A stretch of DNA of 64,000 bases from Candidatus Meridianibacter frigidus (GTDB taxonomy: Bacteria; Vulcanimicrobiota; Vulcanimicrobiia; Vulcanimicrobiales; Vulcanimicrobiaceae): assembly GCA_003243975.1 (NCBI GenBank), contig QHBJ01000040.1:62001-126000 (forward strand), given 5' to 3'. Position numbers and translations under genes: made by a program. Below are positions 1 to 64,000 of the stretch, piece after piece. Positions within the stretch are counted from its first letter, which is position 1. Every line of letters begins with the position of its first letter. The notes below the pieces were generated by a model, which saw nothing but the letters and a program-made list of their open reading frames with translations, had not been told where the DNA came from and made no database searches.

Positions 1-1094
1 CGCGCCATGACGTAGAAAATTCGCGATTGGCCCAGCAGCGAACTGAGGGCGACGCTGGTCGTTCCGGCCAGAACGCCCATTACGATGATCGCGCTCACGA
101 ATGGTAAGTGAAGCGGGGCAAGGGCGTATACCAGCGGATCTTTCAGCGGCACGTGCGACCACGGAACTGCGCCCACCAAAACAATCGCCGTCGCGCAGTA
201 GATCACGGTGCCGATGGCAAGCGCGCCCAACACGCCCAACGGGACGTCTCGCTGGGGGTTCTTGCACTCTTCGGCAGTGGTGGTCGCTGTGTCAAATCCG
301 ATGTAGCTGAAGAAGACGTAGGCGGAAATCGCGATGATTCCAAAGGGCTGCAGCGAGGACGTGTAGTCCGCCATTCCACCAAACGGCGAGAGCCTTCCCC
401 ACCCCATTGGGTTGAAGTCGTGCAGATTGGCGGCATGGAACAAGAAAATGCCGGCCACGATGAAGACCATCAGCGCTGAAATTTTGAGAACCACGAAAAT
501 GTTGTTGGTGGTCGCCGACTCCCGAATTCCAATGGAGAGCAAAGCGCTCAAAGCCAGCACGAAAAGGGCGCCCACCAAGTCAACCTGCGTGTGCGCGAAG
601 TCGTATCCGGCCAGGTTCCACCACGCGCCGTGCATGACCAAATTCGATGTCTGTGCCCACACGGGAAGTGCGATGCCGACGGACTTCAGTACGTCTTGAA
701 AGGCGGCAGAAAACTGCTGCGCTACCGGCGCCGCGCTGATCCCATACTCGAAGATCAACGCGAAGCCGATGATCCACCCGAAGAGCTTCCCGAGCGTCGC
801 GTATGCGTAGGTGTAAGCGCTGCCGGCCACGGGTACCATCGATCCCAATTCGGCGTAGCAGAGCGCTGCAAAGAACGACGTCAATCCCGCCAGCAGATAC
901 GAGATGATGACCGCCGGTCCCGCGCCCTTGACGCCGGTGCCGATGGTGGTAAAGATGCCGCCGCCGATCATCGTCCCCAGCCCGATAGCGACGAGGTCTT
1001 TCGCCGTCAGCGCCCGGCGCAGGATCTTGCCTTGGCCCAAGGCGCGTAGTTTCTCGACCGAACTGGTGGCGAAGAGCTGCTGCACAAACGACAT
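1..1094 (-). CDS. APC-family amino acid permease, C-terminus beyond left edge
   Basis: An inner-membrane secondary transporter for amino acids or related solutes. The frame reads from an ATG at 1094 to the window edge without a stop, giving about 364 residues. The N terminus carries the APC signature of the cationic amino acid transporter branch: a KDL segment, then IGLGTMIGGGIF at about residues 35-46, which forms the unwound TM1 substrate site. About nine hydrophobic helices follow, with a typical TEEC.NPQRDVP loop (about residue 275). The family usually has 12-14 helices, so the end is missing. It is read in the same direction as the cobalamin adenosyltransferase upstream. The substrate cannot be told from sequence. 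Confidence 0.88.
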   Translation of the reverse strand, partial: MSFVQQLFATSSVEKLRALGQGKILRRALTAKDLVAIGLGTMIGGGIFTTIGTGVKGAGPAVIISYLLAGLTSFFAALCYAELGSMVPVAGSAYTYAYATLGKLFGWIIGFALIFEYGISAAPVAQQFSAAFQDVLKSVGIALPVWAQTSNLVMHGAWWNLAGYDFAHTQVDLVGALFVLALSALLSIGIRESATTNNIFVVLKISALMVFIVAGIFLFHAANLHDFNPMGWGRLSPFGGMADYTSSLQPFGIIAISAYVFFSYIGFDTATTTAEECKNPQRDVPLGVLGALAIGTVIYCATAIVLVGAVPWSHVPLKDPLVYALAPLHLPFVSAIIVMGVLAGTTSVALSSLLGQSRIFYVMA

Positions 1095-1141
1095 GCGGCG
1101 GGCGTTCGCAGAGGCGCCCCGCGCGCCCTACTCGCTTGCGT

Positions 1142-1744
1142 TTAGCGCGGTTGCGGAGGTTGGCTCTTCGCGTTCCAGAGATGCTCGGGTTCACCTAGCG
1201 CGTTGTTGCTCCACCGCGCCCACACGAAGAGCGCGTCCGAAAGCCGGTTGACGTAGATCAACACATCGGGGGAGATCGTCTCGCTCTCCGAGAGCGTAAC
1301 CAGTAGCCGTTCGGCGCGGCGACAGACCGTGCGCGCCACGTGAAGCTGCGCTCCGCAAGCGGAGCCGCCGGGATGGATGAAGTTCGCGAGCGGCAGAAGA
1401 TCGCGTTGTGCTTCGTCGATCGCGCGTTCGAGAGCAGTTGCCTCGGCAGCAGAGATGAGCGGCATCCCTTCCCAGCGGTTCTTCGGCAGCGTGGCCAAAT
1501 CCGAACCCAAGTTGAAGAGCATATCTTGCGTCCACCCCAACCACGCATCCAGCCGTGATGCGCGCTCGCTTCGCTCGGTACTCGCAAGCAGCGCGTTGCG
1601 TGCCATGCCGACTACGCTGGAAAGCTCGTCGATCGTGCCGTAGGCATCGATGCGCAGCGCATTCTTTCTCAGCCGCTGGCCTCCGACCAGCCCGGTGGTG
1701 CCGTCGTCGCCGGTGCGCGTGTAAATGCGAGTGAGCTTGGGCAT
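1142..1744 (-). CDS. Cob(I)alamin adenosyltransferase, PduO type
   Basis: A 200-residue enzyme that transfers adenosine from ATP to cob(I)alamin to make coenzyme B12. The family markers are the N-terminal ATP loop TRTGDDGTTGL near residue 10 and the C-terminal GSACGAQLHVARTVCRRAER helix. Length matches PduO/MMAB-type enzymes. I chose the ATG at 1744 because it puts MPKLTRIYTRTGD at the N terminus as in homologues; a further in-frame ATG at 1762 adds six residues. It is divergent from proS, with only about 75 nt between the start codons. No other cobalamin gene is nearby, so its B12-dependent client enzyme lies elsewhere. Confidence 0.93.
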   Translation of the reverse strand: MPKLTRIYTRTGDDGTTGLVGGQRLRKNALRIDAYGTIDELSSVVGMARNALLASTERSERASRLDAWLGWTQDMLFNLGSDLATLPKNRWEGMPLISAAEATALERAIDEAQRDLLPLANFIHPGGSACGAQLHVARTVCRRAERLLVTLSESETISPDVLIYVNRLSDALFVWARWSNNALGEPEHLWNAKSQPPQPR

Positions 1745-1818
1745 GTGGTCCGTTTCGAGCAATCACCGAGCGACACTTGCGAGGGGCACACCGCCGAAGA
1801 GGCAAACGTAGGGCCGCT

Positions 1819-3273
1819 ATGTCCCAAGCCGACTTCAAGAATGAGGACGTACCGCCTAAAGCGGACGACCTCTCTGCGTGGTATACCGCAGTAACCCTGC
1901 GAGCCGAATTGGTTTCGTACTCACCTGTCCGGGGCTGCGTCGTGCTGCGCCCCTATGGTTTCGGCTTGTGGGAAAACCTCCAAAAGGAGCTGGACGCGCG
2001 CATCAAAGCGACCGGCCACGAAAACGCTTACTTTCCGCTGCTCATCCCGGAGCACTTATTAATGAAGGAAGCGGAACACGTCGAAGGTTTCGCTCCCGAA
2101 GTTGCTTGGGTTACCCACGGTGGCCAGGAGAAGCTGACCGAACGCTTGGCGATCCGCCCGACCTCCGAAGTGATCATCGGCGTCATGTACGCGCAGTGGA
2201 TCCAATCGCACCGTGACCTGCCGGTGCTCATCAATCAATGGGCCAACGTCTTGCGCTGGGAGAAGGCGACGCGCCCATTTCTGCGCACGATGGAATTCTT
2301 GTGGCAAGAAGGGCACACGGCGCACGCGACGGCGCAAGAAGCGCACGAAGAAACGATTCGCATGCTCGGCGTGTACGAGGACTTTGCCCGCAATGTCGCG
2401 GCGTTGCCCGTCTACTCCGGGTTGAAGAGCGCGAGCGAGCGCTTTCCGGGAGCGCTGGAAACCTACTCGATTGAAGCGCTCATGCCCGATGGCAAGGCGT
2501 TGCAAACCGGCACGTCGCACGACCTTGGGCAGAACTTTGCCAAGGCATACGACATCACGTTCACCGACAGCGACCAGCAGATCAAACACGTGCACACGAC
2601 GTCGTGGGGAATGTCGTGGCGCATGCTCGGCGCGGTTATCATGATGCACGGCGACGATCGCGGCTTGCGCCTCCCACCCCGGCTCGCCCCGTTCGAGGCG
2701 GTGTTTGTGCCGATTATCAAAGGGGAGGACCGGGCTGCCGTTCGGCGTTCGCACGAGCTGGCGAGCGAGCTGAAGGCAGCCGGCTTTCGCGTAAGGGTCG
2801 ACGATCGGGATTATTCCCCCGGCTGGAAATACAGCGAGTGGGAGGTTCGCGGCGTACCCGTTCGCATCGAAGTCGGTCCCAAAGACTTGGAAAAGGATAG
2901 CGTGATGCTGGTTCGCCGCGACAAGAGCAAAGGCGAGGACGGGCAGAAGACCCCGGTTCCTATTTCCAGCCTGTCTTCGCGTCTGCGCGAAGAACTTGAT
3001 GACGTTCAGCGCGCGCTCTTCGATCGCGCGCTGACATTCCTCAGCACACATACAATCGCTACGGAAAATCAGCAGCGTTTCTTTGAACTGTGCAAGACGC
3101 GCGCCGGCATGATCGATATCCCGTGGTGCGACCGTACGCAATGCGAGCAGGAGGTCAAAGCTCAAACCGGCGCGACCACGCGCAACGTGCGCGAACTGGG
3201 CCGTGCGGGCGCGGTTTGCGTCGCATGCGGAGAGCCCGCACGAGTCCAAGCGTACTTTGCGCAGAGCTATTAG
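1819..3273 (+). CDS. proS: Prolyl-tRNA synthetase, archaeal/eukaryotic type
   Basis: Charges tRNA-Pro with proline. The 484-residue protein has class II synthetase motifs, including motif 2 (NVLRWEKATRPFLRTMEFLW) and the TGTSHDLGQNF/TSWGMSWR motif 3 region. It lacks the INS editing domain of ordinary bacterial ProRS. Instead it ends in the type-3 C-terminal zinc domain, with paired cysteines (CDRTQC and CVAC) and a terminal tyrosine. This form is standard in archaea and eukaryotes and also occurs in some bacteria. The ATG at 1819 was preferred over an earlier in-frame start at 1777 because the 14 extra residues are unlike the family. It overlaps the next gene slightly. Confidence 0.97.
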   Translation: MSQADFKNEDVPPKADDLSAWYTAVTLRAELVSYSPVRGCVVLRPYGFGLWENLQKELDARIKATGHENAYFPLLIPEHLLMKEAEHVEGFAPEVAWVTHGGQEKLTERLAIRPTSEVIIGVMYAQWIQSHRDLPVLINQWANVLRWEKATRPFLRTMEFLWQEGHTAHATAQEAHEETIRMLGVYEDFARNVAALPVYSGLKSASERFPGALETYSIEALMPDGKALQTGTSHDLGQNFAKAYDITFTDSDQQIKHVHTTSWGMSWRMLGAVIMMHGDDRGLRLPPRLAPFEAVFVPIIKGEDRAAVRRSHELASELKAAGFRVRVDDRDYSPGWKYSEWEVRGVPVRIEVGPKDLEKDSVMLVRRDKSKGEDGQKTPVPISSLSSRLREELDDVQRALFDRALTFLSTHTIATENQQRFFELCKTRAGMIDIPWCDRTQCEQEVKAQTGATTRNVRELGRAGAVCVACGEPARVQAYFAQSY

Positions 3274-3844
3274 TCTGGCAGTGAGCTTGGCGTTCGCGCT
3301 CTCGCAGTGGTGCGCAGCGCAGGGGTCGCCGCCGCCTTTGGCAACGGTCGAAGCGTATGCACGCGCTTCGGGCAATCACCGCGTGATGGCGGTGCGCATC
3401 GGCAAGACGCTTTTCAAGAAACCGCGGAGCGCACAAATCCTAAAAGTGTACGTGGATGGTTTCGGCCGGCATGAAATCGCCGGCCTCATGCTTTCCGGCG
3501 TTAAGTTTCACCGCCCGCTGAACCGGACAGCATTCGTGGACGAGGTCGTAGGGCTAGTCCAGTCGGCCTTCGGCGCTGCTCCGGTCGAGGAGGTGGATTT
3601 GTGGTGCGTCGTTCCGCTGGCGGTCGGGAAGGGAGTCATCGTCAGCGGCGACCTCGCCCAGCCCACCAACCGCACCGTTTTCACGGTCACGACGCGCCGC
3701 GGAGAGAGCGTCCGCGCACTGCGCTCGCGCATTCTGAGCGAGCGTGGAGTCTATTGGGACAGCAAGTGGACCAATCAGGCGCTGCTTCCTTCTCAAGGGT
3801 GCAATCTCAAACGCGGCAAATGTCAGGGTCGCTATGTACCATAA
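3257..3844 (+). CDS. Secreted protein of unknown function
   Basis: A protein of about 195 residues with a clear Sec signal peptide: RR, then a hydrophobic run ending in QWCAAQG. The mature part is a compact, mixed alpha/beta-looking domain with no motif I recognise (VDGFGRHEIAGLMLSG, VDLWCVVPLA). The start is uncertain. TTG at 3257 gives the best signal peptide and overlaps proS by 17 nt; ATG at 3203 adds 18 polar residues; GTG at 3281 shortens the n-region. It overlaps the M16 peptidase gene by 11 nt, so the two are probably translated together, which suggests an envelope role linked to that peptidase. Function is not inferred further. Confidence 0.72.
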   Translation: MRRAISLAVSLAFALSQWCAAQGSPPPLATVEAYARASGNHRVMAVRIGKTLFKKPRSAQILKVYVDGFGRHEIAGLMLSGVKFHRPLNRTAFVDEVVGLVQSAFGAAPVEEVDLWCVVPLAVGKGVIVSGDLAQPTNRTVFTVTTRRGESVRALRSRILSERGVYWDSKWTNQALLPSQGCNLKRGKCQGRYVP

Positions 3845-5090
3845 GACCGTACTGCCTAACGGCGTGCGCATCCTTACCGAGAAAATGCCGTACGTTCGCT
3901 CGGCCTCCTTAGGCATTTGGGCCGATGTCGGATCGGCTGCCGAAAGCAGCGAGCAGCGCGGAATCTCGCACTTAGTCGAACACATGCTCTTCAAAGGAAC
4001 CAAACGCCGCACCGCACGCGCCATTGCCGAAGAGATGGATGGCGTCGGCGGCAATCTGAATGCCTTCACGGACAAAGAGGCAACCTGCTACTACGCCAAG
4101 GTGATCGATCATCACGTTCCGCTGGCAGCCGACGTCCTGAGCGACATGTTTTTGCACTCGGCCTTCGATGCGAGCGAGTTGGCCAAAGAACAGAAGGTCG
4201 TGCTGGAAGAGATCAAGATGTACGACGACTCGCCGGACGAGTTGATTTCCGACCTTTTCATCCAAACGATGTGGAGCGATTCCAATCTTGGTGCGCCGAC
4301 CATCGGCTTCTCCGATACCGTCTCAAGAATTAGCCGTGACGATTTACGCAGGCATATGCGAGCGCGTTACGCGCCGAATTCGGTCGTGATCGCCGCGGCC
4401 GGAAACATCGAACACGACCAGATCGTCCGCCTTTTTGACAAACATTTGACGGGATTCGAGGGCAGATGCACGTTGCCCGTACCCGAGACGCCGCCCACTA
4501 CCCCTACCCGCTTATTCCGCCAAAAAGATAGCGAACAGGCCTATGTGGTGCTCGGCACCAAAGGCTTGTCGGTGCGCGACGAACGCCGGTACGTTCTTTC
4601 GGTCATGGATACGATCTTAGGCGGTGGTATGTCGAGCCGCCTATTTCAAGAGATTCGTGAAAAACGGGGATTGGTTTACACCGTATACTCGTTTCAAGCC
4701 GCCTATCGCGGCGCCGGCCTTTTTGCCGTGTATGCCGGCACCTCACCGTCGAACGTGCAAGAGTACGTGAACGTGGTCCGCGATCAGTTTGATTTCTTGC
4801 GGACGCGGCCGGTAAGCCAATCGGAGCTGACCTTGGCGAAAGAGCACATCAAAGGCAATCTCACACTTTCGCTGGAGAGCACGTCGAGCCGTATGATACG
4901 TTTGGGCCGAAGCGAGTTTTCATTGGGGCGACAGTTGACCACCGAGGAGATCGAGGCCGAAATCGACGCGGTGACTGCCGAGCAGATTCAGTCGCTGGCC
5001 ACAGAATTGTTGGCCGACCGGGCCACGGGCCTATGCGTGCTAGGGCCAGTTGCCGAGGATGATTTCGACTGGAAACCTAGCGCTGCGTAA
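3834..5090 (+). CDS. M16-family zinc peptidase (processing peptidase-like)
   Basis: A metallopeptidase of about 418 residues. The inverted zinc motif HLVEH gives H46, E49 and H50, and the third ligand Glu falls in VVLEEIKMYDD at residue 126, the spacing expected for M16. A second, inactive M16 domain follows (GGGMSSRLFQEIREKRGLVYTVYS), as in single-chain bacterial PepR/YmxG-type peptidases and mitochondrial MPP. The ATG at 3834 places YHKTVLPNGVRILTE at the N terminus, as in relatives; longer starts run back through the upstream gene. No signal peptide is seen, so it is probably cytoplasmic. It is followed immediately by amj. Confidence 0.94.
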   Translation: MYHKTVLPNGVRILTEKMPYVRSASLGIWADVGSAAESSEQRGISHLVEHMLFKGTKRRTARAIAEEMDGVGGNLNAFTDKEATCYYAKVIDHHVPLAADVLSDMFLHSAFDASELAKEQKVVLEEIKMYDDSPDELISDLFIQTMWSDSNLGAPTIGFSDTVSRISRDDLRRHMRARYAPNSVVIAAAGNIEHDQIVRLFDKHLTGFEGRCTLPVPETPPTTPTRLFRQKDSEQAYVVLGTKGLSVRDERRYVLSVMDTILGGGMSSRLFQEIREKRGLVYTVYSFQAAYRGAGLFAVYAGTSPSNVQEYVNVVRDQFDFLRTRPVSQSELTLAKEHIKGNLTLSLESTSSRMIRLGRSEFSLGRQLTTEEIEAEIDAVTAEQIQSLATELLADRATGLCVLGPVAEDDFDWKPSAA

Positions 5091-5981
5091 TTGACGCACC
5101 CGCCGTTTAGCGACGCACCCCATCTTTGGTCGTGGAAGCTCCTGGGCGCGATGGTCATCACGTTCATCGTGCAAGGGGTTACGATTGGCGCCTATGCCGC
5201 GCGTTTAGCGGGCGTTCTTACGACCCGAATCGCTACCTCGATCTCACTCTTTAATCTATTCATGACCGGCGGCCGTCTCGCAAATCTTTTTTCCGTATTC
5301 ATGATTGGCCCGCTCTCGGACAGCGCCGGCCGATCGGTTGCCGCGCTCAGGCACCGCGACGCGGTGCTTACTGCGGCATATCAGCACAATTTCGAGTGGC
5401 AGCTGCGCCTGATTATTCTGGCCGGGACGATGGGCATGGTCGCCTTTACGCTGATGATGCCGATGTTCGTGTATCTGTTCCGCCGCGGGATCGCCTCGTT
5501 CGAGGCGCGTGGCTCGCTGCCCCACTCGCTCTTTCGCCTGGCTGATACCGCGGTAGTGCGCGATGTTGTTGCGGCGCAAACGTGGCCGGGATGGGGCGTG
5601 CTGCAACGGTACGACTGGCGGCAATTACCGTTGCGGATGCTCGTTTTCAATGTCGTCGTAACGGGCATCTACGCGATCGGCGTTCAGGCCGCATACTACG
5701 CTAGTGTGCTGGACGTTGATGCGGCGCGCACCGCGGTTAGCATTTCCGGGGTCATCAACGGAATTGGAACCATCGCGTTCACACTCTTCGTGGACCCAAC
5801 GTCGTCCATTATTACCGATCAAGCCGTCCACGGAAAACGGCCGATCGCTCAGGTGAAATCCATGGTGCTGTATTTGGCAATAACGGCGATTGTGGGGACA
5901 CTGCTCTCGCAACTGATCCTCTGGCCGGCGGCAAAGATTATCGAACTGGTGGCGTACTTCTTCACACACATTCGTGGATGA
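5091..5981 (+). CDS. amj: Amj-type lipid II flippase (DUF2837)
   Basis: A membrane protein of 296 residues matching the Amj family, the alternative to MurJ that moves lipid II across the inner membrane for peptidoglycan synthesis. Diagnostic stretches are the early helix followed by YAARLAGVLTTRIATSISLFN and the later GVINGIGTIAFTLFVDP, with about six or seven hydrophobic helices overall. The TTG start at 5091 directly abuts the stop of the peptidase gene, so expression is coupled. No murJ is in the window, so whether Amj is the main or a backup flippase cannot be told. Confidence 0.85.
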   Translation: MTHPPFSDAPHLWSWKLLGAMVITFIVQGVTIGAYAARLAGVLTTRIATSISLFNLFMTGGRLANLFSVFMIGPLSDSAGRSVAALRHRDAVLTAAYQHNFEWQLRLIILAGTMGMVAFTLMMPMFVYLFRRGIASFEARGSLPHSLFRLADTAVVRDVVAAQTWPGWGVLQRYDWRQLPLRMLVFNVVVTGIYAIGVQAAYYASVLDVDAARTAVSISGVINGIGTIAFTLFVDPTSSIITDQAVHGKRPIAQVKSMVLYLAITAIVGTLLSQLILWPAAKIIELVAYFFTHIRG

Positions 5982-6654
5982 CCCGAAAAGGATGGTGAGG
6001 ATCCGCCTTGCGCCCGCTGTTTTCGCCGCGGCGCTGCTGCTTTGCGACTGCGCGGGGCCCGTGGAGAGCTGGATCGTGAATACGCGGATTCGTCAGGGTG
6101 ACGTGGCCTTTGAGCGAGGCAGTCTCGGTGAGGCCGAGCTGGCATACCGGCTGGCGCTAAAGGTGGACCCCACAAATGCGCGGGCGCGAGCCGGCTACTC
6201 CGAAGCCGAAACCGAGATCGCCGCGCAGCAGTATCACGCCGGCAAGCTCGACGATGCGCTCGTTACCATTACCGGCGCGCAGAAGTACGATCCGCAGAGT
6301 CTTCGATTGCAGGGCCTTCGCTCAGAAGTAGAGTCAGCCAAAATCAAACGTGAGATTGTCGTTTCCAACTATCCGACGTTTCGCGAGACGGCGGCTGGGA
6401 TCCAGCGATCCTACCTTCAGCTCAAAACCATGAATGCCCAAATCATTGCAGGTCTCAAGAAGTTCGGCTACACGTTCAACATCAACGAGCTGAACAAAGC
6501 CATCCAGAACTCTTACGAGCTGAACTTGGACGTCGCCAAGAATACCAACCGGCTCATTACCTTCCGGCAGCTAGTCCAGTCGGGCGTGCCGCTAACCGAA
6601 CAGAGTGGAAACGTCTCTTCCGCGCAACCCGCCTCCCTCTTACCGCTGCCTTAG
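5974..6654 (+). CDS. Envelope protein with TPR-like repeats
   Basis: A 226-residue exported protein. The N terminus (VRIRLAPAVFAAALLLCDCAG) is a signal peptide, possibly of lipoprotein type, although the residues before the cysteines are not a classic lipobox. The mature part has TPR-like helices: GDVAFERGSLGEAELAYRLAL (family signature A..G....A...), then YHAGKLDDALVTITGAQ. A helical tail without known motifs follows. The ATG at 5974 overlaps amj by 8 nt; an ATG at 5992 is equally possible. It is probably a periplasmic scaffold. The last 98 nt overlap, tail to tail, a small lipoprotein gene on the other strand. Confidence 0.78.
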   Translation: MDDPKRMVRIRLAPAVFAAALLLCDCAGPVESWIVNTRIRQGDVAFERGSLGEAELAYRLALKVDPTNARARAGYSEAETEIAAQQYHAGKLDDALVTITGAQKYDPQSLRLQGLRSEVESAKIKREIVVSNYPTFRETAAGIQRSYLQLKTMNAQIIAGLKKFGYTFNINELNKAIQNSYELNLDVAKNTNRLITFRQLVQSGVPLTEQSGNVSSAQPASLLPLP

Positions 6655-6883
6655 CTCGCGGTCCAAACTTCCAGCTGACTACCCTCGCTTGGGGGCGCGC
6701 GATCGCGGTCTGCGTGAGCGAGCTCGGCTTGGCGCTCGGGGCCGGAGACGCATTCGCCGCGGGACCCGGACGGGAGTGGGGCGCCGAGTGAGCTTCCGGC
6801 ACCATCGGCAATACTTGCACGGATGCCGAGTCTTTGACCGTGCATCCGGCGAGGAGTGCAACAATCAAGACCCGGTACATCAT
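6557..6883 (-). CDS. Small putative lipoprotein
   Basis: A 108-residue reading frame whose start is a textbook lipoprotein signal: MMYRVLIVALLAGC, with lipobox LLAGC at residues 10-14. The rest is rich in Ala, Pro, Ser and Arg and has no domain I recognise. It starts 7 nt after the stop of the GT39 gene on the same strand, which supports a real coupled gene. Against it, the last third overlaps the 3' end of the TPR-like gene on the plus strand. Its true extent is uncertain. Confidence 0.5.
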   Translation of the reverse strand: MMYRVLIVALLAGCTVKDSASVQVLPMVPEAHSAPHSRPGPAANASPAPSAKPSSLTQTAIARPQARVVSWKFGPRAKAAVRGRRVARKRRFHSVRLAARPTGLAAGR

Positions 6884-6889
6884 GTACTA

Positions 6890-8458
6890 TTAATGCCGTT
6901 TCGGAATGAATTGTGACGCGCGTCCGGCTTTCTCCGCACTGCGAAACCTTCGCCAGCGCGCTCCGGCACCGGGCAGCACTTGTGCAGGATTGGTTTGGTA
7001 GACCGGCCACTTGGCGTTTGGATTGATCACCGGAAACCGTTGCATCCAATTATACAGTTCGACGTTTTTCTCAAAACGGTTGCGCTCGATTGCTACAAAG
7101 TAGCGCGCTCCTTTGGCGATCGCGCTCTGCTCGTCGAAAGGCGTCCAAAGGTAGGGGTCCTCTTCCCACCCTTTGCGGTTGATGTAGTAAAGCACTGAGG
7201 GGTCGTAGTGTCCCATCACGATGAGGGCCCCCGGCGCGAGCGTTGAGTTGAGCGTAACGGCGTTCCGGTATACCGCCGCACCATACGCGTAGTAAGGCTT
7301 GACCGCGTTCCTATTCGCAAGCGTCAGAACGACGGCAAGCAGCAGCGCGGCCGCAAGGCAGGCACGCTTCACCGCGACGCCACGCAACAAAGCGTCGAGT
7401 GCACGGGTCACGGTCAGAATGAATGCAGCGCCGGCCAGGGCAGCCAGCGGGAGGATCGGGTAAAGATAGTAGTCCACGCGCTCAACGGTGACGACGGTGT
7501 AGGCATACAATGCCGAAGCCAGGAGCCACGTCCAGAGGATCGATCGGGACCGCATTGGAGCCGGAAAGAGAATCCCCAAGAGCATGAGGGCCATACAGCC
7601 CGCCCCGACCATCGTGCGGCTTAGGAGTGTGAGAACGTCGCGAAAATACTGCCACTTCTGCGCAAATGCTGCCCCATTTGTAAGCGCAGCGCCCAGCGCC
7701 GGCAGCACGTGAAGTCTCACGATGCCGCTTGCCCAGTGCCATTCCGCAACCGACGACTCGAAGCGGTCGTAGGCGTAAAGAACCACGACGGGGAGGAGCA
7801 AGCAGAGTACGATGCGGCCCAACCGCAGCGTGCGGCCCGACACAATGCGCTCGAAGGCGAGCGTCGCCAAGGGCAGTAAAGCAATCGCCGCTACCGGCTT
7901 AGCAAGGAGCGCGAGCACCAGCAGGCTGCTTGCGCGCATCCAACCCCGCCACGAGAGGGTCTCGTCGTCGATGAAGTAGCGCGCGCCGGCATAAAGCGCA
8001 GCAACCAGAAAGAACACCATGGCAGTATCGGGGGTAAAAGTGCGCCCGTAGTACACGCTGCCCGGCATCACAGCGAACAAAAAACCGGCCACGAGGCCGG
8101 CGAGTGCGTCGGCGAAGAGCCAGCGCGCAAAGAAAGCTAGTAGCGCGACCGTTCCCAGACTGAACGCGATCGAGATCAATCGGCCGAATACTTCATGCAC
8201 GCCGAAGATTTTGTACAAGGTGGCGGCCAAGAACGGCACGATCTGCAACTCGAGCTCGACGTAGTTGGGCGGCGGCCCGTTATAATCGGTCTGCGGATAG
8301 AGCGGGTTGTATTGGAGCGAAGCGAAGTTGCGCGCGATGGCGGCTTCGTCCCCTTGCCGCCAGCCGGGGTGATCGATGATGGGATTGTGGAGCCCTTTCA
8401 GGCGCAACAGAAGACCCAGCAGCAGAATCGCCACGAGCGCGAGCGTCCAGAGCGACAC
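6890..8458 (-). CDS. GT39-family membrane glycosyltransferase (ArnT/PMT-like)
   Basis: A protein of about 522 residues with roughly a dozen helices. The family marker is the acidic site in the first periplasmic loop, GWRQGDEAAIARNF, where the Asp-Glu pair binds the metal/lipid-linked donor in GT39/GT83 enzymes. Such proteins transfer a sugar from a polyprenyl-phosphate carrier to lipid A, protein or glycan on the periplasmic face. The GTG at 8458 was chosen because upstream in-frame codons lie inside gtrA; a longer form starts at 8554. It sits just downstream of a GtrA-like gene and a PIG-V-like gene, which suggests one membrane glycosylation unit. The acceptor is unknown. Confidence 0.85.
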   Translation of the reverse strand: MSLWTLALVAILLLGLLLRLKGLHNPIIDHPGWRQGDEAAIARNFASLQYNPLYPQTDYNGPPPNYVELELQIVPFLAATLYKIFGVHEVFGRLISIAFSLGTVALLAFFARWLFADALAGLVAGFLFAVMPGSVYYGRTFTPDTAMVFFLVAALYAGARYFIDDETLSWRGWMRASSLLVLALLAKPVAAIALLPLATLAFERIVSGRTLRLGRIVLCLLLPVVVLYAYDRFESSVAEWHWASGIVRLHVLPALGAALTNGAAFAQKWQYFRDVLTLLSRTMVGAGCMALMLLGILFPAPMRSRSILWTWLLASALYAYTVVTVERVDYYLYPILPLAALAGAAFILTVTRALDALLRGVAVKRACLAAALLLAVVLTLANRNAVKPYYAYGAAVYRNAVTLNSTLAPGALIVMGHYDPSVLYYINRKGWEEDPYLWTPFDEQSAIAKGARYFVAIERNRFEKNVELYNWMQRFPVINPNAKWPVYQTNPAQVLPGAGARWRRFRSAEKAGRASQFIPKRH

Positions 8459-8475
8459 GTCGCGTCCGACGATCG

Positions 8476-8892
8476 TTATCGTACGTCTTTGAACGTCCAA
8501 TATTTGTTCACGAAGAAGTTGATAACCATACCGCCGAGCGTGGCGACGAACCACAGTTTGTGTCCGTGTCCCAGGCTTGGACCCAAGAGGTACGAAATAA
8601 TCAAACCCGCGACGAGCGCCAATACCGAAACGGCGAGGAACTGAGCGCCTTCTTTACCGGCGTGCCCGCTCGAACGAAACGTCCAGACCCGATTGAGAAA
8701 ATAATTGGAGAGGCCGCCGGCAAGAAACGCGAACGAATAGATAATGAAATACTGCAGGGTCTCGGCATGATGCGGAACGATTCGCTGCAAGAGCGTGAAG
8801 ATGATCAGGTTTACGACGAATCCTGAGGCGCCGACGATGCCGAACTTGACGAATTGCCGCACGCCTCGCCGTTGGGTAATCTGGCCGATCAA
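8476..8892 (-). CDS. GtrA-family membrane protein
   Basis: A four-helix membrane protein of about 138 residues. The signature FVKFGIVGASGFVVNLIIF begins helix 1, SNYFLNRVWTFRSS follows helix 2, and NFFVNKYWTFKD closes the protein; the repeated N..WTF pattern is typical of GtrA. Family members are thought to flip or handle undecaprenyl-phosphate-linked sugars. The TTG at 8892, just past the stop of the upstream PIG-V gene, gives a normal-length protein. An ATG at 8997 would add 35 residues and overlap that gene by 103 nt. It sits between two polyprenyl-sugar-dependent transferase genes, which fits this role. Confidence 0.83.
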   Translation of the reverse strand: MIGQITQRRGVRQFVKFGIVGASGFVVNLIIFTLLQRIVPHHAETLQYFIIYSFAFLAGGLSNYFLNRVWTFRSSGHAGKEGAQFLAVSVLALVAGLIISYLLGPSLGHGHKLWFVATLGGMVINFFVNKYWTFKDVR

Positions 8893-8894
8893 GT

Positions 8895-10415
8895 TTAGGC
8901 CACCCAGTACCAATTTGCGAAGAGCACGGTAAAGAGGCCGAGAAGCGGCAGCGAGAGCGCAACGATCAAGTTGTTCACCGACGGCTTTTGTCCCCATAGC
9001 GCTAGAATAGCGAACATCGGAAAGAGCACCAGGGCGAAGCGTTGCATGCTCATCAGACTGGAGGTGCAGAGCGGAACCAGAATCGAGAGCGCCATGTACG
9101 CAGCAGCCGAAGGGCGCAGCCGCCGGTATCCGGCGACGAGCACCCCGATCATCAATCCGGTGAAGACCAGCTCTAGCAATTTATTGACCGCCGTTTGCGG
9201 CAAGTGCGTGGTCGCGACGATTTTCAACGAATTCCAGATGCCCACCCATGGAAGCGCGAGATGGCGATTCCAATGGCTTTGAACGTGTGAGAATGCCAAG
9301 GGGTCGCCGACCAGTACCCAGAGCCACGCCATGTAGCAGAGAATGCCGAGCGGGATGAGGCAAATCGAAATTGCCGGCCTCAAGATGCCGACGGCGCTCG
9401 AGCGATTGCTCTGGTAGCATTCCATCGCGAACGGCACGATGAGGAGCACGCCTTCGACTCGCGTGAGGGCGGCAAGAAAACCGATGATCCCCGCCGCCAG
9501 CCACTTGTGTTCGCGGATGTAGTAAAACGACGCGACGGTCAGGGCAAAGAAGAGCGATTCGGTATATACCGCGGAGAAGAATACCGCCGTTGGAAAAATC
9601 GAGATGTAGAAGATCGCCCGCCGGGCAACCCCGCGGTCGAACTCATGCTCGGCCCACTTGTACAAGTATAAGAGTCCAAAGAAGAACGCAACGTTTGAAA
9701 GGATCAGGCCGGCGATCAGATGACTGCCGGTCAGGCGGCCGAGCATCGTGATCAAGAGGGGGAAGAGCGGAAAAAAAGCGACGTCCGTGCCGTGATATCC
9801 GATCGTGGCGATATCCAGGTAATGCACGGCATCCCAACGTCCCCACACCGCCAGCAGAAGGTGACGCGATTCCGCGATGTGAGTTCCGGCGCGCTGCCCG
9901 ATGATGATGGCAGCCAGTTCGGCAATAACCACGATAGCAAAGCGCGTGGTCGCAAAGTCGACCAGCACGTCGCGTACCGTTTGGTTGAAGCGGGCGGCAA
10001 AGAAGAGTTTTGCCAAACAGAAGAACGCAGCGCTGACCACGAGCATGCGACCGCTGTGCGTGATTGAGAGCGGCAGCGCAAACGAAAGCCACAGCAGTAA
10101 CAGGCTGACCCAGGAGAGTGCGTCGTAGCGCAGCGAGCGCTCGAATTTGATGCCGGTGCGCCGCGCGAAGTAATTGGCATACCAGCGCCACAGCGACAGT
10201 GAAACCAGCGCGCCAATCAGGACTCCCAAAGGAAGAGCGATCGCCGAGAGTCCTTCACGGTGAAGCGGCACGACTGCCAGATACCAGGTGAAGAATCCGC
10301 CGGTCGCTCCCGCGAGGACGACGGCCGTAAACGAGATCCATCCAGCGGCCCCAATGAACTCGCCGGCGAGAGATCCATAGCCAATGGGACGGCTGCGTTC
10401 GACGTGGGCGGACAC
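8895..10415 (-). CDS. PIG-V-like mannosyltransferase (membrane GT-C)
   Basis: A 506-residue polytopic protein with about 12 helices. The stretch WGRWDAVHYLDIATIGYHG followed by VAFFPLFPLL (about residues 190-220) matches the PIG-V/GT76-type signature, in which the WD motif lies in a periplasmic loop. Bacterial members are predicted mannosyltransferases using polyprenyl-phosphate-mannose. A long N-terminal stretch of about five extra helices precedes this domain. The gene leads the minus-strand cluster PIG-V, GtrA, GT39 and is divergent from glpX. Donor and acceptor are not proven; no polyprenyl-phosphate mannose synthase is seen in the window. Confidence 0.82.
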   Translation of the reverse strand: MSAHVERSRPIGYGSLAGEFIGAAGWISFTAVVLAGATGGFFTWYLAVVPLHREGLSAIALPLGVLIGALVSLSLWRWYANYFARRTGIKFERSLRYDALSWVSLLLLWLSFALPLSITHSGRMLVVSAAFFCLAKLFFAARFNQTVRDVLVDFATTRFAIVVIAELAAIIIGQRAGTHIAESRHLLLAVWGRWDAVHYLDIATIGYHGTDVAFFPLFPLLITMLGRLTGSHLIAGLILSNVAFFFGLLYLYKWAEHEFDRGVARRAIFYISIFPTAVFFSAVYTESLFFALTVASFYYIREHKWLAAGIIGFLAALTRVEGVLLIVPFAMECYQSNRSSAVGILRPAISICLIPLGILCYMAWLWVLVGDPLAFSHVQSHWNRHLALPWVGIWNSLKIVATTHLPQTAVNKLLELVFTGLMIGVLVAGYRRLRPSAAAYMALSILVPLCTSSLMSMQRFALVLFPMFAILALWGQKPSVNNLIVALSLPLLGLFTVLFANWYWVA

Positions 10416-10466
10416 GAGGGAGATGGGTTAAGAGGATTGCGCCGCGTTCCCTTTGTAGCTGGAGAT

Positions 10467-11459
10467 ATGACGAGCACGCTTACGCGAACGGTCACGAGTC
10501 CGGTAAATACTCTCGATTTCGTAAAAGTTACCGAAAGCGCGGCGCTCGCTGCATCACGCTGGATGGGACGCGGTGAGCGTGATGCGGCCGATGGTGCAGC
10601 CGTCGAAAAGATGCGCGAGGCGTTGGCTGAAATGGATATTTCGGGGCGCATCGTCATCGGTGAAGGCGAGCGCGACGAAGCCCCAATGCTTTTCATCGGC
10701 GAAGAGGTCGGGCGCGGGGGTTTCGAGGTCGACATTGCCGTCGATCCGGTCGAAGGCACTAATCTGGTTGCCAACGGATTGCCCAACTCGATCGCCGTCA
10801 TGGCCATTTCGGAGCGCGGCGGGTTGCTGCACGCGCCCGATTCTTATATGAAGAAGCTCGCAGTGGGCCCGAAGGCGGCCGCCTTCGTTCATATCGATGC
10901 GCCGGTGCTGGAGAACTTGGAAGCCGTGGCCAATGCGCTCGAGCGCCCGGTCACCGATGTCACGGTCGTCATCCTCGACCGCCCGCGCCATGCGGATCTC
11001 ATCGCGCAGTGCCGCCACGCGGGTGCGCGCATTAAGCTCATTTCAGACGGTGACGTGGATGCAGCCATCGCCACGGCCGTTCCCAATACAGGCATTCACG
11101 TGGCCATGGGAACCGGCGGGGCACCCGAAGGTGTGCTGGCGGCAGCCGCTCTCAAGTGCCTCGGTGGTAACTTCATGGGCCGGCTGGAGCCGCGTAACGA
11201 CGACGAGGCGACGCGCGCCAAGAGCATGGGTTTCGGCGACTTGAATCGCGTCCTGACCATCAACGACTTGATCAAAGGCGAACACGTCGTCTTCTGCGCA
11301 ACCGGCATTACGGATGGAGACCTGACGCGCGGCGTCCGCTTTTTCGGCAACAACGCGCGAACGCATTCGATCGTCATGCACAGCGATGGGACCGTTCGCT
11401 TTATCGAAAGCGTGCACCGGTTAGGAGCCAAGCCCTTCAAACCATCTTCGTCGGCGTAA
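10467..11459 (+). CDS. glpX: Fructose-1,6-bisphosphatase class II
   Basis: A 330-residue gluconeogenic enzyme that dephosphorylates fructose-1,6-bisphosphate and, in some bacteria, sedoheptulose-1,7-bisphosphate. It carries the GlpX metal site: VIGEGERDEAPML near residue 65 and DPVEGTNL near residue 95. The other family blocks GTGGAPEGVLAAAAL and LGGNFMGRL are also present. Length is normal. The ATG at 10467 has a GGAG sequence close upstream; longer starts back to 10260 lie inside the divergent PIG-V gene. A flavin disulfide oxidoreductase follows after 7 nt, so the two are probably co-transcribed. Confidence 0.96.
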   Translation: MTSTLTRTVTSPVNTLDFVKVTESAALAASRWMGRGERDAADGAAVEKMREALAEMDISGRIVIGEGERDEAPMLFIGEEVGRGGFEVDIAVDPVEGTNLVANGLPNSIAVMAISERGGLLHAPDSYMKKLAVGPKAAAFVHIDAPVLENLEAVANALERPVTDVTVVILDRPRHADLIAQCRHAGARIKLISDGDVDAAIATAVPNTGIHVAMGTGGAPEGVLAAAALKCLGGNFMGRLEPRNDDEATRAKSMGFGDLNRVLTINDLIKGEHVVFCATGITDGDLTRGVRFFGNNARTHSIVMHSDGTVRFIESVHRLGAKPFKPSSSA

Positions 11460-11466
11460 GATCACG

Positions 11467-12888
11467 GTGCCGCCATCCTACGACCTCGTGATCGTCGGTG
11501 CGGGTTCGGGCGGTTTTGCAGCCGCGCGGACAGCCCGCGACCTAGGAGCGAGCGTCGCAATGGTCGACCGCGGTCCGCTCGGCGGTCTGTGCATTCTCCG
11601 GGGCTGCATGCCGTCCAAAACGTTGATCGCCTCGGGCGATTTAGCGCAAGCGATTCGCGAAGCCGGCGAGCTGGGCGTGCTGGTAGACAATCTGTCTATT
11701 GATTTTCTGCACATCATGCGGCGAAAGCGCGAATTGATCTCTGGTTTCGCGGATTATCGTATCGAAGGTATCCGGCAATTCCCCATCTATGAGGGAGCGG
11801 CGCGTTTCCTAGACGAGCACACGCTGCAGGTCGGTGAGCAAACGAAACTTACCGCGCGCCGTTTCGTTCTGGCGACAGGCAGTGTCGTTGCGCCCGCCGT
11901 CGTGCCGGGTCTAATCGAGACCGGCTACATCGATAGCGACGGAGCGCTGGAGTTGGCGGCGCTTCCCGAGTCGCTGGTCGTGCTGGGCGGCGGGTATATC
12001 GGCACCGAGCTGGGTCAATTCTTCTCGCGCATGGGCGTGAAGGTAACAATGGTCGTGCGCAGCTCGCATTTGCTCTCCGGACAAGATCACGACATCGGCC
12101 ACGCCTTGACCGAGTATTTGCGCGCCGAGGGAATTGAGGTTCTAACAGAGACGACGATTCTGCGCACCGGCAAGAGCGCCAGGTGCAAGCACGTCTACGT
12201 GGCGCGGGGCGGCGCCGAAGAGCAACTCGAAACGCAAGAGATCCTTTTCTGCCTAGGCCGCGTTCCCGACACGACCGGTCTCGATCTCGAGCGCGCCGGG
12301 GTGCGCACCCATCCCGTAACCGGGATCGAGGTTGACCAGACCATGCGCACGAGCAATCCGCACATTTTCGCCATCGGCGATTGCACGGGCCACTTCATGC
12401 TGGTTCATGTGGCCATCTATGAGGGTGAGATTGCAGCGCGCAACGCGGTCTGTAATGCGGCCGAACCGGCCGACTATCATCTGCAGAAGACCCACACGGT
12501 TTTTAGCGATCCTCAAGTCGCCGTTGCCGGGGACACGGAGCGTGCCTTGCAAGAAACCGGTGTTTCGTATGTGAAGGGCGTCTACGATTTCGCCGAGCAC
12601 GGAAAGGCCATGTGCCTGAACAAAACCAAAGGGTTTGTGAAGATTCTGGCCGCCCCCGATACCGGACGAATTCTGGGCGCCGCCGTTCTGGGTGCCGATG
12701 GCTCGGACCTCATTCATGAAATGATCGTAGCCATGCATTATAAAGCCACCGTGTTCGATTTCTTGAAGGTTCCGCATCTGCATCCGACCATGGCGGAGAT
12801 TTGGACCTATCCGGCTGAAGAGATTGCGCAGAAGCTCAACGCCGTTGTCGTAGAGGAGAGAAGAGCCGAATTTGGAGCCGCCGGCTAG
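11467..12888 (+). CDS. Dihydrolipoamide dehydrogenase-like flavin disulfide oxidoreductase
   Basis: A cytoplasmic FAD/NAD(P) enzyme of 473 residues. In order: an FAD-binding GAGSGGFAAA at residues 10-19; the redox-active CILRGC with its two cysteines four residues apart; a second Rossmann motif VVLGGGYIGTELGQFF; a second FAD contact IFAIGDCTG; and the dimerisation domain ending with HLHPTMAEIW, containing the His that activates the thiol in this family. It could be Lpd, a mercuric-reductase-like or a related NAD(P)H:disulfide reductase. There is no E2/E1 dehydrogenase neighbour, so a pyruvate dehydrogenase role is not supported. GTG start at 11467. Confidence 0.9.
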   Translation: MPPSYDLVIVGAGSGGFAAARTARDLGASVAMVDRGPLGGLCILRGCMPSKTLIASGDLAQAIREAGELGVLVDNLSIDFLHIMRRKRELISGFADYRIEGIRQFPIYEGAARFLDEHTLQVGEQTKLTARRFVLATGSVVAPAVVPGLIETGYIDSDGALELAALPESLVVLGGGYIGTELGQFFSRMGVKVTMVVRSSHLLSGQDHDIGHALTEYLRAEGIEVLTETTILRTGKSARCKHVYVARGGAEEQLETQEILFCLGRVPDTTGLDLERAGVRTHPVTGIEVDQTMRTSNPHIFAIGDCTGHFMLVHVAIYEGEIAARNAVCNAAEPADYHLQKTHTVFSDPQVAVAGDTERALQETGVSYVKGVYDFAEHGKAMCLNKTKGFVKILAAPDTGRILGAAVLGADGSDLIHEMIVAMHYKATVFDFLKVPHLHPTMAEIWTYPAEEIAQKLNAVVVEERRAEFGAAG

Positions 12889-13804
12889 CGTCGAGGTAGG
12901 CGTCGAAACCCTCGACGTCGCGATCGTACAAATGAAGCCCCGTAAAGGTGCCTATCGCGAAAACGTGCGAGCGCTCCGCCGGGTATTCTCGCAGTTGGCG
13001 CATTCGCCGGCGCCGCAGCTTATCGTTTTGCCCGAAGCCGCGCTCACTGGATACTTCCTGGAAGGCGCCGTGTACGATTTAGCACTGTCAACCGAGCGAA
13101 TTGCCGCGGACATAGCCGCCGAGTGGCAGGCCGAGGCGGGTAATGATCCGGTCGATCTGGCGATCGGCTTCTATGAAAACTTCGAGGGAACGTTCTACAA
13201 CAGCGCGCTGTATATGAGTATTTCGAATGGTGCGCCCAGTATCGTCCACACGCACCGCAAGATGTTCCTGCCGACATACGGTGTGTTCGATGAAGAACGC
13301 TTCCTCTCGCGTGGGCGCAGACTGTCGGTGTTTGAGACCCGATGGGGAAGGATGGCGATGTTGATCTGCGAGGATGCGTGGCATGCGATCATGCCGACGA
13401 TAGCAGCCATCAAAGGCGCGCGCGTTTTTATCGTGCCTAGCGCCGCGCCGGGGCGGGGGGTTGAAGGTGAAGAAGAGCTTGAGAGCATTACCCGTTGGCG
13501 TGCACTCCTTACCGGCGCAGCGCTCGAGCATGGAGTCTACGTCTTGTATGCGGGGCTCGCCGGCTTCGAAGGCGGCAAAGGCATGACGGGAAATTCAGCG
13601 ATCATCGATCCGTTCGGGCGCATTGTCGTGCAGGCGCCGCCCCTCGGCGAGTGTGTCCTTCGCGCAAAGGTGGATTTGCGGGAAATCGATTTGGCACGCG
13701 CTTGTTTGCCGCTGCTCGGCGATTTGGGAGCGGTGTTACCCGATCTGCTGCTGGATGACGAACTGCCACTTCCGCGCGCCGGAGCCGACCCTGCAAGTTA
13801 TTGA
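12872..13804 (+). CDS. Nitrilase-superfamily amidase, probable glutaminase partner of NadE
   Basis: A carbon-nitrogen hydrolase of 310 residues with the complete E-K-C triad: Glu in LPEAALTGY, Lys in HRKMFLPTYG and Cys in LICEDAW. The loop after the Lys (YGVFDEERFL) is the form seen in the glutaminase domain of glutamine-dependent NAD synthase. The next gene is nadE, overlapping it by 50 nt. This suggests that the amidase releases ammonia from glutamine for NAD synthesis as a separate subunit. TTG start at 12872 overlaps the oxidoreductase gene by 17 nt. A general omega-amidase role cannot be excluded. Confidence 0.88.
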   Translation: MEPPASVEVGVETLDVAIVQMKPRKGAYRENVRALRRVFSQLAHSPAPQLIVLPEAALTGYFLEGAVYDLALSTERIAADIAAEWQAEAGNDPVDLAIGFYENFEGTFYNSALYMSISNGAPSIVHTHRKMFLPTYGVFDEERFLSRGRRLSVFETRWGRMAMLICEDAWHAIMPTIAAIKGARVFIVPSAAPGRGVEGEEELESITRWRALLTGAALEHGVYVLYAGLAGFEGGKGMTGNSAIIDPFGRIVVQAPPLGECVLRAKVDLREIDLARACLPLLGDLGAVLPDLLLDDELPLPRAGADPASY

Positions 13805-14639
13805 GCCGCCGAAGGGTGCCGAGCTTCTTGCGCCCTCGGTGAACGCGCGCGTCGCAGCACAGTGGCTCGAGGCATTCTTGCATGACGAACTCGTAGTTCG
13901 CCGGAACGTTCCTCGTGCGGTACTTGGCCTCTCCGGCGGGGTCGACTCGGCGGTGACGGCCTACTTGTGTGCGCGCGCGCTCGGGGCCGAGAACGTCTAC
14001 GCTATTCGCATGCCCTATCGCCTTTCAAGTGCGGCGAGTCTAAGCGATGCGCAGCTGGTGGTCGATGCGATCGGCGTTCAAGAGCGCACGATCGATATCA
14101 GCGCTGCCGTCGATGGCTATCTCCAGAGCGAGACTGGCGCCGATGCGCGCCGGCGTGGCAACGTCATGGCGCGCATGCGGATGTTGATTCTGTTCGACCA
14201 GTCTGCGAAGCTGAACGCGCTTCCCATCGGGACGGGAAACAAGACCGAGCGGCTGCTGGGATACTTTACGTGGCACGCCGATGATTCGCCGCCGCTAAAC
14301 CCGCTGGGCGATCTCTTCAAGAGCCAGGTGTGGGACTTGGCGCGCTACCTGGGGGTGCCTCGGGCGCTTGTCGACAAGGCGCCCAGCGCAGATTTGGAAG
14401 CGGATCAAACCGACGAGGGCGACCTTGGAATAACGTATGCGCGCGCGGATGCGATGCTCTCGCAGATCCTGCTGGGGTACAACGATGCGCAGTTGCGCGA
14501 GCGCGGCTTCTCATGCGAAGAGATCGCGCTGGTACGCGGGCGCGTTGATGCGACCCATTGGAAGCGTCATCTTCCTACGACGGCCATGCTTTCCAACACC
14601 GCCATCAACGAGTTTTACCTGCGCCCGGTCGACTTCTAG
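13755..14639 (+). CDS. nadE: NAD synthase (ammonia-dependent type)
   Basis: A 294-residue enzyme of the adenine nucleotide alpha-hydrolase fold. It adenylates the carboxylate of nicotinate adenine dinucleotide and amidates it to NAD. The PP-loop LGLSGGVDSAV lies near residue 55, followed by LPIGTGNKTERLLGYFT and the PSADLEADQTDEGDLGI block, all standard for NadE. It has no fused glutaminase domain; instead a nitrilase gene overlaps its 5' end. The ATG at 13755 lies inside that gene, and the only longer frame is the nitrilase shadow. cinA, which carries an NMN-deamidase domain, follows 5 nt after the stop. Confidence 0.95.
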   Translation: MTNCHFRAPEPTLQVIEPPKGAELLAPSVNARVAAQWLEAFLHDELVVRRNVPRAVLGLSGGVDSAVTAYLCARALGAENVYAIRMPYRLSSAASLSDAQLVVDAIGVQERTIDISAAVDGYLQSETGADARRRGNVMARMRMLILFDQSAKLNALPIGTGNKTERLLGYFTWHADDSPPLNPLGDLFKSQVWDLARYLGVPRALVDKAPSADLEADQTDEGDLGITYARADAMLSQILLGYNDAQLRERGFSCEEIALVRGRVDATHWKRHLPTTAMLSNTAINEFYLRPVDF

Positions 14640-14644
14640 GGGCC

Positions 14645-15913
14645 GTGCCCTCGGCTGAGATCGTGGCAGTCGGTACCGAGTTACTACTCGGACAACTCGT
14701 CGACACCAACACTGCGTTCATCGCACAGGCGCTGGCAGGAATCGGGATGGACGTGCACGGGACTCATACCGTGGGCGACAACCGCGAACGCATCGCTGAG
14801 CTTGTAGGCGGGGCGTTGGAGCGCGCCGACGGGGTGATTACCTCCGGCGGTTTGGGGCCCACAGTCGACGACGTAACCAAAGAGGCGGTGTGCGATGCGC
14901 TGGGCGCCGGCACGAGAGTCGATGGGGAAGCGATTGAGGCGATGGAAGCGCTCTTTGCCTCGGCAGGGCGCGAACTTCGCGAAAATAATCGAAAGCAGGC
15001 GATTCTTCCGCACGGCGCTACGGTGCTGAAGAATGCCCACGGCACGGCGCCCGGTTTCGTTGCGTGGCGGGCGGATGGAAAATTCGTTGCTTGTGTTCCG
15101 GGCGTTCCTTTCGAGATGAAAGCCATGGTGGCGGGCCAGCTACTGCCGCTCTTGGAGCGGCATTTTCATTTGCGGGAGACCATAGTTACCCACACGCTGC
15201 ACACGTTCGGCATTGCGGAATCGGAAATCGATCACCGCATTGCCGACCTTTTTGAGCAGAGCGACAACCCAAAAATCGCCGTGTTGGCTCACCGGTTTAC
15301 CTGCGATGTGAAACTGAATGGCAAAGCACAAAACCGGGAAGAAGCGCAAGCCCTCATCGCGCCGATGGCAGACGAGATACGTGCGCGGCTCGGTGCGGTG
15401 ATTTATGGAAGCGATTCCGAAACGCTCGCGTTTGTCGTCCTGCAACTCATGCGCGAGCGTGGCGAACGCTTGGGAGTTGCCGAGTCGTGCACCGGCGGCT
15501 TGGTGAGCGCAGAGCTCACCGCGGTAGCGGGCGCTTCAGACGTTTTTGTCGGCGGAGTGGTCGCATACGACAACGACACGAAGACGCGCGTCCTGGGTGT
15601 GCCGCCGAAACGCATTGCGGAGTTTGGCGCCGTCAGTGGCGAGGTCGCCTCCGACATGGCGCAGGGCGCTCGAACGAACCTGGGCTCGGATTGGGCCGTA
15701 TCCGTAACGGGCGTTGCAGGCCCCAGCGGCGGCACATCGGAGAAACCCGTAGGCTTGGTATACGCCGCAATTGTCGGGCCTTACGGTGTTACCGCGCACC
15801 GATTACAACTTTCGGGAGAGCGCGCACAAGTGCAACAGCGAGCGACCATTCACGCGCTTGGATTGCTGTGGCGGCGCTTGCGGGCGGAACCAAAAGGAGC
15901 GCGCGAAACGTAG
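14645..15913 (+). CDS. cinA: CinA: MoaB-like domain plus nicotinamide-nucleotide amidase
   Basis: A 422-residue two-domain protein. The N-terminal molybdopterin-binding-like domain begins AEIVAVGTELLLGQ and contains ITSGGLGPTVDD; in full-length CinA it acts as an ADP-ribose pyrophosphatase-type domain. The C-terminal PncC domain (GVAESCTGGLVSAELTAV with its catalytic Ser-Cys-Thr segment, later VTGVAGPSGGT) deamidates nicotinamide mononucleotide to recycle it into NAD. The GTG at 14645 just follows the nadE stop. The position directly after nitrilase and nadE makes a three-gene NAD synthesis and repair cluster. Confidence 0.95.
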   Translation: MPSAEIVAVGTELLLGQLVDTNTAFIAQALAGIGMDVHGTHTVGDNRERIAELVGGALERADGVITSGGLGPTVDDVTKEAVCDALGAGTRVDGEAIEAMEALFASAGRELRENNRKQAILPHGATVLKNAHGTAPGFVAWRADGKFVACVPGVPFEMKAMVAGQLLPLLERHFHLRETIVTHTLHTFGIAESEIDHRIADLFEQSDNPKIAVLAHRFTCDVKLNGKAQNREEAQALIAPMADEIRARLGAVIYGSDSETLAFVVLQLMRERGERLGVAESCTGGLVSAELTAVAGASDVFVGGVVAYDNDTKTRVLGVPPKRIAEFGAVSGEVASDMAQGARTNLGSDWAVSVTGVAGPSGGTSEKPVGLVYAAIVGPYGVTAHRLQLSGERAQVQQRATIHALGLLWRRLRAEPKGARET

Positions 15914-15921
15914 CCTAGAGG

Positions 15922-17463
15922 ATGAAGATAGGCTTGGGTGCCGCGATCGCGTTGCTGGTGCTGAACGCATGCGCGGGTGGCGGAGGCGGAAACAGCGCAG
16001 GCGGTGGCATTGGACTTCCGCCCGCGCCGACTCCCATACCGATTACGGGTGCCTCATGCATAACAACCGCGCCCGCCTTCCGGACCGTTAGCAGCGCAAA
16101 CGCGGGACCGACCGCAAGTGTCCAGATGGTGCACGACCGGGGCGCCCGCTACGTGCCGGGAGAGGTCGCCGTTCTGATCGGTTCAAGACTTGCAGCGAGC
16201 GGAGCAACTGCGGCTCGAGACGCTGCGGCCGCAGGTGCCACCATCCTGCGTTCATTCGATTTCGATTCGCTCGACCGCAGTGCTCACATTCTGCGCGTGT
16301 CTCCCGGAAAAGAAGACAGGGCCATCGCGCGACTGAGGCCACAGCCGGGAGTCGTAGGCGTCGAGCGCGTGCCCTTTCGGCACACGATGCTCTCGAACGC
16401 GTTGCCCGTGACCGATCCGTATTACGCGACGCCGGAACGCCAGAGCAGTTCGGGTGAATGGGATATGCACTGCATCGGGGTGGCAAATGCGTGGGGCTAC
16501 TCATTGGGTGGGCCGGTAAGCAATCCTAATGCGGTCTCGAATGCCGCGATCACGATCGCGGTGATCGATACGGGAGTCGACGTTACGCATCCAGATTTGG
16601 CCGGAAAGATTGTGAAGACTACCAGCTTTATCAATGGTGTTCGGGGAACCGATGTTACAGATACTGACGGACACGGCACCGATGTTGCTGGCATCGCCGC
16701 CTCGGCCACCAACAACGAGTTCGGATTCGTTGGAGTAGGTGACCGCTCGTCCATTATGGCTTACAAGATATTTCCAGCCGGCGGCGATGCCGACGTCAAC
16801 GATGAGATCGCCGCCGTCAACGACGCAACCGCCAGCGGCGCGACCGTCATCAACTTGAGTTTAGGATCCTCGACGTCGTTTGCTCCGGAGCAGGCCGCTA
16901 TTACGAACGCCATCAACCATGGGGTGGTCGTGGTCGCTGCCGCGGGAAATGGAAACGCCCAGGGTGTGGGGTTGCCGCAATTGGATTTCCCGGCGGGATA
17001 TCCGGGCGTGCTTGCCGTGGGCGCCTCCGCGCTCAACGATACAAATCCGAATGCGGTTCGCGAGTACGTGGCCTCGTACTCGAACTTTTCGACGGGAAAC
17101 TGGGGGCTGGTCGCGCCGGGCGGTGATCCTTGTTCCGGACAGCCCTCGGGGAGTTGCTCGGACCCGGATGACTTTCATTGGATCATACACATCACCTCGA
17201 GTTTAGCAGCAGTAAAGTCATGCACGCAGGGATTGGATCCCGCGCCCGGCGACTGCCGCGTCAAAATTGCCGGAACCTCTCAGGCGACGCCGCATGTCGC
17301 GGGCGCCGCGGCGTTGCTGCGCGCTGTTGGCGTGCCGGCAAGCCAAGTCTTTACCGAGCTGTGCGGCGGTTCGGACAACATTGCCGACAGCCATCAGGGC
17401 TGCGGCCGTTTGAACGTCTACCGCGCGATGGCGCATGCGCTACACGATCCGGCGTCGCCCTAA
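15922..17463 (+). CDS. Subtilisin-like serine protease lipoprotein (S8)
   Basis: A 513-residue exported peptidase. The N terminus is a lipoprotein signal (IALLVLNAC, lipobox LNAC at residues 14-17), followed by a Gly-rich linker and a roughly 150-residue propeptide-like region. The catalytic triad is visible: Asp in VIDTGVDVTHPD, His in DTDGHGTDVAG and Ser in GTSQATPHVAGAAALL. The oxyanion Asn lies in VAAAGNGN. The expected extracellular location is the outer face of the membrane. Two cysteine-containing inserts (DPCSGQPSGSCSDPD and SCTQGLDPAPGDC) before the Ser block may form disulfides. It lies 8 nt after cinA but is functionally unrelated. Confidence 0.93.
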   Translation: MKIGLGAAIALLVLNACAGGGGGNSAGGGIGLPPAPTPIPITGASCITTAPAFRTVSSANAGPTASVQMVHDRGARYVPGEVAVLIGSRLAASGATAARDAAAAGATILRSFDFDSLDRSAHILRVSPGKEDRAIARLRPQPGVVGVERVPFRHTMLSNALPVTDPYYATPERQSSSGEWDMHCIGVANAWGYSLGGPVSNPNAVSNAAITIAVIDTGVDVTHPDLAGKIVKTTSFINGVRGTDVTDTDGHGTDVAGIAASATNNEFGFVGVGDRSSIMAYKIFPAGGDADVNDEIAAVNDATASGATVINLSLGSSTSFAPEQAAITNAINHGVVVVAAAGNGNAQGVGLPQLDFPAGYPGVLAVGASALNDTNPNAVREYVASYSNFSTGNWGLVAPGGDPCSGQPSGSCSDPDDFHWIIHITSSLAAVKSCTQGLDPAPGDCRVKIAGTSQATPHVAGAAALLRAVGVPASQVFTELCGGSDNIADSHQGCGRLNVYRAMAHALHDPASP

Positions 17464-17483
17464 TTGGAGTTGCTCGCCGAACG

Positions 17484-18506
17484 TTAAGCTCCGAAGCCGA
17501 TCGAATCTAAGACGCGCTGCGTCTGCAGGGCTTCCTCAAATGTCGGCACCGCGCTGGTGCCGGTTCGAATCTGCTCGCTGAAAGCATCGAGCAGTTCCAT
17601 TACCAGCGGGACGTGATCGTTTATCGGTTCGAACTTCGCATACTTGAGGGGCGCGCAGTCCAGCTCCGCGGTGTCCTGCTCGTCGATACTGAAGAGCGTG
17701 TTTCGAGTCATGCTCGTGCCACTCGAAACGGCCGTCCGGTTCTCCGCATGCACGGCGAGCGTAAAGGCGTCGACGGCCGAAGTCCCATCGACGGTGAGCC
17801 GTGCGACCAACCCCTCTCCGTAATCGAGTAGTGCAAATGCGCCATCGTCAACGTCGCTCGTAAAGCTGCGTTCTTCATCGCTTCGCCGGGCGTTGGCCGT
17901 GCGCAGGACACCGACGCTATGCACGGGCGGCCGCCCGGCCAGCCAGGTTGACGTGTCGATCAAGTGCGAGAGCAGCGCCCCGGCAATCCCCCCACCCTTG
18001 TCCTTTTGAAACCACCAATTGCCGCGCCGCTTGACCGGCGCGCGCAGGAACATGCCCAGCTGCGTGATCTCCATGTCGCGCAGCGGCGCCAGATGTCCGT
18101 TTTGGACCAATTCTTTGAGCGCTTGACGCTGCGGAACGTAGCGGAACTCGTGCATGACCCCGCAAGCCGTCCCCACGGTCTTGGCGGTCTGAACCATGTC
18201 TTGCGCTTGCGCGACATTCAGCGCAAAGGGTTTCTCACAGATGACGTGTTTGTGCGCGCTTAGCGCAGCCAGGACGTCATCATGATGTGAGAAAGGCGGT
18301 GTGGCAATTGAGACGACGTCGAGGTCAATGCCGGCAAGCATCGCATTCACGTCTTTGAAAGCGGTGATGTCGCGCTCGTTTGCAATCCGCTGCGCACTGT
18401 GGGGCGACGCGATGGCAACGACCTCGAAGTTGGGGTGGCCTGCGTACGCCGGCAGGTGGACCCGTTCGCCGAAGCCGGCGCCAACGATGCCGACGCGATA
18501 CGTCAT
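17484..18506 (-). CDS. Gfo/Idh/MocA-family dehydrogenase
   Basis: A 340-residue NAD(P)-dependent oxidoreductase. The Rossmann motif GIVGAGFGERVHLPAY is at the N terminus, and the family block CEKPFALNVAQAQDM, with its catalytic-site Lys, is near residue 95. The alpha/beta substrate domain follows (GGGIAGALLSHLIDTSTWL). Members oxidise or reduce sugars, imines or other cyclic substrates. It is the last gene of the luxE-luxC-aminotransferase operon; its ATG overlaps the aminotransferase stop by 4 nt. The context suggests that it acts on a product or sugar partner of that pathway, but the substrate cannot be predicted. Confidence 0.93.
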   Translation of the reverse strand: MTYRVGIVGAGFGERVHLPAYAGHPNFEVVAIASPHSAQRIANERDITAFKDVNAMLAGIDLDVVSIATPPFSHHDDVLAALSAHKHVICEKPFALNVAQAQDMVQTAKTVGTACGVMHEFRYVPQRQALKELVQNGHLAPLRDMEITQLGMFLRAPVKRRGNWWFQKDKGGGIAGALLSHLIDTSTWLAGRPPVHSVGVLRTANARRSDEERSFTSDVDDGAFALLDYGEGLVARLTVDGTSAVDAFTLAVHAENRTAVSSGTSMTRNTLFSIDEQDTAELDCAPLKYAKFEPINDHVPLVMELLDAFSEQIRTGTSAVPTFEEALQTQRVLDSIGFGA

Positions 18507-19807
18507 GGGCTCACCGGAGTCGCGAGTAACTCTTCGATGATCTCAATCCCATGATTCAATTGGTCTTGCGAAATCACCAGTGGTGGAGTCAAAGAGAGCA
18601 CCTCACCCTCCTCGCCGGATTGCAGCAGTATCAGGCCTTTCCGCAGCGCACGCCGTACAATGCGCTCGCATGTCCGAGCGTCTCTGAACTCGATTCCCCA
18701 CATGAGCCCACGTCCGCGGACATCGGCAACGTTCGGGTCGCGGCGCAACGCCTTGAGACGTTCGCCGAGCTCGCGTCCTAATTCGTGCGCGCGGCTTACC
18801 AATTCTAACCGGTGGATCTCCTCGATATTCGCCAGAGCCGCCGCGCAGCCCATTGGATTGCCTAAGTACGTCGAGGTGTGCAGCGCTTCGCCCTGCGAGG
18901 GCTGCCATGCGTCCATTACCGCGGCCTTGGCAGTCATTGCCGAAATGGGAAAACCGTTGGCCATGGCCTTTCCAATGCACATGACATCCGGAACGACGTG
19001 CTCGTGCTCCGCGGCGAAGAGTTTGCCGGTGCGGCCGAAGCCCGTATAGATCTCGTCGAAAATCAAGACGATGCCCAGGCCCGTGCAAAGGGCTCGGAGC
19101 GCGGATAGGAATCCCTCCGGCGGTACGATAATGCCTGCGCGCGCCTGAATCGGCTCGACGATGAGTGCGGCGATGTCGTCACGCATTTCGAGTCGCTCGC
19201 GAATCGTGCGTGCACCATTGTGTTCGAAGTCGCAACTACCATGCGGATAATCGAGAAAGAGCGTACGCTTCGCGAGCATCGAGTCAAACGGTGCACGGAA
19301 TTTTGGAATGCCGCAAACCTCAAGCGCGCCGAAGGAGAGGCCATGGTAGGCGCCATGAAAAGATGCAAACGCCGACTTACCGGTTGCCAGCATTGCTGTC
19401 TTGAGCGCGGTCTCGACGGCTTCGGCACCCGTGCTGCAAAGGTACGTCTTGCACAGATCTCCTGGTGTTATTTCGGCCAATCTTTGCAGCAACTGCGCGC
19501 GGCCTTGCGTGGGGTGCACATCGCCCATTGCGTGCATGAGGTTTCCGGCTTGCCGCGCGATGGCACCCGCGACGCGCGGATTCCCATGGCCGCTATTCGC
19601 GACGCCAAAGGCCGACGTCAAGTCTAAATAGCGGTTACCGTCAACGTCGTCAACGTGCACGCCATGCGCCGATTGCCAGAAGACCGGGAAATCGGCTCCC
19701 AAATAGGTTACACCGCGCGATTCGTACGCGCGAAGAACGGACGAGAGTTGGGCCGTCCGCTCACCGGGCACGGGGCCGCGGATGTTTTCGAATTCCTCGC
19801 CGTTCAA
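18503..19807 (-). CDS. Class III PLP-dependent aminotransferase
   Basis: A 434-residue fold-type I aminotransferase of the 4-aminobutyrate/acetylornithine group. Family blocks include CSTGAEAVETALKTA (phosphate binding), FHGAYHGLSFGAL, the PLP-ring Asp in IFDEIYTGFGRTG and the Schiff-base Lys in CIGKAMANGFP. Such enzymes convert aldehydes or ketones to amines, or the reverse, commonly with terminal substrates. I propose a TTG at 19807, which overlaps the luxC-like stop (TGA at 19804-19806); the longer frame back to 19963 lies inside luxC. The gene directly follows an acyl reductase, so amination of the fatty aldehyde is a sensible hypothesis. Confidence 0.92.
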   Translation of the reverse strand: MNGEEFENIRGPVPGERTAQLSSVLRAYESRGVTYLGADFPVFWQSAHGVHVDDVDGNRYLDLTSAFGVANSGHGNPRVAGAIARQAGNLMHAMGDVHPTQGRAQLLQRLAEITPGDLCKTYLCSTGAEAVETALKTAMLATGKSAFASFHGAYHGLSFGALEVCGIPKFRAPFDSMLAKRTLFLDYPHGSCDFEHNGARTIRERLEMRDDIAALIVEPIQARAGIIVPPEGFLSALRALCTGLGIVLIFDEIYTGFGRTGKLFAAEHEHVVPDVMCIGKAMANGFPISAMTAKAAVMDAWQPSQGEALHTSTYLGNPMGCAAALANIEEIHRLELVSRAHELGRELGERLKALRRDPNVADVRGRGLMWGIEFRDARTCERIVRRALRKGLILLQSGEEGEVLSLTPPLVISQDQLNHGIEIIEELLATPVSP

Positions 19808-21036
19808 ATTTCCCTGTCGATCCAACGGATGAAATCTCCGATGCGGGGCCGGCCGCCATGATGCGCGCCGGCGGGCGGGCGTTGGAGTTCGCCGAATCGC
19901 GTGAGACGCACTCCGCCAGCATCGCTGCCCGCTTCCAAGACATCTGTACGCCGCTGCGAACATGCAAGGGCTTCAAGGCGCAGATGATGTTGCCGGAGGT
20001 ATGACGCTGCCTGTTGCGGATTGCACACCGGAATGACCGCCAGGCAGCGGGGAGCCAGCGGCGGCGGCTCGCCGGTCGGCGGGTCCCATTCGAGAACGTA
20101 GGAACACGCGGCATCGGAGTACACGGCGCCGTGCCCTGTGGAAGCGCGGAACTCGGCGGTCTTCCGCACGCTCGCGACCCGCGCAGATTCGGAGCGGTCG
20201 CGCTGCCCGATTGGGAACTCGGCGTTTGCGAGTTCAATGTGTCGCGCGAGCATCGGTACAAAAGAGGGCGGTAAACCGGCAGAAACTTCAAGGAAGAGAA
20301 CGTGCAGCGAAAGGCAACCTTCCGTTTCAAACAAGACCAGATCGCGGGCCGCTCCGGCTGCAATCGCTTCCAAGGTTTCGGCCTGCGCGAGCGATTCAGC
20401 GGTCACGTAACCCGCGCTGGCGCGGCTGCCGAATCCAACGAACTGTGTATCCGCGGGAAGAGTGCCTCGAATCGCCTGCAGAGCGCGATTAGTGCCGAAC
20501 GCCACAACCACGTCGAAGCCGGTCAGCCGCGAAGCGTTCCGAGCGCCGTCCCAGCTCTGCGCTCGGGCGCTATGTGCAAAGGCTTCATCCTCCTCAGCCA
20601 ACGTTCCAAAGAATGCGCCAACCAATGCGTCTTGACGATCCTTGACCGTCACATCGCACTTGGCGCAGAGCGCATAGAGTGCGGGGAGCAAACCGACGCC
20701 AATCGTCGTTCGGCTTGAGATAATGCAGACGCGGCCGATAGGGCTCGCGTGTCCATCCGGTTTGCCCGGACGTGCGATGAAATCGTCGAGCGCACTTAAA
20801 CTTCCAATCTCGGACGCGATTGAATTCTCGAGCGTTTCCGCAATGAGTGGAAGAAAGAGCTGGTCGAAGGCATACTCGACCACCGGCAGCGAGTATCCGG
20901 TACGCTCGGCGACCGCTTGCGTCGCTCGAACGCGTGGGGTGAAGTCCGCGTTCGCCCAGCGGTGCGCGGCGTCCGAGATGCAATCCACGATCCGTTTGGC
21001 CCTGATTTGCCGCAAATCTTTGCGCCGCGAGCGCAC
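19804..21036 (-). CDS. LuxC-like acyl reductase
   Basis: About 410 residues of the LuxC branch of the aldehyde dehydrogenase superfamily. LuxC takes an acyl group on a cysteine from LuxE and reduces it with NADPH to an aldehyde. Visible signs are the Rossmann-like block ASPIGRVCIISSRTTIGVGLL, GFDVVVAFGTNRALQAI, the probable catalytic Cys in LFETEGCLSLHVLFLEV, and the LuxC-type tail GRPRIGDFIRWIDRE. GTG at 21036 follows the luxE-like stop by 2 nt; an ATG at 21075 is an alternative. It is shorter than Vibrio LuxC (about 480). No luxAB or luxD is nearby, so this is not a light system. Confidence 0.85.
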   Translation of the reverse strand: MRSRRKDLRQIRAKRIVDCISDAAHRWANADFTPRVRATQAVAERTGYSLPVVEYAFDQLFLPLIAETLENSIASEIGSLSALDDFIARPGKPDGHASPIGRVCIISSRTTIGVGLLPALYALCAKCDVTVKDRQDALVGAFFGTLAEEDEAFAHSARAQSWDGARNASRLTGFDVVVAFGTNRALQAIRGTLPADTQFVGFGSRASAGYVTAESLAQAETLEAIAAGAARDLVLFETEGCLSLHVLFLEVSAGLPPSFVPMLARHIELANAEFPIGQRDRSESARVASVRKTAEFRASTGHGAVYSDAACSYVLEWDPPTGEPPPLAPRCLAVIPVCNPQQAASYLRQHHLRLEALACSQRRTDVLEAGSDAGGVRLTRFGELQRPPAGAHHGGRPRIGDFIRWIDREI

Positions 21037-21038
21037 GA

Positions 21039-22142
21039 TTAAATTGGGAGCAAGTCTTCGGCATCGAGCGAGCATCCGCGTAGCGATGCATCCGCATCCC
21101 TGCCAAGCAGAACGAAGCTTTCCCCACTTGCATATGCGAGATCCTCGGTGGCGACCGCCATCACCGACCCACGGTTCGCAAGGTCGAAATGCACCAACGT
21201 ACCGACGATGTTTTCGGGCAACGCATTTCCAGCGGCATCCACAACCATGGAGCGCAGCCACGGCGGACCCGCTTTGGTTCGTTGTGCCGCCGCGCGCGAT
21301 GCAGGTTCGTCGTAGTACTGGCTGGTCAGTTCGGTCATTCCGTACTCGGCCACGATGCTCTCACGAGGGACCCCGAACGTCCTTGCCAGTTCTTCGTAGA
21401 AGTTCTCGCGGGAAAGCACCCGCGTTCTTCCTTTCAAGCCGCCGGTTTCCATGATGCGGGATCCGGCTGGAAGAACAAAGCGCATTTTGCGCGCGCCGAG
21501 GACGTCCAAAATGTGCACGAGGCCAAAGGCCGTGCCTGAGATGCAGACCGCGACACCTTGCGCCATCGCGCCGCCGAGATCGCGGAGGAATTCCGTGGCT
21601 CGAACGTCCTCCGCGCGCACGTACCAGCCGGTGTTTCCGTCGCCGTATCGGGCGCTTACCTTCGCCATCATATAACCAAGCGAAGAGCCCGGCCGCTCCA
21701 GCGGATTCGGTACCAAGTTGAAGTACCGCAAGACTGCACCGTCAGCCAGCATAGCACGGTTGAAGCCGGCCAGCAGCGCTTCATCGTAAAGGGCATTCGT
21801 TTCCATATAATGGGTGCCGGACCGCCCACGCGTGGTCCCGCTGGTTTCAAAGACCAGCGCTGCCCGAGCGGAATCGAATGTTGTAAGTATCGCGTCTTTG
21901 AAAGCCGAGGCCGGAACCGGCGGAATACTCTGCCAGTTCGAAGGCAAAGTTCGATTCGTCTCGGATAGCGTGGCGCAATACTGCCGGTACGGCTCGTTGT
22001 AGCGAAGCTGGTAACGGAAGACCCGCAGTGCGAGTTCATTGAACTCGTCCTCGTGTAACGCGTGCCCGCCGTCGCGCCAGGAACGCATGGTGCGCAGGAG
22101 CTCACCGTCCAGAGCGGTCGTCTCTTCAGGATACCCGCTCAT
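21039..22142 (-). CDS. LuxE-like acyl-protein synthetase
   Basis: A 367-residue adenylate-forming enzyme of the LuxE family. It activates a carboxylic acid with ATP, carries the acyl group on its own Cys and passes it to LuxC. ANL-type motifs are visible: FETSGTTRGRSGTHYME (phosphate loop) and VAEYGMTELTSQYYDEP. A cysteine ten residues from the C terminus (C357, in LRGCSLDAEDLL) matches the position of the acyl-accepting Cys of Vibrio LuxE, which lies about 14 from the end. Its start overlaps the CoA-binding gene stop by 4 nt. Related proteins also occur in phenazine-type pathways, so the acyl substrate need not be a fatty acid. Confidence 0.86.
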   Translation of the reverse strand: MSGYPEETTALDGELLRTMRSWRDGGHALHEDEFNELALRVFRYQLRYNEPYRQYCATLSETNRTLPSNWQSIPPVPASAFKDAILTTFDSARAALVFETSGTTRGRSGTHYMETNALYDEALLAGFNRAMLADGAVLRYFNLVPNPLERPGSSLGYMMAKVSARYGDGNTGWYVRAEDVRATEFLRDLGGAMAQGVAVCISGTAFGLVHILDVLGARKMRFVLPAGSRIMETGGLKGRTRVLSRENFYEELARTFGVPRESIVAEYGMTELTSQYYDEPASRAAAQRTKAGPPWLRSMVVDAAGNALPENIVGTLVHFDLANRGSVMAVATEDLAYASGESFVLLGRDADASLRGCSLDAEDLLPI

Positions 22143-22618
22143 CTCGAAGTGCGCCGCGAGGTGATCAAGCCGCTGTTGAGCCCAGCCGCCGCCAGGCCTC
22201 CATTCAAGCGAGCGGATTCAACCTTTAGACAACGATCGACGACCACGTCCATGCCGGCATCGTCGGCGCGTTGGATCGCTTGCTCGTTGATCACACCATA
22301 CTGGAACCAAACTGCTTTTGCGTGCACCGCAATGGCTTGCTCGACAATACCAACTACTTCGCTGGGCTTGCGAAAAATGTCCACGATGTCCGGCGCGCCA
22401 TGCTCCCGCGCGAACGCGGCGAGCGACGAAAACGCCGGAATCCCATCGATCTCACCGACTCCCGGGTTGATCGGATACACCGCAAAGCGTCCCTGCGTGC
22501 GCAAGTAACTGAAGACCACGTAGCTGGGGCGTAGCGGTTTATCCGAAGCGCCGACCACGGTAACGGTTCTTGACCGGTCGAGCAATGCCGCGCGCTGTGA
22601 TGGCGTTCGCACGATCAT
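22139..22618 (-). CDS. CoA-binding domain protein (YccU/succinyl-CoA ligase alpha-like)
   Basis: A 159-residue single-domain Rossmann protein. The opening TVTVVGASDKPLRPSYVVFSYL and YPINPGVGEIDGIPAFSSL are the CoA_binding_2 signature, with the later block AVWFQYGVINEQAI near the usual Gly-rich nucleotide site. Family members bind CoA or a related nucleotide, but their role is unknown. ATG at 22618 overlaps the metY TGA (ATGA), and the stop overlaps the luxE-like ATG in the same way, so it is locked into the operon. A link to handling acyl-CoA for LuxE/LuxC is possible but unproven. Confidence 0.9.
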   Translation of the reverse strand: MIVRTPSQRAALLDRSRTVTVVGASDKPLRPSYVVFSYLRTQGRFAVYPINPGVGEIDGIPAFSSLAAFAREHGAPDIVDIFRKPSEVVGIVEQAIAVHAKAVWFQYGVINEQAIQRADDAGMDVVVDRCLKVESARLNGGLAAAGLNSGLITSRRTSR

Positions 22619-23925
22619 GTGATTGATCCGGTTGACGACTGGCCGGAGCTGGCGCGAAGTGCGCACTCCAGATCCCAAATGAGATCTTCGGTATCTTCAA
22701 GCCCAACCGATAAACGTACCATCTCGGGAGCCACTCCGGCTCCCTGCAGTTCTACGTCGCTGAGCTGGCTGTGCGTCGTCGAGGCGGGGTGAATTACCAG
22801 GCTCTTGGCATCCCCGACATTAGCCAGGTGGCTCCAAAGCTGGAGCGCATTAATAAAGCGGCGTCCGGCCTCCCGACCGCCGGCGATGCCGAAGGCGAAG
22901 ATCGCCCCCGCACCGCCGCGCAGATACTTCTGCGCACGTTCGTAGTGTGGGTGCTCCGGGAGGCCGGGATAACTAACCCATTGCACTTCCGGACGCGATT
23001 GCAGCCAGCGTGCCACAGCTAGCGCATTCATGCTATGGCGTTCCATGCGCACCGGCAGCGTTTCGAGTCCTTGAATGAGGAGCCAAGCATCCATTGGCGC
23101 AAGCGACGCGCCTACGTCGCGCAGCACTTCCGCCCGCGCTCTGATGAGGAATGCATATTCGCCGAAGGTTTCGGTGAAGCGCAACTGATGGTAGCCGGGA
23201 CTGGGGTCGGAGAGCAGGGGGAACCGCCCGCTATCCCACGCGAACTTTCCAGATTCGATCAACACGCCGCCGATGACGGTACCGTGGCCGCAGATGAACT
23301 TCGTGGCCGAATGTACCACGAGATCCGCACCGTATTCGATCGGCCGGCAGAGATAGGGCGACGCGAACGTGTTGTCGATACACAGCGGAACGTCGCGCTC
23401 GTGCGCGACGGCAGACAGGCGCTCGATATCGCCGATGGTTCCCGATGGGTTACCGATCGTTTCTGCAAAGAGCAGCTTGGTATTCGGTAAGATCGCGTCG
23501 CCGATTGCATCGAAGTCATCGCCAGGAACAAAAGTGGTCTCGATTCCCATACGCCTGAGCGTTACGCCGAATTGTGTGATGGTGCCGCCGTAAATATTTG
23601 CCGCGCACACGAGATGGTCGCCGTTCTGCGCCACGCAGAGGACGGCGCAGAGCTGCGCGGCCAAACCGCTTGAGAACGCGACCGCGCCGAGCCCACGCTC
23701 CAGACTGGCCATCCGCTCCTCGAATGCAGAAACCGTGGGGTTGCTGATGCGGCCGTAGATGTGGCCATAGCTTCGCAGCGCGAAGAGTTCGGCCGCCTCC
23801 TCGCTCGATCCGAAGACGAAGGCCGCCGACTGATAGATGGGCATGGCGCGCGCGCCGGTGGCCGCGTCGGGAGGCGTACCCGCATGAATGGCACGCGTGC
23901 GAAATCCGAACTCTCGATCGTTCAT
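22615..23925 (-). CDS. metY: O-acetylhomoserine sulfhydrylase-type PLP enzyme
   Basis: A 436-residue Cys/Met-metabolism PLP enzyme, long enough for MetY rather than MetB. It shows the substrate loop YGRISNPTVSAFEERMA, the cofactor Asp in CIDNTFASPY and the Schiff-base Lys in VVHSATKFICGHG. MetY makes homocysteine from O-acetylhomoserine and sulfide, or cysteine. ATG at 23925 gives the usual MNDREFGFRTRAIHAG start; a longer frame to 23982 looks spurious. It is the first gene of the six-gene minus-strand operon and is divergent from leuC, with 86 nt between the starts that must hold both promoters. Confidence 0.9.
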   Translation of the reverse strand: MNDREFGFRTRAIHAGTPPDAATGARAMPIYQSAAFVFGSSEEAAELFALRSYGHIYGRISNPTVSAFEERMASLERGLGAVAFSSGLAAQLCAVLCVAQNGDHLVCAANIYGGTITQFGVTLRRMGIETTFVPGDDFDAIGDAILPNTKLLFAETIGNPSGTIGDIERLSAVAHERDVPLCIDNTFASPYLCRPIEYGADLVVHSATKFICGHGTVIGGVLIESGKFAWDSGRFPLLSDPSPGYHQLRFTETFGEYAFLIRARAEVLRDVGASLAPMDAWLLIQGLETLPVRMERHSMNALAVARWLQSRPEVQWVSYPGLPEHPHYERAQKYLRGGAGAIFAFGIAGGREAGRRFINALQLWSHLANVGDAKSLVIHPASTTHSQLSDVELQGAGVAPEMVRLSVGLEDTEDLIWDLECALRASSGQSSTGSIT

Positions 23926-24011
23926 GGGTTGCTGCCGTGTTCTGGGATGCGGGGAGGCGCCCTTGCGCCGCGAAGTAGTCAAGACACCAATTCTAGGAAA
24001 GGACCCTCGCC

Positions 24012-25295
24012 ATGGGCATGACGCTCACGGAAAAAATTCTTGCGCGGCACGCCGGCCTGACCGCCGTCGAGCCCGGGCAGATCATCAACGCCAAGGTCGA
24101 CTTGGTTCTGGCCAATGAACTCTCGGCGGCCGTAGCTATTGCCGCTTTTCGCAACATGAAGGGCGCATCGCGTGTGTTCGACCATAGCAAAATCGCGTTG
24201 GTTGAAGATCACTTCGTTCCGGCCAAGGATGCGCAATCGGCGAAGCTTGCCAAGCTGATGAAAGATTTCGCTGCCGAGCAGCAGATCGAGCATTTCTTCG
24301 ACGTCGGACGCGGCGGCATCGAGCACGTAGTTCTGCCCGAGGAGGGTCTGGTTGCTCCCGGCGAGTTAATCGTGGGCGGCGACTCTCACACATGCACGTA
24401 CGGTGCCTTTGGCAGTTTTGCGACCGGCATGGGGTCGACCGACATCGCCGCAGCCTTCGCGCTGGGAGAAGTATGGTTGAAAGTCCCCTGTTCGATCAAG
24501 CTGGTTTACAATGGCAAGCTTGGCGAGATGGTGTACGCCAAAGACGTCATGCTCAAGACGGTCCAAACGCTCGGCATCGACGGTGCGACATACCGCGCCA
24601 TCGAGTACCATGGGACCACGGTCGACAATCTTTCGATCACCGGGCGCATCACGATGGCAAACATGGCCATCGAGGCGGGCGCGAAGAACGGCATCTTCCA
24701 TGCCGATGAGAAGACGCTAGCGTACGTGCGGGAGCGGACCGATCGTGAATTCGTCGTCGAGCGCGCCGACGGCGATGCGAAGTACGAGCGCGTTATTGAA
24801 ATCGACGTTGATGCCTTGGAACCGCAGGTGGCTTGCCCGCACTTGCCCGATAACGTGCACTCGATTTCCGAGGTAACGCGCGAGGATATTCCGGTGGATC
24901 AAGTCTTCATCGGCTCGTGCACCAACGGCTACATTGAAGACCTGCGGGTGGTTGCGAAAATTCTGCGCGGAAAACGCATCGCGAGCAATCTACGCGTCAT
25001 CGTGAACCCCGGCTCGCAGAAAGTCTGGATGCAGGCGGCCGACGAAGGCATTCTGAGCGTCCTTGCAGGCGCAGGATGCGCGGTCAATACGCCCGGTTGC
25101 GGGGCTTGCTTCGGCGGCCACATGGGAACGCTCGGTGACGGCGAGCGGTGCATTTCAACAACGAACCGCAACTATGTGGGCCGCATGGGATCGCCCAAAG
25201 CCGAAGTTTACCTCGCATCACCTGCAACGTGTGCAGCGTCGGCCCTGGCAGGGAGGATCACCGATCCGCGTTCGCTCGCTTTGGTGGCAGCGTAG
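24012..25295 (+). CDS. leuC: 3-isopropylmalate dehydratase large subunit (HacA-type)
   Basis: A 427-residue aconitase-family subunit that isomerises 2- to 3-isopropylmalate in leucine synthesis. The 4Fe-4S cysteines are visible in IGSCTNGYIEDL and in GCGACFGGHMG (two Cys, CxxC). Substrate blocks include GGDSHTCTYGAFGSFATGMGS. Size and motif details fit the short LeuC/HacA group found in archaea and deep-branching bacteria; homoaconitase or a dual-specificity enzyme is also possible. The start is ATG 24012 or 24018. leuD follows with one base between the stop and start codons. Confidence 0.95.
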   Translation: MGMTLTEKILARHAGLTAVEPGQIINAKVDLVLANELSAAVAIAAFRNMKGASRVFDHSKIALVEDHFVPAKDAQSAKLAKLMKDFAAEQQIEHFFDVGRGGIEHVVLPEEGLVAPGELIVGGDSHTCTYGAFGSFATGMGSTDIAAAFALGEVWLKVPCSIKLVYNGKLGEMVYAKDVMLKTVQTLGIDGATYRAIEYHGTTVDNLSITGRITMANMAIEAGAKNGIFHADEKTLAYVRERTDREFVVERADGDAKYERVIEIDVDALEPQVACPHLPDNVHSISEVTREDIPVDQVFIGSCTNGYIEDLRVVAKILRGKRIASNLRVIVNPGSQKVWMQAADEGILSVLAGAGCAVNTPGCGACFGGHMGTLGDGERCISTTNRNYVGRMGSPKAEVYLASPATCAASALAGRITDPRSLALVAA

Positions 25296-25296
25296 T

Positions 25297-25806
25297 ATGG
25301 TGGCCAAGACCTTGCGCGGCCACGCTCACAAGTACGGCAAGAACGTCGATACCGACGTTATCATTCCGGGCAAGTATTGCAGCATCGTCGACCCGGCCGA
25401 ACTGGGCACGCACGCGATGGAAGGCATAGACCCGGAGTTTAGCAAGAAGGTCGAACGCGGCGATTTGATTGTGGCGGATCGAAATTTCGGTTGCGGATCG
25501 AGTCGCGAAGTGGCTCCGATCGCACTCAAGGGCGCCGGAGTTTCGGGGGTGATCGCTGCCAGCTTTGCGCGCATCTTTTATCGCAACGCGCTCAACATCG
25601 GCTTGCCGATTTTTGAGAGTTCCGAAGCTGCGGACGACATCGCGACCGGCGATGAGATTCAAGTTGAGCCCGACTCGGGCACGATTCGCAACATCAGCAA
25701 GGATAAAGAGTACAAGGCCGCAGCGTTCCCGCCGTTCATGCAGTCGCTGATCGACGCCGGCGGCCTGCAGGCCTACGTAGAGAAACGCCTCGCCGAAAAG
25801 GCCTAG
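25297..25806 (+). CDS. leuD: 3-isopropylmalate dehydratase small subunit
   Basis: A 169-residue swivel domain that pairs with LeuC. The blocks NVDTDVIIPGKYCSIVDP at the N terminus, DLIVADRNFGCGSSREVAP (substrate-binding Ser-Arg) and ASFARIFYRNALNIGLP are diagnostic. Length matches the short LeuD of the HacB/LeuD group. The ATG at 25297 begins one base after the leuC stop; an upstream in-frame extension to 25063 only shadows leuC. No other leucine gene (leuA or leuB) is in the window. Confidence 0.95.
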   Translation: MVAKTLRGHAHKYGKNVDTDVIIPGKYCSIVDPAELGTHAMEGIDPEFSKKVERGDLIVADRNFGCGSSREVAPIALKGAGVSGVIAASFARIFYRNALNIGLPIFESSEAADDIATGDEIQVEPDSGTIRNISKDKEYKAAAFPPFMQSLIDAGGLQAYVEKRLAEKA

Positions 25807-25885
25807 ACCCCCTGCCACTTCGAGCGCAGCGAAGCGAAATCGATCAGCCGCCTAGCAACGCGATTTTCGCTGGTTCTCGACGAGC

Positions 25886-25902
25886 TCGAACTGACAGTTC
25901 GA
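25886..25902. repeat. Near-perfect palindrome between convergent genes
   Basis: TCGAACTG and CAGTTCGA flank a single central A, forming an 8-bp inverted repeat. It lies in the 106-nt gap between leuD (plus) and a secreted-protein gene (minus), whose 3' ends face each other. It could serve as a bidirectional transcription end or belong to a dispersed palindrome family. No T-run follows on either strand, so a rho-independent terminator is not established. Confidence 0.4.
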
Positions 25903-25912
25903 AAGAGCCTAG

Positions 25913-26539
25913 TTAGCGGGGTGGGTAGCCGGGACCGCCGGATGAGCCCGTGCCGATCCCGCCGGGAACCGGCGAAATGGTATCCAGGAAGCGGTACTTC
26001 GGCCGATAAGCCGCCGTAAAGGCGATCTGCTGGCTGCCGTTTTGCATGATGCCGATCATATCGGTTGTGCCGTCGACGGTCCCGGTGAAGGTCATCGTCG
26101 TGCCGTCTTTCTTGGTTACCACCAAGCGGATGTTCTTTCCATCGACGGAGCCGGCCACGGGATACTCTTTGTTGCCATGCTCGTTGTCCAGGAAGATCCC
26201 CGTGAGCAAGCTCGCTTTCTGCGTAAGCTTGAAATGATCGTAGATCGTGTCGTTGGAGAGTTGAATCTGCACTTCCCAGACTCCATCCAGTCCCTTGCGG
26301 TCGTCCTCAGGCGGGGCCGGTGTGCCGCTGGCTTTCGGGGTGGGCAAGGGCAGGGAGAAGGTGCCGCTGGGGGGCTGCGGGGCGCCGGCGGAGACTGGCG
26401 TGGGCGCAGCAACTGGGCCGGGAGAGGGAGGGGGCGGCGGCGGCGTGGCTGCTGCGGCGTTCAACGATGCCGGCATGGAGAAATCTGCCGCGGCCAGCAC
26501 GAGCGGCACCCAGATCAGCGTGAAGAGAAGACGTTTCAA
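25913..26539 (-). CDS. Secreted protein with Pro-rich linker
   Basis: A 208-residue exported protein. TTG at 26539 gives a good signal peptide (LKRLLFTLIWVPLVLAAADFS); a longer frame to 26656 overlaps the upstream gene. After an Ala/Pro/Ser linker of about 60 residues comes a beta-rich domain: GLDGVWEVQIQLSNDTIYDHFKL, then GIFLDNEHGNKEYPVAGSVDGKNIRLV. This resembles small lipocalin-like sensing or stability domains that compare a substance 'effect' per construct, but I cannot name the family. It ends in a Gly/Pro-rich tail. It lies 70 nt after another secreted protein on the same strand, probably the same operon. Confidence 0.72.
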   Translation of the reverse strand: MKRLLFTLIWVPLVLAAADFSMPASLNAAAATPPPPPPSPGPVAAPTPVSAGAPQPPSGTFSLPLPTPKASGTPAPPEDDRKGLDGVWEVQIQLSNDTIYDHFKLTQKASLLTGIFLDNEHGNKEYPVAGSVDGKNIRLVVTKKDGTTMTFTGTVDGTTDMIGIMQNGSQQIAFTAAYRPKYRFLDTISPVPGGIGTGSSGGPGYPPR

Positions 26540-26609
26540 GGTAGGAGGTTCCCTTTCGGAAGGCGCGCGATAGCTGGGTCCGGTTACTTCGTGGCGGGCA
26601 GGATGAGGC

Positions 26610-27137
26610 CTAGTTTCGCGGAGACGGTGCGGGAATGGGGGCTCCGCCGGCGTCACTTGGAACCGCGCGCGGTTCGCGCGGAGGTAGCGTGACTCGATGC
26701 CCCGGATGGCCGGCCCCCAGGGCGGATGCGACGGCCTGAACGTCGCCCGTTAGGGTCGCGAGAATGCCCTCGGCTGGGCAGCCCAAGTCCGGCGAGCGCC
26801 AGCCGTGGTAGAGCACGGTCGTTCGGCTGCCGAAAGACGCGCTCTTCATACAGGGCGCACCACCGCGCGGGTTCGCGGTCTTTGCCACCCGTGCGTCGGC
26901 GAGCAGTTTGCCTGCTAGCGTACCGTCGACCCGCGCCTCGCGCGGACTCCCGCCTCCGGTGATCTGCGCGAAGCCGTCCGACCGCACGCGTATCGCGTAC
27001 GCGGGAGAGTTGGTGGACCCTGAGTTGGCGATGAGTGCGCCGTCAGGACCCGGCTTTGCGGGAGCGGCCCCAGCGAGCAGCATGGCTGTCGCAAACACGG
27101 CCGCGCCGCTTCGACGCAGAATCCGGAAGTGTACCAT
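26610..27137 (-). CDS. Secreted protein of unknown function
   Basis: A 175-residue protein with a signal peptide (ILRRSGAAVFATAMLLAGAAPA). The mature part contains YAIRVRSDGFAQITGGG, a segment with two Cys (APCMKSASFG and PDLGCPAEG) that could form a disulfide, and a Pro-rich C terminus. The pattern resembles small periplasmic domains that follow a conserved 'dose-like' beta strand repeat, but no family is recognised. It is divergent from rpmE, with about 80 nt between the starts. Confidence 0.68.
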   Translation of the reverse strand: MVHFRILRRSGAAVFATAMLLAGAAPAKPGPDGALIANSGSTNSPAYAIRVRSDGFAQITGGGSPREARVDGTLAGKLLADARVAKTANPRGGAPCMKSASFGSRTTVLYHGWRSPDLGCPAEGILATLTGDVQAVASALGAGHPGHRVTLPPREPRAVPSDAGGAPIPAPSPRN

Positions 27138-27216
27138 GTGCGATTAACGTGGCATTGCAGCAATTCGTGCCGGCGCTACGGCGCCCCGAACGGGTTGCGC
27201 CCTCTGCTACAATAGG

Positions 27217-27495
27217 ATGGCTGTGAAAGAGAAGATCCACCCCAAATGGTACCCAGAGGCGAAGGTTCACTGCGCCTGCGGGGCCGCGTTTACAACCGGA
27301 TCCACGATGCCGGAGATCGCGGTGGAGATCTGTTCGGCTTGCCATCCGCTTTTCACCGGGCAGCAGAAGTTCGTCGACACCGCCGGGCGGGTCGACAAGT
27401 TTAACCAGCGCGTGGCCTCCGCAAAGAAGAAGCAGGAAGAGGCAGCAGCGCGCCAGGCTCGTAAGGATGCCCAAAAAGCCGAAGCCGCGATTTAA
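27217..27495 (+). CDS. rpmE: 50S ribosomal protein L31, zinc form, with basic tail
   Basis: A large-subunit ribosomal protein of 92 residues. The core starts [20 protein letters not shown] and has the zinc cysteines in HCACG and [25 protein letters not shown], the C+ type. Ordinary L31 ends soon after that; here a charged helical tail of about 25 residues rich in Lys, Ala and Glu follows. The start is ATG 27217, with a GTG two codons later that would give the usual N terminus. A strong terminator follows within 55 nt, before prfA. Confidence 0.96.
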
Positions 27496-27510
27496 CGGAG
27501 CGCTCTTGGG

Positions 27511-27548
27511 AAGGGCGGGCTGTCATTGTGCAGCCCGCTCTTTTTCTT
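27511..27548 (+). terminator. Rho-independent terminator after rpmE
   Basis: A GC-rich hairpin with arms AAGGGCGGGCTG and CAGCCCGCTCTT (one G-T pair) encloses an 8-nt loop and runs into TTTTTCTTT. It lies between the rpmE stop and the prfA start. It should end or attenuate rpmE transcripts, so prfA either has its own promoter further down or is read through. Confidence 0.85.
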
Positions 27549-27551
27549 TGC

Positions 27552-28643
27552 ATGAATAACTACCAACGGTTGGAGACCAGCACCAAACGCTTCGATGAAA
27601 TCGAGGCCGAATTAGCGCACCCTGCCGGGGAGTTCGATCAGGCGCGCTATACGGCGCTGCTCAAAGAACGTTTCGCTTTGGAAGAAATCGTTGGCGCCTA
27701 TCGCGCGCTAAAGAAGAACCTCGCGGATAGTGTCGCCAACCAGGCGTTGCTCAAAGACCGCAGCGACCCGGAGCTGCACGCGCTGGCAGAGGAAGAGGCG
27801 CGCGCACTTCAAGCGCAGGGGCAGAAACTGGAGGCGCGTCTCCAGATGCTGATGATTCCCAAGGACCCCAACGACGAGCGCGATGTATTCATTGAGATTC
27901 GCGGCGGCGCGGGGGGCGACGAAGCCAACATCTTCGCCGGCGATCTCGCACGTATGTACATGCGCTATGCCGAGTCGTTGGGAATGAAGGTCGAGGTCGC
28001 GTCCCTTAGCGAGAGCGATGCAGGCGGTTACCGCGAAATCGTCTTTGGAGTCAAGGGCGGCGATGCGCCATATCGCCGCTTCAAACATGAGTCGGGAGTG
28101 CACCGCGTGCAACGCGTACCGCAGACCGAAGCTCAGGGGCGCGTTCACACCAGTACCGCGACGGTGGCGGTGCTGCCACAGATCGAAGAGGATAATAGCG
28201 AAATCGAGATTCGCCCAGGCGACTTGGAGATCGATACCTTTAAAGCGAGCGGCGCGGGCGGTCAGCACGTCAACAAGACCGAGAGTGCGATCCGCATTAC
28301 CCACGTGCCGAGCGGGATCATCGTCGCCTGCTCGGAGGAGCGTTCCCAGCTGCAGAACCGCGAGCGGGCGATGCAGATGCTGCGCAGCATGTTGTACGAC
28401 CGCAAGCGCCGCGAAGCGCAGGAAGCCGTGGGCTCGATGCGCCGCAGTCAAGTCGGTACCGGCGACCGCTCGGAGAAAATACGTACCTACAACTATCCGC
28501 AAGACCGGATCACCGACCACCGTATCAACCAGAGCTTCGGGAATCTGCGGGGCGTCATGGACGGTGACATGGGCCGCATCGTGGATGAGCTGCTCAAAGA
28601 CGAGCGAGCGCGCGCGCTTGCCGGCGAAACCAACGTCGCATGA
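27552..28643 (+). CDS. prfA: Peptide chain release factor 1
   Basis: A 363-residue class I release factor for UAA/UAG. The GGQ motif that triggers peptide release is in SGAGGQHVNKTESA. The codon-reading tripeptide is of the RF1 PxT kind (PQT in HRVQRVPQTEAQGRVHT), not the SPF of RF2. The ATG at 27552 is preferred; an in-frame ATG at 27528 lies in the terminator stem. The stop overlaps the start of prmC, which methylates this GGQ, by 4 nt (ATGA), a common pairing. Confidence 0.97.
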   Translation: MNNYQRLETSTKRFDEIEAELAHPAGEFDQARYTALLKERFALEEIVGAYRALKKNLADSVANQALLKDRSDPELHALAEEEARALQAQGQKLEARLQMLMIPKDPNDERDVFIEIRGGAGGDEANIFAGDLARMYMRYAESLGMKVEVASLSESDAGGYREIVFGVKGGDAPYRRFKHESGVHRVQRVPQTEAQGRVHTSTATVAVLPQIEEDNSEIEIRPGDLEIDTFKASGAGGQHVNKTESAIRITHVPSGIIVACSEERSQLQNRERAMQMLRSMLYDRKRREAQEAVGSMRRSQVGTGDRSEKIRTYNYPQDRITDHRINQSFGNLRGVMDGDMGRIVDELLKDERARALAGETNVA

Positions 28644-29548
28644 CTTTCGCCGGTCCTTCCCTCGCTCCACACGGCCACACTGTTCAGGCCGCGCTCGCAA
28701 CGGCCGCACGCGAACTATCGAACGTAAGCGAATCGCCGCGTATCGACGCGCACATCTTGCTTGCCCACGCGCTTCGTTGCGAACGTACTTGGCTCATATC
28801 GCATCCCGAGTTCAAGCTATCGAAAGCGCAATCCGAGACCTTCGCCGGGCTACTTGAAGAGCGCGCAAGCGGTATGCCCCTGGCATACATTACCCACACG
28901 TGGGGATTCTTTGGCCGCGAATTCGAGGTCACGAGCGACGTACTTGTGCCGCGTCCCGAGACCGAACGCCTCGTCGAACGCGCCATCGCGCACCTGCGTT
29001 CTCGCGACGGCCCGACAACAGTTTTGGATGTAGGCACTGGAAGCGGAATCATCGCCTGCACGATTGCAGCGGAGTGTCCGGACGCGCTGGTCGATGCGAC
29101 CGATATCAGCGAGAAAGCGCTCGCGGTAGCCGCTCGCAATGCGCGCCGTTTGCGAGTGGAAAGCCGTTGTGCCTTTCACCTGGGAGAACTTGCCGCGCCG
29201 GTTGAGGGCAAGAAATTCGATTGCATCCTTGCGAATTTGCCTTACGTTCCGGCGGCGCAGATTCCGGGGCGGCCGCATGGCTTGGCGTTCGAGCCGATGG
29301 TCGCGTTAGATGGCGGGCTCGACGGTTTAGCGTGCTACCGTTCACTTCTTACAGACCTTGACGCTTACGCGCGCGCTGGCTGCCTGATTCTCTTGGAGGC
29401 CTCCGCCCCTGCCATAGACGGGTTATTCCAGCTTTCGAAACGGGTATTTCCGTCGGCGCTCGTTGCGGTGGAACGCGACTACGCTGGGCTCGATCGCTTC
29501 GTCTCGATCCGAAGTCCTGGAGGCAAGGGCGGCCGCCGAGCGGAATAA
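28640..29548 (+). CDS. prmC: Release-factor glutamine methyltransferase
   Basis: A 302-residue SAM-dependent enzyme that N5-methylates the Gln of the release factor GGQ. The N-terminal helical domain (LLAHALRCERTWLISHPE) precedes the Rossmann domain with VLDVGTGSGIIACTIAA (SAM binding) and the catalytic NLPYVP motif that holds the substrate Gln. Length is normal. It is translationally coupled to prfA through ATGA. Confidence 0.96.
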   Translation: MTFAGPSLAPHGHTVQAALATAARELSNVSESPRIDAHILLAHALRCERTWLISHPEFKLSKAQSETFAGLLEERASGMPLAYITHTWGFFGREFEVTSDVLVPRPETERLVERAIAHLRSRDGPTTVLDVGTGSGIIACTIAAECPDALVDATDISEKALAVAARNARRLRVESRCAFHLGELAAPVEGKKFDCILANLPYVPAAQIPGRPHGLAFEPMVALDGGLDGLACYRSLLTDLDAYARAGCLILLEASAPAIDGLFQLSKRVFPSALVAVERDYAGLDRFVSIRSPGGKGGRRAE

Positions 29549-31219
<1,671 letters not shown>

Positions 31220-31230
31220 ACCCCCAGTCC

Positions 31231-31959
31231 ATTACTTCGGTCATTCTCACCCGCAACGAAGCGCAAAATCTTCCGCGCGTGCTCGACAGTTTGCCTGAGG
31301 CATCCCCGGTCTTGATCGTCGATGCGTACTCGACCGACCAAACCCTGGCTGTCGCGCGCGAGCGCGGCGCGCATGCCGTACAGCGTGAGTGGCGCGGCTT
31401 CATCGACGCGCGGCTCTTCGCGCTCAGCAAGGTTACCACACCCTGGACACTGATGATCGACGCGGACGAAGCGCTCGATGCTGAGTTGCGATTCGCAATC
31501 GTCAACGCGCCCGACGACGTTGACGGCTATCGCGTGGCTCGCACCTCGTTCTTCTGCCGGCGCCCGATGCGCATCTGGAGCGCCGAGCGAATTCTCCGGC
31601 TTTTTCGTACGGATCGCGCATCGCTGCGCTCGCAATCGGTCCATGACACGGCCCAAGTGCACGAGATTTGGACCGTACCTGGAGCCGTCCGAGATCTTGA
31701 CGGAACGTTGCTTCACGACTCATACCCGACGGTCGCCGCCTACCATGAAAAATACGCGCAATACACGGCATTGGAAGCCCTCGCGGTACGCCCCAAAAAA
31801 CGGCAGCTTGGGAGCGCCTACGTCGCGACGTTCGTTCGCTTCGTGTGGCTTCTCTTCGGACGGGGCTCGATTGCCGATGGATGGCGCGGCGTCTTCATCG
31901 CGTGGTGGTCGGCGCGCTATCCGTTAACGGTACTGGAGAAGGCATACAGAGCGAACTGA
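31231..31959 (+). CDS. Family 2 glycosyltransferase (WaaE/KdtX-like), non-AUG start
   Basis: A GT2 glycosyltransferase of about 242 residues. The conserved N terminus ITSVILTRNEAQNLPRVLDSL is the WaaE-like nucleotide-sugar site. The metal-binding MIDADEALDAELR (DAD motif) follows, then the acceptor-side segment FFCRRPMRIWSAERILRLFR. WaaE-like enzymes add glucose to LPS inner core, but an acceptor is not proven here. The first in-frame GTG (31279) would delete the conserved strand, so I place the start at ATT 31231; CTG at 31216, overlapping the pyrG stop, is the other option. It overlaps the GT4 gene that follows by 1 nt. Confidence 0.85.
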   Translation: MTSVILTRNEAQNLPRVLDSLPEASPVLIVDAYSTDQTLAVARERGAHAVQREWRGFIDARLFALSKVTTPWTLMIDADEALDAELRFAIVNAPDDVDGYRVARTSFFCRRPMRIWSAERILRLFRTDRASLRSQSVHDTAQVHEIWTVPGAVRDLDGTLLHDSYPTVAAYHEKYAQYTALEALAVRPKKRQLGSAYVATFVRFVWLLFGRGSIADGWRGVFIAWWSARYPLTVLEKAYRAN

Positions 31960-32969
31960 TGAGAGTCGCATTGGATGTCCGCGCCACGCGCCAGCTTTCG
32001 GCCGGCATGAAAACGTACAATCGCGAGCTCGCGAGCCGGCTTCCCGAGGTCGCTCCCGATCTGGAGTTCATTCATTTCGAGCACGCACGCAACTTTAGCC
32101 TGCAGGAACAGTTCGCACTTCCCCGCGCGATGCGGCGCGCCGGGGTGGAACTCGCGCACTTTCTTTCGCAATACACGCCGCTCTTGCCGCCTCGTCCATA
32201 CATCGTCACGATTCACGACCTCATCCATCTGCGCTTTCCGCAATTCTTCAAAGCGAAGGTTGGGCCGTACTATCAAACGGTCGTGCGGTTCGCCGCCACG
32301 CGCGCCGCGCGCATTATCACCGACGACCCGCGTACGGTCGGCGATCTCGAGCGGTACCTGGGCGTGAAGCCGGCCAACTGCCGCGTCATCGCGCTCGGTG
32401 TCGAAGAGTATTTCCTCCAACCGATCGCGCCCTACGTCGCAGCTCGCCCGTACATCCTTTACGTGGGTAACCACCGGGAGCACAAGGATTTGCGCACGTT
32501 GTTCAGCGCGTGGTCCAGTCTGCCGCACGATACGGATCTCGATCTCTACCTTACGGGGCCTGATGATTTTAAAGGGGCGCTCGCGGATTATCAGTCGCCC
32601 AACCGCCGGATCCTCACGCTGGGCGACGTGTCGAAGGAGCGGCTGGCCGCCCTCTATGCCGGAGCGCGTGCGCTCGTTCATCCAGCGCTGTGCGAGGGCT
32701 TCGGTTTGCCAATGCTGGAAGCGATGGCCTGCGGAACTTTGGTAATCGCGTGCACGGATGCGGTTCCCGCCGTGTTGGAGGGCGCCACCCTGCGTTTTAC
32801 CGCGCGAGATGTTGCGGGGCTGCGGTCAAGCTTGGAGCAACTTGGCGACGAGGGGCTGCGCAGCGGTCTCGTCAATAAAGGGCGCTCGCTGGCTCGCGCA
32901 ATGACCTGGACCCGCTGCGCGCGTGCCACCGTTGATGTCTATCGCGAAGTCTTGGAGGAACAGAGGTGA
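31959..32969 (+). CDS. Family 4 glycosyltransferase
   Basis: A GT-B fold retaining glycosyltransferase of 336 residues, probably cytoplasmic at the membrane. The N-terminal domain begins RVALDVRATRQLSAGMKTYNREL. The C-terminal domain has the GT4 acceptor/donor block ALVHPALCEGFGLPMLEAMACGTLVIAC, with the E-x7-E pair that binds the nucleotide sugar, and a preceding ILYVGNHREHKDL. The ATG at 31959 overlaps the TGA of the GT2 gene (TGATG). The two transferases are likely to act in the same surface glycan pathway. Confidence 0.93.
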   Translation: MRVALDVRATRQLSAGMKTYNRELASRLPEVAPDLEFIHFEHARNFSLQEQFALPRAMRRAGVELAHFLSQYTPLLPPRPYIVTIHDLIHLRFPQFFKAKVGPYYQTVVRFAATRAARIITDDPRTVGDLERYLGVKPANCRVIALGVEEYFLQPIAPYVAARPYILYVGNHREHKDLRTLFSAWSSLPHDTDLDLYLTGPDDFKGALADYQSPNRRILTLGDVSKERLAALYAGARALVHPALCEGFGLPMLEAMACGTLVIACTDAVPAVLEGATLRFTARDVAGLRSSLEQLGDEGLRSGLVNKGRSLARAMTWTRCARATVDVYREVLEEQR

Positions 32970-34501
32970 TCCTGCGTTTGCTTTGCCCGATGGTGGTGAT
33001 GATGCTCGCGGTGCAGGCGCCGCTCGCCGCCGGGAGTCGTCATGCGCCGAAGCAGAACGCGCCGCCGGTTCCGATCTCGATTCTCATCAACGGTACCGCG
33101 CTCCCGGTAGATCCCCCGCCACGTTACGTGCACGCAAATCTGCTCGTGCCGGTTCGCAAGATTCTCGATGCGCTCGGCTTGCCGTTCGACCGCGCCGGCA
33201 ACACAATAACCACAACAGTTTCGGACCGCAGCGTCGCGCTTGTTCCCGGCTCCAGGCGAGCGGTGGTCAACGGGGGGGTCGTCGTGCTGGAGACCGCGCC
33301 GCTGGAGATTAAAGGCATTCTTTACGCGCCGCTGCGGTTTTTTACCGACGCGATCGGGGCGCAGGCACACTATGATCCTCGCTCCAAGGTAGTGGAGATC
33401 ACTTCCTCGCTCGTGGGGCACTCGGGCGTCGTAAACGCGCAAGGTGCCAATCGCGAATACATGGGTATCGTCGAGGCGGTCGATAACGATTCGCAGCCAC
33501 CGTCGATTACCGTTTCGGAGGGAGCATCGGTAAAGACGGTCTCGATCCGCGGAAATCCGCGGGTGGCTATTACGGACGTTGTTGCAAACACCTCGGTTGC
33601 CGGCGCGCTGCAGGACGTGCATGTCGGCGACTACGCCAAGATCGCCGTTCGTAAAGATGGGACGATCGAACATATCGTGGATTCGTTCGCTTCGCGGCAT
33701 GAAGAGATTGCCGCGATGGCCGGCAACACGCTGGTCCTTGCCGACGGGCACGTGATCACTCCGACCGGCGTCACCTCGCTCTCGCTCAATGGCGAGGGCG
33801 CTAAAGTTTCTGATCTGGCGGTAGGCGACGACGTGGTCGTCCGCTACAATCTCGACACCGCGGAGGTACGCGAGATCATTGCGAGCCGTCGGCCATCGCG
33901 AGCGCTTCCGGGGGCAGGCAGCGTTGCCATCACGTCTATCGAGCCGTCGGCCGCTCGCGCGCTGCGGCCCGGCGATTCGTTTGAGGTCGTCCTGAAGGGG
34001 TCGCCACATGGACAAGCGAGCTACGACATCGGCTCGTACTTTACCAATCTGCCGATGAGCGAATCGCAGTTCGGTGTATATAGCGCGCGCTACACCGTTC
34101 CGCAGGGCGCAAACTTCGCGGCGGCTCCGCTCTTTGGGCATCTGGCTGTAGGTGGAACCGCAGCGCCGCGTGCGCAATCCCAGACCGAGATCTCGGCAGC
34201 GAGTACACCACCGGGTATCGTCGACTTCGCCCCCGACCAATCGCAAGTGATCAACAACAATCAGCCGAGCATCTACGCGACTTTCGCGGCCGGGGTGATC
34301 CCGGTGAATACTTCGAGTATCGTCCTGGTTGTCAATGGCCATGATCTCACGGCAAGCGCGACGCGCACGGCGGCCTTCATCGAATACCACTCCGCCGTGG
34401 AGTTTAGCGACGGGCCCGTACACGTTACGGTGCGCGTGTCGGACACGGCCGGCAACACGGCGACCAAAGCCTGGACGTTCTTCGTCAAGAGCCATCAGTG
34501 A
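32966..34501 (+). CDS. Exported protein with copper-amine-oxidase-like N domain
   Basis: A 511-residue exported protein. The signal peptide (LRLLCPMVVMMLAVQAPLAA) is followed by two stalk repeats: INGTALPVDPPPRYVHANLLVPVRKILDALG and the block APLRFFTDAIGAQAHYDPRSKVVEI. These match the copper amine oxidase N-terminal-like domain used as a cell-surface stalk. Two further beta-rich repeats and an Ig-like C-terminal domain (NGHDLTASATRTAAFIEY, DTAGNTATKAWTF) follow. No catalytic centre is seen. GTG at 32966 overlaps the previous stop by 4 nt. It is probably a surface or periplasmic binding/structural protein. Confidence 0.82.
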   Translation: MILRLLCPMVVMMLAVQAPLAAGSRHAPKQNAPPVPISILINGTALPVDPPPRYVHANLLVPVRKILDALGLPFDRAGNTITTTVSDRSVALVPGSRRAVVNGGVVVLETAPLEIKGILYAPLRFFTDAIGAQAHYDPRSKVVEITSSLVGHSGVVNAQGANREYMGIVEAVDNDSQPPSITVSEGASVKTVSIRGNPRVAITDVVANTSVAGALQDVHVGDYAKIAVRKDGTIEHIVDSFASRHEEIAAMAGNTLVLADGHVITPTGVTSLSLNGEGAKVSDLAVGDDVVVRYNLDTAEVREIIASRRPSRALPGAGSVAITSIEPSAARALRPGDSFEVVLKGSPHGQASYDIGSYFTNLPMSESQFGVYSARYTVPQGANFAAAPLFGHLAVGGTAAPRAQSQTEISAASTPPGIVDFAPDQSQVINNNQPSIYATFAAGVIPVNTSSIVLVVNGHDLTASATRTAAFIEYHSAVEFSDGPVHVTVRVSDTAGNTATKAWTFFVKSHQ

Positions 34502-36093
34502 TGGAGCACGTGACTCCTTTCGTTCGCTTTGTGGCGGTTCCGGTGCTTTTAGCGTGGTTGCTCGGCGGATGTGCGGGCGGCGGCAATACAAATGGCAGCG
34601 GCAGCGGCAACACCCTTGTGGTCGCGCGCGTAAAAGATGCGGTTATCTTGGATCCCGCTCTTGCCACCGACGGACTCTCGCTGAACCTCACGCAAGAAGT
34701 CCTATGGGGTCTCGTACGCTTCAAACCCGGCAGCTTCGACATCATCCCCGGCATCGCGCAGAGCTGGTCGTCATCGGCGGATGGAAAGACGTGGACCTTT
34801 CGATTGAAGAAGGGTCTAAAGTTCTCGGACGGGACGCCCGCGGATGCGCAGGCCGTGAAGTTCAACTTCGACCGCTGGCGGCTTGTAAGCGACCCGAATC
34901 ATGGCAACGATCCGTACCAATACTATGTGGACATGTTTGGTGGATATCCCGGGGTTATCGAGGACGTGCGCGTTCCCAATTCGCAGACCATTGTCTTTAC
35001 GCTGAAGCGCTCGATGGCACCGTTCTTGCGCGACGTGGCCATGCCGCCGTTTGCGATTGGCTCGCCGACGGCGATTCGTAACGATCGTCAAGCGTATAGT
35101 CAAAAACCGGTCGGTTATGGGCCTTATACGGTGGCGGAGTGGGTCAAGGACGACCACATCACGCTGCAAGCGAACCCGGCCTTTTCGACACCGCACTTTC
35201 AAACGGTGATCGTTCGCGACATTCCCGATCAGGCCACCAGCGTACTTTCAATGGAGCGCGGCGACGTCGATATCTTGACCGATCCCCGGCCGGACGATGC
35301 GAAGCAGTTGGCCAGCAAGCCGGGCATCGTCGTGTACCAGCAACCCACCAACAACAACTCATACATTGCTTTAAATATGGAAAAATCGCCCTTCGATAAA
35401 CTGCTCGTGCGCAAAGCGCTGGCCTACGCGATCAACGTGCCGCAGATTGTGGCCGCCTTCTATACCCAGGGCGCAAGGGTGGCCGACAATTGGACCCCTC
35501 CCGGGATGCTTGGCGGGAATCCGGCCGTCAGGCACTATCCATTTGACCCGGCCAAGGCCAAAGCGTTGCTTGCGCAAGTGGGCGTACCGGCTTTTTCGAC
35601 TCAGCTGTTTTATACCACCGCCCCGCGTCCGTATACACCCGAACCGCAGCGCATCGCCGAGGCCGTGCAAGCAAACCTGAAATTCATCGGCGTTAACGTG
35701 ACCCTCGTGCCGCTCGAGTGGGCGGTGTTCTTGAATAAGATCCGCGACGGCGAACATCCGATGTGCTTGATCGGGTGGTCGGGCGATAACGGCGATCCCG
35801 ACAACTTCATGTATCCGCTGCTCGATCAGGACAGCGCCCACAAGCCCGACGCGCAAAACTACTCGTTCTGGCGGGACCCGAAATTTCACGCACTGATGCT
35901 TGCCGGTCAAGGGACGCCTGTGGACACCCAGCGCGCCGCGATCTATGCTCGGGCGAACGCAATGATACACGATGAGGTCCCCGCGATTCCTATTGTCCAC
36001 ACGACGGTCCCAATTGCAATGAAGGCCTCGATAAAAGGGTACGTTCCGCGTCCCGATACCGCGATCAACTTCGAATTGCTCCTGGGTTCGTAG
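34501..36093 (+). CDS. ABC peptide/solute-binding lipoprotein (SBP_bac_5)
   Basis: A solute-binding protein of about 530 residues of the DppA/OppA family. The N terminus has a lipobox (LLGGC) and a Gly/Asn/Ser linker. The family block PGIAQSWSSSADGKTWTFRLKKG, with LKFSDGTPADAQAVKFNFDRW, follows; the C-terminal lobe has LLAQVGVPAF and ALEWAVFLNKIRDGE-type segments. It binds peptides or other solutes outside the inner membrane for an ABC importer. No permease or ATPase genes are adjacent, so it is an orphan binding protein. ATG at 34501 overlaps the last base of the previous stop. Confidence 0.93.
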   Translation: MEHVTPFVRFVAVPVLLAWLLGGCAGGGNTNGSGSGNTLVVARVKDAVILDPALATDGLSLNLTQEVLWGLVRFKPGSFDIIPGIAQSWSSSADGKTWTFRLKKGLKFSDGTPADAQAVKFNFDRWRLVSDPNHGNDPYQYYVDMFGGYPGVIEDVRVPNSQTIVFTLKRSMAPFLRDVAMPPFAIGSPTAIRNDRQAYSQKPVGYGPYTVAEWVKDDHITLQANPAFSTPHFQTVIVRDIPDQATSVLSMERGDVDILTDPRPDDAKQLASKPGIVVYQQPTNNNSYIALNMEKSPFDKLLVRKALAYAINVPQIVAAFYTQGARVADNWTPPGMLGGNPAVRHYPFDPAKAKALLAQVGVPAFSTQLFYTTAPRPYTPEPQRIAEAVQANLKFIGVNVTLVPLEWAVFLNKIRDGEHPMCLIGWSGDNGDPDNFMYPLLDQDSAHKPDAQNYSFWRDPKFHALMLAGQGTPVDTQRAAIYARANAMIHDEVPAIPIVHTTVPIAMKASIKGYVPRPDTAINFELLLGS

Positions 36094-36443
36094 TGGCGCG
36101 CGATCCGGACTGCATCTTCTGCCGCATCGTAACAGGTGAAATCCCCGCCGAGTTTGCGTATCGGGATGACGAAGCGATCGCAATTGCGGATGCTAATCCG
36201 CAGGCCCCCCAGCATCTGCTCGTGATTCCGACCAAACACGTGCCGAATATAGCTGCGCTCCAAGCTTCCGAGGAGGGCGCGGCCGTTGCGAAACTCTTTG
36301 CGATAGCCGCCGATTTGGGACGCAAGCACGCTGCCGCAGGGTTCCGGCTGGTGGTCAACACCGGACCGGATGGCGGCCAGACCGTCGATCACGTGCACGT
36401 TCACGTGTTGGCCGGGCGCGAAATGCGGTGGCCGCCGGGCTAA
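36093..36443 (+). CDS. HIT-family nucleotide hydrolase (HINT-like)
   Basis: A 116-residue HIT protein that hydrolyses purine nucleoside phosphoramidates or adenylates. The N-terminal CIFCRIVTGEIP precedes a typical DEAIAIADANPQAPQHLLVIPTKH, and the active-site triad is complete in TVDHVHVHVLAG. The two N-terminal cysteines could coordinate zinc. GTG at 36093 overlaps the last base of the preceding stop (TAGTG). A promoter and hairpin separate it from rpsU. Confidence 0.95.
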   Translation: MARDPDCIFCRIVTGEIPAEFAYRDDEAIAIADANPQAPQHLLVIPTKHVPNIAALQASEEGAAVAKLFAIAADLGRKHAAAGFRLVVNTGPDGGQTVDHVHVHVLAGREMRWPPG

Positions 36444-36451
36444 GGCATTCG

Positions 36452-36480
36452 TTGACCCTGCGGCACAGCTGTGATAGAGT
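36452..36480 (+). promoter_or_regulatory. Sigma70-like promoter for rpsU-yqeY
   Basis: TTGACC (36452-36457) and TAGAGT (36475-36480) are separated by exactly 17 nt, close to the -35/-10 consensus. It lies just after the HIT gene and about 70 nt before rpsU, where a new transcription unit is expected. A small hairpin with a T-run lies between it and the gene. Confidence 0.65.
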
Positions 36481-36489
36481 TGTCCCCGT

Positions 36490-36514
36490 CCCCGTTAATC
36501 GGGGCACGATTTTT
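36490..36514 (+). terminator. Leader hairpin with T-run, possible attenuator of rpsU
   Basis: CCCCG and CGGGG pair around TTAAT (36490-36504); after a 5-nt gap comes TTTTT at 36510-36514. Because it lies downstream of the -10 box at 36475 and upstream of rpsU, it could attenuate S21 synthesis. It could equally end transcripts coming from the HIT gene. The stem is only five pairs. Confidence 0.5.
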
Positions 36515-36549
36515 AGCGCCCGCATGGACCGAAGGGAGGGTTGAATGAA

Positions 36550-36720
36550 ATGGAAGTACGCATAGCTCCAGGGGAGACTATCGAGAGCGCGCTGCGCCGT
36601 TTTAAGAAAGCCACCCAGAAGGCCGGCGTTCTCGCCGAGGCGCGCAAGCACGAACACTACGAGAAGCCCAGCGTCCGCCGCAAGAAAAAATCGGCTGCTG
36701 CCCGCAAACGCCGCACCTAG
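36550..36720 (+). CDS. rpsU: 30S ribosomal protein S21
   Basis: A 56-residue basic small-subunit protein. It begins [20 protein letters not shown], then [24 protein letters not shown], the S21 signature, and ends in an Arg/Lys-rich tail. The ATG at 36550 has a strong GGGAGGG ribosome-binding site about 12 nt upstream; the ATG at 36545 is in a frame that stops after six codons. yqeY begins directly after the stop, an arrangement common in Firmicutes. S21 acts near the anti-Shine-Dalgarno in initiation. Confidence 0.96.
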
Positions 36721-37164
36721 TTGGGCGAGCTGAAGGACCGCATCCAAGCCGACATGGTGGCTGCGATGAAATCCAGGGATCAGCTTCGGGTCGACACATT
36801 ACGATCGGCCCTTTCCGGGTTCACGTACAAGCGCACGGAGGCCGGTGTGGATCTCTCCGATGCCGACGAATCGGGCGTAGTTCGCAAGCAGGTGAAACAA
36901 CGCGGTGATTCGATCACGGAGTACCGCAAGGCCGATCGCGCCGATCTGGCCGAGAGAGAGCAGGCCGAACGCGACATCCTAATGGCCTATCTGCCGGCGG
37001 CCAAATCCGAAGACGAAGTGCGGGAAATCGTTCGCAATGCGATCGCAGCGATTCCCGAGGACGGGCGAAACCAGGGCGTGGTGATGAAAGCCGTCATGGC
37101 GCAACTCAAAGGTGAGACCGACGGCAACCTCGTGCGGCAGATCGTCGTTCAAGAGCTGGGATAG
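36721..37164 (+). CDS. yqeY: YqeY/GatB-like protein
   Basis: A 147-residue helical protein related to the tRNA-binding C-terminal domain of the GatB amidotransferase subunit. Blocks DMVAAMKSRDQLRVDTLRSAL and ERDILMAYLPAAKSEDEV are typical, as is the tail MKAVMAQLKGETDGNLVRQIV. The function in bacteria is unknown; a role near tRNA is only inferred from the GatB relation. TTG at 36721 directly follows the rpsU stop, so the two genes are co-expressed. Confidence 0.93.
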   Translation: MGELKDRIQADMVAAMKSRDQLRVDTLRSALSGFTYKRTEAGVDLSDADESGVVRKQVKQRGDSITEYRKADRADLAEREQAERDILMAYLPAAKSEDEVREIVRNAIAAIPEDGRNQGVVMKAVMAQLKGETDGNLVRQIVVQELG

Positions 37165-37197
37165 GCCCCCGCGTAACTTCCGTTAATATAGGCGGTA

Positions 37198-38529
37198 GTG
37201 ACGGGTATGCTTGGATCGGTGCCGCTGCGAATACTCTTCGGGCTTTTCATGGTGGCCGGAGTTTTTGGTATGGCGCGTGGTGTGCGCGCGGCCGGATCGT
37301 CCGGAAACGTCGTGGTGATTCCCATTCACGGAACCATCGACACCGGAATGGCGCATCTGGTTCAGCGCAGCATCGAGGAAGCAAACCGCACAGGTGCGCG
37401 CGCGATCATCTTCGATGTCAATACCTTCGGCGGCTTGGTCGACGCGGCTACCGAAATTCGCGACGCCGTTTTCCGTTCGAAAGTCCCGGTGATTGCGTAC
37501 GTCTCGGAGCGAGCTTGGTCGGCGGGCGCGCTGATTACTTTAAGCGCACCGAGCGTTGCGATGGCCCCGGGCGCCAGCATTGGCGCGGCGCAACCCATTC
37601 CCCATGACGTGAAAACCGTCTCCGCGCTGCGCGGCGAATTCGAATCCACGGCCCTGCGCAACCATCGCGACGCAAAGCTGGCGGCGGCCATGGTCGACGT
37701 CAACGCGGACGCGCCGCAGTATAAATCGCACGGTGCCATTCTGACGCTCAATGCTCGGGACGCGCAACGGGCGCACATATCCGATCGAATCGACAACTCC
37801 CTGGACGATGTCTTGCGGGACAACCATCTCGAAGGTGCAACCGTGCAAACCGTTGACTACACGTTCGGCGAGCAGGTTGCGCGTTTCGCCACTAGCCCCG
37901 TGGTCAGCGGTCTACTGCTGACCGTCGGCATGCTGGGGCTGATGCTCGAAATGCAGACGCTGCACGGCATTGCAGGCTTGATCGGCGTACTGGCCTTCGG
38001 CCTGTTCTTCGGCACGCACATCTACGCCGGATTTAGCAACGGCCTCGTCATCGCGCTGGCGGTCCTGGGGTTCTTTGGAATCCTGTGGGAGCTGCACGTC
38101 GTTCCGGGGCACGGCGCGCCGGGAATACTGGGCGGCATCGCCCTGCTCTTAGCCGTGCTGCTAGCGTTCGGCATTCCTTTTTTCTTTAACGCCGTGCAGA
38201 CCATCGCGACGTCGATCGTTCTCACCGTCATCCTGTTCTGGATCGCGACGCGCGTATTTCCGGAGAACGCCTTCATGAAAAAACTGACCTTCGCAGCAGT
38301 GCAGGGACCCGACTACGTCGCCAGCCGGGATAATACGTTCTTGCGCGGTCGCGTCGGCACCGCAACTTCTTTTCTGCGGCCGGCGGGAGTAGCGCTCATC
38401 GACGGCTTGCGGGTTGACGTCTTGACCCAGGGCAATTTCCTCCCCGCCGGAACGCCACTGCGGGTAACGCGCGTCGAAGGGGCCCGCGTGTTCGTCGAAC
38501 CTATAACGCATCCTGAGCTCAAGGAGTAA
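37198..38529 (+). CDS. NfeD-type membrane serine protease
   Basis: A full-length NfeD1 protein of 443 residues. A signal/anchor is followed by a ClpP-like protease domain (VVVIPIHGTIDTGMAHLVQRS, ARAIIFDVNTFGGLVDAA, catalytic Ser in RAWSAGALITLSAP). A cluster of four or five helices follows, then a C-terminal OB-fold NfeD domain (GRVGTATSFLRPAGVALIDG). In archaea the family cleaves stomatin; in bacteria it partners with flotillins. The next gene is a flotillin, so the pairing is intact. GTG start at 37198. Confidence 0.93.
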   Translation: MTGMLGSVPLRILFGLFMVAGVFGMARGVRAAGSSGNVVVIPIHGTIDTGMAHLVQRSIEEANRTGARAIIFDVNTFGGLVDAATEIRDAVFRSKVPVIAYVSERAWSAGALITLSAPSVAMAPGASIGAAQPIPHDVKTVSALRGEFESTALRNHRDAKLAAAMVDVNADAPQYKSHGAILTLNARDAQRAHISDRIDNSLDDVLRDNHLEGATVQTVDYTFGEQVARFATSPVVSGLLLTVGMLGLMLEMQTLHGIAGLIGVLAFGLFFGTHIYAGFSNGLVIALAVLGFFGILWELHVVPGHGAPGILGGIALLLAVLLAFGIPFFFNAVQTIATSIVLTVILFWIATRVFPENAFMKKLTFAAVQGPDYVASRDNTFLRGRVGTATSFLRPAGVALIDGLRVDVLTQGNFLPAGTPLRVTRVEGARVFVEPITHPELKE

Positions 38530-38532
38530 TTC

Positions 38533-39546
38533 GTGGTCTTTTTCTCAATCGGTACGCTGCTCATTTTCTTTGTTATTGTCGTACTGTTTTTTATGTTCTT
38601 GTACTACTTTCCGATCGGGCTCTGGATTCGAACCATCGCTGCCGGCGTTTCGCTTTCGATCGTCTCACTTATTCGCATGCGGCTCATCGGCATTCCACCG
38701 AGCGTTATCGTGAACAATCTCGTACGCGCGCGCAAGGCGGGCCTGGCACTAACCGTCGACCAGATGCAGTCGCACTTCCTGGCCGGCGGTAACGTCGAGA
38801 ATGTGGTTCTCGCCATGATCGCAGCCCAACGAGCCGAAATTCCGCTGGAGTGGCAGCGTGCAGCAGCCATCGACCTGGCGGGGCGCAACGTTCTGGAAGC
38901 GCTCCAGACGTCGGTAAATCCAAAGGTCATCGAAACCCCGATTTTCCAAGGCGTAGCCCAAAACGGAATTCAGCTGAACGTAAAAGCGCGCATCACCGTG
39001 CGCAGCAATCTGGACCGCTATGTCGGCGGTGCGGGCGAGCCAACCATCGTCGCACGCGTTGGAGAAGGTGTCGTCTCCGCCGTCGGTGCGGCCGTCGATC
39101 ACAAGGAAGTGTTGGAGTATCCAGATCGCATCTCCAAGGCCGTTCTCGCCAAAGGTTTGGACGCGGGGACGGCTTTTGAGATCGTTTCCATCGATATTGC
39201 GGACGTTGATGTCGGCAAGAACATCGGTGCCGAATTGCAGATGTCGCAAGCCGAAGCGGACCGTCGCATCGCTCAGGCCAAGGCGTCGGAACGCCAATAC
39301 GCCGCACAGGCCGGCGAACAGGAGCAGAAAGCCGAAACGCAAGCGATGCGCGCCAAAGTCGTAGAGGCGGAGGCGTCCATTCCGATGGCAATTGCGGAAG
39401 CTTTTCGCGCGGGCAACCTCGGCGTTATGGATTACTATCGCCTCAACAATATCAAAGCCGACACGGAGATGCGCGGCGCTATCGGTGGCACCGTCGACAA
39501 GAGCGCGGAAGCGCCGCCCTCCGGCCCGCCACCCCCACCCAAGTGA
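38533..39546 (+). CDS. floA: Flotillin-like membrane scaffold
   Basis: A 337-residue FloA-type protein. One N-terminal hairpin anchor ([22 protein letters not shown]) is followed by the SPFH-like block [26 protein letters not shown] and an Ala/Glu-rich coiled coil ([22 protein letters not shown]). It organises membrane microdomains with NfeD. The C terminus ends in a short Pro/Ser-rich stretch. GTG start at 38533, 3 nt after the NfeD stop. Confidence 0.95.
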
Positions 39547-39690
39547 GTTTGCGTAAGCGGAACGCCTTCTCATGATAATGTTGTTTCGCGCTCCCACGGG
39601 GAATGTTGACGTGTTGGTAATGAACAGCGCGCGATGGTTTGGGGGCCCGAGCTCAGCTGGGGGGCGTGGAGCTAGGCGAAACGCCTTATA

Positions 39691-40083
39691 ATGGAAGAGA
39701 TAATAAGCGCCGCCCTTGAGGCATTTACCGCAAATGCGAAAAAGGCGCAGGAGCGTTCGGGCATGGGTGACGAGCGCTACGAGCGTATCTTGGCCGAGTT
39801 GCAGGCGCGTTCGGCGGCACGGAGCGGCGCGCCACCAATCGTGCCGCAAGCTCCGGCGCAGCCCTCCGCCGAGCAGGCCCAAACTCGCCCGCGGCCGCAG
39901 CCCATTGCACCTCAGAAGCCCGTGATTGTCGCGGCGGCCGCCGCGCGGGGGAGCGTTCTGCAAGGTCTGCTGGAAGATGGGAACAGTTTATTGCGAGCGG
40001 TTGTGGCAGCAGAACTGCTAAGTCTGCCACTCGCACTGCGGGAGAGCACCAACTGGCAGATCAAACCACGCAACAATCCATAG
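39691..40083 (+). CDS. Small protein with Pro/Gln-rich middle, unknown
   Basis: A 130-residue protein of unknown function. Residues 1-45 form a charged helix (SAALEAFTANAKKAQERSGMG, ERYERILAELQARSA). A Pro/Gln/Arg linker follows, then a C-terminal helix (SVLQGLLEDGNSLLRAVVAAELL) and REST. It has no signal peptide. Its end overlaps the start of phoH by 31 nt if phoH begins at CTG 40053, which suggests coupling. A TATAAT sequence overlaps its start codon and is not a usable -10 for this gene. Confidence 0.65.
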   Translation: MEEIISAALEAFTANAKKAQERSGMGDERYERILAELQARSAARSGAPPIVPQAPAQPSAEQAQTRPRPQPIAPQKPVIVAAAAARGSVLQGLLEDGNSLLRAVVAAELLSLPLALRESTNWQIKPRNNP

Positions 40084-41009
40084 ACCTCGCAGGTCTGTCC
40101 GAACACATCCGGCTCTTCGGCCAATTCGACGAAAATCTGTCGGCGCTTGAGAAAACGCTCCCAGTAACTGTCCGAGTCCAGGGAAATGAGATCATCGTCG
40201 CCGGCGAACGCCGCGCGGTGGCGTCCGCGCAGAAGATTCTCGAACGCCTGCTGGCCGCGGCGAAGAACGGCAGCATGCTGACGCCGGACGACGTTTCGTT
40301 TGCGGCGCACGACGTAATGGAAAACCGTGCACTCGCCTTACCGCAGACGGTATTTCAGACGCAGCGGGGCCGGGAAATTCGACCGAAAACACGCGGCCAG
40401 GCGGAATTTGTCCAATCGATCGACAGCCACACGCTTACGTTCGGAATCGGGCCGGCCGGTACGGGCAAAACGTTCTTGGCGGTGGTCATGGCGGTTCGCG
40501 CACTGCGTGACCGCAACGTAACTCGTGTGGTTCTATCGCGGCCGGCTGTCGAGGCAGGCGAGAAGCTGGGTTTTCTGCCCGGCGATTTGAAGGAAAAGGT
40601 GGACCCATACTTGCGCCCGTTATATGATGCGCTGCGCGCAGTGCTCGATGACGCCGTTATCGCCAAGTACCAGGAACGCGAAATCATTGAAGTCGCGCCG
40701 CTGGCCTACATGCGCGGGCGCACGCTTTCAGATGCGTTCGTGATCCTGGATGAGGCCCAGAATGCCACTCGCGACCAACTCAAGATGTTCCTTACGCGGC
40801 TGGGCGCAAACTCCAAAATGATCGTAAATGGTGACGTCACGCAGATCGACTTGCCGCGCGGAGCCATATGCGGGCTGCTGGAGGTTCCAAGGTTGTTCTC
40901 ACAGGTCGCAGACGTTGGTATCGTGCAGCTTAACGAAACCGACGTCGTGCGACACCCACTCGTTAGCTCGATTATTCGCGCCTACACAGCGGCTGACGAA
41001 ACCGCTTGA
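40053..41009 (+). CDS. phoH: PhoH-family ATPase, non-AUG start
   Basis: About 318 residues. The N-terminal KH-like block SEHIRLFGQFDENLSALEKT, with RVQGNEIIVAGERR, precedes the ATPase domain with Walker A GPAGTGKTFLAV and Walker B FVILDEAQNATRDQL. PhoH-like proteins act in RNA metabolism, probably with YbeY, whose gene follows with overlap. The N-terminal domain is conserved but has no ATG, GTG or TTG; the first ordinary start (GTG 40218) cuts it off. CTG at 40053 has GGGAGAG six nucleotides upstream, so I use it. Confidence 0.9.
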   Translation: MADQTTQQSIDLAGLSEHIRLFGQFDENLSALEKTLPVTVRVQGNEIIVAGERRAVASAQKILERLLAAAKNGSMLTPDDVSFAAHDVMENRALALPQTVFQTQRGREIRPKTRGQAEFVQSIDSHTLTFGIGPAGTGKTFLAVVMAVRALRDRNVTRVVLSRPAVEAGEKLGFLPGDLKEKVDPYLRPLYDALRAVLDDAVIAKYQEREIIEVAPLAYMRGRTLSDAFVILDEAQNATRDQLKMFLTRLGANSKMIVNGDVTQIDLPRGAICGLLEVPRLFSQVADVGIVQLNETDVVRHPLVSSIIRAYTAADETA

Positions 41010-41464
41010 TCTACTATCGCAACACGGTCCGCGGGAGCGGACTGGTTGCGCACGAGGTAAAGGCCACCGCAAAGACGCTGCTGGATGCTCTCGGCGAGCG
41101 GAACTCAACGCTCTCCCTCTCGCTGGTGGACGATCGGGAGATTCAAGAGCTCAACCGCGCTCATCGCGGCTTCGATAAGGCCACCGACGTCTTGAGCTTT
41201 CCACTATGGAGCCCAGGCGAAACGCGAAGCCAGCAGCACCCGGAGCGATTGCTTGGTGACGTGGTGATTAGCGTTGAGACGGCGCGACGCCAAGCCGCCG
41301 CGTACGATGCCCCGCTCAAAGACGAAGTCAGCCGGCTGCTCATTCATGGGCTTCTGCATGTCATGGGACACGATCATGAAGAAGCCGAAGAACGCGAGCG
41401 CATGCAAACGGAAGAGCGGCGCTTGGCGGGCGCCATTGGGATGCCGTGGCCGTACGATGATTGA
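41006..41464 (+). CDS. ybeY: Endoribonuclease YbeY
   Basis: A zinc endoribonuclease of 152 residues needed for 16S rRNA maturation and ribosome quality control. The zinc site is complete in HGLLHVMGHDHEE (H-x3-H-x5-H). Upstream, ATDVLSFPLW is the usual family block. TTG at 41006 overlaps the phoH TGA (TTGA). The conserved phoH-ybeY-dgkA order seen in Firmicutes is kept here. Confidence 0.96.
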   Translation: MIYYRNTVRGSGLVAHEVKATAKTLLDALGERNSTLSLSLVDDREIQELNRAHRGFDKATDVLSFPLWSPGETRSQQHPERLLGDVVISVETARRQAAAYDAPLKDEVSRLLIHGLLHVMGHDHEEAEERERMQTEERRLAGAIGMPWPYDD

Positions 41465-42215
41465 ACCCGAAAAAGACGCGCCTCGCCCGCAGGGCTATCG
41501 GCGCATTAGCGAAAGTAAAATCTGGCGCAGCTTCCACCACGCGTTTAACGGCATCATGTACGCCGCAAAGACGCAACTCAACATGCGCCTTCATCTCGTG
41601 GCGGCTGCGCTCGTCTTGGGCGCGACACTGGCTTTACGTCTGGACCGCGTGTACGTTATTGCCATCGTCATTATCGTTGCGGTCGTTGTGGCGCTCGAAT
41701 TGCTCAACACTGCGGTCGAAGCGCTGGTAGACTTGCTCACCGTCGCGCATCACCCGCTCGCGAAGACCGCCAAGGATGCCTCGGCGGGAGCCGTGCTGGT
41801 CGCATCCATAGCTGCCGTTATCGTCGGGTACTTAGTCTTTTACGAAGGCATCTTTTCAGCCGGTCCGCGCGTCTACACCGCGCTCGCTTCCGTGCCGGCC
41901 AACACCGTCTTCATCATCTTGGCGATCGTGGCAATCGGGACCATCTTTGCGAAGGCATATACCGGACGCGGCTCGGCGCTGCAGGGCGGAGCGGTGTCCG
42001 GACACTCCGCGATCGCCTTTGCGATGGCGACCATTCTCGCGCTCTACTATCAGAAGCCGCTTGTGGCATTGCTCGCGCTCGGACTGGCCGGACTGGTCGC
42101 GCAGAGCCGGGTCGAAGCTGGAATTCACTCGGCGTTCGAGGTTGGTTGGGGTGCTCTGTTGGGCGTGCTCGTGACGTTGGCCGCTTACGTGCTCATCCGC
42201 CCCCATGTGCTATAA
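41457..42215 (+). CDS. DgkA-PAP2 fusion (undecaprenol kinase / lipid phosphatase)
   Basis: A 252-residue membrane protein with two enzyme domains. Residues 20-130 are a DgkA-type lipid kinase (FNGIMYAAKTQLNMRLH, catalytic ALELLNTAVEALVDL and LAKTAKDASAGAVL). Residues 145-250 are a PAP2-like domain, with SGHSA at 181-185 and SRVEAGIHS at 217-225; the first PAP2 motif (KX6RP) is not evident and the last Asp is Glu. In Firmicutes DgkA phosphorylates undecaprenol. The fusion would put phosphorylation and dephosphorylation of the carrier lipid in one protein. ATG 41457 overlaps ybeY by 8 nt. Confidence 0.9.
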   Translation: MIEPEKDAPRPQGYRRISESKIWRSFHHAFNGIMYAAKTQLNMRLHLVAAALVLGATLALRLDRVYVIAIVIIVAVVVALELLNTAVEALVDLLTVAHHPLAKTAKDASAGAVLVASIAAVIVGYLVFYEGIFSAGPRVYTALASVPANTVFIILAIVAIGTIFAKAYTGRGSALQGGAVSGHSAIAFAMATILALYYQKPLVALLALGLAGLVAQSRVEAGIHSAFEVGWGALLGVLVTLAAYVLIRPHVL

Positions 42216-43567
42216 TGGCCCCGCTCATGACCACCGGTAGCATCAGCTGGCTCGATATCACGGCACTTCTGGTGCTGGTTTGCCTGGCTGCATTCTTTGC
42301 TGCCTCCGAGGCCGCGCTGGTTTCGCTGACCCGGTTGCGAGCGCGGGGCATGCTGGAGCGCGGGATCCGCCGGGCCGATGCTGTTATCAAGCTGCTGGAC
42401 GATCGCAATAAGTTCCTCACCTCAATCCTGGTCGGGAATACCATCGTCTTGCTTGCCGCCGATTCACTTTCGACCTACGTATTCTTGAAGGCCGGATTGC
42501 CCGACGCCGCGCTACTTTCGACCGTCGTCATGACGGTGCTCTTTCTGCTCTTCGGCGAAATCATTCCCAAGACCGTGGCGGTTTCCGACAGCGACCGTTG
42601 GTCCTTGCGGCTGGCGCCACTCATGCTCCGCGCGGCTTGGTTTATGACCCCCCTCGTGCGCAGCTTTACATGGCTGACCGATCTCATCCTCAAACCGTTT
42701 GGAATACCGGCACACGCACGCCAGCTGTTCGTAACCGAAGAGGATATTCGCACGCTCGTCAACGTGGGCGCCGAGCAGAAAGTTTTGCAGGAAGAAGAAC
42801 GCGAGATGATCCATTCGGTCATCGAGTTCGGCGACACGATCGTGCGCGAAGTAATGACGCCCCGGCGCGACGTTGTCGCCGTCTCTGTAGAGGAATCGCC
42901 CCGGCGTGCGCTCGATCTGGTCATTGCCGAGGGCTATTCCAAGTTGCCGGTCTATGAAGAAACCAAGGACGACATCATCGGCGTCGTGCACGACCGTGAG
43001 TTGCTGATCGCTTTGGCCAACGGAACCCTCGCGACCACTCCCTTGCGCACCCTGCAGCGTCCGGTTGCTCACGTCCCGGAGAATAAGAAAATCGCCGAGC
43101 TGTTGCGCGAAATGCAACGGGCAAAATTTTCGCTCGCGATCGTAGTTGACGAGTACGGCGGGACCGCGGGTCTAGTGACGATGGAAGACCTGCTTGAGGA
43201 AATCGTCGGCGAGATTCGCGACGAGCACGACGAAGGCGAAGAAGAACCGATCCGCATCGTTTCCGCGGACGAAGCGGTCGTGGACGCGGGCACCAATATT
43301 GAAGATGTGAATGCCAAGCTCGGCACTCGCCTGCCACACGAAGAGTTTGAAACGATCGGCGGTTACACCGTCGGCCTCTTTGGGCGTTTGCCGAAAGAGG
43401 GCGAAGAGACGACGGCCGGGGATCACACGCGCCTGAAGGTCGAACGCACGCGCGGCAAACGGATCCTCTCGGTGCGCGTCTACTGCAACGGTCAGGTACC
43501 GGGGGAAGCGGCAAGCGAAGTCCCCGCCCCGAACTTTAAAGCACGTGACCGGTCCCCGTACCTATAA
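42215..43567 (+). CDS. CNNM/CorC-family membrane protein (HlyC-like)
   Basis: A 450-residue protein. The DUF21/CNNM transmembrane domain (about residues 10-200, with LVCLAAFFAASEAALVSLTR and LVGNTIVLLAADSLSTYVF) is followed by two CBS domains (VMTPRRDVVAVSVEE, YEETKDDIIGVVHDRELL) and a CorC_HlyC domain (AVVDAGTNIEDVNAKLGTRLP). Family members affect magnesium or other cation efflux and are sometimes annotated hemolysin. ATG 42215 overlaps the preceding stop by one base. Role here is inferred only from the family. Confidence 0.95.
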   Translation: MAPLMTTGSISWLDITALLVLVCLAAFFAASEAALVSLTRLRARGMLERGIRRADAVIKLLDDRNKFLTSILVGNTIVLLAADSLSTYVFLKAGLPDAALLSTVVMTVLFLLFGEIIPKTVAVSDSDRWSLRLAPLMLRAAWFMTPLVRSFTWLTDLILKPFGIPAHARQLFVTEEDIRTLVNVGAEQKVLQEEEREMIHSVIEFGDTIVREVMTPRRDVVAVSVEESPRRALDLVIAEGYSKLPVYEETKDDIIGVVHDRELLIALANGTLATTPLRTLQRPVAHVPENKKIAELLREMQRAKFSLAIVVDEYGGTAGLVTMEDLLEEIVGEIRDEHDEGEEEPIRIVSADEAVVDAGTNIEDVNAKLGTRLPHEEFETIGGYTVGLFGRLPKEGEETTAGDHTRLKVERTRGKRILSVRVYCNGQVPGEAASEVPAPNFKARDRSPYL

Positions 43568-44276
43568 GGCCTCGGGCATCGTCCTGCATGCGCGCAATCT
43601 GGGCGAAGCCGACAAGATCATCACGCTCTTTACCGCGGAGTACGGGAAGCTGGACGCGGTCGCAAAGGGTATCCGGCGTGCGAAAAGCGCTTTTGCGGGC
43701 AGGTTAGAATTTACCAATGAAGTTGCACTCTCGCTACACCGCGGCCGCAACTTGGACATCATTACGTCGGCAGATATTCTGCGATCACACTTTAACGCAG
43801 TGGTGCAACCCGATGCATACGGCGCCGCTCATCTGATGGCCGAGCTCATCGAGTCCTTCTGCGAACCGGATCTCCCCGTTCCCGAGATTTACGCGCTGCT
43901 GCGGGGAGCACTGCAGGCGTTTGAAACCTCGCCCGATGCGCTGCGACTTCTACCGCGTTTTCAGCTGCGCATGCTCGATGCGCTGGGACTGGCGCCCGTC
44001 TGCGACCAGTGCGTGCGCTGCGGTGAGACGCTGCAAGGAGCACCTGGGTGGCTCGATCTTGACGCCGGCGGCTTGGCAGGCATGGAGTGTCACCAGGCAT
44101 GGTTGCAGGTCGTGGAATTGGACGATGAAGATGTAGAGAACTTTCGAGCACTGGCCGCGCCGAAAGCAACCTCGCAGCGCGCGACGCTTACGGCGTCTCC
44201 GCGCGCCGCAAAAGCGGTGGAAGAACTGATAAGCTATCATCTTGGGCGCCGGCCGCGCACGGTTCTCGCCCAATGA
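43545..44276 (+). CDS. recO: DNA repair protein RecO
   Basis: A 243-residue mediator that loads RecA onto gapped DNA with RecR. The OB domain (KASGIVLHARNLGEADKIITLFT) is followed by the helical bundle and the zinc-binding-like CDQCVRCGETL (CxxC followed by CxxGE). Only part of the four-Cys site is clear; a later Cys lies in AGMECHQ. GTG 43545 overlaps the CNNM gene by 23 nt. The position phoH...recO follows Firmicutes order, although era and cdd are absent. Confidence 0.93.
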   Translation: MTGPRTYKASGIVLHARNLGEADKIITLFTAEYGKLDAVAKGIRRAKSAFAGRLEFTNEVALSLHRGRNLDIITSADILRSHFNAVVQPDAYGAAHLMAELIESFCEPDLPVPEIYALLRGALQAFETSPDALRLLPRFQLRMLDALGLAPVCDQCVRCGETLQGAPGWLDLDAGGLAGMECHQAWLQVVELDDEDVENFRALAAPKATSQRATLTASPRAAKAVEELISYHLGRRPRTVLAQ

Positions 44277-44695
44277 TTCTCGCGCTGGACGTCGGGACCA
44301 GACGCATTGGTGTGGCGGGTTCGGATCCAGGGGAGAATTTTGCATTGCCTCTGCGCGTCTTCCAGCGCACCAATCTACGCGCCGACATCGATCGCATCGT
44401 AGCGATCGCAGACGAGTACGGAGCGCAGGAGTTGGTGGTGGGGGATCCGGTGGCGCTTTCGGGCCGGCGCGGGATCGCTTCCGACAAAATGGATCGCTTC
44501 GTCGAGGGGTTGCAGCGGCGGTTTTCCGGGCAAATCCATCGCGTTGATGAACGGATGACGACGGTGCAAGCGACGCGGACGCTCCTGAGTGCCGACGTTT
44601 CTCGAGCGAGGAGAAAAGCCGTCGTGGATAAGCTGGCTGCAGCGCTTATCTTGGAAACATTTCTAGCCAAGCGGAAACGGCAATCGGCCGTTTGA
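44273..44695 (+). CDS. ruvX: Holliday junction resolvase-like RuvX (YqgF)
   Basis: A 140-residue RNase H-fold nuclease. The N-terminal LALDVGTRRIGVAGSD is the family block, and the later acidic site is in DERMTTVQA and DKLAAALILETFL. YqgF takes part in 16S rRNA 5' end processing. ATG overlaps the recO stop by 4 nt. It is followed by mltG and a DUF1292 gene, a cluster known in Firmicutes as yrrK-yrzB-yrrL, although the order of the last two differs here. Confidence 0.95.
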   Translation: MILALDVGTRRIGVAGSDPGENFALPLRVFQRTNLRADIDRIVAIADEYGAQELVVGDPVALSGRRGIASDKMDRFVEGLQRRFSGQIHRVDERMTTVQATRTLLSADVSRARRKAVVDKLAAALILETFLAKRKRQSAV

Positions 44696-45702
44696 GACGG
44701 TCGTCGCGCGCGGCTACGCTCTTCATCGGAGCGATCTTCGTCGCGGTCATCGTTACCGTAGCGGTTGCGGCAGTGTGGTTTCAGCACGCCGTACGGACCG
44801 AGCGCTCGTACCCCGCGAAGATGACGCAGCTCGTCATTCCCAAGGGTTCGACCTTTTCCGAGATTACGGCGCAGTTGCAAAACGCCGCGGTTATCGGCGA
44901 TCCCCTGGCGTTTCGCATCCTGGCGCGCATTCGGCACGCCGAGGCGGACGTGCGCGCGGGGGAGTATCGTTTTGGACCCCATCAGAACGAAAGCGAGATC
45001 CTGCAACAACTCCAGAGCGGCGGTGCGCAGATCGCGGTCTGGGTCGTGATCCCGGAGGGGTTTACGAGCCGGGAGATCGCTCAGCGGCTTCAAGATGCGG
45101 GCATCGGGACGCGGGACGAGTTCGAGCGCGTGTTTCGAGGCGACTCGCTTCTGGTCGCGGGTGCGCGCACCAAGAATCTTGAGGGCTATCTCTTCCCAAG
45201 TACGTATCTCGTTCCGACCGACGCCTCGCCGCGCGCGGTTGCGCGTATCATGACGGTTGAGTTTCTCAAAGAGCTTCCTCAAGATGCAGCTGCGCGGGCG
45301 CGGGCGCTCGGCTATACGGTTCCGCAAATCGTCACGCTGGCATCGTTGATCGAGCGCGAGGCGAAAGCCGACGACGAGCGCCCGCTGATGGCGGGTGTTT
45401 ACTTCAACCGTCTGAAGCTCGGCATGCCGTTGGAGGTGGATGCCACCATCGAGTACGTCTTTCCAGAGCACAAAACCGAAATCACGCGCGCCGATCTACA
45501 GATTAATACGCCCTACAACACGTACCGCAACGTTGGGTTGCCGCCGACGCCGATCGCCAATGCGGGCCGGCCGTCGCTGTGGGCTGCGTTCCACCCGGTG
45601 CGCTCGTTATTTCTATACTACGTGTATAAAGGTAATGGACATCACGCCTTCGCAAAGACCCTTGCGGAGCATAATGCCAACGTCGCACGGTACCTAAAGT
45701 AG
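44692..45702 (+). CDS. mltG: Endolytic transglycosylase MltG
   Basis: A 336-residue, single-pass inner-membrane murein transglycosylase that terminates glycan strands. One N-terminal helix (TLFIGAIFVAVIVTVAVAAVW) anchors it; a LysM-like SUH domain (FSEITAQLQNAAVIGDPLAF) follows, and the catalytic Glu lies in LASLIEREAKADDERPLMAGV. The closing blocks PYNTYRNVGLPPTPIANAG and YYVYKGNGHHAFAKTLAEHN are typical. TTG 44692 overlaps the ruvX stop by 4 nt. Confidence 0.96.
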   Translation: MRRSSRAATLFIGAIFVAVIVTVAVAAVWFQHAVRTERSYPAKMTQLVIPKGSTFSEITAQLQNAAVIGDPLAFRILARIRHAEADVRAGEYRFGPHQNESEILQQLQSGGAQIAVWVVIPEGFTSREIAQRLQDAGIGTRDEFERVFRGDSLLVAGARTKNLEGYLFPSTYLVPTDASPRAVARIMTVEFLKELPQDAAARARALGYTVPQIVTLASLIEREAKADDERPLMAGVYFNRLKLGMPLEVDATIEYVFPEHKTEITRADLQINTPYNTYRNVGLPPTPIANAGRPSLWAAFHPVRSLFLYYVYKGNGHHAFAKTLAEHNANVARYLK

Positions 45703-45710
45703 GAGCAGAC

Positions 45711-45995
45711 ATGGGTTCGAACAATGGCGAAACCCCAGAGACCGCGAAACTTGAGCTGCGCGACGTACTGGTCATTCAAACGACTGACGATAAGCAACTT
45801 GAGTTTGAAGTAGTCGGGCTCGTCGAAGACGACGAGAACAACGCGTACGCCGTCTGCTACTGCGAAAAAGAAGACGAGTTCGTCGTAACGAATGCGAACG
45901 GAGAACTGCTCTCCGATGACGACCTCGCCCAAGAGATTTTGGATGATTTCTTCGTGCTGGCTGAAGAAGCTGCGCCGGAGGAGGGCGCAGACTAA
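45711..45995 (+). CDS. DUF1292 / YrzB-like acidic protein
   Basis: A 94-residue acidic protein. The core LELRDVLVIQTTDDKQLEFEVVGLVE and YAVCYCEKEDEFVVTNANGELL match the DUF1292 (YrzB) family, which lacks a known function. Family members sit beside ruvX and mltG in Firmicutes, as here, hinting at a link to cell-wall or RNA processing. The C terminus is Glu/Asp-rich. It ends with GGAGGAGGG, which can serve as the ribosome-binding site of the next gene. Confidence 0.9.
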   Translation: MGSNNGETPETAKLELRDVLVIQTTDDKQLEFEVVGLVEDDENNAYAVCYCEKEDEFVVTNANGELLSDDDLAQEILDDFFVLAEEAAPEEGAD

Positions 45996-47149
45996 TTCGG
46001 GTACTGTTCCTTTCGGCCAGCGTCGGAGTCGGACACACTGCGGCGGCCAACGCCGTGCGTGACGCGCTCGTCGCGCAAGACCTGGCGACCACTTCGCAGG
46101 TCGTGGATTCTTACAAATACGCTGCTTCCATGGTCTCCCGCGTGGTCTCTAATGGGTACATCGGAATGGTCAAAACGATTCCGCAAATGTATCGGTTCTT
46201 GTACTCGCGCGCAGAGCGCGCCACCGAGGTCGGTCCCTTTCGCAACTGGATCCACCAGTTCACCGCCACGAACTTGCGCAGCCTCATGGAACGCACGAAA
46301 CCCGAGGTCGTCGTCTGCACGCATGCCTTCCCATGCGGCGTCATGTCCGAGTACAAGAAGGAGTTCGCCGATGCGCCTCCGGTTTTCGGTGTGGTGACGG
46401 ACTTCGTCGTTCACTCTTTTTGGATTCATCGCAACATCGATGGCTACGCCGTGGCCACCTCAGAGATGCGGACTGCGCTGCGTGCACGCGGCGTGCAGTC
46501 CAAGCGCATCATCGTATCGGGCATCCCTATCGACCAGCGATTCGGGCGGCAGCCGGGCGACCGCGAGGTGCTACGCGACCGTCTCGGCATTCCGAGCGAC
46601 CGTTTCGCCGTGCTCATGATGGGCGGCGGCTTGGGGATCGGACCACTGGTCATGATGATGCGCGCGCTGGATTCGGTTAAAGCGCCCGTCAGCGCGACCG
46701 TGATCGCCGGACGCAGTGAAGTGCAGCAGCAGCGGATTCTCGAAGCCGCGCAACACGTGAATTATCCCGTTCGCGTTTTACGCTTCGTGAACAACGTGTA
46801 CGATTACATGCACGCGAGCGACGTGCTGTTGAGCAAACCGGGCGGCTTGACCTCGGCTGAAGCGCTTGCCAGCGGCCTTCCCATGATCCTGGTGCGGCCG
46901 TTACCCGGCCAGGAAGAACGCAACACTCGTTATCTAGTGGAGCGCAAGGCTGCTCGCCGGTCCAAAGGAGAGCGTGACCTTGCAAGCGCGGTCCAAGAAA
47001 TTCTCGAAAACCCGAAACGTAGAGAATCGATGAGGGCAGCGGCGTTGGCATTGGGTAAGCCCGACGCCGCAGCCGATATCGCAAGATTCATACTGCAAAC
47101 CTCGAGGCCCCCAGAAGAAAGGACGCCTGAAAATGCGCTCAGGAACTGA
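45995..47149 (+). CDS. MGDG-synthase-type glycosyltransferase, ATT start
   Basis: A GT28-type glycosyltransferase of about 384 residues, like UgtP or MGDG synthase, which adds a sugar to diacylglycerol. The N terminus IRVLFLSASVGVGHTAAANAVRDAL is the lipid-acceptor/GxGH motif, and KPGGLTSAEALASGLPMIL is the donor site. No ATG, GTG or TTG lies upstream of the GxGH motif; the in-frame stop is at 45962. ATT at 45995, overlapping the DUF1292 stop, has GGAGGAGGG nine bases upstream. It follows mltG, so a cell-envelope glycolipid role fits; MurG itself is not excluded by context alone. Confidence 0.9.
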   Translation: MRVLFLSASVGVGHTAAANAVRDALVAQDLATTSQVVDSYKYAASMVSRVVSNGYIGMVKTIPQMYRFLYSRAERATEVGPFRNWIHQFTATNLRSLMERTKPEVVVCTHAFPCGVMSEYKKEFADAPPVFGVVTDFVVHSFWIHRNIDGYAVATSEMRTALRARGVQSKRIIVSGIPIDQRFGRQPGDREVLRDRLGIPSDRFAVLMMGGGLGIGPLVMMMRALDSVKAPVSATVIAGRSEVQQQRILEAAQHVNYPVRVLRFVNNVYDYMHASDVLLSKPGGLTSAEALASGLPMILVRPLPGQEERNTRYLVERKAARRSKGERDLASAVQEILENPKRRESMRAAALALGKPDAAADIARFILQTSRPPEERTPENALRN

Positions 47150-47594
47150 GATCGCCGGCCGGTGGCTTGCCGTCTTGCGGATGTACACGGGGATCTTCTG
47201 GCTGATTCATGGGATTCCGAAATGGATGCCGGGAGCGCCCTTCGTAGCGCGTTTCGGAGAGACCACTCAGAAGCTGGCCGCCGGCTCGACGGGGGCATAC
47301 CATTCGTACCTGGTAAGTGTCGTGCTCCCGAACGCTTCGCTGTTTGGAAATTTATTGCGCGCGGGCGAGGTTCTGGTGGGCATCTCACTACTCTTTGGTT
47401 TGCTCACGCGGATGGGTGCACTCGGCGGGATGTTTCTCGCGCTGAACTACATGCTGGCGAAGAATGCGATGGGGAGCATCGATACGTATGCGAGTCTGGA
47501 TGCCGCGGCATTCGTCTTGAGCTTCATGCATCTGGTTCTACCATCGGGCTACGTGTGGGGGCTGGACCGAGCGCTGCGCAGGCGCCGCAGGTAG
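47133..47594 (+). CDS. DoxX-family membrane protein
   Basis: A 153-residue four-helix membrane protein. The first helix carries RMYTGIFWLIHGIPKWMPG, then NLLRAGEVLVGISLLFGLLTRMGALGGMFLALNYM, typical for DoxX/quinol-oxidase-subunit-like proteins. The family is linked to thiosulfate oxidation or redox homeostasis but is poorly defined. It starts with AGGACGCCTGAAA upstream of ATG and overlaps the glycosyltransferase gene by 17 nt, so it belongs to the same unit. Confidence 0.88.
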   Translation: MRSGTEIAGRWLAVLRMYTGIFWLIHGIPKWMPGAPFVARFGETTQKLAAGSTGAYHSYLVSVVLPNASLFGNLLRAGEVLVGISLLFGLLTRMGALGGMFLALNYMLAKNAMGSIDTYASLDAAAFVLSFMHLVLPSGYVWGLDRALRRRRR

Positions 47595-47643
47595 ATGTCC
47601 TTGGCCGTACAATAACGGTCGGTCGCCAGGCAGCCCGGCCGAT

Positions 47644-47731
47644 GGAGAGGTGGGTGAGTGGCTGAAACCAGTCGTTTGCTAAATGACCGACGGCTTGAAA
47701 CCGTCCGAGGGTTCGAATCCCTCCCTCTCCG
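47644..47731 (+). tRNA. tRNA-Ser (GCT)
   Basis: An 88-nt class II tRNA with acceptor arms GGAGAGG/CCTCTCC, anticodon loop TTGCTAA (anticodon GCT, reading AGC/AGU), a long variable arm GACGG-CTTGAAA-CCGTC and a T arm GAGGG-TTCGAAT-CCCTC. Discriminator G at 47731. CCA is not encoded. Confidence 0.95.
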
Positions 47732-47746
47732 AAGTGAAAACAATAC

Positions 47747-47820
47747 GCGGTCGTAGCTCAATTGGATAGAGCAACAGGCTACGAACTTGTAGGTTGGGGG
47801 TTCGAGTCCCTCCGACCGCG
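47747..47820 (+). tRNA. tRNA-Arg (ACG)
   Basis: A 74-nt tRNA with acceptor GCGGTCG/CGACCGC, D stem GCTC/GAGC, anticodon loop CTACGAA (ACG) and T arm GGGGG-TTCGAGT-CCCTC. A34 of this tRNA is the substrate of TadA, which is encoded about 3.3 kb downstream. No encoded CCA. A terminator hairpin follows at 47830. Confidence 0.95.
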
Positions 47821-47829
47821 AGAATCGAC

Positions 47830-47855
47830 AAAACGCCCAGCGTCTAGGGCGTTTT
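47830..47855 (+). terminator. Terminator after tRNA-Arg (ACG)
   Basis: AAAACGCCC and GGGCGTTTT form a perfect 9-bp stem around an 8-nt loop, ending in T residues. It lies 9 nt after the tRNA, as expected for a rho-independent terminator of the tRNA-Ser/Arg unit. Confidence 0.8.
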
Positions 47856-47892
47856 CGAGGAGCCGGCATCTGGCAACCGAAGCGGTAAGTAA

Positions 47893-48423
47893 GTGTTCTC
47901 CGCTGCATTCTGGCCAGCCGCCTCGGTTGGCGTTGCCGTTTTGGCCGTCGTCTTAACGACTTTCTTATTGAGCCGGCAGGTCCGCCAGATGGAGCACGAA
48001 CGCAACGCACTTGCGATGCTTGAGGCCATCAAACGCCTGACTGACCCGCGGATAGTCGAGATTTTTGACCGGCTACGCGACGTCAACGAGCGTTACACGA
48101 CTGATGTTGATATTCGCGAACGTTACCATGGCTCTACCGACGAGCGCGATTTTCTCGTCGTGGGGCAGTACATTGAGACCGTTTCTTGCCTGGCGCGGCG
48201 GCGCGTTCTCGACGCATCCCTGCTTTGTGACGCCGTAGGCATGGCTCTACGACGGCGCTGGGAAACAATTCGTCCGTTTGTGGAACGCCAGCGACAAATT
48301 GAAGACAATCCGTACATCCTGGAAAACTTCGAATGGATTGCCCGGTTTAGCAACTGGTGGAAGGAGGAGCCGCGACCGAAAGGTGATCGCAACTACGACC
48401 CTCGCCAGTTTGGAGCTATGTAA
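47893..48423 (+). CDS. Single-pass membrane protein, DUF4760-like
   Basis: A 176-residue protein. An N-terminal helix (ASVGVAVLAVVLTTFLLS) anchors a long cytoplasmic helical domain: RQMEHERNALAMLEAIKRLTD, then FLVVGQYIETVSCLARRRVLDASLL and RRRWETIRPFVERQR. The DFL.VGQYIE...L pattern resembles DUF4760 proteins, whose function is unknown. GTG start at 47893. It stands alone between a tRNA terminator and a convergent pseudogene. Confidence 0.75.
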   Translation: MFSAAFWPAASVGVAVLAVVLTTFLLSRQVRQMEHERNALAMLEAIKRLTDPRIVEIFDRLRDVNERYTTDVDIRERYHGSTDERDFLVVGQYIETVSCLARRRVLDASLLCDAVGMALRRRWETIRPFVERQRQIEDNPYILENFEWIARFSNWWKEEPRPKGDRNYDPRQFGAM

Positions 48424-48429
48424 CCTCGA

Positions 48430-49913
48430 TCAACTCTTGCGCGGCGTTAAGATCATCACCGCATGTTTGTAATCGAAGTGGAGAACCGATAAACCCTTGA
48501 GAAAGTCATAGCCTAGAAGCGCATCGTGCACCGCGAAGCCATCATCGGTGCAACCATTTGGTTTGTCGTAAATGATGGGCCCAATGCTCATGTCATCGAG
48601 CGTTCCGCACCCGCCCATGATGCCCACCGAAGTCATGTGCAGCCCATGCTTGCTAAGCAGCTCCGAGGAAATAAGAATCTCACGGGGTGAGCCCGTATCC
48701 AGGATGGCATTCACCACAGCTGACTTCCCTTGAACGTTCATGAGAGTTGCAGGAATACCGGCACTTAGATCGGCGCCCACGTGGACTCCCGGGACGGCGG
48801 CCACGTCGGTCGCGTCCGGGTCCTCGATCTGCATGGTCGATTTTTCAAAGTTCACCGTTGCGAAGATCGCGGCCAGTAGATCAAATCCCATTAATCCGTC
48901 GGGCCCGTCGGTGTCGATCTCGCGGCCGCCGAAGTAAACGTGCAGATCGTGCAGCACATTGCCGCCGATCTCCATTTGGCCGGCAATTCCCGCGTCGGTC
49001 TTTTCGGTACCGTATAATGTGCTGGCGCTGGAATGTCCAATTGCTTTCAGACCGGCGCGGCGCGCGAACGCCCCGCTCAAGTAAATACTGTCGGCCCCCG
49101 AATCCAGGAGAAAGGATCCTTCAACTCCGTTTACTCTGGCCTTGATAACGACGCGATCTTTGGTAAGGCGGATGGGAAAGGGCGCCGAGCTTTTGAAGTC
49201 CCAGTGAGCGAGTTGTGCCGGCGGGTGCAAGTCGTTACCCGTGATCGGTTCGCCAACCGTGACGTTGCTAATGGTACGGTCGATTTTGATCCATCGTACT
49301 GCCAGCGCTGGATGAAATGTCTAGGCCCGGCAGATTGGTAGTCGAGGACGCGGATTGTTTCCTCGTCGTCTCCCTTTGGGTCAATCACGGCTCCTCCATA
49401 GGCCCCGATATCCGGGTCAATATAGAGGTCAACCGTCATTGCGTTTTGCTGCTTAACGGTAGCGACGATATATGACTTGTCCCATTTTCGCTCCGTTCGC
49501 AGGTTTGTCCAAGGCAGCTCTGCGAGGCCATCGCTGAAGAAGAGATCCTCAGCCAGATTGACTTTGGCGACGTGTCCGATTACGGGCACCGTAAATCCAT
49601 TTTCGTCGGAGTACCAAAAGAGGCTCCCCGTGAAGCCGTTCGATGAATCGGTGCCTGCCTTTAAATCGTGCACGTCGGTTCGATATAGGGCGCCGGTGTG
49701 CTTCGAGTGCCAGATTTGTTTTGGCTTGCCATCTGCACCGGTAACGATCTGCGTAAATTGCACGAAGTGCATCTGCGGATCACTGAACTGCCAGCCCATG
49801 AAAATCTTGTGCTTAGCAAGCAGATCATCGGCGCGCGCCGCTCCCAACAGAACGGAGAAGAGAAGTGCCGCCAGCGCTGTAAAGCCGAAGAGTCGTTTTT
49901 CACGGAATCCCAC
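48430..49913 (-). pseudogene. Secreted aspartyl protease-like gene split by a -1 frameshift
   Basis: Two overlapping frames together make one protein. The 5' part starts at GTG 49913 with a signal peptide (KRLFGFTALAALLFSVLLGAARA), then a lipid/stress-sensor-like domain to HFIQRWQYDGSK. The 3' part continues IDRTISNVTVGEPITGNDLHPP and holds a retropepsin-like protease with DSGADSIYL and a second DTGSPREIL. Adding one base to the run of four T at 49284-49287 (A on the coding strand) joins them exactly as DGSKIDRTISN. So this is either a true pseudogene, slippage, or a sequencing error in a homopolymer. Confidence 0.8.
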
Positions 49914-49938
49914 CCATAAGAATGCAAGAAATAGGCCG

Positions 49939-50001
49939 CCGTCTCTAAGACGGAGGCCGTGCTCGGCGGTTGGCGGTGAGAGCCGATAAACCTTCCTCCG
50001 T
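49939..50001 (-). promoter_or_regulatory. Candidate structured leader of the aspartyl protease gene
   Basis: Reading the minus strand, ACGGAGG (50001-49995) can pair with CCTCCGT (49956-49950) around an inner TCGGC/GCCGA stem. The same CCTCCGTC strand can instead form a hairpin with GACGG (49943-49939) just before the GTG start at 49913. Two mutually exclusive structures in a leader are typical of cis-regulatory RNA, but no known riboswitch consensus is recognised, and the region is GC-rich. Confidence 0.35.
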
Positions 50002-50035
50002 TCTCCGGCGCTCGAGGGCACGTTTTGCTTCTGTA

Positions 50036-50610
50036 ATGCGTCAACTGGGACTCTCCCTTATCGAGGTGACGATAAATCGTTGCTATGGTTGCGTTAGGGA
50101 GCGCTATTTGGTGTGGTTAGCCGTTTGCACTTCGCTCTGGAAGCACGCGGCTAGAGGCGCAACTACAACGGTGCGACGATTGTCGCGCTGGTGCGCCGGA
50201 GGCGCAACAGGATTTATTTCGATCAGCTACGCCGGCCGCCCGAACTCTCCACCCCTTGCAATCTCGAATATTCCACCGTTGGATTCTCAAAGCAGTCTCT
50301 CCGTAGCGGGCCTGGCGGTGCTGCCGTTCTCAATATTCATTTCCAGCAGCGGACACGTTAGCTTGCCCCGTCCTACCCTGGCCCCGCCTACTTCAACTCA
50401 ATCGATGTGCCGCAATTGCCATCGGAGCCGCAAACCTGTCTTACGAGCGGCCGCTACACGTTGCACTTGAGCGTGAGCGGCACCGAGGATCGCATCGTCC
50501 TTCCCTGTCAAAGCGCTGCATACGGCACGCCTGAACCCATCGAAACGGGGACCCCCGACGCCCTTCACGCGCCGCCCGCCACTGAGCCGACGAAACCGCG
50601 CGGCGGGTGA
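50036..50610 (+). pseudogene. Decayed type IV prepilin-like gene
   Basis: ATG 50036 begins MRQLGLSLIEVTI, a type IV prepilin N terminus with the methylation-site Glu. Coding signal then changes frame: one frame reads NYNGATIVALVRR, a second AGGATGFISISYAGRPNSPP and SLSVAGLAVLPFSIFISSSGH, and the first returns with SIDVPQLPSEPQTCLTSGRYTLHLSVSG, ending at 50610. Stops interrupt every single frame. This looks like an exported pilin-type protein broken by at least two indels. It sits next to the frameshifted protease, so the locus is decaying or its assembly has errors. Confidence 0.6.
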
Positions 50611-50642
50611 GGGTGTAGTAAACTGTCGAACGAGGGGCACGC

Positions 50643-50714
50643 GGCTCGGTAGCTCAGTGGTAGAGCGGGGGACTCATAAGCCCTAGGTCGTAGGTTCAAA
50701 TCCTACCCGAGTCA
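50643..50714 (+). tRNA. tRNA-Met (CAT), elongator type
   Basis: A 72-nt tRNA with acceptor GGCTCGG/CCGAGTC (one G-T pair), D stem GCTC/GAGC, anticodon loop CTCATAA (CAT) and T arm GTAGG-TTCAAAT-CCTAC, discriminator A. Overall similarity favours elongator Met; the lysidine-modified Ile2 form has the same anticodon and cannot be fully excluded. The base pair closing the anticodon loop is an A-G mismatch. CCA is not encoded. Confidence 0.9.
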
Positions 50715-50765
50715 AGTTTAAGAGCGGACGCTTCGAAGCGGCCGTAACTGTATCGAAGGAAGCTT

Positions 50766-51002
50766 ATGTCGACCATTCCATGCGATTTCTGTCCGCATCC
50801 CGTCGATCGGGGGCAAATGGAAGAGATCGAGATCTCGCACTACGTGCCCGATTCCGCGGGCGACGATCTGGCCTACGCGCGGACGTATTTTTTTGGGCAC
50901 CCCGACTGCGTTCGGAAGTTCTATCGCGGATTGATCGATCATAAGCTCGACCTGTTCAAGCATATTCCCAGCCCCGGCGCCGCGCCGGATAATCCCCGCT
51001 AA
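50766..51002 (+). CDS. Small cytoplasmic protein with CxxC motif
   Basis: A 78-residue protein of unknown function. It starts TIPCDFCPHPVDRGQMEEIEISHYV, where CDFC might help bind a metal, then DDLAYARTYFFGHPDCVRKFYRG and a charged C terminus. A third Cys and His (GHPDC) could complete a zinc site. GGAAG sits about 6 nt before the ATG. It lies between tRNA-Met and tRNA-Arg genes and is possibly co-transcribed with them. Confidence 0.72.
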   Translation: MSTIPCDFCPHPVDRGQMEEIEISHYVPDSAGDDLAYARTYFFGHPDCVRKFYRGLIDHKLDLFKHIPSPGAAPDNPR

Positions 51003-51010
51003 ATTCGCGT

Positions 51011-51573
<563 letters not shown>

Positions 51574-51591
51574 AGGGCGAATGCGCGGCCA

Positions 51592-51667
51592 GGGGTCCCA
51601 GCGCGCTTTGCGTGTGGGGGCGTGAAAGCGCTTGCGCTGGAACGCTTCCTAAACGAACGGAGTCCCC
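51592..51667 (+). ncRNA. Candidate structured RNA between tadA and tRNA-Ser
   Basis: The 110-nt gap folds into nested stems: CCAGCGC (51598) with GCGCTGG (51634), inside it GCGCTTT with AAAGCGC, and outside GGGG (51592) with CCCC (51664). It matches no RNA I know; SRP RNA, tmRNA and RNase P hallmarks are absent. It may be a tadA terminator or leader of the tRNA. Confidence 0.3.
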
Positions 51668-51684
51668 ATTTGCGTAGCACATGG

Positions 51685-51772
51685 GGAGAGGTGGTCGAGT
51701 GGTTGAAGGCACCCGCCTCGAAAGCGGGCGTACGTTAATAGCGTACCGAGAGTTCGAATCTCTCCCTCTCCG
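51685..51772 (+). tRNA. tRNA-Ser (CGA)
   Basis: An 88-nt class II tRNA: acceptor GGAGAGG/CCTCTCC, anticodon arm CCCGC-CTCGAAA-GCGGG (CGA, reading UCG), long variable arm with a TACG...CGTA stem, T arm GAGAG-TTCGAAT-CTCTC and discriminator G at 51772. CCA is not encoded. Confidence 0.95.
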
Positions 51773-51781
51773 AATCGCAAT

Positions 51782-52483
51782 TTAAAATCGGGGGTCCGGC
51801 GCATTCGATGAAAAGACGAATTGGTCGTATGTGGTTTCCGACGTGCCCGAGAATGGGCCGCTGCGCGAGAAAACCTTACCGTGCGTGATGACCCACTGCC
51901 CTTCGATGACCTGATAATCTAGCGCAACGCGCAGCGATGCGCCCGTCACTTCTATTTCGATGTGGGAAGGCAGCTGGGTGGCCGGATCAATGAACACGAG
52001 TTTGGGATATGCTGCTTGGTTTGGGTAAGCAATGGGTTCAATCGAGAAGTGCGGAGCTTGCTCCGTCGAGTCCGCCGTATACGACGGTTTCCAAAACGGA
52101 ATGTAGAAGACCGTGGCATCGACCGTTGGGTCGGGTCCTGGAATTGAGAAATAGACGGGACTAACTCGGTCGACCGTGATGTTGATCTGCTTGAGATTCA
52201 CGAAGTATTGGAATCCGAAACCGGAGAGCGGATCGAAATGCGGAATAATCGGAAAGGCCTGGCCACGCGTTTCACCGCCTTGCGGCAGGTCGTGCATGAT
52301 TGCCATATTGTCGCTGTTGCGAACCAGCACCAAACGATCGATCTCCCGGTTTGCATTCACGAAGGGACCCGACGCAGTGACGTGCGTCCGTTCGCGATAC
52401 GTGATGTAAACGGGCGGATTGGTCATATACGCTCTTGACGTGGCGTTCACGAATTGAGCGAATGCGAGGTCCACGGGAAGCAC
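51782..52483 (-). CDS. Exported protein of unknown function
   Basis: About 233 residues with the annotated GTG start. Upstream in-frame codons read KLGLFAKSALVLPVDLAFAQF, so the real start is likely earlier, at a non-ATG codon near 52507, giving a signal peptide. The mature part has beta-rich segments: NPPVYITYRERTHVTASGPFV, then NREIDRLVLVRNSDNMAIM and SGFGFQYFVNLKQINITVDRV. I know no family for it. It is divergent from the M20 amidohydrolase. Confidence 0.7.
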   Translation of the reverse strand: MLPVDLAFAQFVNATSRAYMTNPPVYITYRERTHVTASGPFVNANREIDRLVLVRNSDNMAIMHDLPQGGETRGQAFPIIPHFDPLSGFGFQYFVNLKQINITVDRVSPVYFSIPGPDPTVDATVFYIPFWKPSYTADSTEQAPHFSIEPIAYPNQAAYPKLVFIDPATQLPSHIEIEVTGASLRVALDYQVIEGQWVITHGKVFSRSGPFSGTSETTYDQFVFSSNAPDPRF

Positions 52484-52538
52484 CAGAGCTGATTTCGCGA
52501 AGAGGCCCAGCTTTTACCGCCGCATAAAGTCGGCTCCC

Positions 52539-53747
52539 ATGCCCCTGATTATCGCCCAGGAAACCATCGAGCGGGTGTGCGATCTGCGCCGCCAAATTCA
52601 CCGTTTCCCGGAATTGGGGTTTGACGTCCACCGGACGGCGGCGCTGGTCGAATCGGAATTGTCCGCCCTAGGGATCGAGTATCGGCGCGTTACGCCTACA
52701 GGCGTAGTAGGTGTTGTCCGTGGTGCAAGAGGCGGGCCGGTGGTGGGGCTACGCGCAGATATGGACGCGCTTCCGATTCCGGAGCAGAGCGGCGAGCCGT
52801 TCTCCTCGGAGCATGCGAATGCCATGCATGCCTGCGGTCACGACGCTCATGCCGCGATGCTGCTAGGCGCCGCGCGAACACTGCAGCAGAATCGCAAGGA
52901 ATTATCGGGCACCGTCGTTTGTATCTTCCAACCTGCAGAAGAAGGGCCCGACCCGGGGGGTGCGCTTCCGATGATTGAGGCCGGTGTGATGGACGACCCC
53001 AAGATTGCGGCCATGGCGATGCTACACGTGGACACGCGTCTGGAAACCGGAACGATTGGCATTACGCCGGGCCCGGTGAGCGCTGCGGCCGACGAGTTCT
53101 ATATTAGCGTGCATGGCCGGGGCGGCCACGGTGCTTATCCGCACACGGCCAACGATGCCATTCCCGCAGCAGCTGCGATGGTACTCGGGTTGCAGAACAT
53201 CGCTGCGCGCGAAACAGACCCGCTCGCGAGCGTCGTCGTGACGGTCGGCACGATCGCCGGCGGGTACCGCAACAATGTAATTTCGGACAAGGTCGAGATG
53301 AGCGGCACGTTTCGCGCGCACGATCCGGCCGTTCGCGGGCAGCTTGGGCAACGTGCGCGCCGGGTTATCGAAGGGATCGCCGCAGCATATAATGTCCAAG
53401 CCACGCTACGCGTGGTTTCCGGATATCCGGCGGTGGTCAACGACGATAAACTCGCCGCCGATTTCGCGGCGTACATGGCCACTCGAGAGAACACGCGAGT
53501 GGAACGTGCCGCGCCCACCATGGGAGCCGAAGATTTCGCATACTTTGCACAGCTCGTTCCAAGCGTGCTGGTACGCCTAGGCATTCGCAATGAGGGCAAG
53601 GGAATCACCGCGCCGGGGCATAGCGCGCAGTTTCGCCTGGATGAGGATGCGCTTCCGGTGGGCGTGCGCACGCTCGTTGCCTTTGCGAATGTAGTAACCT
53701 CTGGGGCGATCCGCCTAGGGGCCGAAAGGCACGCAGCCGGCGACTGA
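52539..53747 (+). CDS. M20-family N-acyl amino acid amidohydrolase
   Basis: A 402-residue di-zinc hydrolase of the hippuricase/IAA-amidohydrolase type. Metal ligands are visible in MHACGHDAHAAMLLG and FQPAEEGPDPGGALPMIE; the lid domain carries GRGGHGAYPHTANDAI, and a late APTMGAEDFAYF supplies the last zinc His/Glu. It removes acyl groups from amino acids or related conjugates, probably in the cytoplasm, since no signal peptide is seen. ATG 52539. Confidence 0.95.
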   Translation: MPLIIAQETIERVCDLRRQIHRFPELGFDVHRTAALVESELSALGIEYRRVTPTGVVGVVRGARGGPVVGLRADMDALPIPEQSGEPFSSEHANAMHACGHDAHAAMLLGAARTLQQNRKELSGTVVCIFQPAEEGPDPGGALPMIEAGVMDDPKIAAMAMLHVDTRLETGTIGITPGPVSAAADEFYISVHGRGGHGAYPHTANDAIPAAAAMVLGLQNIAARETDPLASVVVTVGTIAGGYRNNVISDKVEMSGTFRAHDPAVRGQLGQRARRVIEGIAAAYNVQATLRVVSGYPAVVNDDKLAADFAAYMATRENTRVERAAPTMGAEDFAYFAQLVPSVLVRLGIRNEGKGITAPGHSAQFRLDEDALPVGVRTLVAFANVVTSGAIRLGAERHAAGD

Positions 53748-53760
53748 AGAACGCGCAGCC

Positions 53761-54240
53761 ATGCCAACTGTGAGCCAACTTTCGCAGGCCGTCGAACTGC
53801 ACTCGAGTCCGGAATCGGCCTTCGCGCTGGTTTGCCAAGTGGAGAAGTGGCCGGTTTGGCTTTCATTCCTACGCAGCGCGCGCCTCGTGCATGCGAAGAA
53901 GCCGATCGGCATCGGCGCCGAAGTGATGATTCGCTCGCGGATTCCTGGTGAAGCCGATCAGCTCTTCGAAGTCGATCAGTACATCGAACACCACGTGCTC
54001 TCGTTGGTGGGGGCGTACTCCGTTCGGCGTCGCCTGGACTTTCGAATCGAGCGTAAAACCACGCGTTCGAAATTGGTCGCGCGCCTGGACTACCCAGCAT
54101 ACGGCGGAAGAATCGCATCGCTCATGGACCGCTTGACGGCACGTCGCAAACTCGCTGCTCAGCTGGCCGAATCGCTTGTCCATTTTAAGGGATTGGTGGA
54201 GTTCGACCGTCACCCCGACGCCGTACTGGCAGATTTCTAG
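53761..54240 (+). CDS. SRPBCC (START-like) domain protein
   Basis: A 159-residue helix-grip protein. The start SQAVELHSSPESAFALVCQVEKWPVW is the usual first strand and helix of the polyketide cyclase/Bet v1 group, followed by VMIRSRIPGEADQLFEVDQYIEHH. Such proteins bind hydrophobic ligands. It lies 13 nt after the amidohydrolase and overlaps the zinc-ribbon gene by one base. Ligand unknown. Confidence 0.85.
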   Translation: MPTVSQLSQAVELHSSPESAFALVCQVEKWPVWLSFLRSARLVHAKKPIGIGAEVMIRSRIPGEADQLFEVDQYIEHHVLSLVGAYSVRRRLDFRIERKTTRSKLVARLDYPAYGGRIASLMDRLTARRKLAAQLAESLVHFKGLVEFDRHPDAVLADF

Positions 54241-54569
54241 TGCCGCTCTACGATTACCGCTGCACTGCATGCAAGGAAATCACCGAGGTGCGTCACGGCT
54301 TCGATGATGTCTTTCGCGAGGCGTGCCCCAAATGCGGTGGCAAATTGACGCGCATGTTCAATCCTGCCGGCATCGTTTTCAAGGGTTCTGGGTTCTATGT
54401 CACCGATTCGCGCAAGGCTGCCGCAGCTGCGGCCGAGGCAAAGACCGAAACGAAGACCGAAGCAAAGGCCGAGACGAAGTCGGAGAGTAAATCCGCGGAC
54501 ACGTCGGTTCCGAAGCCGGAGAGCAAGTCAGATACCGGGTCTTCCGGCACCAAGGAGTCGGCAGCGTAA
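54240..54569 (+). CDS. FmdB-type zinc ribbon protein with acidic repeat tail
   Basis: A 109-residue protein. The first 55 residues are a FmdB zinc ribbon (PLYDYRCTACKEITEVRHGF, CPKCGGKLTRMF), with two CxxC pairs, and GIVFKGSGFYVTDSRK. The rest is a low-complexity Lys-Thr-Glu-Ala tail with repeats like KTETKTEAKAETKSESKS. FmdB-like ribbons are found in formamidase regulation and many small proteins; their role is unclear. GTG 54240 overlaps the previous TAG. Confidence 0.9.
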   Translation: MPLYDYRCTACKEITEVRHGFDDVFREACPKCGGKLTRMFNPAGIVFKGSGFYVTDSRKAAAAAAEAKTETKTEAKAETKSESKSADTSVPKPESKSDTGSSGTKESAA

Positions 54570-54571
54570 GC

Positions 54572-54901
54572 CTGCAGGCTTGGCTTCTTCTCGCCGTCGT
54601 GCTGGCGGTTATGGTCGCGCTCGCCAGCGCGGCGATACCGCTGCTGAGCTTGGCGGGCGCAACGCGCAAACGTCTTGACGCGCTCTCCGATCACCCACTT
54701 GTTACGGCAGCACGAGATGGCCAGCGCGAAGTGTCGCGCCTGAACGGCGCAGCGGCCGAATTAGCAGATCAAGCCCAAGCTATGCAGTCGGCCGTCGGCG
54801 CACTCAGGCAACCGTTGCGGGCTTCGCCATTTTCAAGTGTCGCTGCGGAGACAGTGCGAATCCGCAGCGCGTTTCGGGAACTTATCGAAGTTCTGCGATA
54901 G
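54572..54901 (+). CDS. Small single-helix membrane protein, probable CTG start
   Basis: An approximately 109-residue protein with one N-terminal helix (AWLLLAVVLAVMVALASAAIPLL) and a long soluble helix, VSRLNGAAAELADQAQAMQSAVG. The nearest ordinary start (GTG 54599) begins inside the helix; CTG at 54572, 3 nt after the previous stop, gives an intact one and sits behind AAGGAG. The soluble helix may form a coiled coil. It overlaps aroA tail to tail by 20 nt. No family recognised. Confidence 0.65.
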   Translation: MQAWLLLAVVLAVMVALASAAIPLLSLAGATRKRLDALSDHPLVTAARDGQREVSRLNGAAAELADQAQAMQSAVGALRQPLRASPFSSVAAETVRIRSAFRELIEVLR

Positions 54902-56168
54902 TTCGGTCGGCGTTTTGGGCGGCCGCCCATTGCGGCACGAATCCCGGAAAACTTACGTCGATGCATGCAGCATCGTCAATTTCCAACGGTCCGCAGAGCG
55001 CTCCCAATGCCGCCGCCGCCATGGCAGTACGATGGTCGCCGCCCGTCTGCACGCTCGCTCCAGCCGCGTTTGGAATACCGCCGGTGATCCAGATTGCGTT
55101 GGTATCGGACTCGGTGGCAACTCCGGCGCTTCGCAGCATTTGCTCGATGGCCGCAACACGATCGGATTCCTTGCCTCGAAGATCGGAAATTCCGGCGATT
55201 CGCGTCTGGCCTTGCGCCACAGCCGCTGCAACGCTCAAAATGACGATTTCATCGATCGCGCGAACGGTCAGCGATGAATCTATGGTAATGCCGCGCAAGG
55301 CCGAAAATTCGGCGCTGAGGTCGGCGACCGGTTCACAGTCCCACTCGCGCCGGTTACCGATTTCAATGCGCGCTCCCATCTGCAGCAGTGCGTCAAGCAG
55401 CCCCGAGCGGCTTGGGTTAATGCCGACGTCGCGAATGGTCAAACGTGAGCCGGGCGTTACGACCGCTGCCACCAAGAAGAAGGCCGCTGCAGAGAGATCG
55501 CCAGGAATGCGAGTATCTCGCGGCTCGATGTGCGCGCTCCTCATCGCAACGCGATCCGCATCGAACACGATGTCGGCATTCCACGATTTCAAGAGCCGCT
55601 CGGTATGATCGCGGGATCCACCGCACCGTTCGAGCGTAACCGGAGTGCCCGAGTAGACGCCTGCTAGCAGCAAGGCTGATTTTATTTGCGCCGAGGCGGA
55701 GAGTAAGATGAAGTGGCGAGTTTGCGCCGGCAATTGCCCGGCGATTTCGAGCGGTAAGGCTCCGCCACTCGTGGTCACGCGGGAGCCGAAGGCGCGCAGC
55801 TGAGCGGCGACCGGCTCCATTGGCCGGGATGACAAGGATTCATCGCCCTGTAGTCGCGCGTGTAGGCCGGCGCCGGCGCAGGTCCCCATGATTAAGCGGG
55901 CCGTGGTCCCGGAGTTCAGGCAGTTGACGGGCGCTTCCGGAGCGTGCAACCGGCCGCCTTGAACCTCGGCATCCGGCCCATCGCGTTTCGCGGACGCCCC
56001 AATCGAACTGAGTGCGCCGATTGTTGCATCGAGATCTCGACCCGGATTGAGATTCTGCACGCGGACCTTTGCCTGCGTGCTGGCCGCTATGAACAGCGCT
56101 CGATGCGAAATGGATTTATCGCCTGGAACGGCGATTTCGCCGCGCAACGCGCCTCGCTGAAAGATCAC
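54882..56168 (-). CDS. aroA: 5-enolpyruvylshikimate-3-phosphate synthase
   Basis: A 428-residue shikimate-pathway enzyme that adds enolpyruvate to shikimate-3-phosphate. The N-terminal GEIAVPGDKSISHRALFIAA contains the phosphoenolpyruvate-binding Lys, and LNSGTTARLIMGTCAGAG and LSASAQIKSALLLAG are the other substrate blocks. The C-terminal DHRTAMAAAALGAL carries the shikimate-binding Asp-His-Arg. The NSGTTARL form (Gly-Thr rather than Ala-Met/Leu at the PEP site) is the ordinary sensitive-type sequence. It stands alone between plus-strand genes. Confidence 0.97.
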   Translation of the reverse strand: MIFQRGALRGEIAVPGDKSISHRALFIAASTQAKVRVQNLNPGRDLDATIGALSSIGASAKRDGPDAEVQGGRLHAPEAPVNCLNSGTTARLIMGTCAGAGLHARLQGDESLSSRPMEPVAAQLRAFGSRVTTSGGALPLEIAGQLPAQTRHFILLSASAQIKSALLLAGVYSGTPVTLERCGGSRDHTERLLKSWNADIVFDADRVAMRSAHIEPRDTRIPGDLSAAAFFLVAAVVTPGSRLTIRDVGINPSRSGLLDALLQMGARIEIGNRREWDCEPVADLSAEFSALRGITIDSSLTVRAIDEIVILSVAAAVAQGQTRIAGISDLRGKESDRVAAIEQMLRSAGVATESDTNAIWITGGIPNAAGASVQTGGDHRTAMAAAALGALCGPLEIDDAACIDVSFPGFVPQWAAAQNADRTIAELR

Positions 56169-56224
56169 CTCGATTCTTTTGACACGGCAATGGAAGAACC
56201 TGACCTACGACAAAGGAGACACGT

Positions 56225-57895
56225 GTGAGTCAATACGTCTACTCCATGTACCGCATCGGCAAAACCGTGCCGCCGAAGCGCGAAATCCTGAAAGACATCT
56301 CGCTAAGCTTTCTTCCCGGCGCCAAAATCGGAATTCTTGGGCTGAATGGCGCGGGCAAGTCGACGGTTCTGCGGATTATGGCCGGCGTCGATACCGAGTT
56401 CGACGGTGTCGCCGAACCGATGCCCGGGATAACCATCGGCTATCTGGAGCAAGAGCCGAAACTCGATCCGGACAAGACCGTTCGTCAAAGCGTCGAGGAA
56501 GCGTTCGCCGGACTCTTCGATGTTCGGAAGCGCCTGGAAGAGGTTTACGCCGCCTATGCGGAGCCCGACGCCGACATCGGAGCGCTCGCAGAGGAACAGG
56601 CCAAGTTGGAGTCCGCACTCTTCTCACAAGACGGCGATGATTTGGAGCATCAGCTCGAAATCGCGGCCGATGCCCTGCGGCTGCCGCCCTGGGAGATGCC
56701 GATTGGGCCGCTTTCGGGAGGCGAGCAGCGGCGCGTCGCGCTCTGCCGGCTACTGCTCTCGAGGCCGGATATGTTGCTGCTTGACGAGCCCACCAATCAT
56801 CTTGATGCCGAAAGCGTCGAATGGCTCGAGGGTTTCTTGCAACGCTTCCCGGGGACCGTGGTGGCCGTTACGCATGACCGCTACTTTCTGGATAACTCGG
56901 CGCAGTGGATTCTGGAACTCGATCGTGGGCGCGGTATACCATGGAAGGGCAACTACAGCTCTTGGCTCGATCAAAAACAGCAACGCCTGGCGCAGGAAGA
57001 AGCAACGGAATCGGCCCGCCAGAAGGCGCTCAAGCGCGAACTGGAATGGGTGCGTAGCAGTGCAAAGGGGCGCCATGCCAAGAGCAAGAGCCGCATTGCA
57101 CGCTTCGAAGAGCTGGCGAGCTACGAGCACCAAAAACGCAATGAAACGCGAGAGCTCTTCATTCCGGTGGCCGAGCGCCTCGGCGATCAAGTCATCGAAT
57201 TCACGGTGGTAAGCAAAGCGTTTGGGGATCGGTTGCTGATGGATAAGGTCAGCTTTCGGGTCCCCCCGGGCGCGATTGTCGGCATCATCGGTCCCAACGG
57301 GGCCGGCAAGAGCACGTTGTTTCGCCTGATTACCGGCCATGAGCAGCCCGACGCGGGCGAGATTAAGATTGGGCCGACCGTAAAGCTTGCAATGGTCGAT
57401 CAGTCGCGCGAATCGCTCGAAAACGAAAAAACGGTATTCGAGGCCGTCAGCGGCGGCCGTGACTTGATGATAGTGGGCCGCTTTGAGATGCCGGCGCGCG
57501 CATATTTAGGACGCTTTAACTTCAAGGGTGGCGACCAGCAGAAGCGTGTTGAAAATCTTTCCGGTGGGGAACGCGGACGCTTGCATCTTGCAAAAACCTT
57601 GGTGAGTGGCGCAAACGTGCTGCTGCTGGACGAGCCCTCAAACGACCTGGATGTGGAAACGCTGCGCGCTTTGGAAGACGCACTCAGTGAGTTTGCGGGC
57701 ACGGTGTTGGTGGTGAGCCATGATCGGTGGTTTTTGGATCGCATCGCCACGCACATTCTGGCCTTCGAAGGCGACTCGCGCGTGTTTTTCTATGAAGGGA
57801 ACTATCAAGAGTACGAAGCCAACAAACGCGAGCGCTTAGGTGAAGAAGCAGCTCGTCCCCACCGCCTGCGTTTTCGGCCGCTTGCAGTTCGGTAG
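56225..57895 (+). CDS. ettA: ABC-F ATPase EttA, energy-dependent translational throttle
   Basis: A 556-residue protein with two ATPase cassettes: Walker A GLNGAGKSTVLRI and GPNGAGKSTLFRL, signatures LSGGEQRRVALC and LSGGERGRLHLA, Walker B MLLLDEPTNHLD and VLLLDEPSNDLD. The arm and PtIM linker between them lie near residues 235-330. EttA binds the ribosomal E site and gates elongation by ADP/ATP ratio. A strong AAAGGAGAC sequence precedes the GTG at 56225. The C terminus ends after LRFRPLAVR. Confidence 0.96.
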   Translation: MSQYVYSMYRIGKTVPPKREILKDISLSFLPGAKIGILGLNGAGKSTVLRIMAGVDTEFDGVAEPMPGITIGYLEQEPKLDPDKTVRQSVEEAFAGLFDVRKRLEEVYAAYAEPDADIGALAEEQAKLESALFSQDGDDLEHQLEIAADALRLPPWEMPIGPLSGGEQRRVALCRLLLSRPDMLLLDEPTNHLDAESVEWLEGFLQRFPGTVVAVTHDRYFLDNSAQWILELDRGRGIPWKGNYSSWLDQKQQRLAQEEATESARQKALKRELEWVRSSAKGRHAKSKSRIARFEELASYEHQKRNETRELFIPVAERLGDQVIEFTVVSKAFGDRLLMDKVSFRVPPGAIVGIIGPNGAGKSTLFRLITGHEQPDAGEIKIGPTVKLAMVDQSRESLENEKTVFEAVSGGRDLMIVGRFEMPARAYLGRFNFKGGDQQKRVENLSGGERGRLHLAKTLVSGANVLLLDEPSNDLDVETLRALEDALSEFAGTVLVVSHDRWFLDRIATHILAFEGDSRVFFYEGNYQEYEANKRERLGEEAARPHRLRFRPLAVR

Positions 57896-57906
57896 CGGTA
57901 GGTTCC

Positions 57907-57988
57907 TGGGGAAGGTGGGATTTGAACCCACACAGGTTGTGCCCGGCCGCTTTTGAGGCGGCTGCGTCTACCGTTCCGCCACTCCCCC
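57907..57988 (-). tRNA. tRNA-Leu (CAA)
   Basis: An 82-nt class II tRNA on the minus strand: acceptor GGGGGAG/CTTCCCC, D loop with AACGGTAGA, anticodon arm GCCGC-CTCAAAA-GCGGC (CAA, reading UUG), variable stem and T arm GTGGG-TTCAAAT-CCCAC, discriminator A. CCA is not encoded. It lies tail to tail 11 nt after ettA. Confidence 0.93.
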
Positions 57989-58019
57989 TGGCTAGCCACC
58001 CTCGATTCGCGTCGCTTGC

Positions 58020-61000
58020 CTACCGCCCTGTCAGTGATTGAAGTCGCTGCCGCGCTTCCGCGGCGCTGGCTGCGGGGAATGAGCCAAAGCTCACATGCGC
58101 GCCTCTCCCGGGGCTTACGTGCAGGGTAACGTTAGCCGCGCCGCGCTTCATCGCGACTGACGCAGCACTCAGGTCTTTGTTTCGCCACCACATGGCCGCG
58201 AGTGTGTCGGATTTTTCGTCGTAAACGCCGATATAACTCGTTAGCGCATAGGCTTTGTCGACGTTAAATGCTTGCGCATTGCCTTCGGTCAGTACGGTCG
58301 CGCGCGCCCGGAAATCATTAGCCGATCGCGCCGCCAACGAAGAGATCACATCCACGCTAGCCGAGTTTGCCTGGTACTCAACCGTGAACGACGGGCCGCC
58401 GGGAACCAGCACTATTTTCTTGTTGAAGTGCACCGGGCTTAGCGCAAGGTCGCTGGCATCGTAGCTCAGCTCAACGCTGGCTGGATTTCTCGTGCTCAGG
58501 ACCGTCGTACGATATGACCGGTTGAACGTTCCCACGTTGAGCGGATGAGTATAACGAGCGATGTAATCGCGTGGTGACGCCGCGGGCGGATCGGTGACCG
58601 CGTCGCGTAGCGCTCCAACCGTTGCGATGATGTTACGCCCTGTGCGTTTGTCTTCAAAGATCAATGCGCGACCTCCGGCCGCCGGCGCTACGAGCAATCG
58701 CACATATGCATTTTCCATCAGCACGCTCTGCGAGCCGTCCTGCAGGAAATCGCCAGTCCGCACGGTCGCACCGTCGGTTGGCCGATAGCGCTCGCAGAGG
58801 CGGCACGCCAAATACTGCGACTCTCCGATTGGCAGATCTGCCGGTGCCTGCCGACGGCCAAAACGCGCATCTGCTTGGGAGAAACGTGGGGCGCTTCGCG
58901 CCGCGTCGCCGAGCGGAAGCAGTAGTGTACTGCGTGGTTTTGCTACGAGGTGGCTTCCGTTCAATGCCGGAAACGCCCGTACTCGCAGACTACGCAGTGA
59001 CTGCACCCGGTCGCTGTAGTTGGTCACAATGAGAAATCCCGCGCGTGGATTTGTATTTGACACGAGAAGCGCGGCATTGCCTTGCGCTCCGCTAATCTGG
59101 GACTGCGCGAATGCTGGAAAAGACATCGCGACGTGCGGATCTATAACTACCCCATAATGCGCGCGCTCCTCCTGCGAGGTAAACGCCGGATCTTGTAGGG
59201 CGCACGTTATGCTCGCAACACGGCAGTGCTGCAACGCGGCGATCGTTGCGGCAGCCGCAGAAGAAAAATCCGCGTTGGTCGTAGCCCAGCGCGATGCGCT
59301 CCAGAGAATGGCCATATCAGCGGCGATATGCGTTTGCGCAAGTTGCGCGCCGTACGTTCGAATAAAATTTCCTATCTTAGCTGTAGGAACGGCCCGGGCT
59401 TGACGGGCCGATTGAAATGAAAGCGCGGCGTCCCATCCGTAAAAGACATTGGTCCAAGGGGCTTCCCACCCGGACGGATACATCGTGTCTTGCACCGGAA
59501 AGTTCACGATCCCATGCGCGCCCATCTGCAGCATCGTGCCGATGGCGAGTTCAGTGTTTGCTGGATCCGCTGGCCGGGGCGCACCCTCATCGGCACCCTG
59601 CAGCCATCCGGCCTGAAACTCGCTGATCATGACCGGATACTTGTGCTGCGTCTGCAAGAGGGCCGTGGAGAACTCAAGCTGCGACCGGTCGTGTTCCCCG
59701 ATGCTTTCGACGTCCGACTGATACCAATTGCCCCAGGCCCAAACGGGCGAAGACGCCGTGACCTTCATTTGATATGTATTGATGAAAGTCGGCACCCCGG
59801 GTCCGGTGACGCCGTGCACCACCGAATCCAAGTACCGGACGTACGCCTGGAAATGCGGTGCGGGCCAAGTTTGATTGTCGATATAGGCACCCTGGTCGTC
59901 GTCCAGTGCGACCGCGATAACATCGCCGGACCAGGGCTTGATTTCAGTGAGTGCTCGACGTAACCAGCGCGTCGCATATTTCATGTGCGTAGCGTTGTTC
60001 ATCCATTCCGCAGCCGCGTCGTCGGAGCGCGCATTCTGCAACGTCGCGGTCGCCGGATAGCGGCCTTCGAGGATATCGTGGAGCGGCATGTTGTATTCCG
60101 GGCGCCGGAGCAGCCAGTCAGGGTAGCCGCCGTTCTTCCATTCGTTCCGGATGACGGGGCCGGGCCGGATGATCGTTTTGAACCCCATGTTATGCACGAG
60201 ATTGAGCAAGTAGTGCAGGTCGCGCCGGGGGCCGGTGCGCCCGGTGAAGTCAAAGTTGTCATCGCTGAGCTCGTGCCAATTCCAGATGAGGTACAGGTCG
60301 ATGGTGTTGATGCCAAGCGATTTATAGGCTTCTAGCGATACCTTCCATCGCGATCTGGGGAGTCGCTCGTAGAAAAAGGCCGCGCCGTACACGAAAAATG
60401 GCTTCTGTTCTACCGTGAAAACCGGATAGCCGTTCTGCTGCACGACCGCGCTGTGGCCGTACGAAGCGCCCGCAGTCCGCGGCGCGACAACGCACAGCGC
60501 CGCAACAATCGCCGCCGCGAACGGCCATGTTCGCTGCACTCGTGCTAGTCCGAGGAAGAGAACAACTCCCACGGCGACCGCTGCAAAGCTCAGCTCCATC
60601 GCCAGTTGCCCGGTGGATTGAAATGCAAATCCCCAGCCAACTAATGCGACAAGCGCGGGAAGCGGGAAAAGCCACATGCGGAAGGGAGCGCGTTCGCCTT
60701 TCACTCGTAAGACAAAAACGGCGGTAATTTGCGCGACGGCCTGCACAAGGACGATTGCGGCCAGCAGGAGTGCGATCACCGTGTCCAAGGAAAAGAATGA
60801 CGCACAGATGGAGGCGAGGCCGATAACCAAGAGCGCGACGTCGGGAAATTGTCCGCTGGGATGCAGATGCCGAAAGACCGGAAAGAAGTTTCCGTCTCGA
60901 GCCGCTGCAAACGGAACGCGGGCAAAGCCGAGCAGATTTCCGTACACTGACGCAAAAGCCGTTACCAGGACGAGGATCGTGAAAATTACTGCGGCAACCC

Positions 61001-61874
61001 CTCCCCAGCTGCGAAGCACCACGGTCGTTCCGACATATTGGGCCGCAGTCGAGTCCAGCTTGAGCAAGTGCTGCCACGGGACTGCACCGAGAACGCCGTA
61101 TTGCATGGCCACGTACAGCAACGCCACGACTAGAACGGACACGACAATTGAAAGCGGGATCACGCGCTTCGGATTCTCTACCTCCTCGCCGATCAGCGCT
61201 GCGTCGGCATAGCCGACGTAGTCGTATAGGGTGAGGTACAGCGAACTGCCGACGGCCAGCAAGAAGGCCCACGTCCAGTTCGGATGCATGTCGGTCGAAA
61301 GGGCCTGAGCTGGGTTGAAGTGTGGAACGGATGCCGCAATGACCACGAGCAGCGTGACCACGGCCGTTATGCACAGCACGATGCTCATTTTCGCGACCGA
61401 TGTGATCCGGCGGTATAACATCGTAATGGCCAGAATGCCTAACCCGATCTTCACCGCGTCTGACGTGAGCCAGGATGTGTTTATTGCCGGCCAAAGGTAG
61501 CTGGCGTAACTGACAAACCCGATATAACCACTCGCGAGCAGCAGCGGTGCATAGAAAATGAACTGCCAGTTGAACAGAAACGCGAACAGGCGGCCCCACC
61601 GCTCGCGTCCGAAGGCCTCTCGCAAATAGACGTAGGTGCCGCCCGATCCGGGAAAGCGCGAGCTGAGTTCGGCCCACACCAACCCGTCGCAGAGTGCAAC
61701 GATTGCGCCGGCGAACCAACCCCACAGCGCGGCGCTTCCGTGCAGCTTTCCGACCACCAGCGGAATCGTTATCAACGGACCGATGCCGATCATCGTAATC
61801 ACGTTGACCGCAATCGCGCTGCGCAGTCCCACGCCCCGAATCATGCGGCCGCATTCGGTGAAGTCTGCGCGCAA
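58020..61874 (-). CDS. APC transporter fused to a GH35-type glycosidase domain
   Basis: A 1284-residue protein without internal stops. Residues 15-445 are an APC-family permease: NVITMIGIGPLITIPLVV, GGTYVYLREAFG and about 12 helices. Helix 13 (TWPFAAAIVAALCVVAP, ~449-465) resembles a signal peptide and puts the rest outside the cell. From about 490 comes a GH35/beta-galactosidase-like barrel (LGINTIDLYLIWNWHE at ~520-535, IIRPGPVIRNEWKNGGYPDWLL at 568-589). The nucleophile-type Glu is E752 (ISEFQAGW); the position of the acid/base Glu is D660 in LDDDQG instead of ENEYG. C-terminal beta domains follow. Start TTG 61874 or ATG 61844. Confidence 0.88.
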   Translation of the reverse strand: MRADFTECGRMIRGVGLRSAIAVNVITMIGIGPLITIPLVVGKLHGSAALWGWFAGAIVALCDGLVWAELSSRFPGSGGTYVYLREAFGRERWGRLFAFLFNWQFIFYAPLLLASGYIGFVSYASYLWPAINTSWLTSDAVKIGLGILAITMLYRRITSVAKMSIVLCITAVVTLLVVIAASVPHFNPAQALSTDMHPNWTWAFLLAVGSSLYLTLYDYVGYADAALIGEEVENPKRVIPLSIVVSVLVVALLYVAMQYGVLGAVPWQHLLKLDSTAAQYVGTTVVLRSWGGVAAVIFTILVLVTAFASVYGNLLGFARVPFAAARDGNFFPVFRHLHPSGQFPDVALLVIGLASICASFFSLDTVIALLLAAIVLVQAVAQITAVFVLRVKGERAPFRMWLFPLPALVALVGWGFAFQSTGQLAMELSFAAVAVGVVLFLGLARVQRTWPFAAAIVAALCVVAPRTAGASYGHSAVVQQNGYPVFTVEQKPFFVYGAAFFYERLPRSRWKVSLEAYKSLGINTIDLYLIWNWHELSDDNFDFTGRTGPRRDLHYLLNLVHNMGFKTIIRPGPVIRNEWKNGGYPDWLLRRPEYNMPLHDILEGRYPATATLQNARSDDAAAEWMNNATHMKYATRWLRRALTEIKPWSGDVIAVALDDDQGAYIDNQTWPAPHFQAYVRYLDSVVHGVTGPGVPTFINTYQMKVTASSPVWAWGNWYQSDVESIGEHDRSQLEFSTALLQTQHKYPVMISEFQAGWLQGADEGAPRPADPANTELAIGTMLQMGAHGIVNFPVQDTMYPSGWEAPWTNVFYGWDAALSFQSARQARAVPTAKIGNFIRTYGAQLAQTHIAADMAILWSASRWATTNADFSSAAAATIAALQHCRVASITCALQDPAFTSQEERAHYGVVIDPHVAMSFPAFAQSQISGAQGNAALLVSNTNPRAGFLIVTNYSDRVQSLRSLRVRAFPALNGSHLVAKPRSTLLLPLGDAARSAPRFSQADARFGRRQAPADLPIGESQYLACRLCERYRPTDGATVRTGDFLQDGSQSVLMENAYVRLLVAPAAGGRALIFEDKRTGRNIIATVGALRDAVTDPPAASPRDYIARYTHPLNVGTFNRSYRTTVLSTRNPASVELSYDASDLALSPVHFNKKIVLVPGGPSFTVEYQANSASVDVISSLAARSANDFRARATVLTEGNAQAFNVDKAYALTSYIGVYDEKSDTLAAMWWRNKDLSAASVAMKRGAANVTLHVSPGRGAHVSFGSFPAASAAEARQRLQSLTGR

Positions 61875-61897
61875 CCTGGCGGCGAACTCAGGCGCTT

Positions 61898-62928
61898 ATG
61901 CAATCTGAATTAGCGCGACTATTGGGTATCGAGGGCGATCTTTGCATCGATTTCGTCGACAGCCCGGCGTTGCACGACAACCCGCTTGGTGACCCGTCGA
62001 CGCGTCCAGTCGCCGTTTACGTTCCGCCCAAGTACGAGCCGCAGGGTTCCAAACGCTACCCTGTTCTCTATGTGCTCCACGGTTATACAGGGGACGTGGC
62101 GGCATTGGTTTCATCGCGCCCGTGGGAGACGAACGTGGTCCAATGGGTCGACCGTCTCATCTGCGAGCAGAAGATGCCAGCGGCAATACTGGTGGTCGTA
62201 GACGGATTTACGCGACTGGGCGGTTCGCAGTATGTCAACTCCATTCACAACGGCGACTATGCGACCTACGTCATTCGCGATGTGATCGGCCACGTAGACG
62301 GAAGCTATCGCACGAATTCCTCGGAGGGCGGCCGCGCGGTACTCGGCAAATCTTCAGGTGGTTTCGGGGCGCTATATTTATCGATGAGCTATCCGGGCAT
62401 CTTCTGCGCCTTTGCTTCCCACAGCGGCGATGCGTATTTCCCCTACGCGCAGCCTCGCGGCTTCCCCACGGCCCATCGCACACTGGAGCGTTTCGACTGG
62501 GGTATACGCGCTTTCGTGGAAAACTTCGAGCGGCAGAGTAAGCGGCTGCCGCATGAGTACGAAACGATGGAGATGCTCGGTTATACGGCCGCCTATACGC
62601 CACGCAGCGCCAACGCCTTCGATCTCGACCTACCGTTCGACCGAGCGACGGGCGCCCTGCGCGAAGAAGTATTTGCGCGCTGGCTGGCGTTTGACCCCGC
62701 ACAGATGTGCCTAACCAAAGGCCCGGAACTGCAGCGTCTGCGGCTGCGTTATCTCGATTGCGGTCGTAAGGATGAGTATGCGTTGGATATTGGGGCGCGC
62801 GTCACGGCAGCACGCATGAAAGAGATGGGCATGAGCGTGCATCACGAAGAATTCGACGACGACCACCGCAATGTCGGATACCGCTATGCGGTATCGCTGC
62901 CGCTGCTGGCAAATGTCTTGGAGAGTGT

Positions 62929-62932
<4 letters not shown>
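61898..62932 (+). CDS. Alpha/beta-hydrolase esterase (EsterD/antigen 85-like)
   Basis: A 344-residue hydrolase of the putative esterase family. The oxyanion side is PVLYVLHGYTGDVAALVS, the nucleophile Ser lies in LGKSSGGFGALYLSMSYP (GKSSG) and the catalytic His in EFDDDHRNVGY. The first 30 residues and absent signal peptide suggest a cytoplasmic enzyme. Substrates could be S-formylglutathione, feruloyl or enterobactin-type esters. It is divergent from the transporter-glycosidase gene with 24 nt between, so the two may share promoter control and a glycan-ester pathway. Confidence 0.88.

Positions 62933-64000
<1,068 letters not shown>

What the first reader, a model, noticed from the sequence alone, without database searches (positions are those of the whole stretch)
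58020..61874. Single-chain APC transporter plus extracellular GH35-like glycosidase
One uninterrupted frame joins a 12-helix APC permease (residues ~15-445), a 13th signal-like helix and an external GH35-like domain. An odd helix count places the glycosidase outside, where it could release a product that the permease half imports. The combination is unknown to me. An ordinary explanation, two genes fused by a lost stop in this genome only, is possible; the helix before the barrel still looks like a signal peptide.
Basis: partly seen in the sequence, partly recalled or inferred. Interest (0 to 1): 0.85.

Follow-up and report, generated by a model that had tools for sequence, protein, structure and literature searches.

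The report
Conserved permease–glycosidase fusion with internal signal
A single gene, conserved across one family of uncultured soil bacteria (Eremiobacterota), encodes an amino-acid-type membrane transporter joined to a secreted sugar-cutting enzyme through what looks like a cleavable export signal in the middle of the protein, so one gene probably makes a matched importer and enzyme.

Summary
One open frame (58020-61874, minus; natural start ATG 61844, 1274 aa) joins an APC/LAT-type permease to a GH35/GlmA-like glycosidase. It is no accident of this genome: 50 of 99 searched genomes of the same Eremiobacterota family carry both halves adjacent on one strand (51 genes, 50 in one frame, 20 genera with an intact frame), at a conserved locus. 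In them the permease half was deleted in place and usually a standalone permease from a separate clade stands elsewhere; no fused genome has such an extra copy (20/33 versus 0/50).

The '13th helix' reads best as an internal Sec signal peptide: permease tail (R..R.WPF), 11-18 mostly hydrophobic residues, then A-x-A in 33 of 34 relatives. The split glycosidases begin there with ordinary signal peptides. Best model: a precursor cut by signal peptidase I into permease and periplasmic enzyme. Uncleaved tethering is the main rival. The active site is invariant but unusual (acid/base Glu replaced by Asp; GlmA-like Asp before it), suggesting an amino-sugar substrate. Cleavage, activity and substrate are inferred, not shown.

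The parts
60534..61844 (-). APC/LAT-type permease half (residues 11-447; natural ATG at 61844)
   Evidence: Pfam PF13520 3.6e-33; sequence and Foldseek matches to BasC, LAT1, y+LAT1; relatives start at the same Met
60519..60527 (-). WPF motif (residues 450-452): natural C-terminal tail of the permease, hence the fusion junction
   Evidence: Most standalone relatives end a few to about 15 residues after WPF; WPF or WPY precedes the hydrophobic stretch in all 34 fused relatives examined
60465..60545 (-). Internal Sec signal-peptide-like segment (residues 444-470), predicted SPase I cut after A470 (TAGA|S)
   Evidence: A-x-A in 33 of 34 relatives; 25/28 versus 16.8+-2.3 in shuffles of the tail; homologous to N-terminal signal peptides of split relatives; pN/pS 0.33-0.54
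59190..60452 (-). GH35/GlmA-like (beta/alpha)8 barrel (residues about 475-895; end approximate)
   Evidence: PF01301 1.4e-29; AlphaFold2 pTM 0.89; Foldseek 8oug, 5gsm, 6jow, 5gsl
59895..59903 (-). Invariant D658-D659-D660 (LDDDQGAY): D659 = GlmA Asp178 position, D660 = acid/base position (Glu179 in GlmA)
   Evidence: Alignment to 5gsl; invariant in the aligned relatives; roles of Asp178 and Glu179 from PMC6566704
59619..59621 (-). E752, candidate nucleophile in invariant (S/A)EFQAGW
   Evidence: Invariant in 29 relatives; register with GlmA Glu347 not established by sequence
58023..59189 (-). C-terminal beta-rich domains (residues 896-1284), variable in length and sequence
   Evidence: AlphaFold2 secondary structure; low conservation in A2
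61898..62932 (+). Divergent cytoplasmic CE1-like esterase, the most constant neighbour (mostly 60-75% identical)
   Evidence: PF00756, PDB 8z91, synteny in fused and split genomes
62929..63477 (+). Conserved 182-aa protein without a Pfam match, part of the conserved locus
63474..63956 (-). Cys/Met-metabolism PLP enzyme (387 aa in the genome; cut by the window end), conserved flank
54882..56168 (-). AroA (EPSP synthase), conserved upstream flank in many relatives

Best explanation
An ancestral gene fusion of one Eremiobacterota family. The gene is translated as one precursor: a 12-helix APC/LAT-type permease whose basic C-terminal tail (R..R.WPF) serves as the n-region of an internal Sec signal peptide, which carries a GH35/GlmA-like glycosidase across the inner membrane. 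Signal peptidase I most likely cuts after the A-x-A site (A470 here), giving equal amounts of an inner-membrane permease and a periplasmic glycosidase. The two act in one uptake route: the enzyme releases a product, plausibly an amino sugar or amino-sugar conjugate because of the GlmA-like Asp before the catalytic position, the permease imports it, and the divergently encoded esterase may process it inside. Shown: the fusion, its conservation, the ancestral state with repeated fissions, the invariant active site, the signal-peptide-like linker. Inferred: cleavage, enzyme activity, substrate, import coupling, the role of the esterase.
For: Fusion in 50 family genomes with 50 of 51 genes in one frame, one copy of each half per fused genome except G102, which has two fused genes; two more pairs (G012, G017) are cut only by contig ends. 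The GH tree broadly follows the RpoB tree and fused and split rows interleave, so the GH is vertical and fusion ancestral. Split GHs sit in the same AroA / esterase / PLP-enzyme slot with the permease half gone. Standalone permeases form one clade (94/99) apart from G008 and the diverged G004; present in 20 of 33 genomes with an unfused GH against 0 of 50 fused, Fisher 7e-11 without tree correction. Linker: A-x-A in 33/34, h-region mostly 11-18 residues, 25/28 versus 16.8+-2.3 in shuffles, pN/pS 0.33-0.54. Within one genus, split GHs start with ordinary signal peptides where the fused ones have the linker; G005 (fused) LHARAASGG and G032 (split) LHARAASG share the c-region. Fused genomes such as G010, G014, G019, G024 have no ATG/GTG/TTG near the start of the h-region that could restart translation. 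The genome encodes two SPase I and an Omp85 protein, so a diderm cell is likely.
Against: No proteomic, topological or biochemical data. A-x-A is easily met in Ala-rich sequence (shuffled mean 16.8 of 28), and shuffles ignore shared ancestry. Some split GHs (G008, G029, G036) have very short N-terminal hydrophobic stretches without a clear A-x-A. Of the 13 genomes with GH but no close permease most are incomplete MAGs, yet G023, G036 and G123 are about 95% complete, and G004 and G020 have the permease without the GH, so the pairing is not absolute. The acid/base Glu is Asp in every member. The amino-sugar substrate rests on one residue.
Confidence: 0.6

Rival explanations
1. The chain stays whole: the 13th hydrophobic segment is an uncleaved anchor that tethers an active glycosidase to the outer face of the permease, a one-chain enzyme-transporter device.
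For: One translation product is conserved over at least 20 genera; tethering would give a reason for keeping the fusion.
Against: Short h-region and A-x-A in 33/34 relatives; the same point is an N-terminal signal peptide in split sisters; repeated fissions show that tethering is dispensable; no defined domain packing (pTM 0.57).
Confidence: 0.27
2. The GH-like domain is not an enzyme but a non-catalytic partner that stabilises or tunes the permease, a bacterial analogue of the 4F2hc or rBAT heavy chains of animal heteromeric amino acid transporters.
For: The permease is LAT-like in sequence and fold; the canonical acid/base Glu is replaced by Asp; animal LATs carry an inactive glucosidase-fold ectodomain (PMC7589757).
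Against: The barrel active site is the most conserved part (RPGPVIRNEWxNGGYP, LDDDQGAY, EFQAGW), unlike a decayed enzyme; an Asp acid/base is known in the GH2 exo-glucosaminidase CsxA (PMC6566704); many genomes encode the GH away from the permease.
Confidence: 0.1
3. The frame is an accident: a stop lost in this genome, or an assembly error.
For: About 20 family genomes carry both halves as separate genes.
Against: 50 genomes carry the fusion, in one frame except G015, at the same syntenic place; the linker is under purifying selection.
Confidence: 0.02

Closest known systems
[quoted passage not shown]
   Same: Best sequence and Foldseek match; conserved WNWHE and RPGP..EW(K/R)NGG segments; Asp directly before the acid/base position, which in GlmA binds the C2 amino group (PMC6566704)
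   Different: Sequence similarity limited to about the first 110-180 residues; acid/base Glu179 is Asp here; exported; fused to a permease
Ignavibacterium beta-1,2-glucosyltransferase IaSGT, GH35 (7vkw)
   Same: Similar barrel plus beta-domain fold
   Different: Has Asn-Glu (Asn175-Glu176), no signal peptide, cytosolic (PMC8861115)
Bacterial and animal LAT/SLC7 permeases (BasC, LAT1, y+LAT1)
   Same: APC fold, 12 helices, best solved matches
   Different: No secreted enzyme fused behind the C-terminus; about 20% identity
Heteromeric amino acid transporters (LAT1-4F2hc, b0,+AT-rBAT)
   Same: LAT-type permease paired with a glycosidase-fold domain outside the membrane
   Different: Two genes, type II heavy chain, GH13-like fold, no glucosidase activity, disulfide link; here GH35-like with an intact-looking active site, fused behind the permease
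FbcH (cytochrome b/c1 precursor of Bradyrhizobium; from memory, not found in the library)
   Same: Polytopic membrane protein fused through an internal signal peptide to a periplasmic protein and cut into two
   Different: Unrelated proteins; cleavage shown there, only predicted here

Membership tests
APC superfamily permease (AA_permease_2) | Profile match above the curated cut-off | tested here: met
   PF13520 115.6 bits versus 27
APC superfamily permease (AA_permease_2) | APC fold with 12 helices | tested here: met
   AlphaFold2 model; Foldseek TM-score 0.7-0.8 (target-normalised) to LAT1, BasC, AdiC
APC superfamily permease (AA_permease_2) | Transport of amino acids or amines | not testable with these tools
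   needs a transport assay
GH35 | Profile match above the curated cut-off | tested here: met
   PF01301 104 bits versus 27, all 29 members match, but only about 106 of 319 positions
GH35 | (beta/alpha)8 barrel followed by beta domains | tested here: met
   AlphaFold2 pTM 0.89, Foldseek 3.9e-21 to 8oug; full-length TM-scores low (about 0.4)
GH35 | Acid/base Glu at the end of strand 4 | tested here: not met
   Asp (D660) in every member; alignment to 5gsl. The protein is therefore called GH35-like, not a GH35 member
GH35 | Nucleophile Glu at the end of strand 7 | tested here: inconclusive
   Invariant E752 in (S/A)EFQAGW, but no sequence alignment to a solved GH35 in that part
GlmA-type exo-beta-D-glucosaminidase | Asp before the acid/base residue (Asp178), binding the C2 amino group | tested here: met
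   D659 in the aligned position; role in GlmA from PMC6566704
GlmA-type exo-beta-D-glucosaminidase | Acid/base Glu179 | tested here: not met
   Asp at that position; CsxA (GH2) also uses an Asp (PMC6566704)
Polyprotein with internal Sec signal peptide (FbcH-like) | Hydrophobic segment with basic flank and A-x-A after a complete membrane protein, one frame | tested here: met
Polyprotein with internal Sec signal peptide (FbcH-like) | Cleavage by signal peptidase I | not testable with these tools
   needs N-terminal proteomics or pulse-chase
Heteromeric amino acid transporter | Separate type II heavy chain with inactive GH13-like ectodomain | tested here: not met
   Same frame behind the permease, GH35-like fold, conserved active site

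The most novel reading that the evidence does not exclude
A single-chain enzyme-transporter device: an uncleaved (or re-associating) LAT-type permease and GH35-like ectodomain that works as one unit, releasing an amino-sugar product at the mouth of the transporter, evolved independently of the animal LAT/4F2hc pairing of a LAT-type permease with a glycosidase fold.
Probability: 0.27. Interest if true: 0.82.

Novelty: new variant of a known kind. Interest (0 to 1): 0.6.

Why it matters
It is a family-wide, ancient fusion of an importer with a secreted hydrolase. In several lineages the permease half was lost in place while a permease of the same subfamily but of another lineage stands elsewhere, which points to a needed enzyme-importer pair. 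It gives a testable case of a bacterial polyprotein split by signal peptidase I, a way to predict the substrate of an otherwise unassignable permease from its fused enzyme, and a GH35-like clade with an unusual Asp at the acid/base position. A LAT-type permease paired with a glycosidase fold also invites comparison with human LAT1-4F2hc.

Tried and rejected
Lost stop or assembly error in this genome: rejected. Internal translation start making the GH separately: some fused genomes have no start codon near the signal region, so it is not general; in G000 itself a GTG at V446 remains possible. Standalone permeases as simple fission products: rejected except G008 (and probably G097, same genus), because the others form a separate clade. 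Homology search for the nucleophile region alone: no PDB match. EttA as species marker: incomplete retrieval, replaced by RpoB. Literature for an APC-GH fusion, for FbcH and for HAT-like bacterial systems: nothing direct. sigma-70 promoter scan: none found. RNA element search: only the neighbouring tRNA.

Full report
OBSERVATION. The minus-strand frame 58020-61874 is open for 1284 codons. A TTG opens the mechanical ORF, but nearly all relatives begin at the residue that is Met11 here, so ATG 61844 is the likely start. Residues 17-453 match AA_permease_2 and 486-595 match the first third of GH35.

CONSERVATION. In 149 genomes of the phylum the GH half is found in 85 of 99 genomes of the same family and 0 of 50 others at E<=1e-30. 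The permease half at E<=1e-60 is in 83 genomes. Combining coordinates: 50 genomes carry both halves adjacent on one strand (51 genes); the gap is a multiple of three in 50, and the exception, G015, has frameshifts. Intact fused frames occur in 20 genera, counted from the tables. G012 and G017 look split only because both halves run into contig ends. No fused genome has a second copy of either half except G102, which has two fused genes. The broader genome-contig scan returned only Eremiobacterota.

FISSION, NOT RECENT FUSION. Fused and split rows interleave in the GH tree, which broadly agrees with RpoB: (G008, G011, G035), (G005, G029, G032, G036), (G007, G018, G028), (G003, G006, G013, G016, G030) and (G000, G031) recur. 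The GH thus looks vertical and the permease half was lost several times, within genus g8 among others. Synteny agrees: SRPBCC - FmdB - AroA - GH/permease (left) - esterase (right) - 182-aa protein - PLP enzyme; in split genomes the GH keeps its slot and the permease is gone from between GH and esterase. The standalone permeases, placed elsewhere, form one clade (94/99) that also holds two genomes of another family; G008, nested among the fused, looks like a real fission, and G004 is diverged. They occur in 20 of 33 genomes with an unfused GH and 0 of 50 fused (Fisher 7e-11, not corrected for relatedness; the 20 leave out nothing but count G012 and G017, whose halves are cut by contig ends, among the 22 split pairs and remove them). 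I read this as replacement of the lost half, i.e. a functional pair, although some genomes have one half only.

JUNCTION. Most standalone permeases end a few to about 15 residues after a WPF motif. In all 34 fused proteins examined WPF or WPY is followed by a mostly hydrophobic stretch (11-18 residues in most), commonly a Pro or Gly, and A-x-A in 33. A-x-A in the 12 residues after the stretch is seen in 25 of 28 against 16.8+-2.3 when those residues are shuffled. Split GHs begin there with ordinary signal peptides, e.g. in genus g8, and the c-region of fused G005 (LHARAASGG) recurs in split G032. The linker evolves faster than the domains but with pN/pS 0.33-0.54, as expected for a signal peptide and not for non-coding read-through. 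Several fused genomes have no start codon nearby for a separate GH product. The genome has two type I signal peptidases and an Omp85 protein. I conclude that the '13th helix' is a former N-terminal signal peptide whose n-region was replaced by the permease tail, and that cleavage is more likely than not.

ENZYME. AlphaFold2 gives a confident GH half (pTM 0.89) nearest to archaeal exo-beta-D-glucosaminidases and then the IaSGT glucosyltransferase. Invariant residues cluster in the barrel active site. In the alignment to 5gsl, LDDDQG faces IDDEPS: the residue before the catalytic position is Asp, as in GlmA, where Asp178 binds the C2 amino group, while the acid/base Glu179 is Asp here. The same review notes an Asp acid/base in the GH2 exo-glucosaminidase CsxA (PMC6566704). 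An active amino-sugar-directed enzyme is therefore plausible but unproven; because a defining residue was tested and not met, I call the domain GH35-like.

PERMEASE AND NEIGHBOURS. The permease half resembles BasC, y+LAT1 and LAT1. The domain arrangement is undefined in the model (pTM 0.57; linker pLDDT below 50), so nothing supports a domain over the pore. The divergent CE1-like esterase has 53 bp between the two start codons and is the most constant partner; its role is unknown.

VERDICT. Cleavage, activity, substrate and coupling remain to be measured.

Noticed in passing
L092:3103-6327 (+), genome G015: One frame of 1075 aa joins a GH35 domain (PF01301 5.9e-37) and BetaGal_ABD2 to multicopper-oxidase domains (PF07732, PF07731), with a lipoprotein-like N-terminus; another unusual GH35 fusion in this family.
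   Followed up: partly
L055 (G004 C1:1022300-1035500): In G004 a standalone permease (46% identical) sits in the same locus but between the esterase and the PLP enzyme, and no GH is present; possibly a pre-fusion arrangement or a rearrangement.
   Followed up: no
L056 (G015 C49): The fused gene is interrupted by frameshifts in G015, either assembly error or a decaying copy.
   Followed up: no
window 56225-57895: EttA is beside the fused gene here, but a match at E<=1e-150 was found in only 18 of the 25 family genomes searched, and it is not a neighbour in the relatives examined.
   Followed up: no
L169:2835-4256 (G000, just beyond the window): A cystathionine beta-synthase-like PALP-CBS gene follows the Cys/Met PLP enzyme, so the locus borders transsulfuration genes; a link to the permease substrate is unknown.
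   Followed up: no
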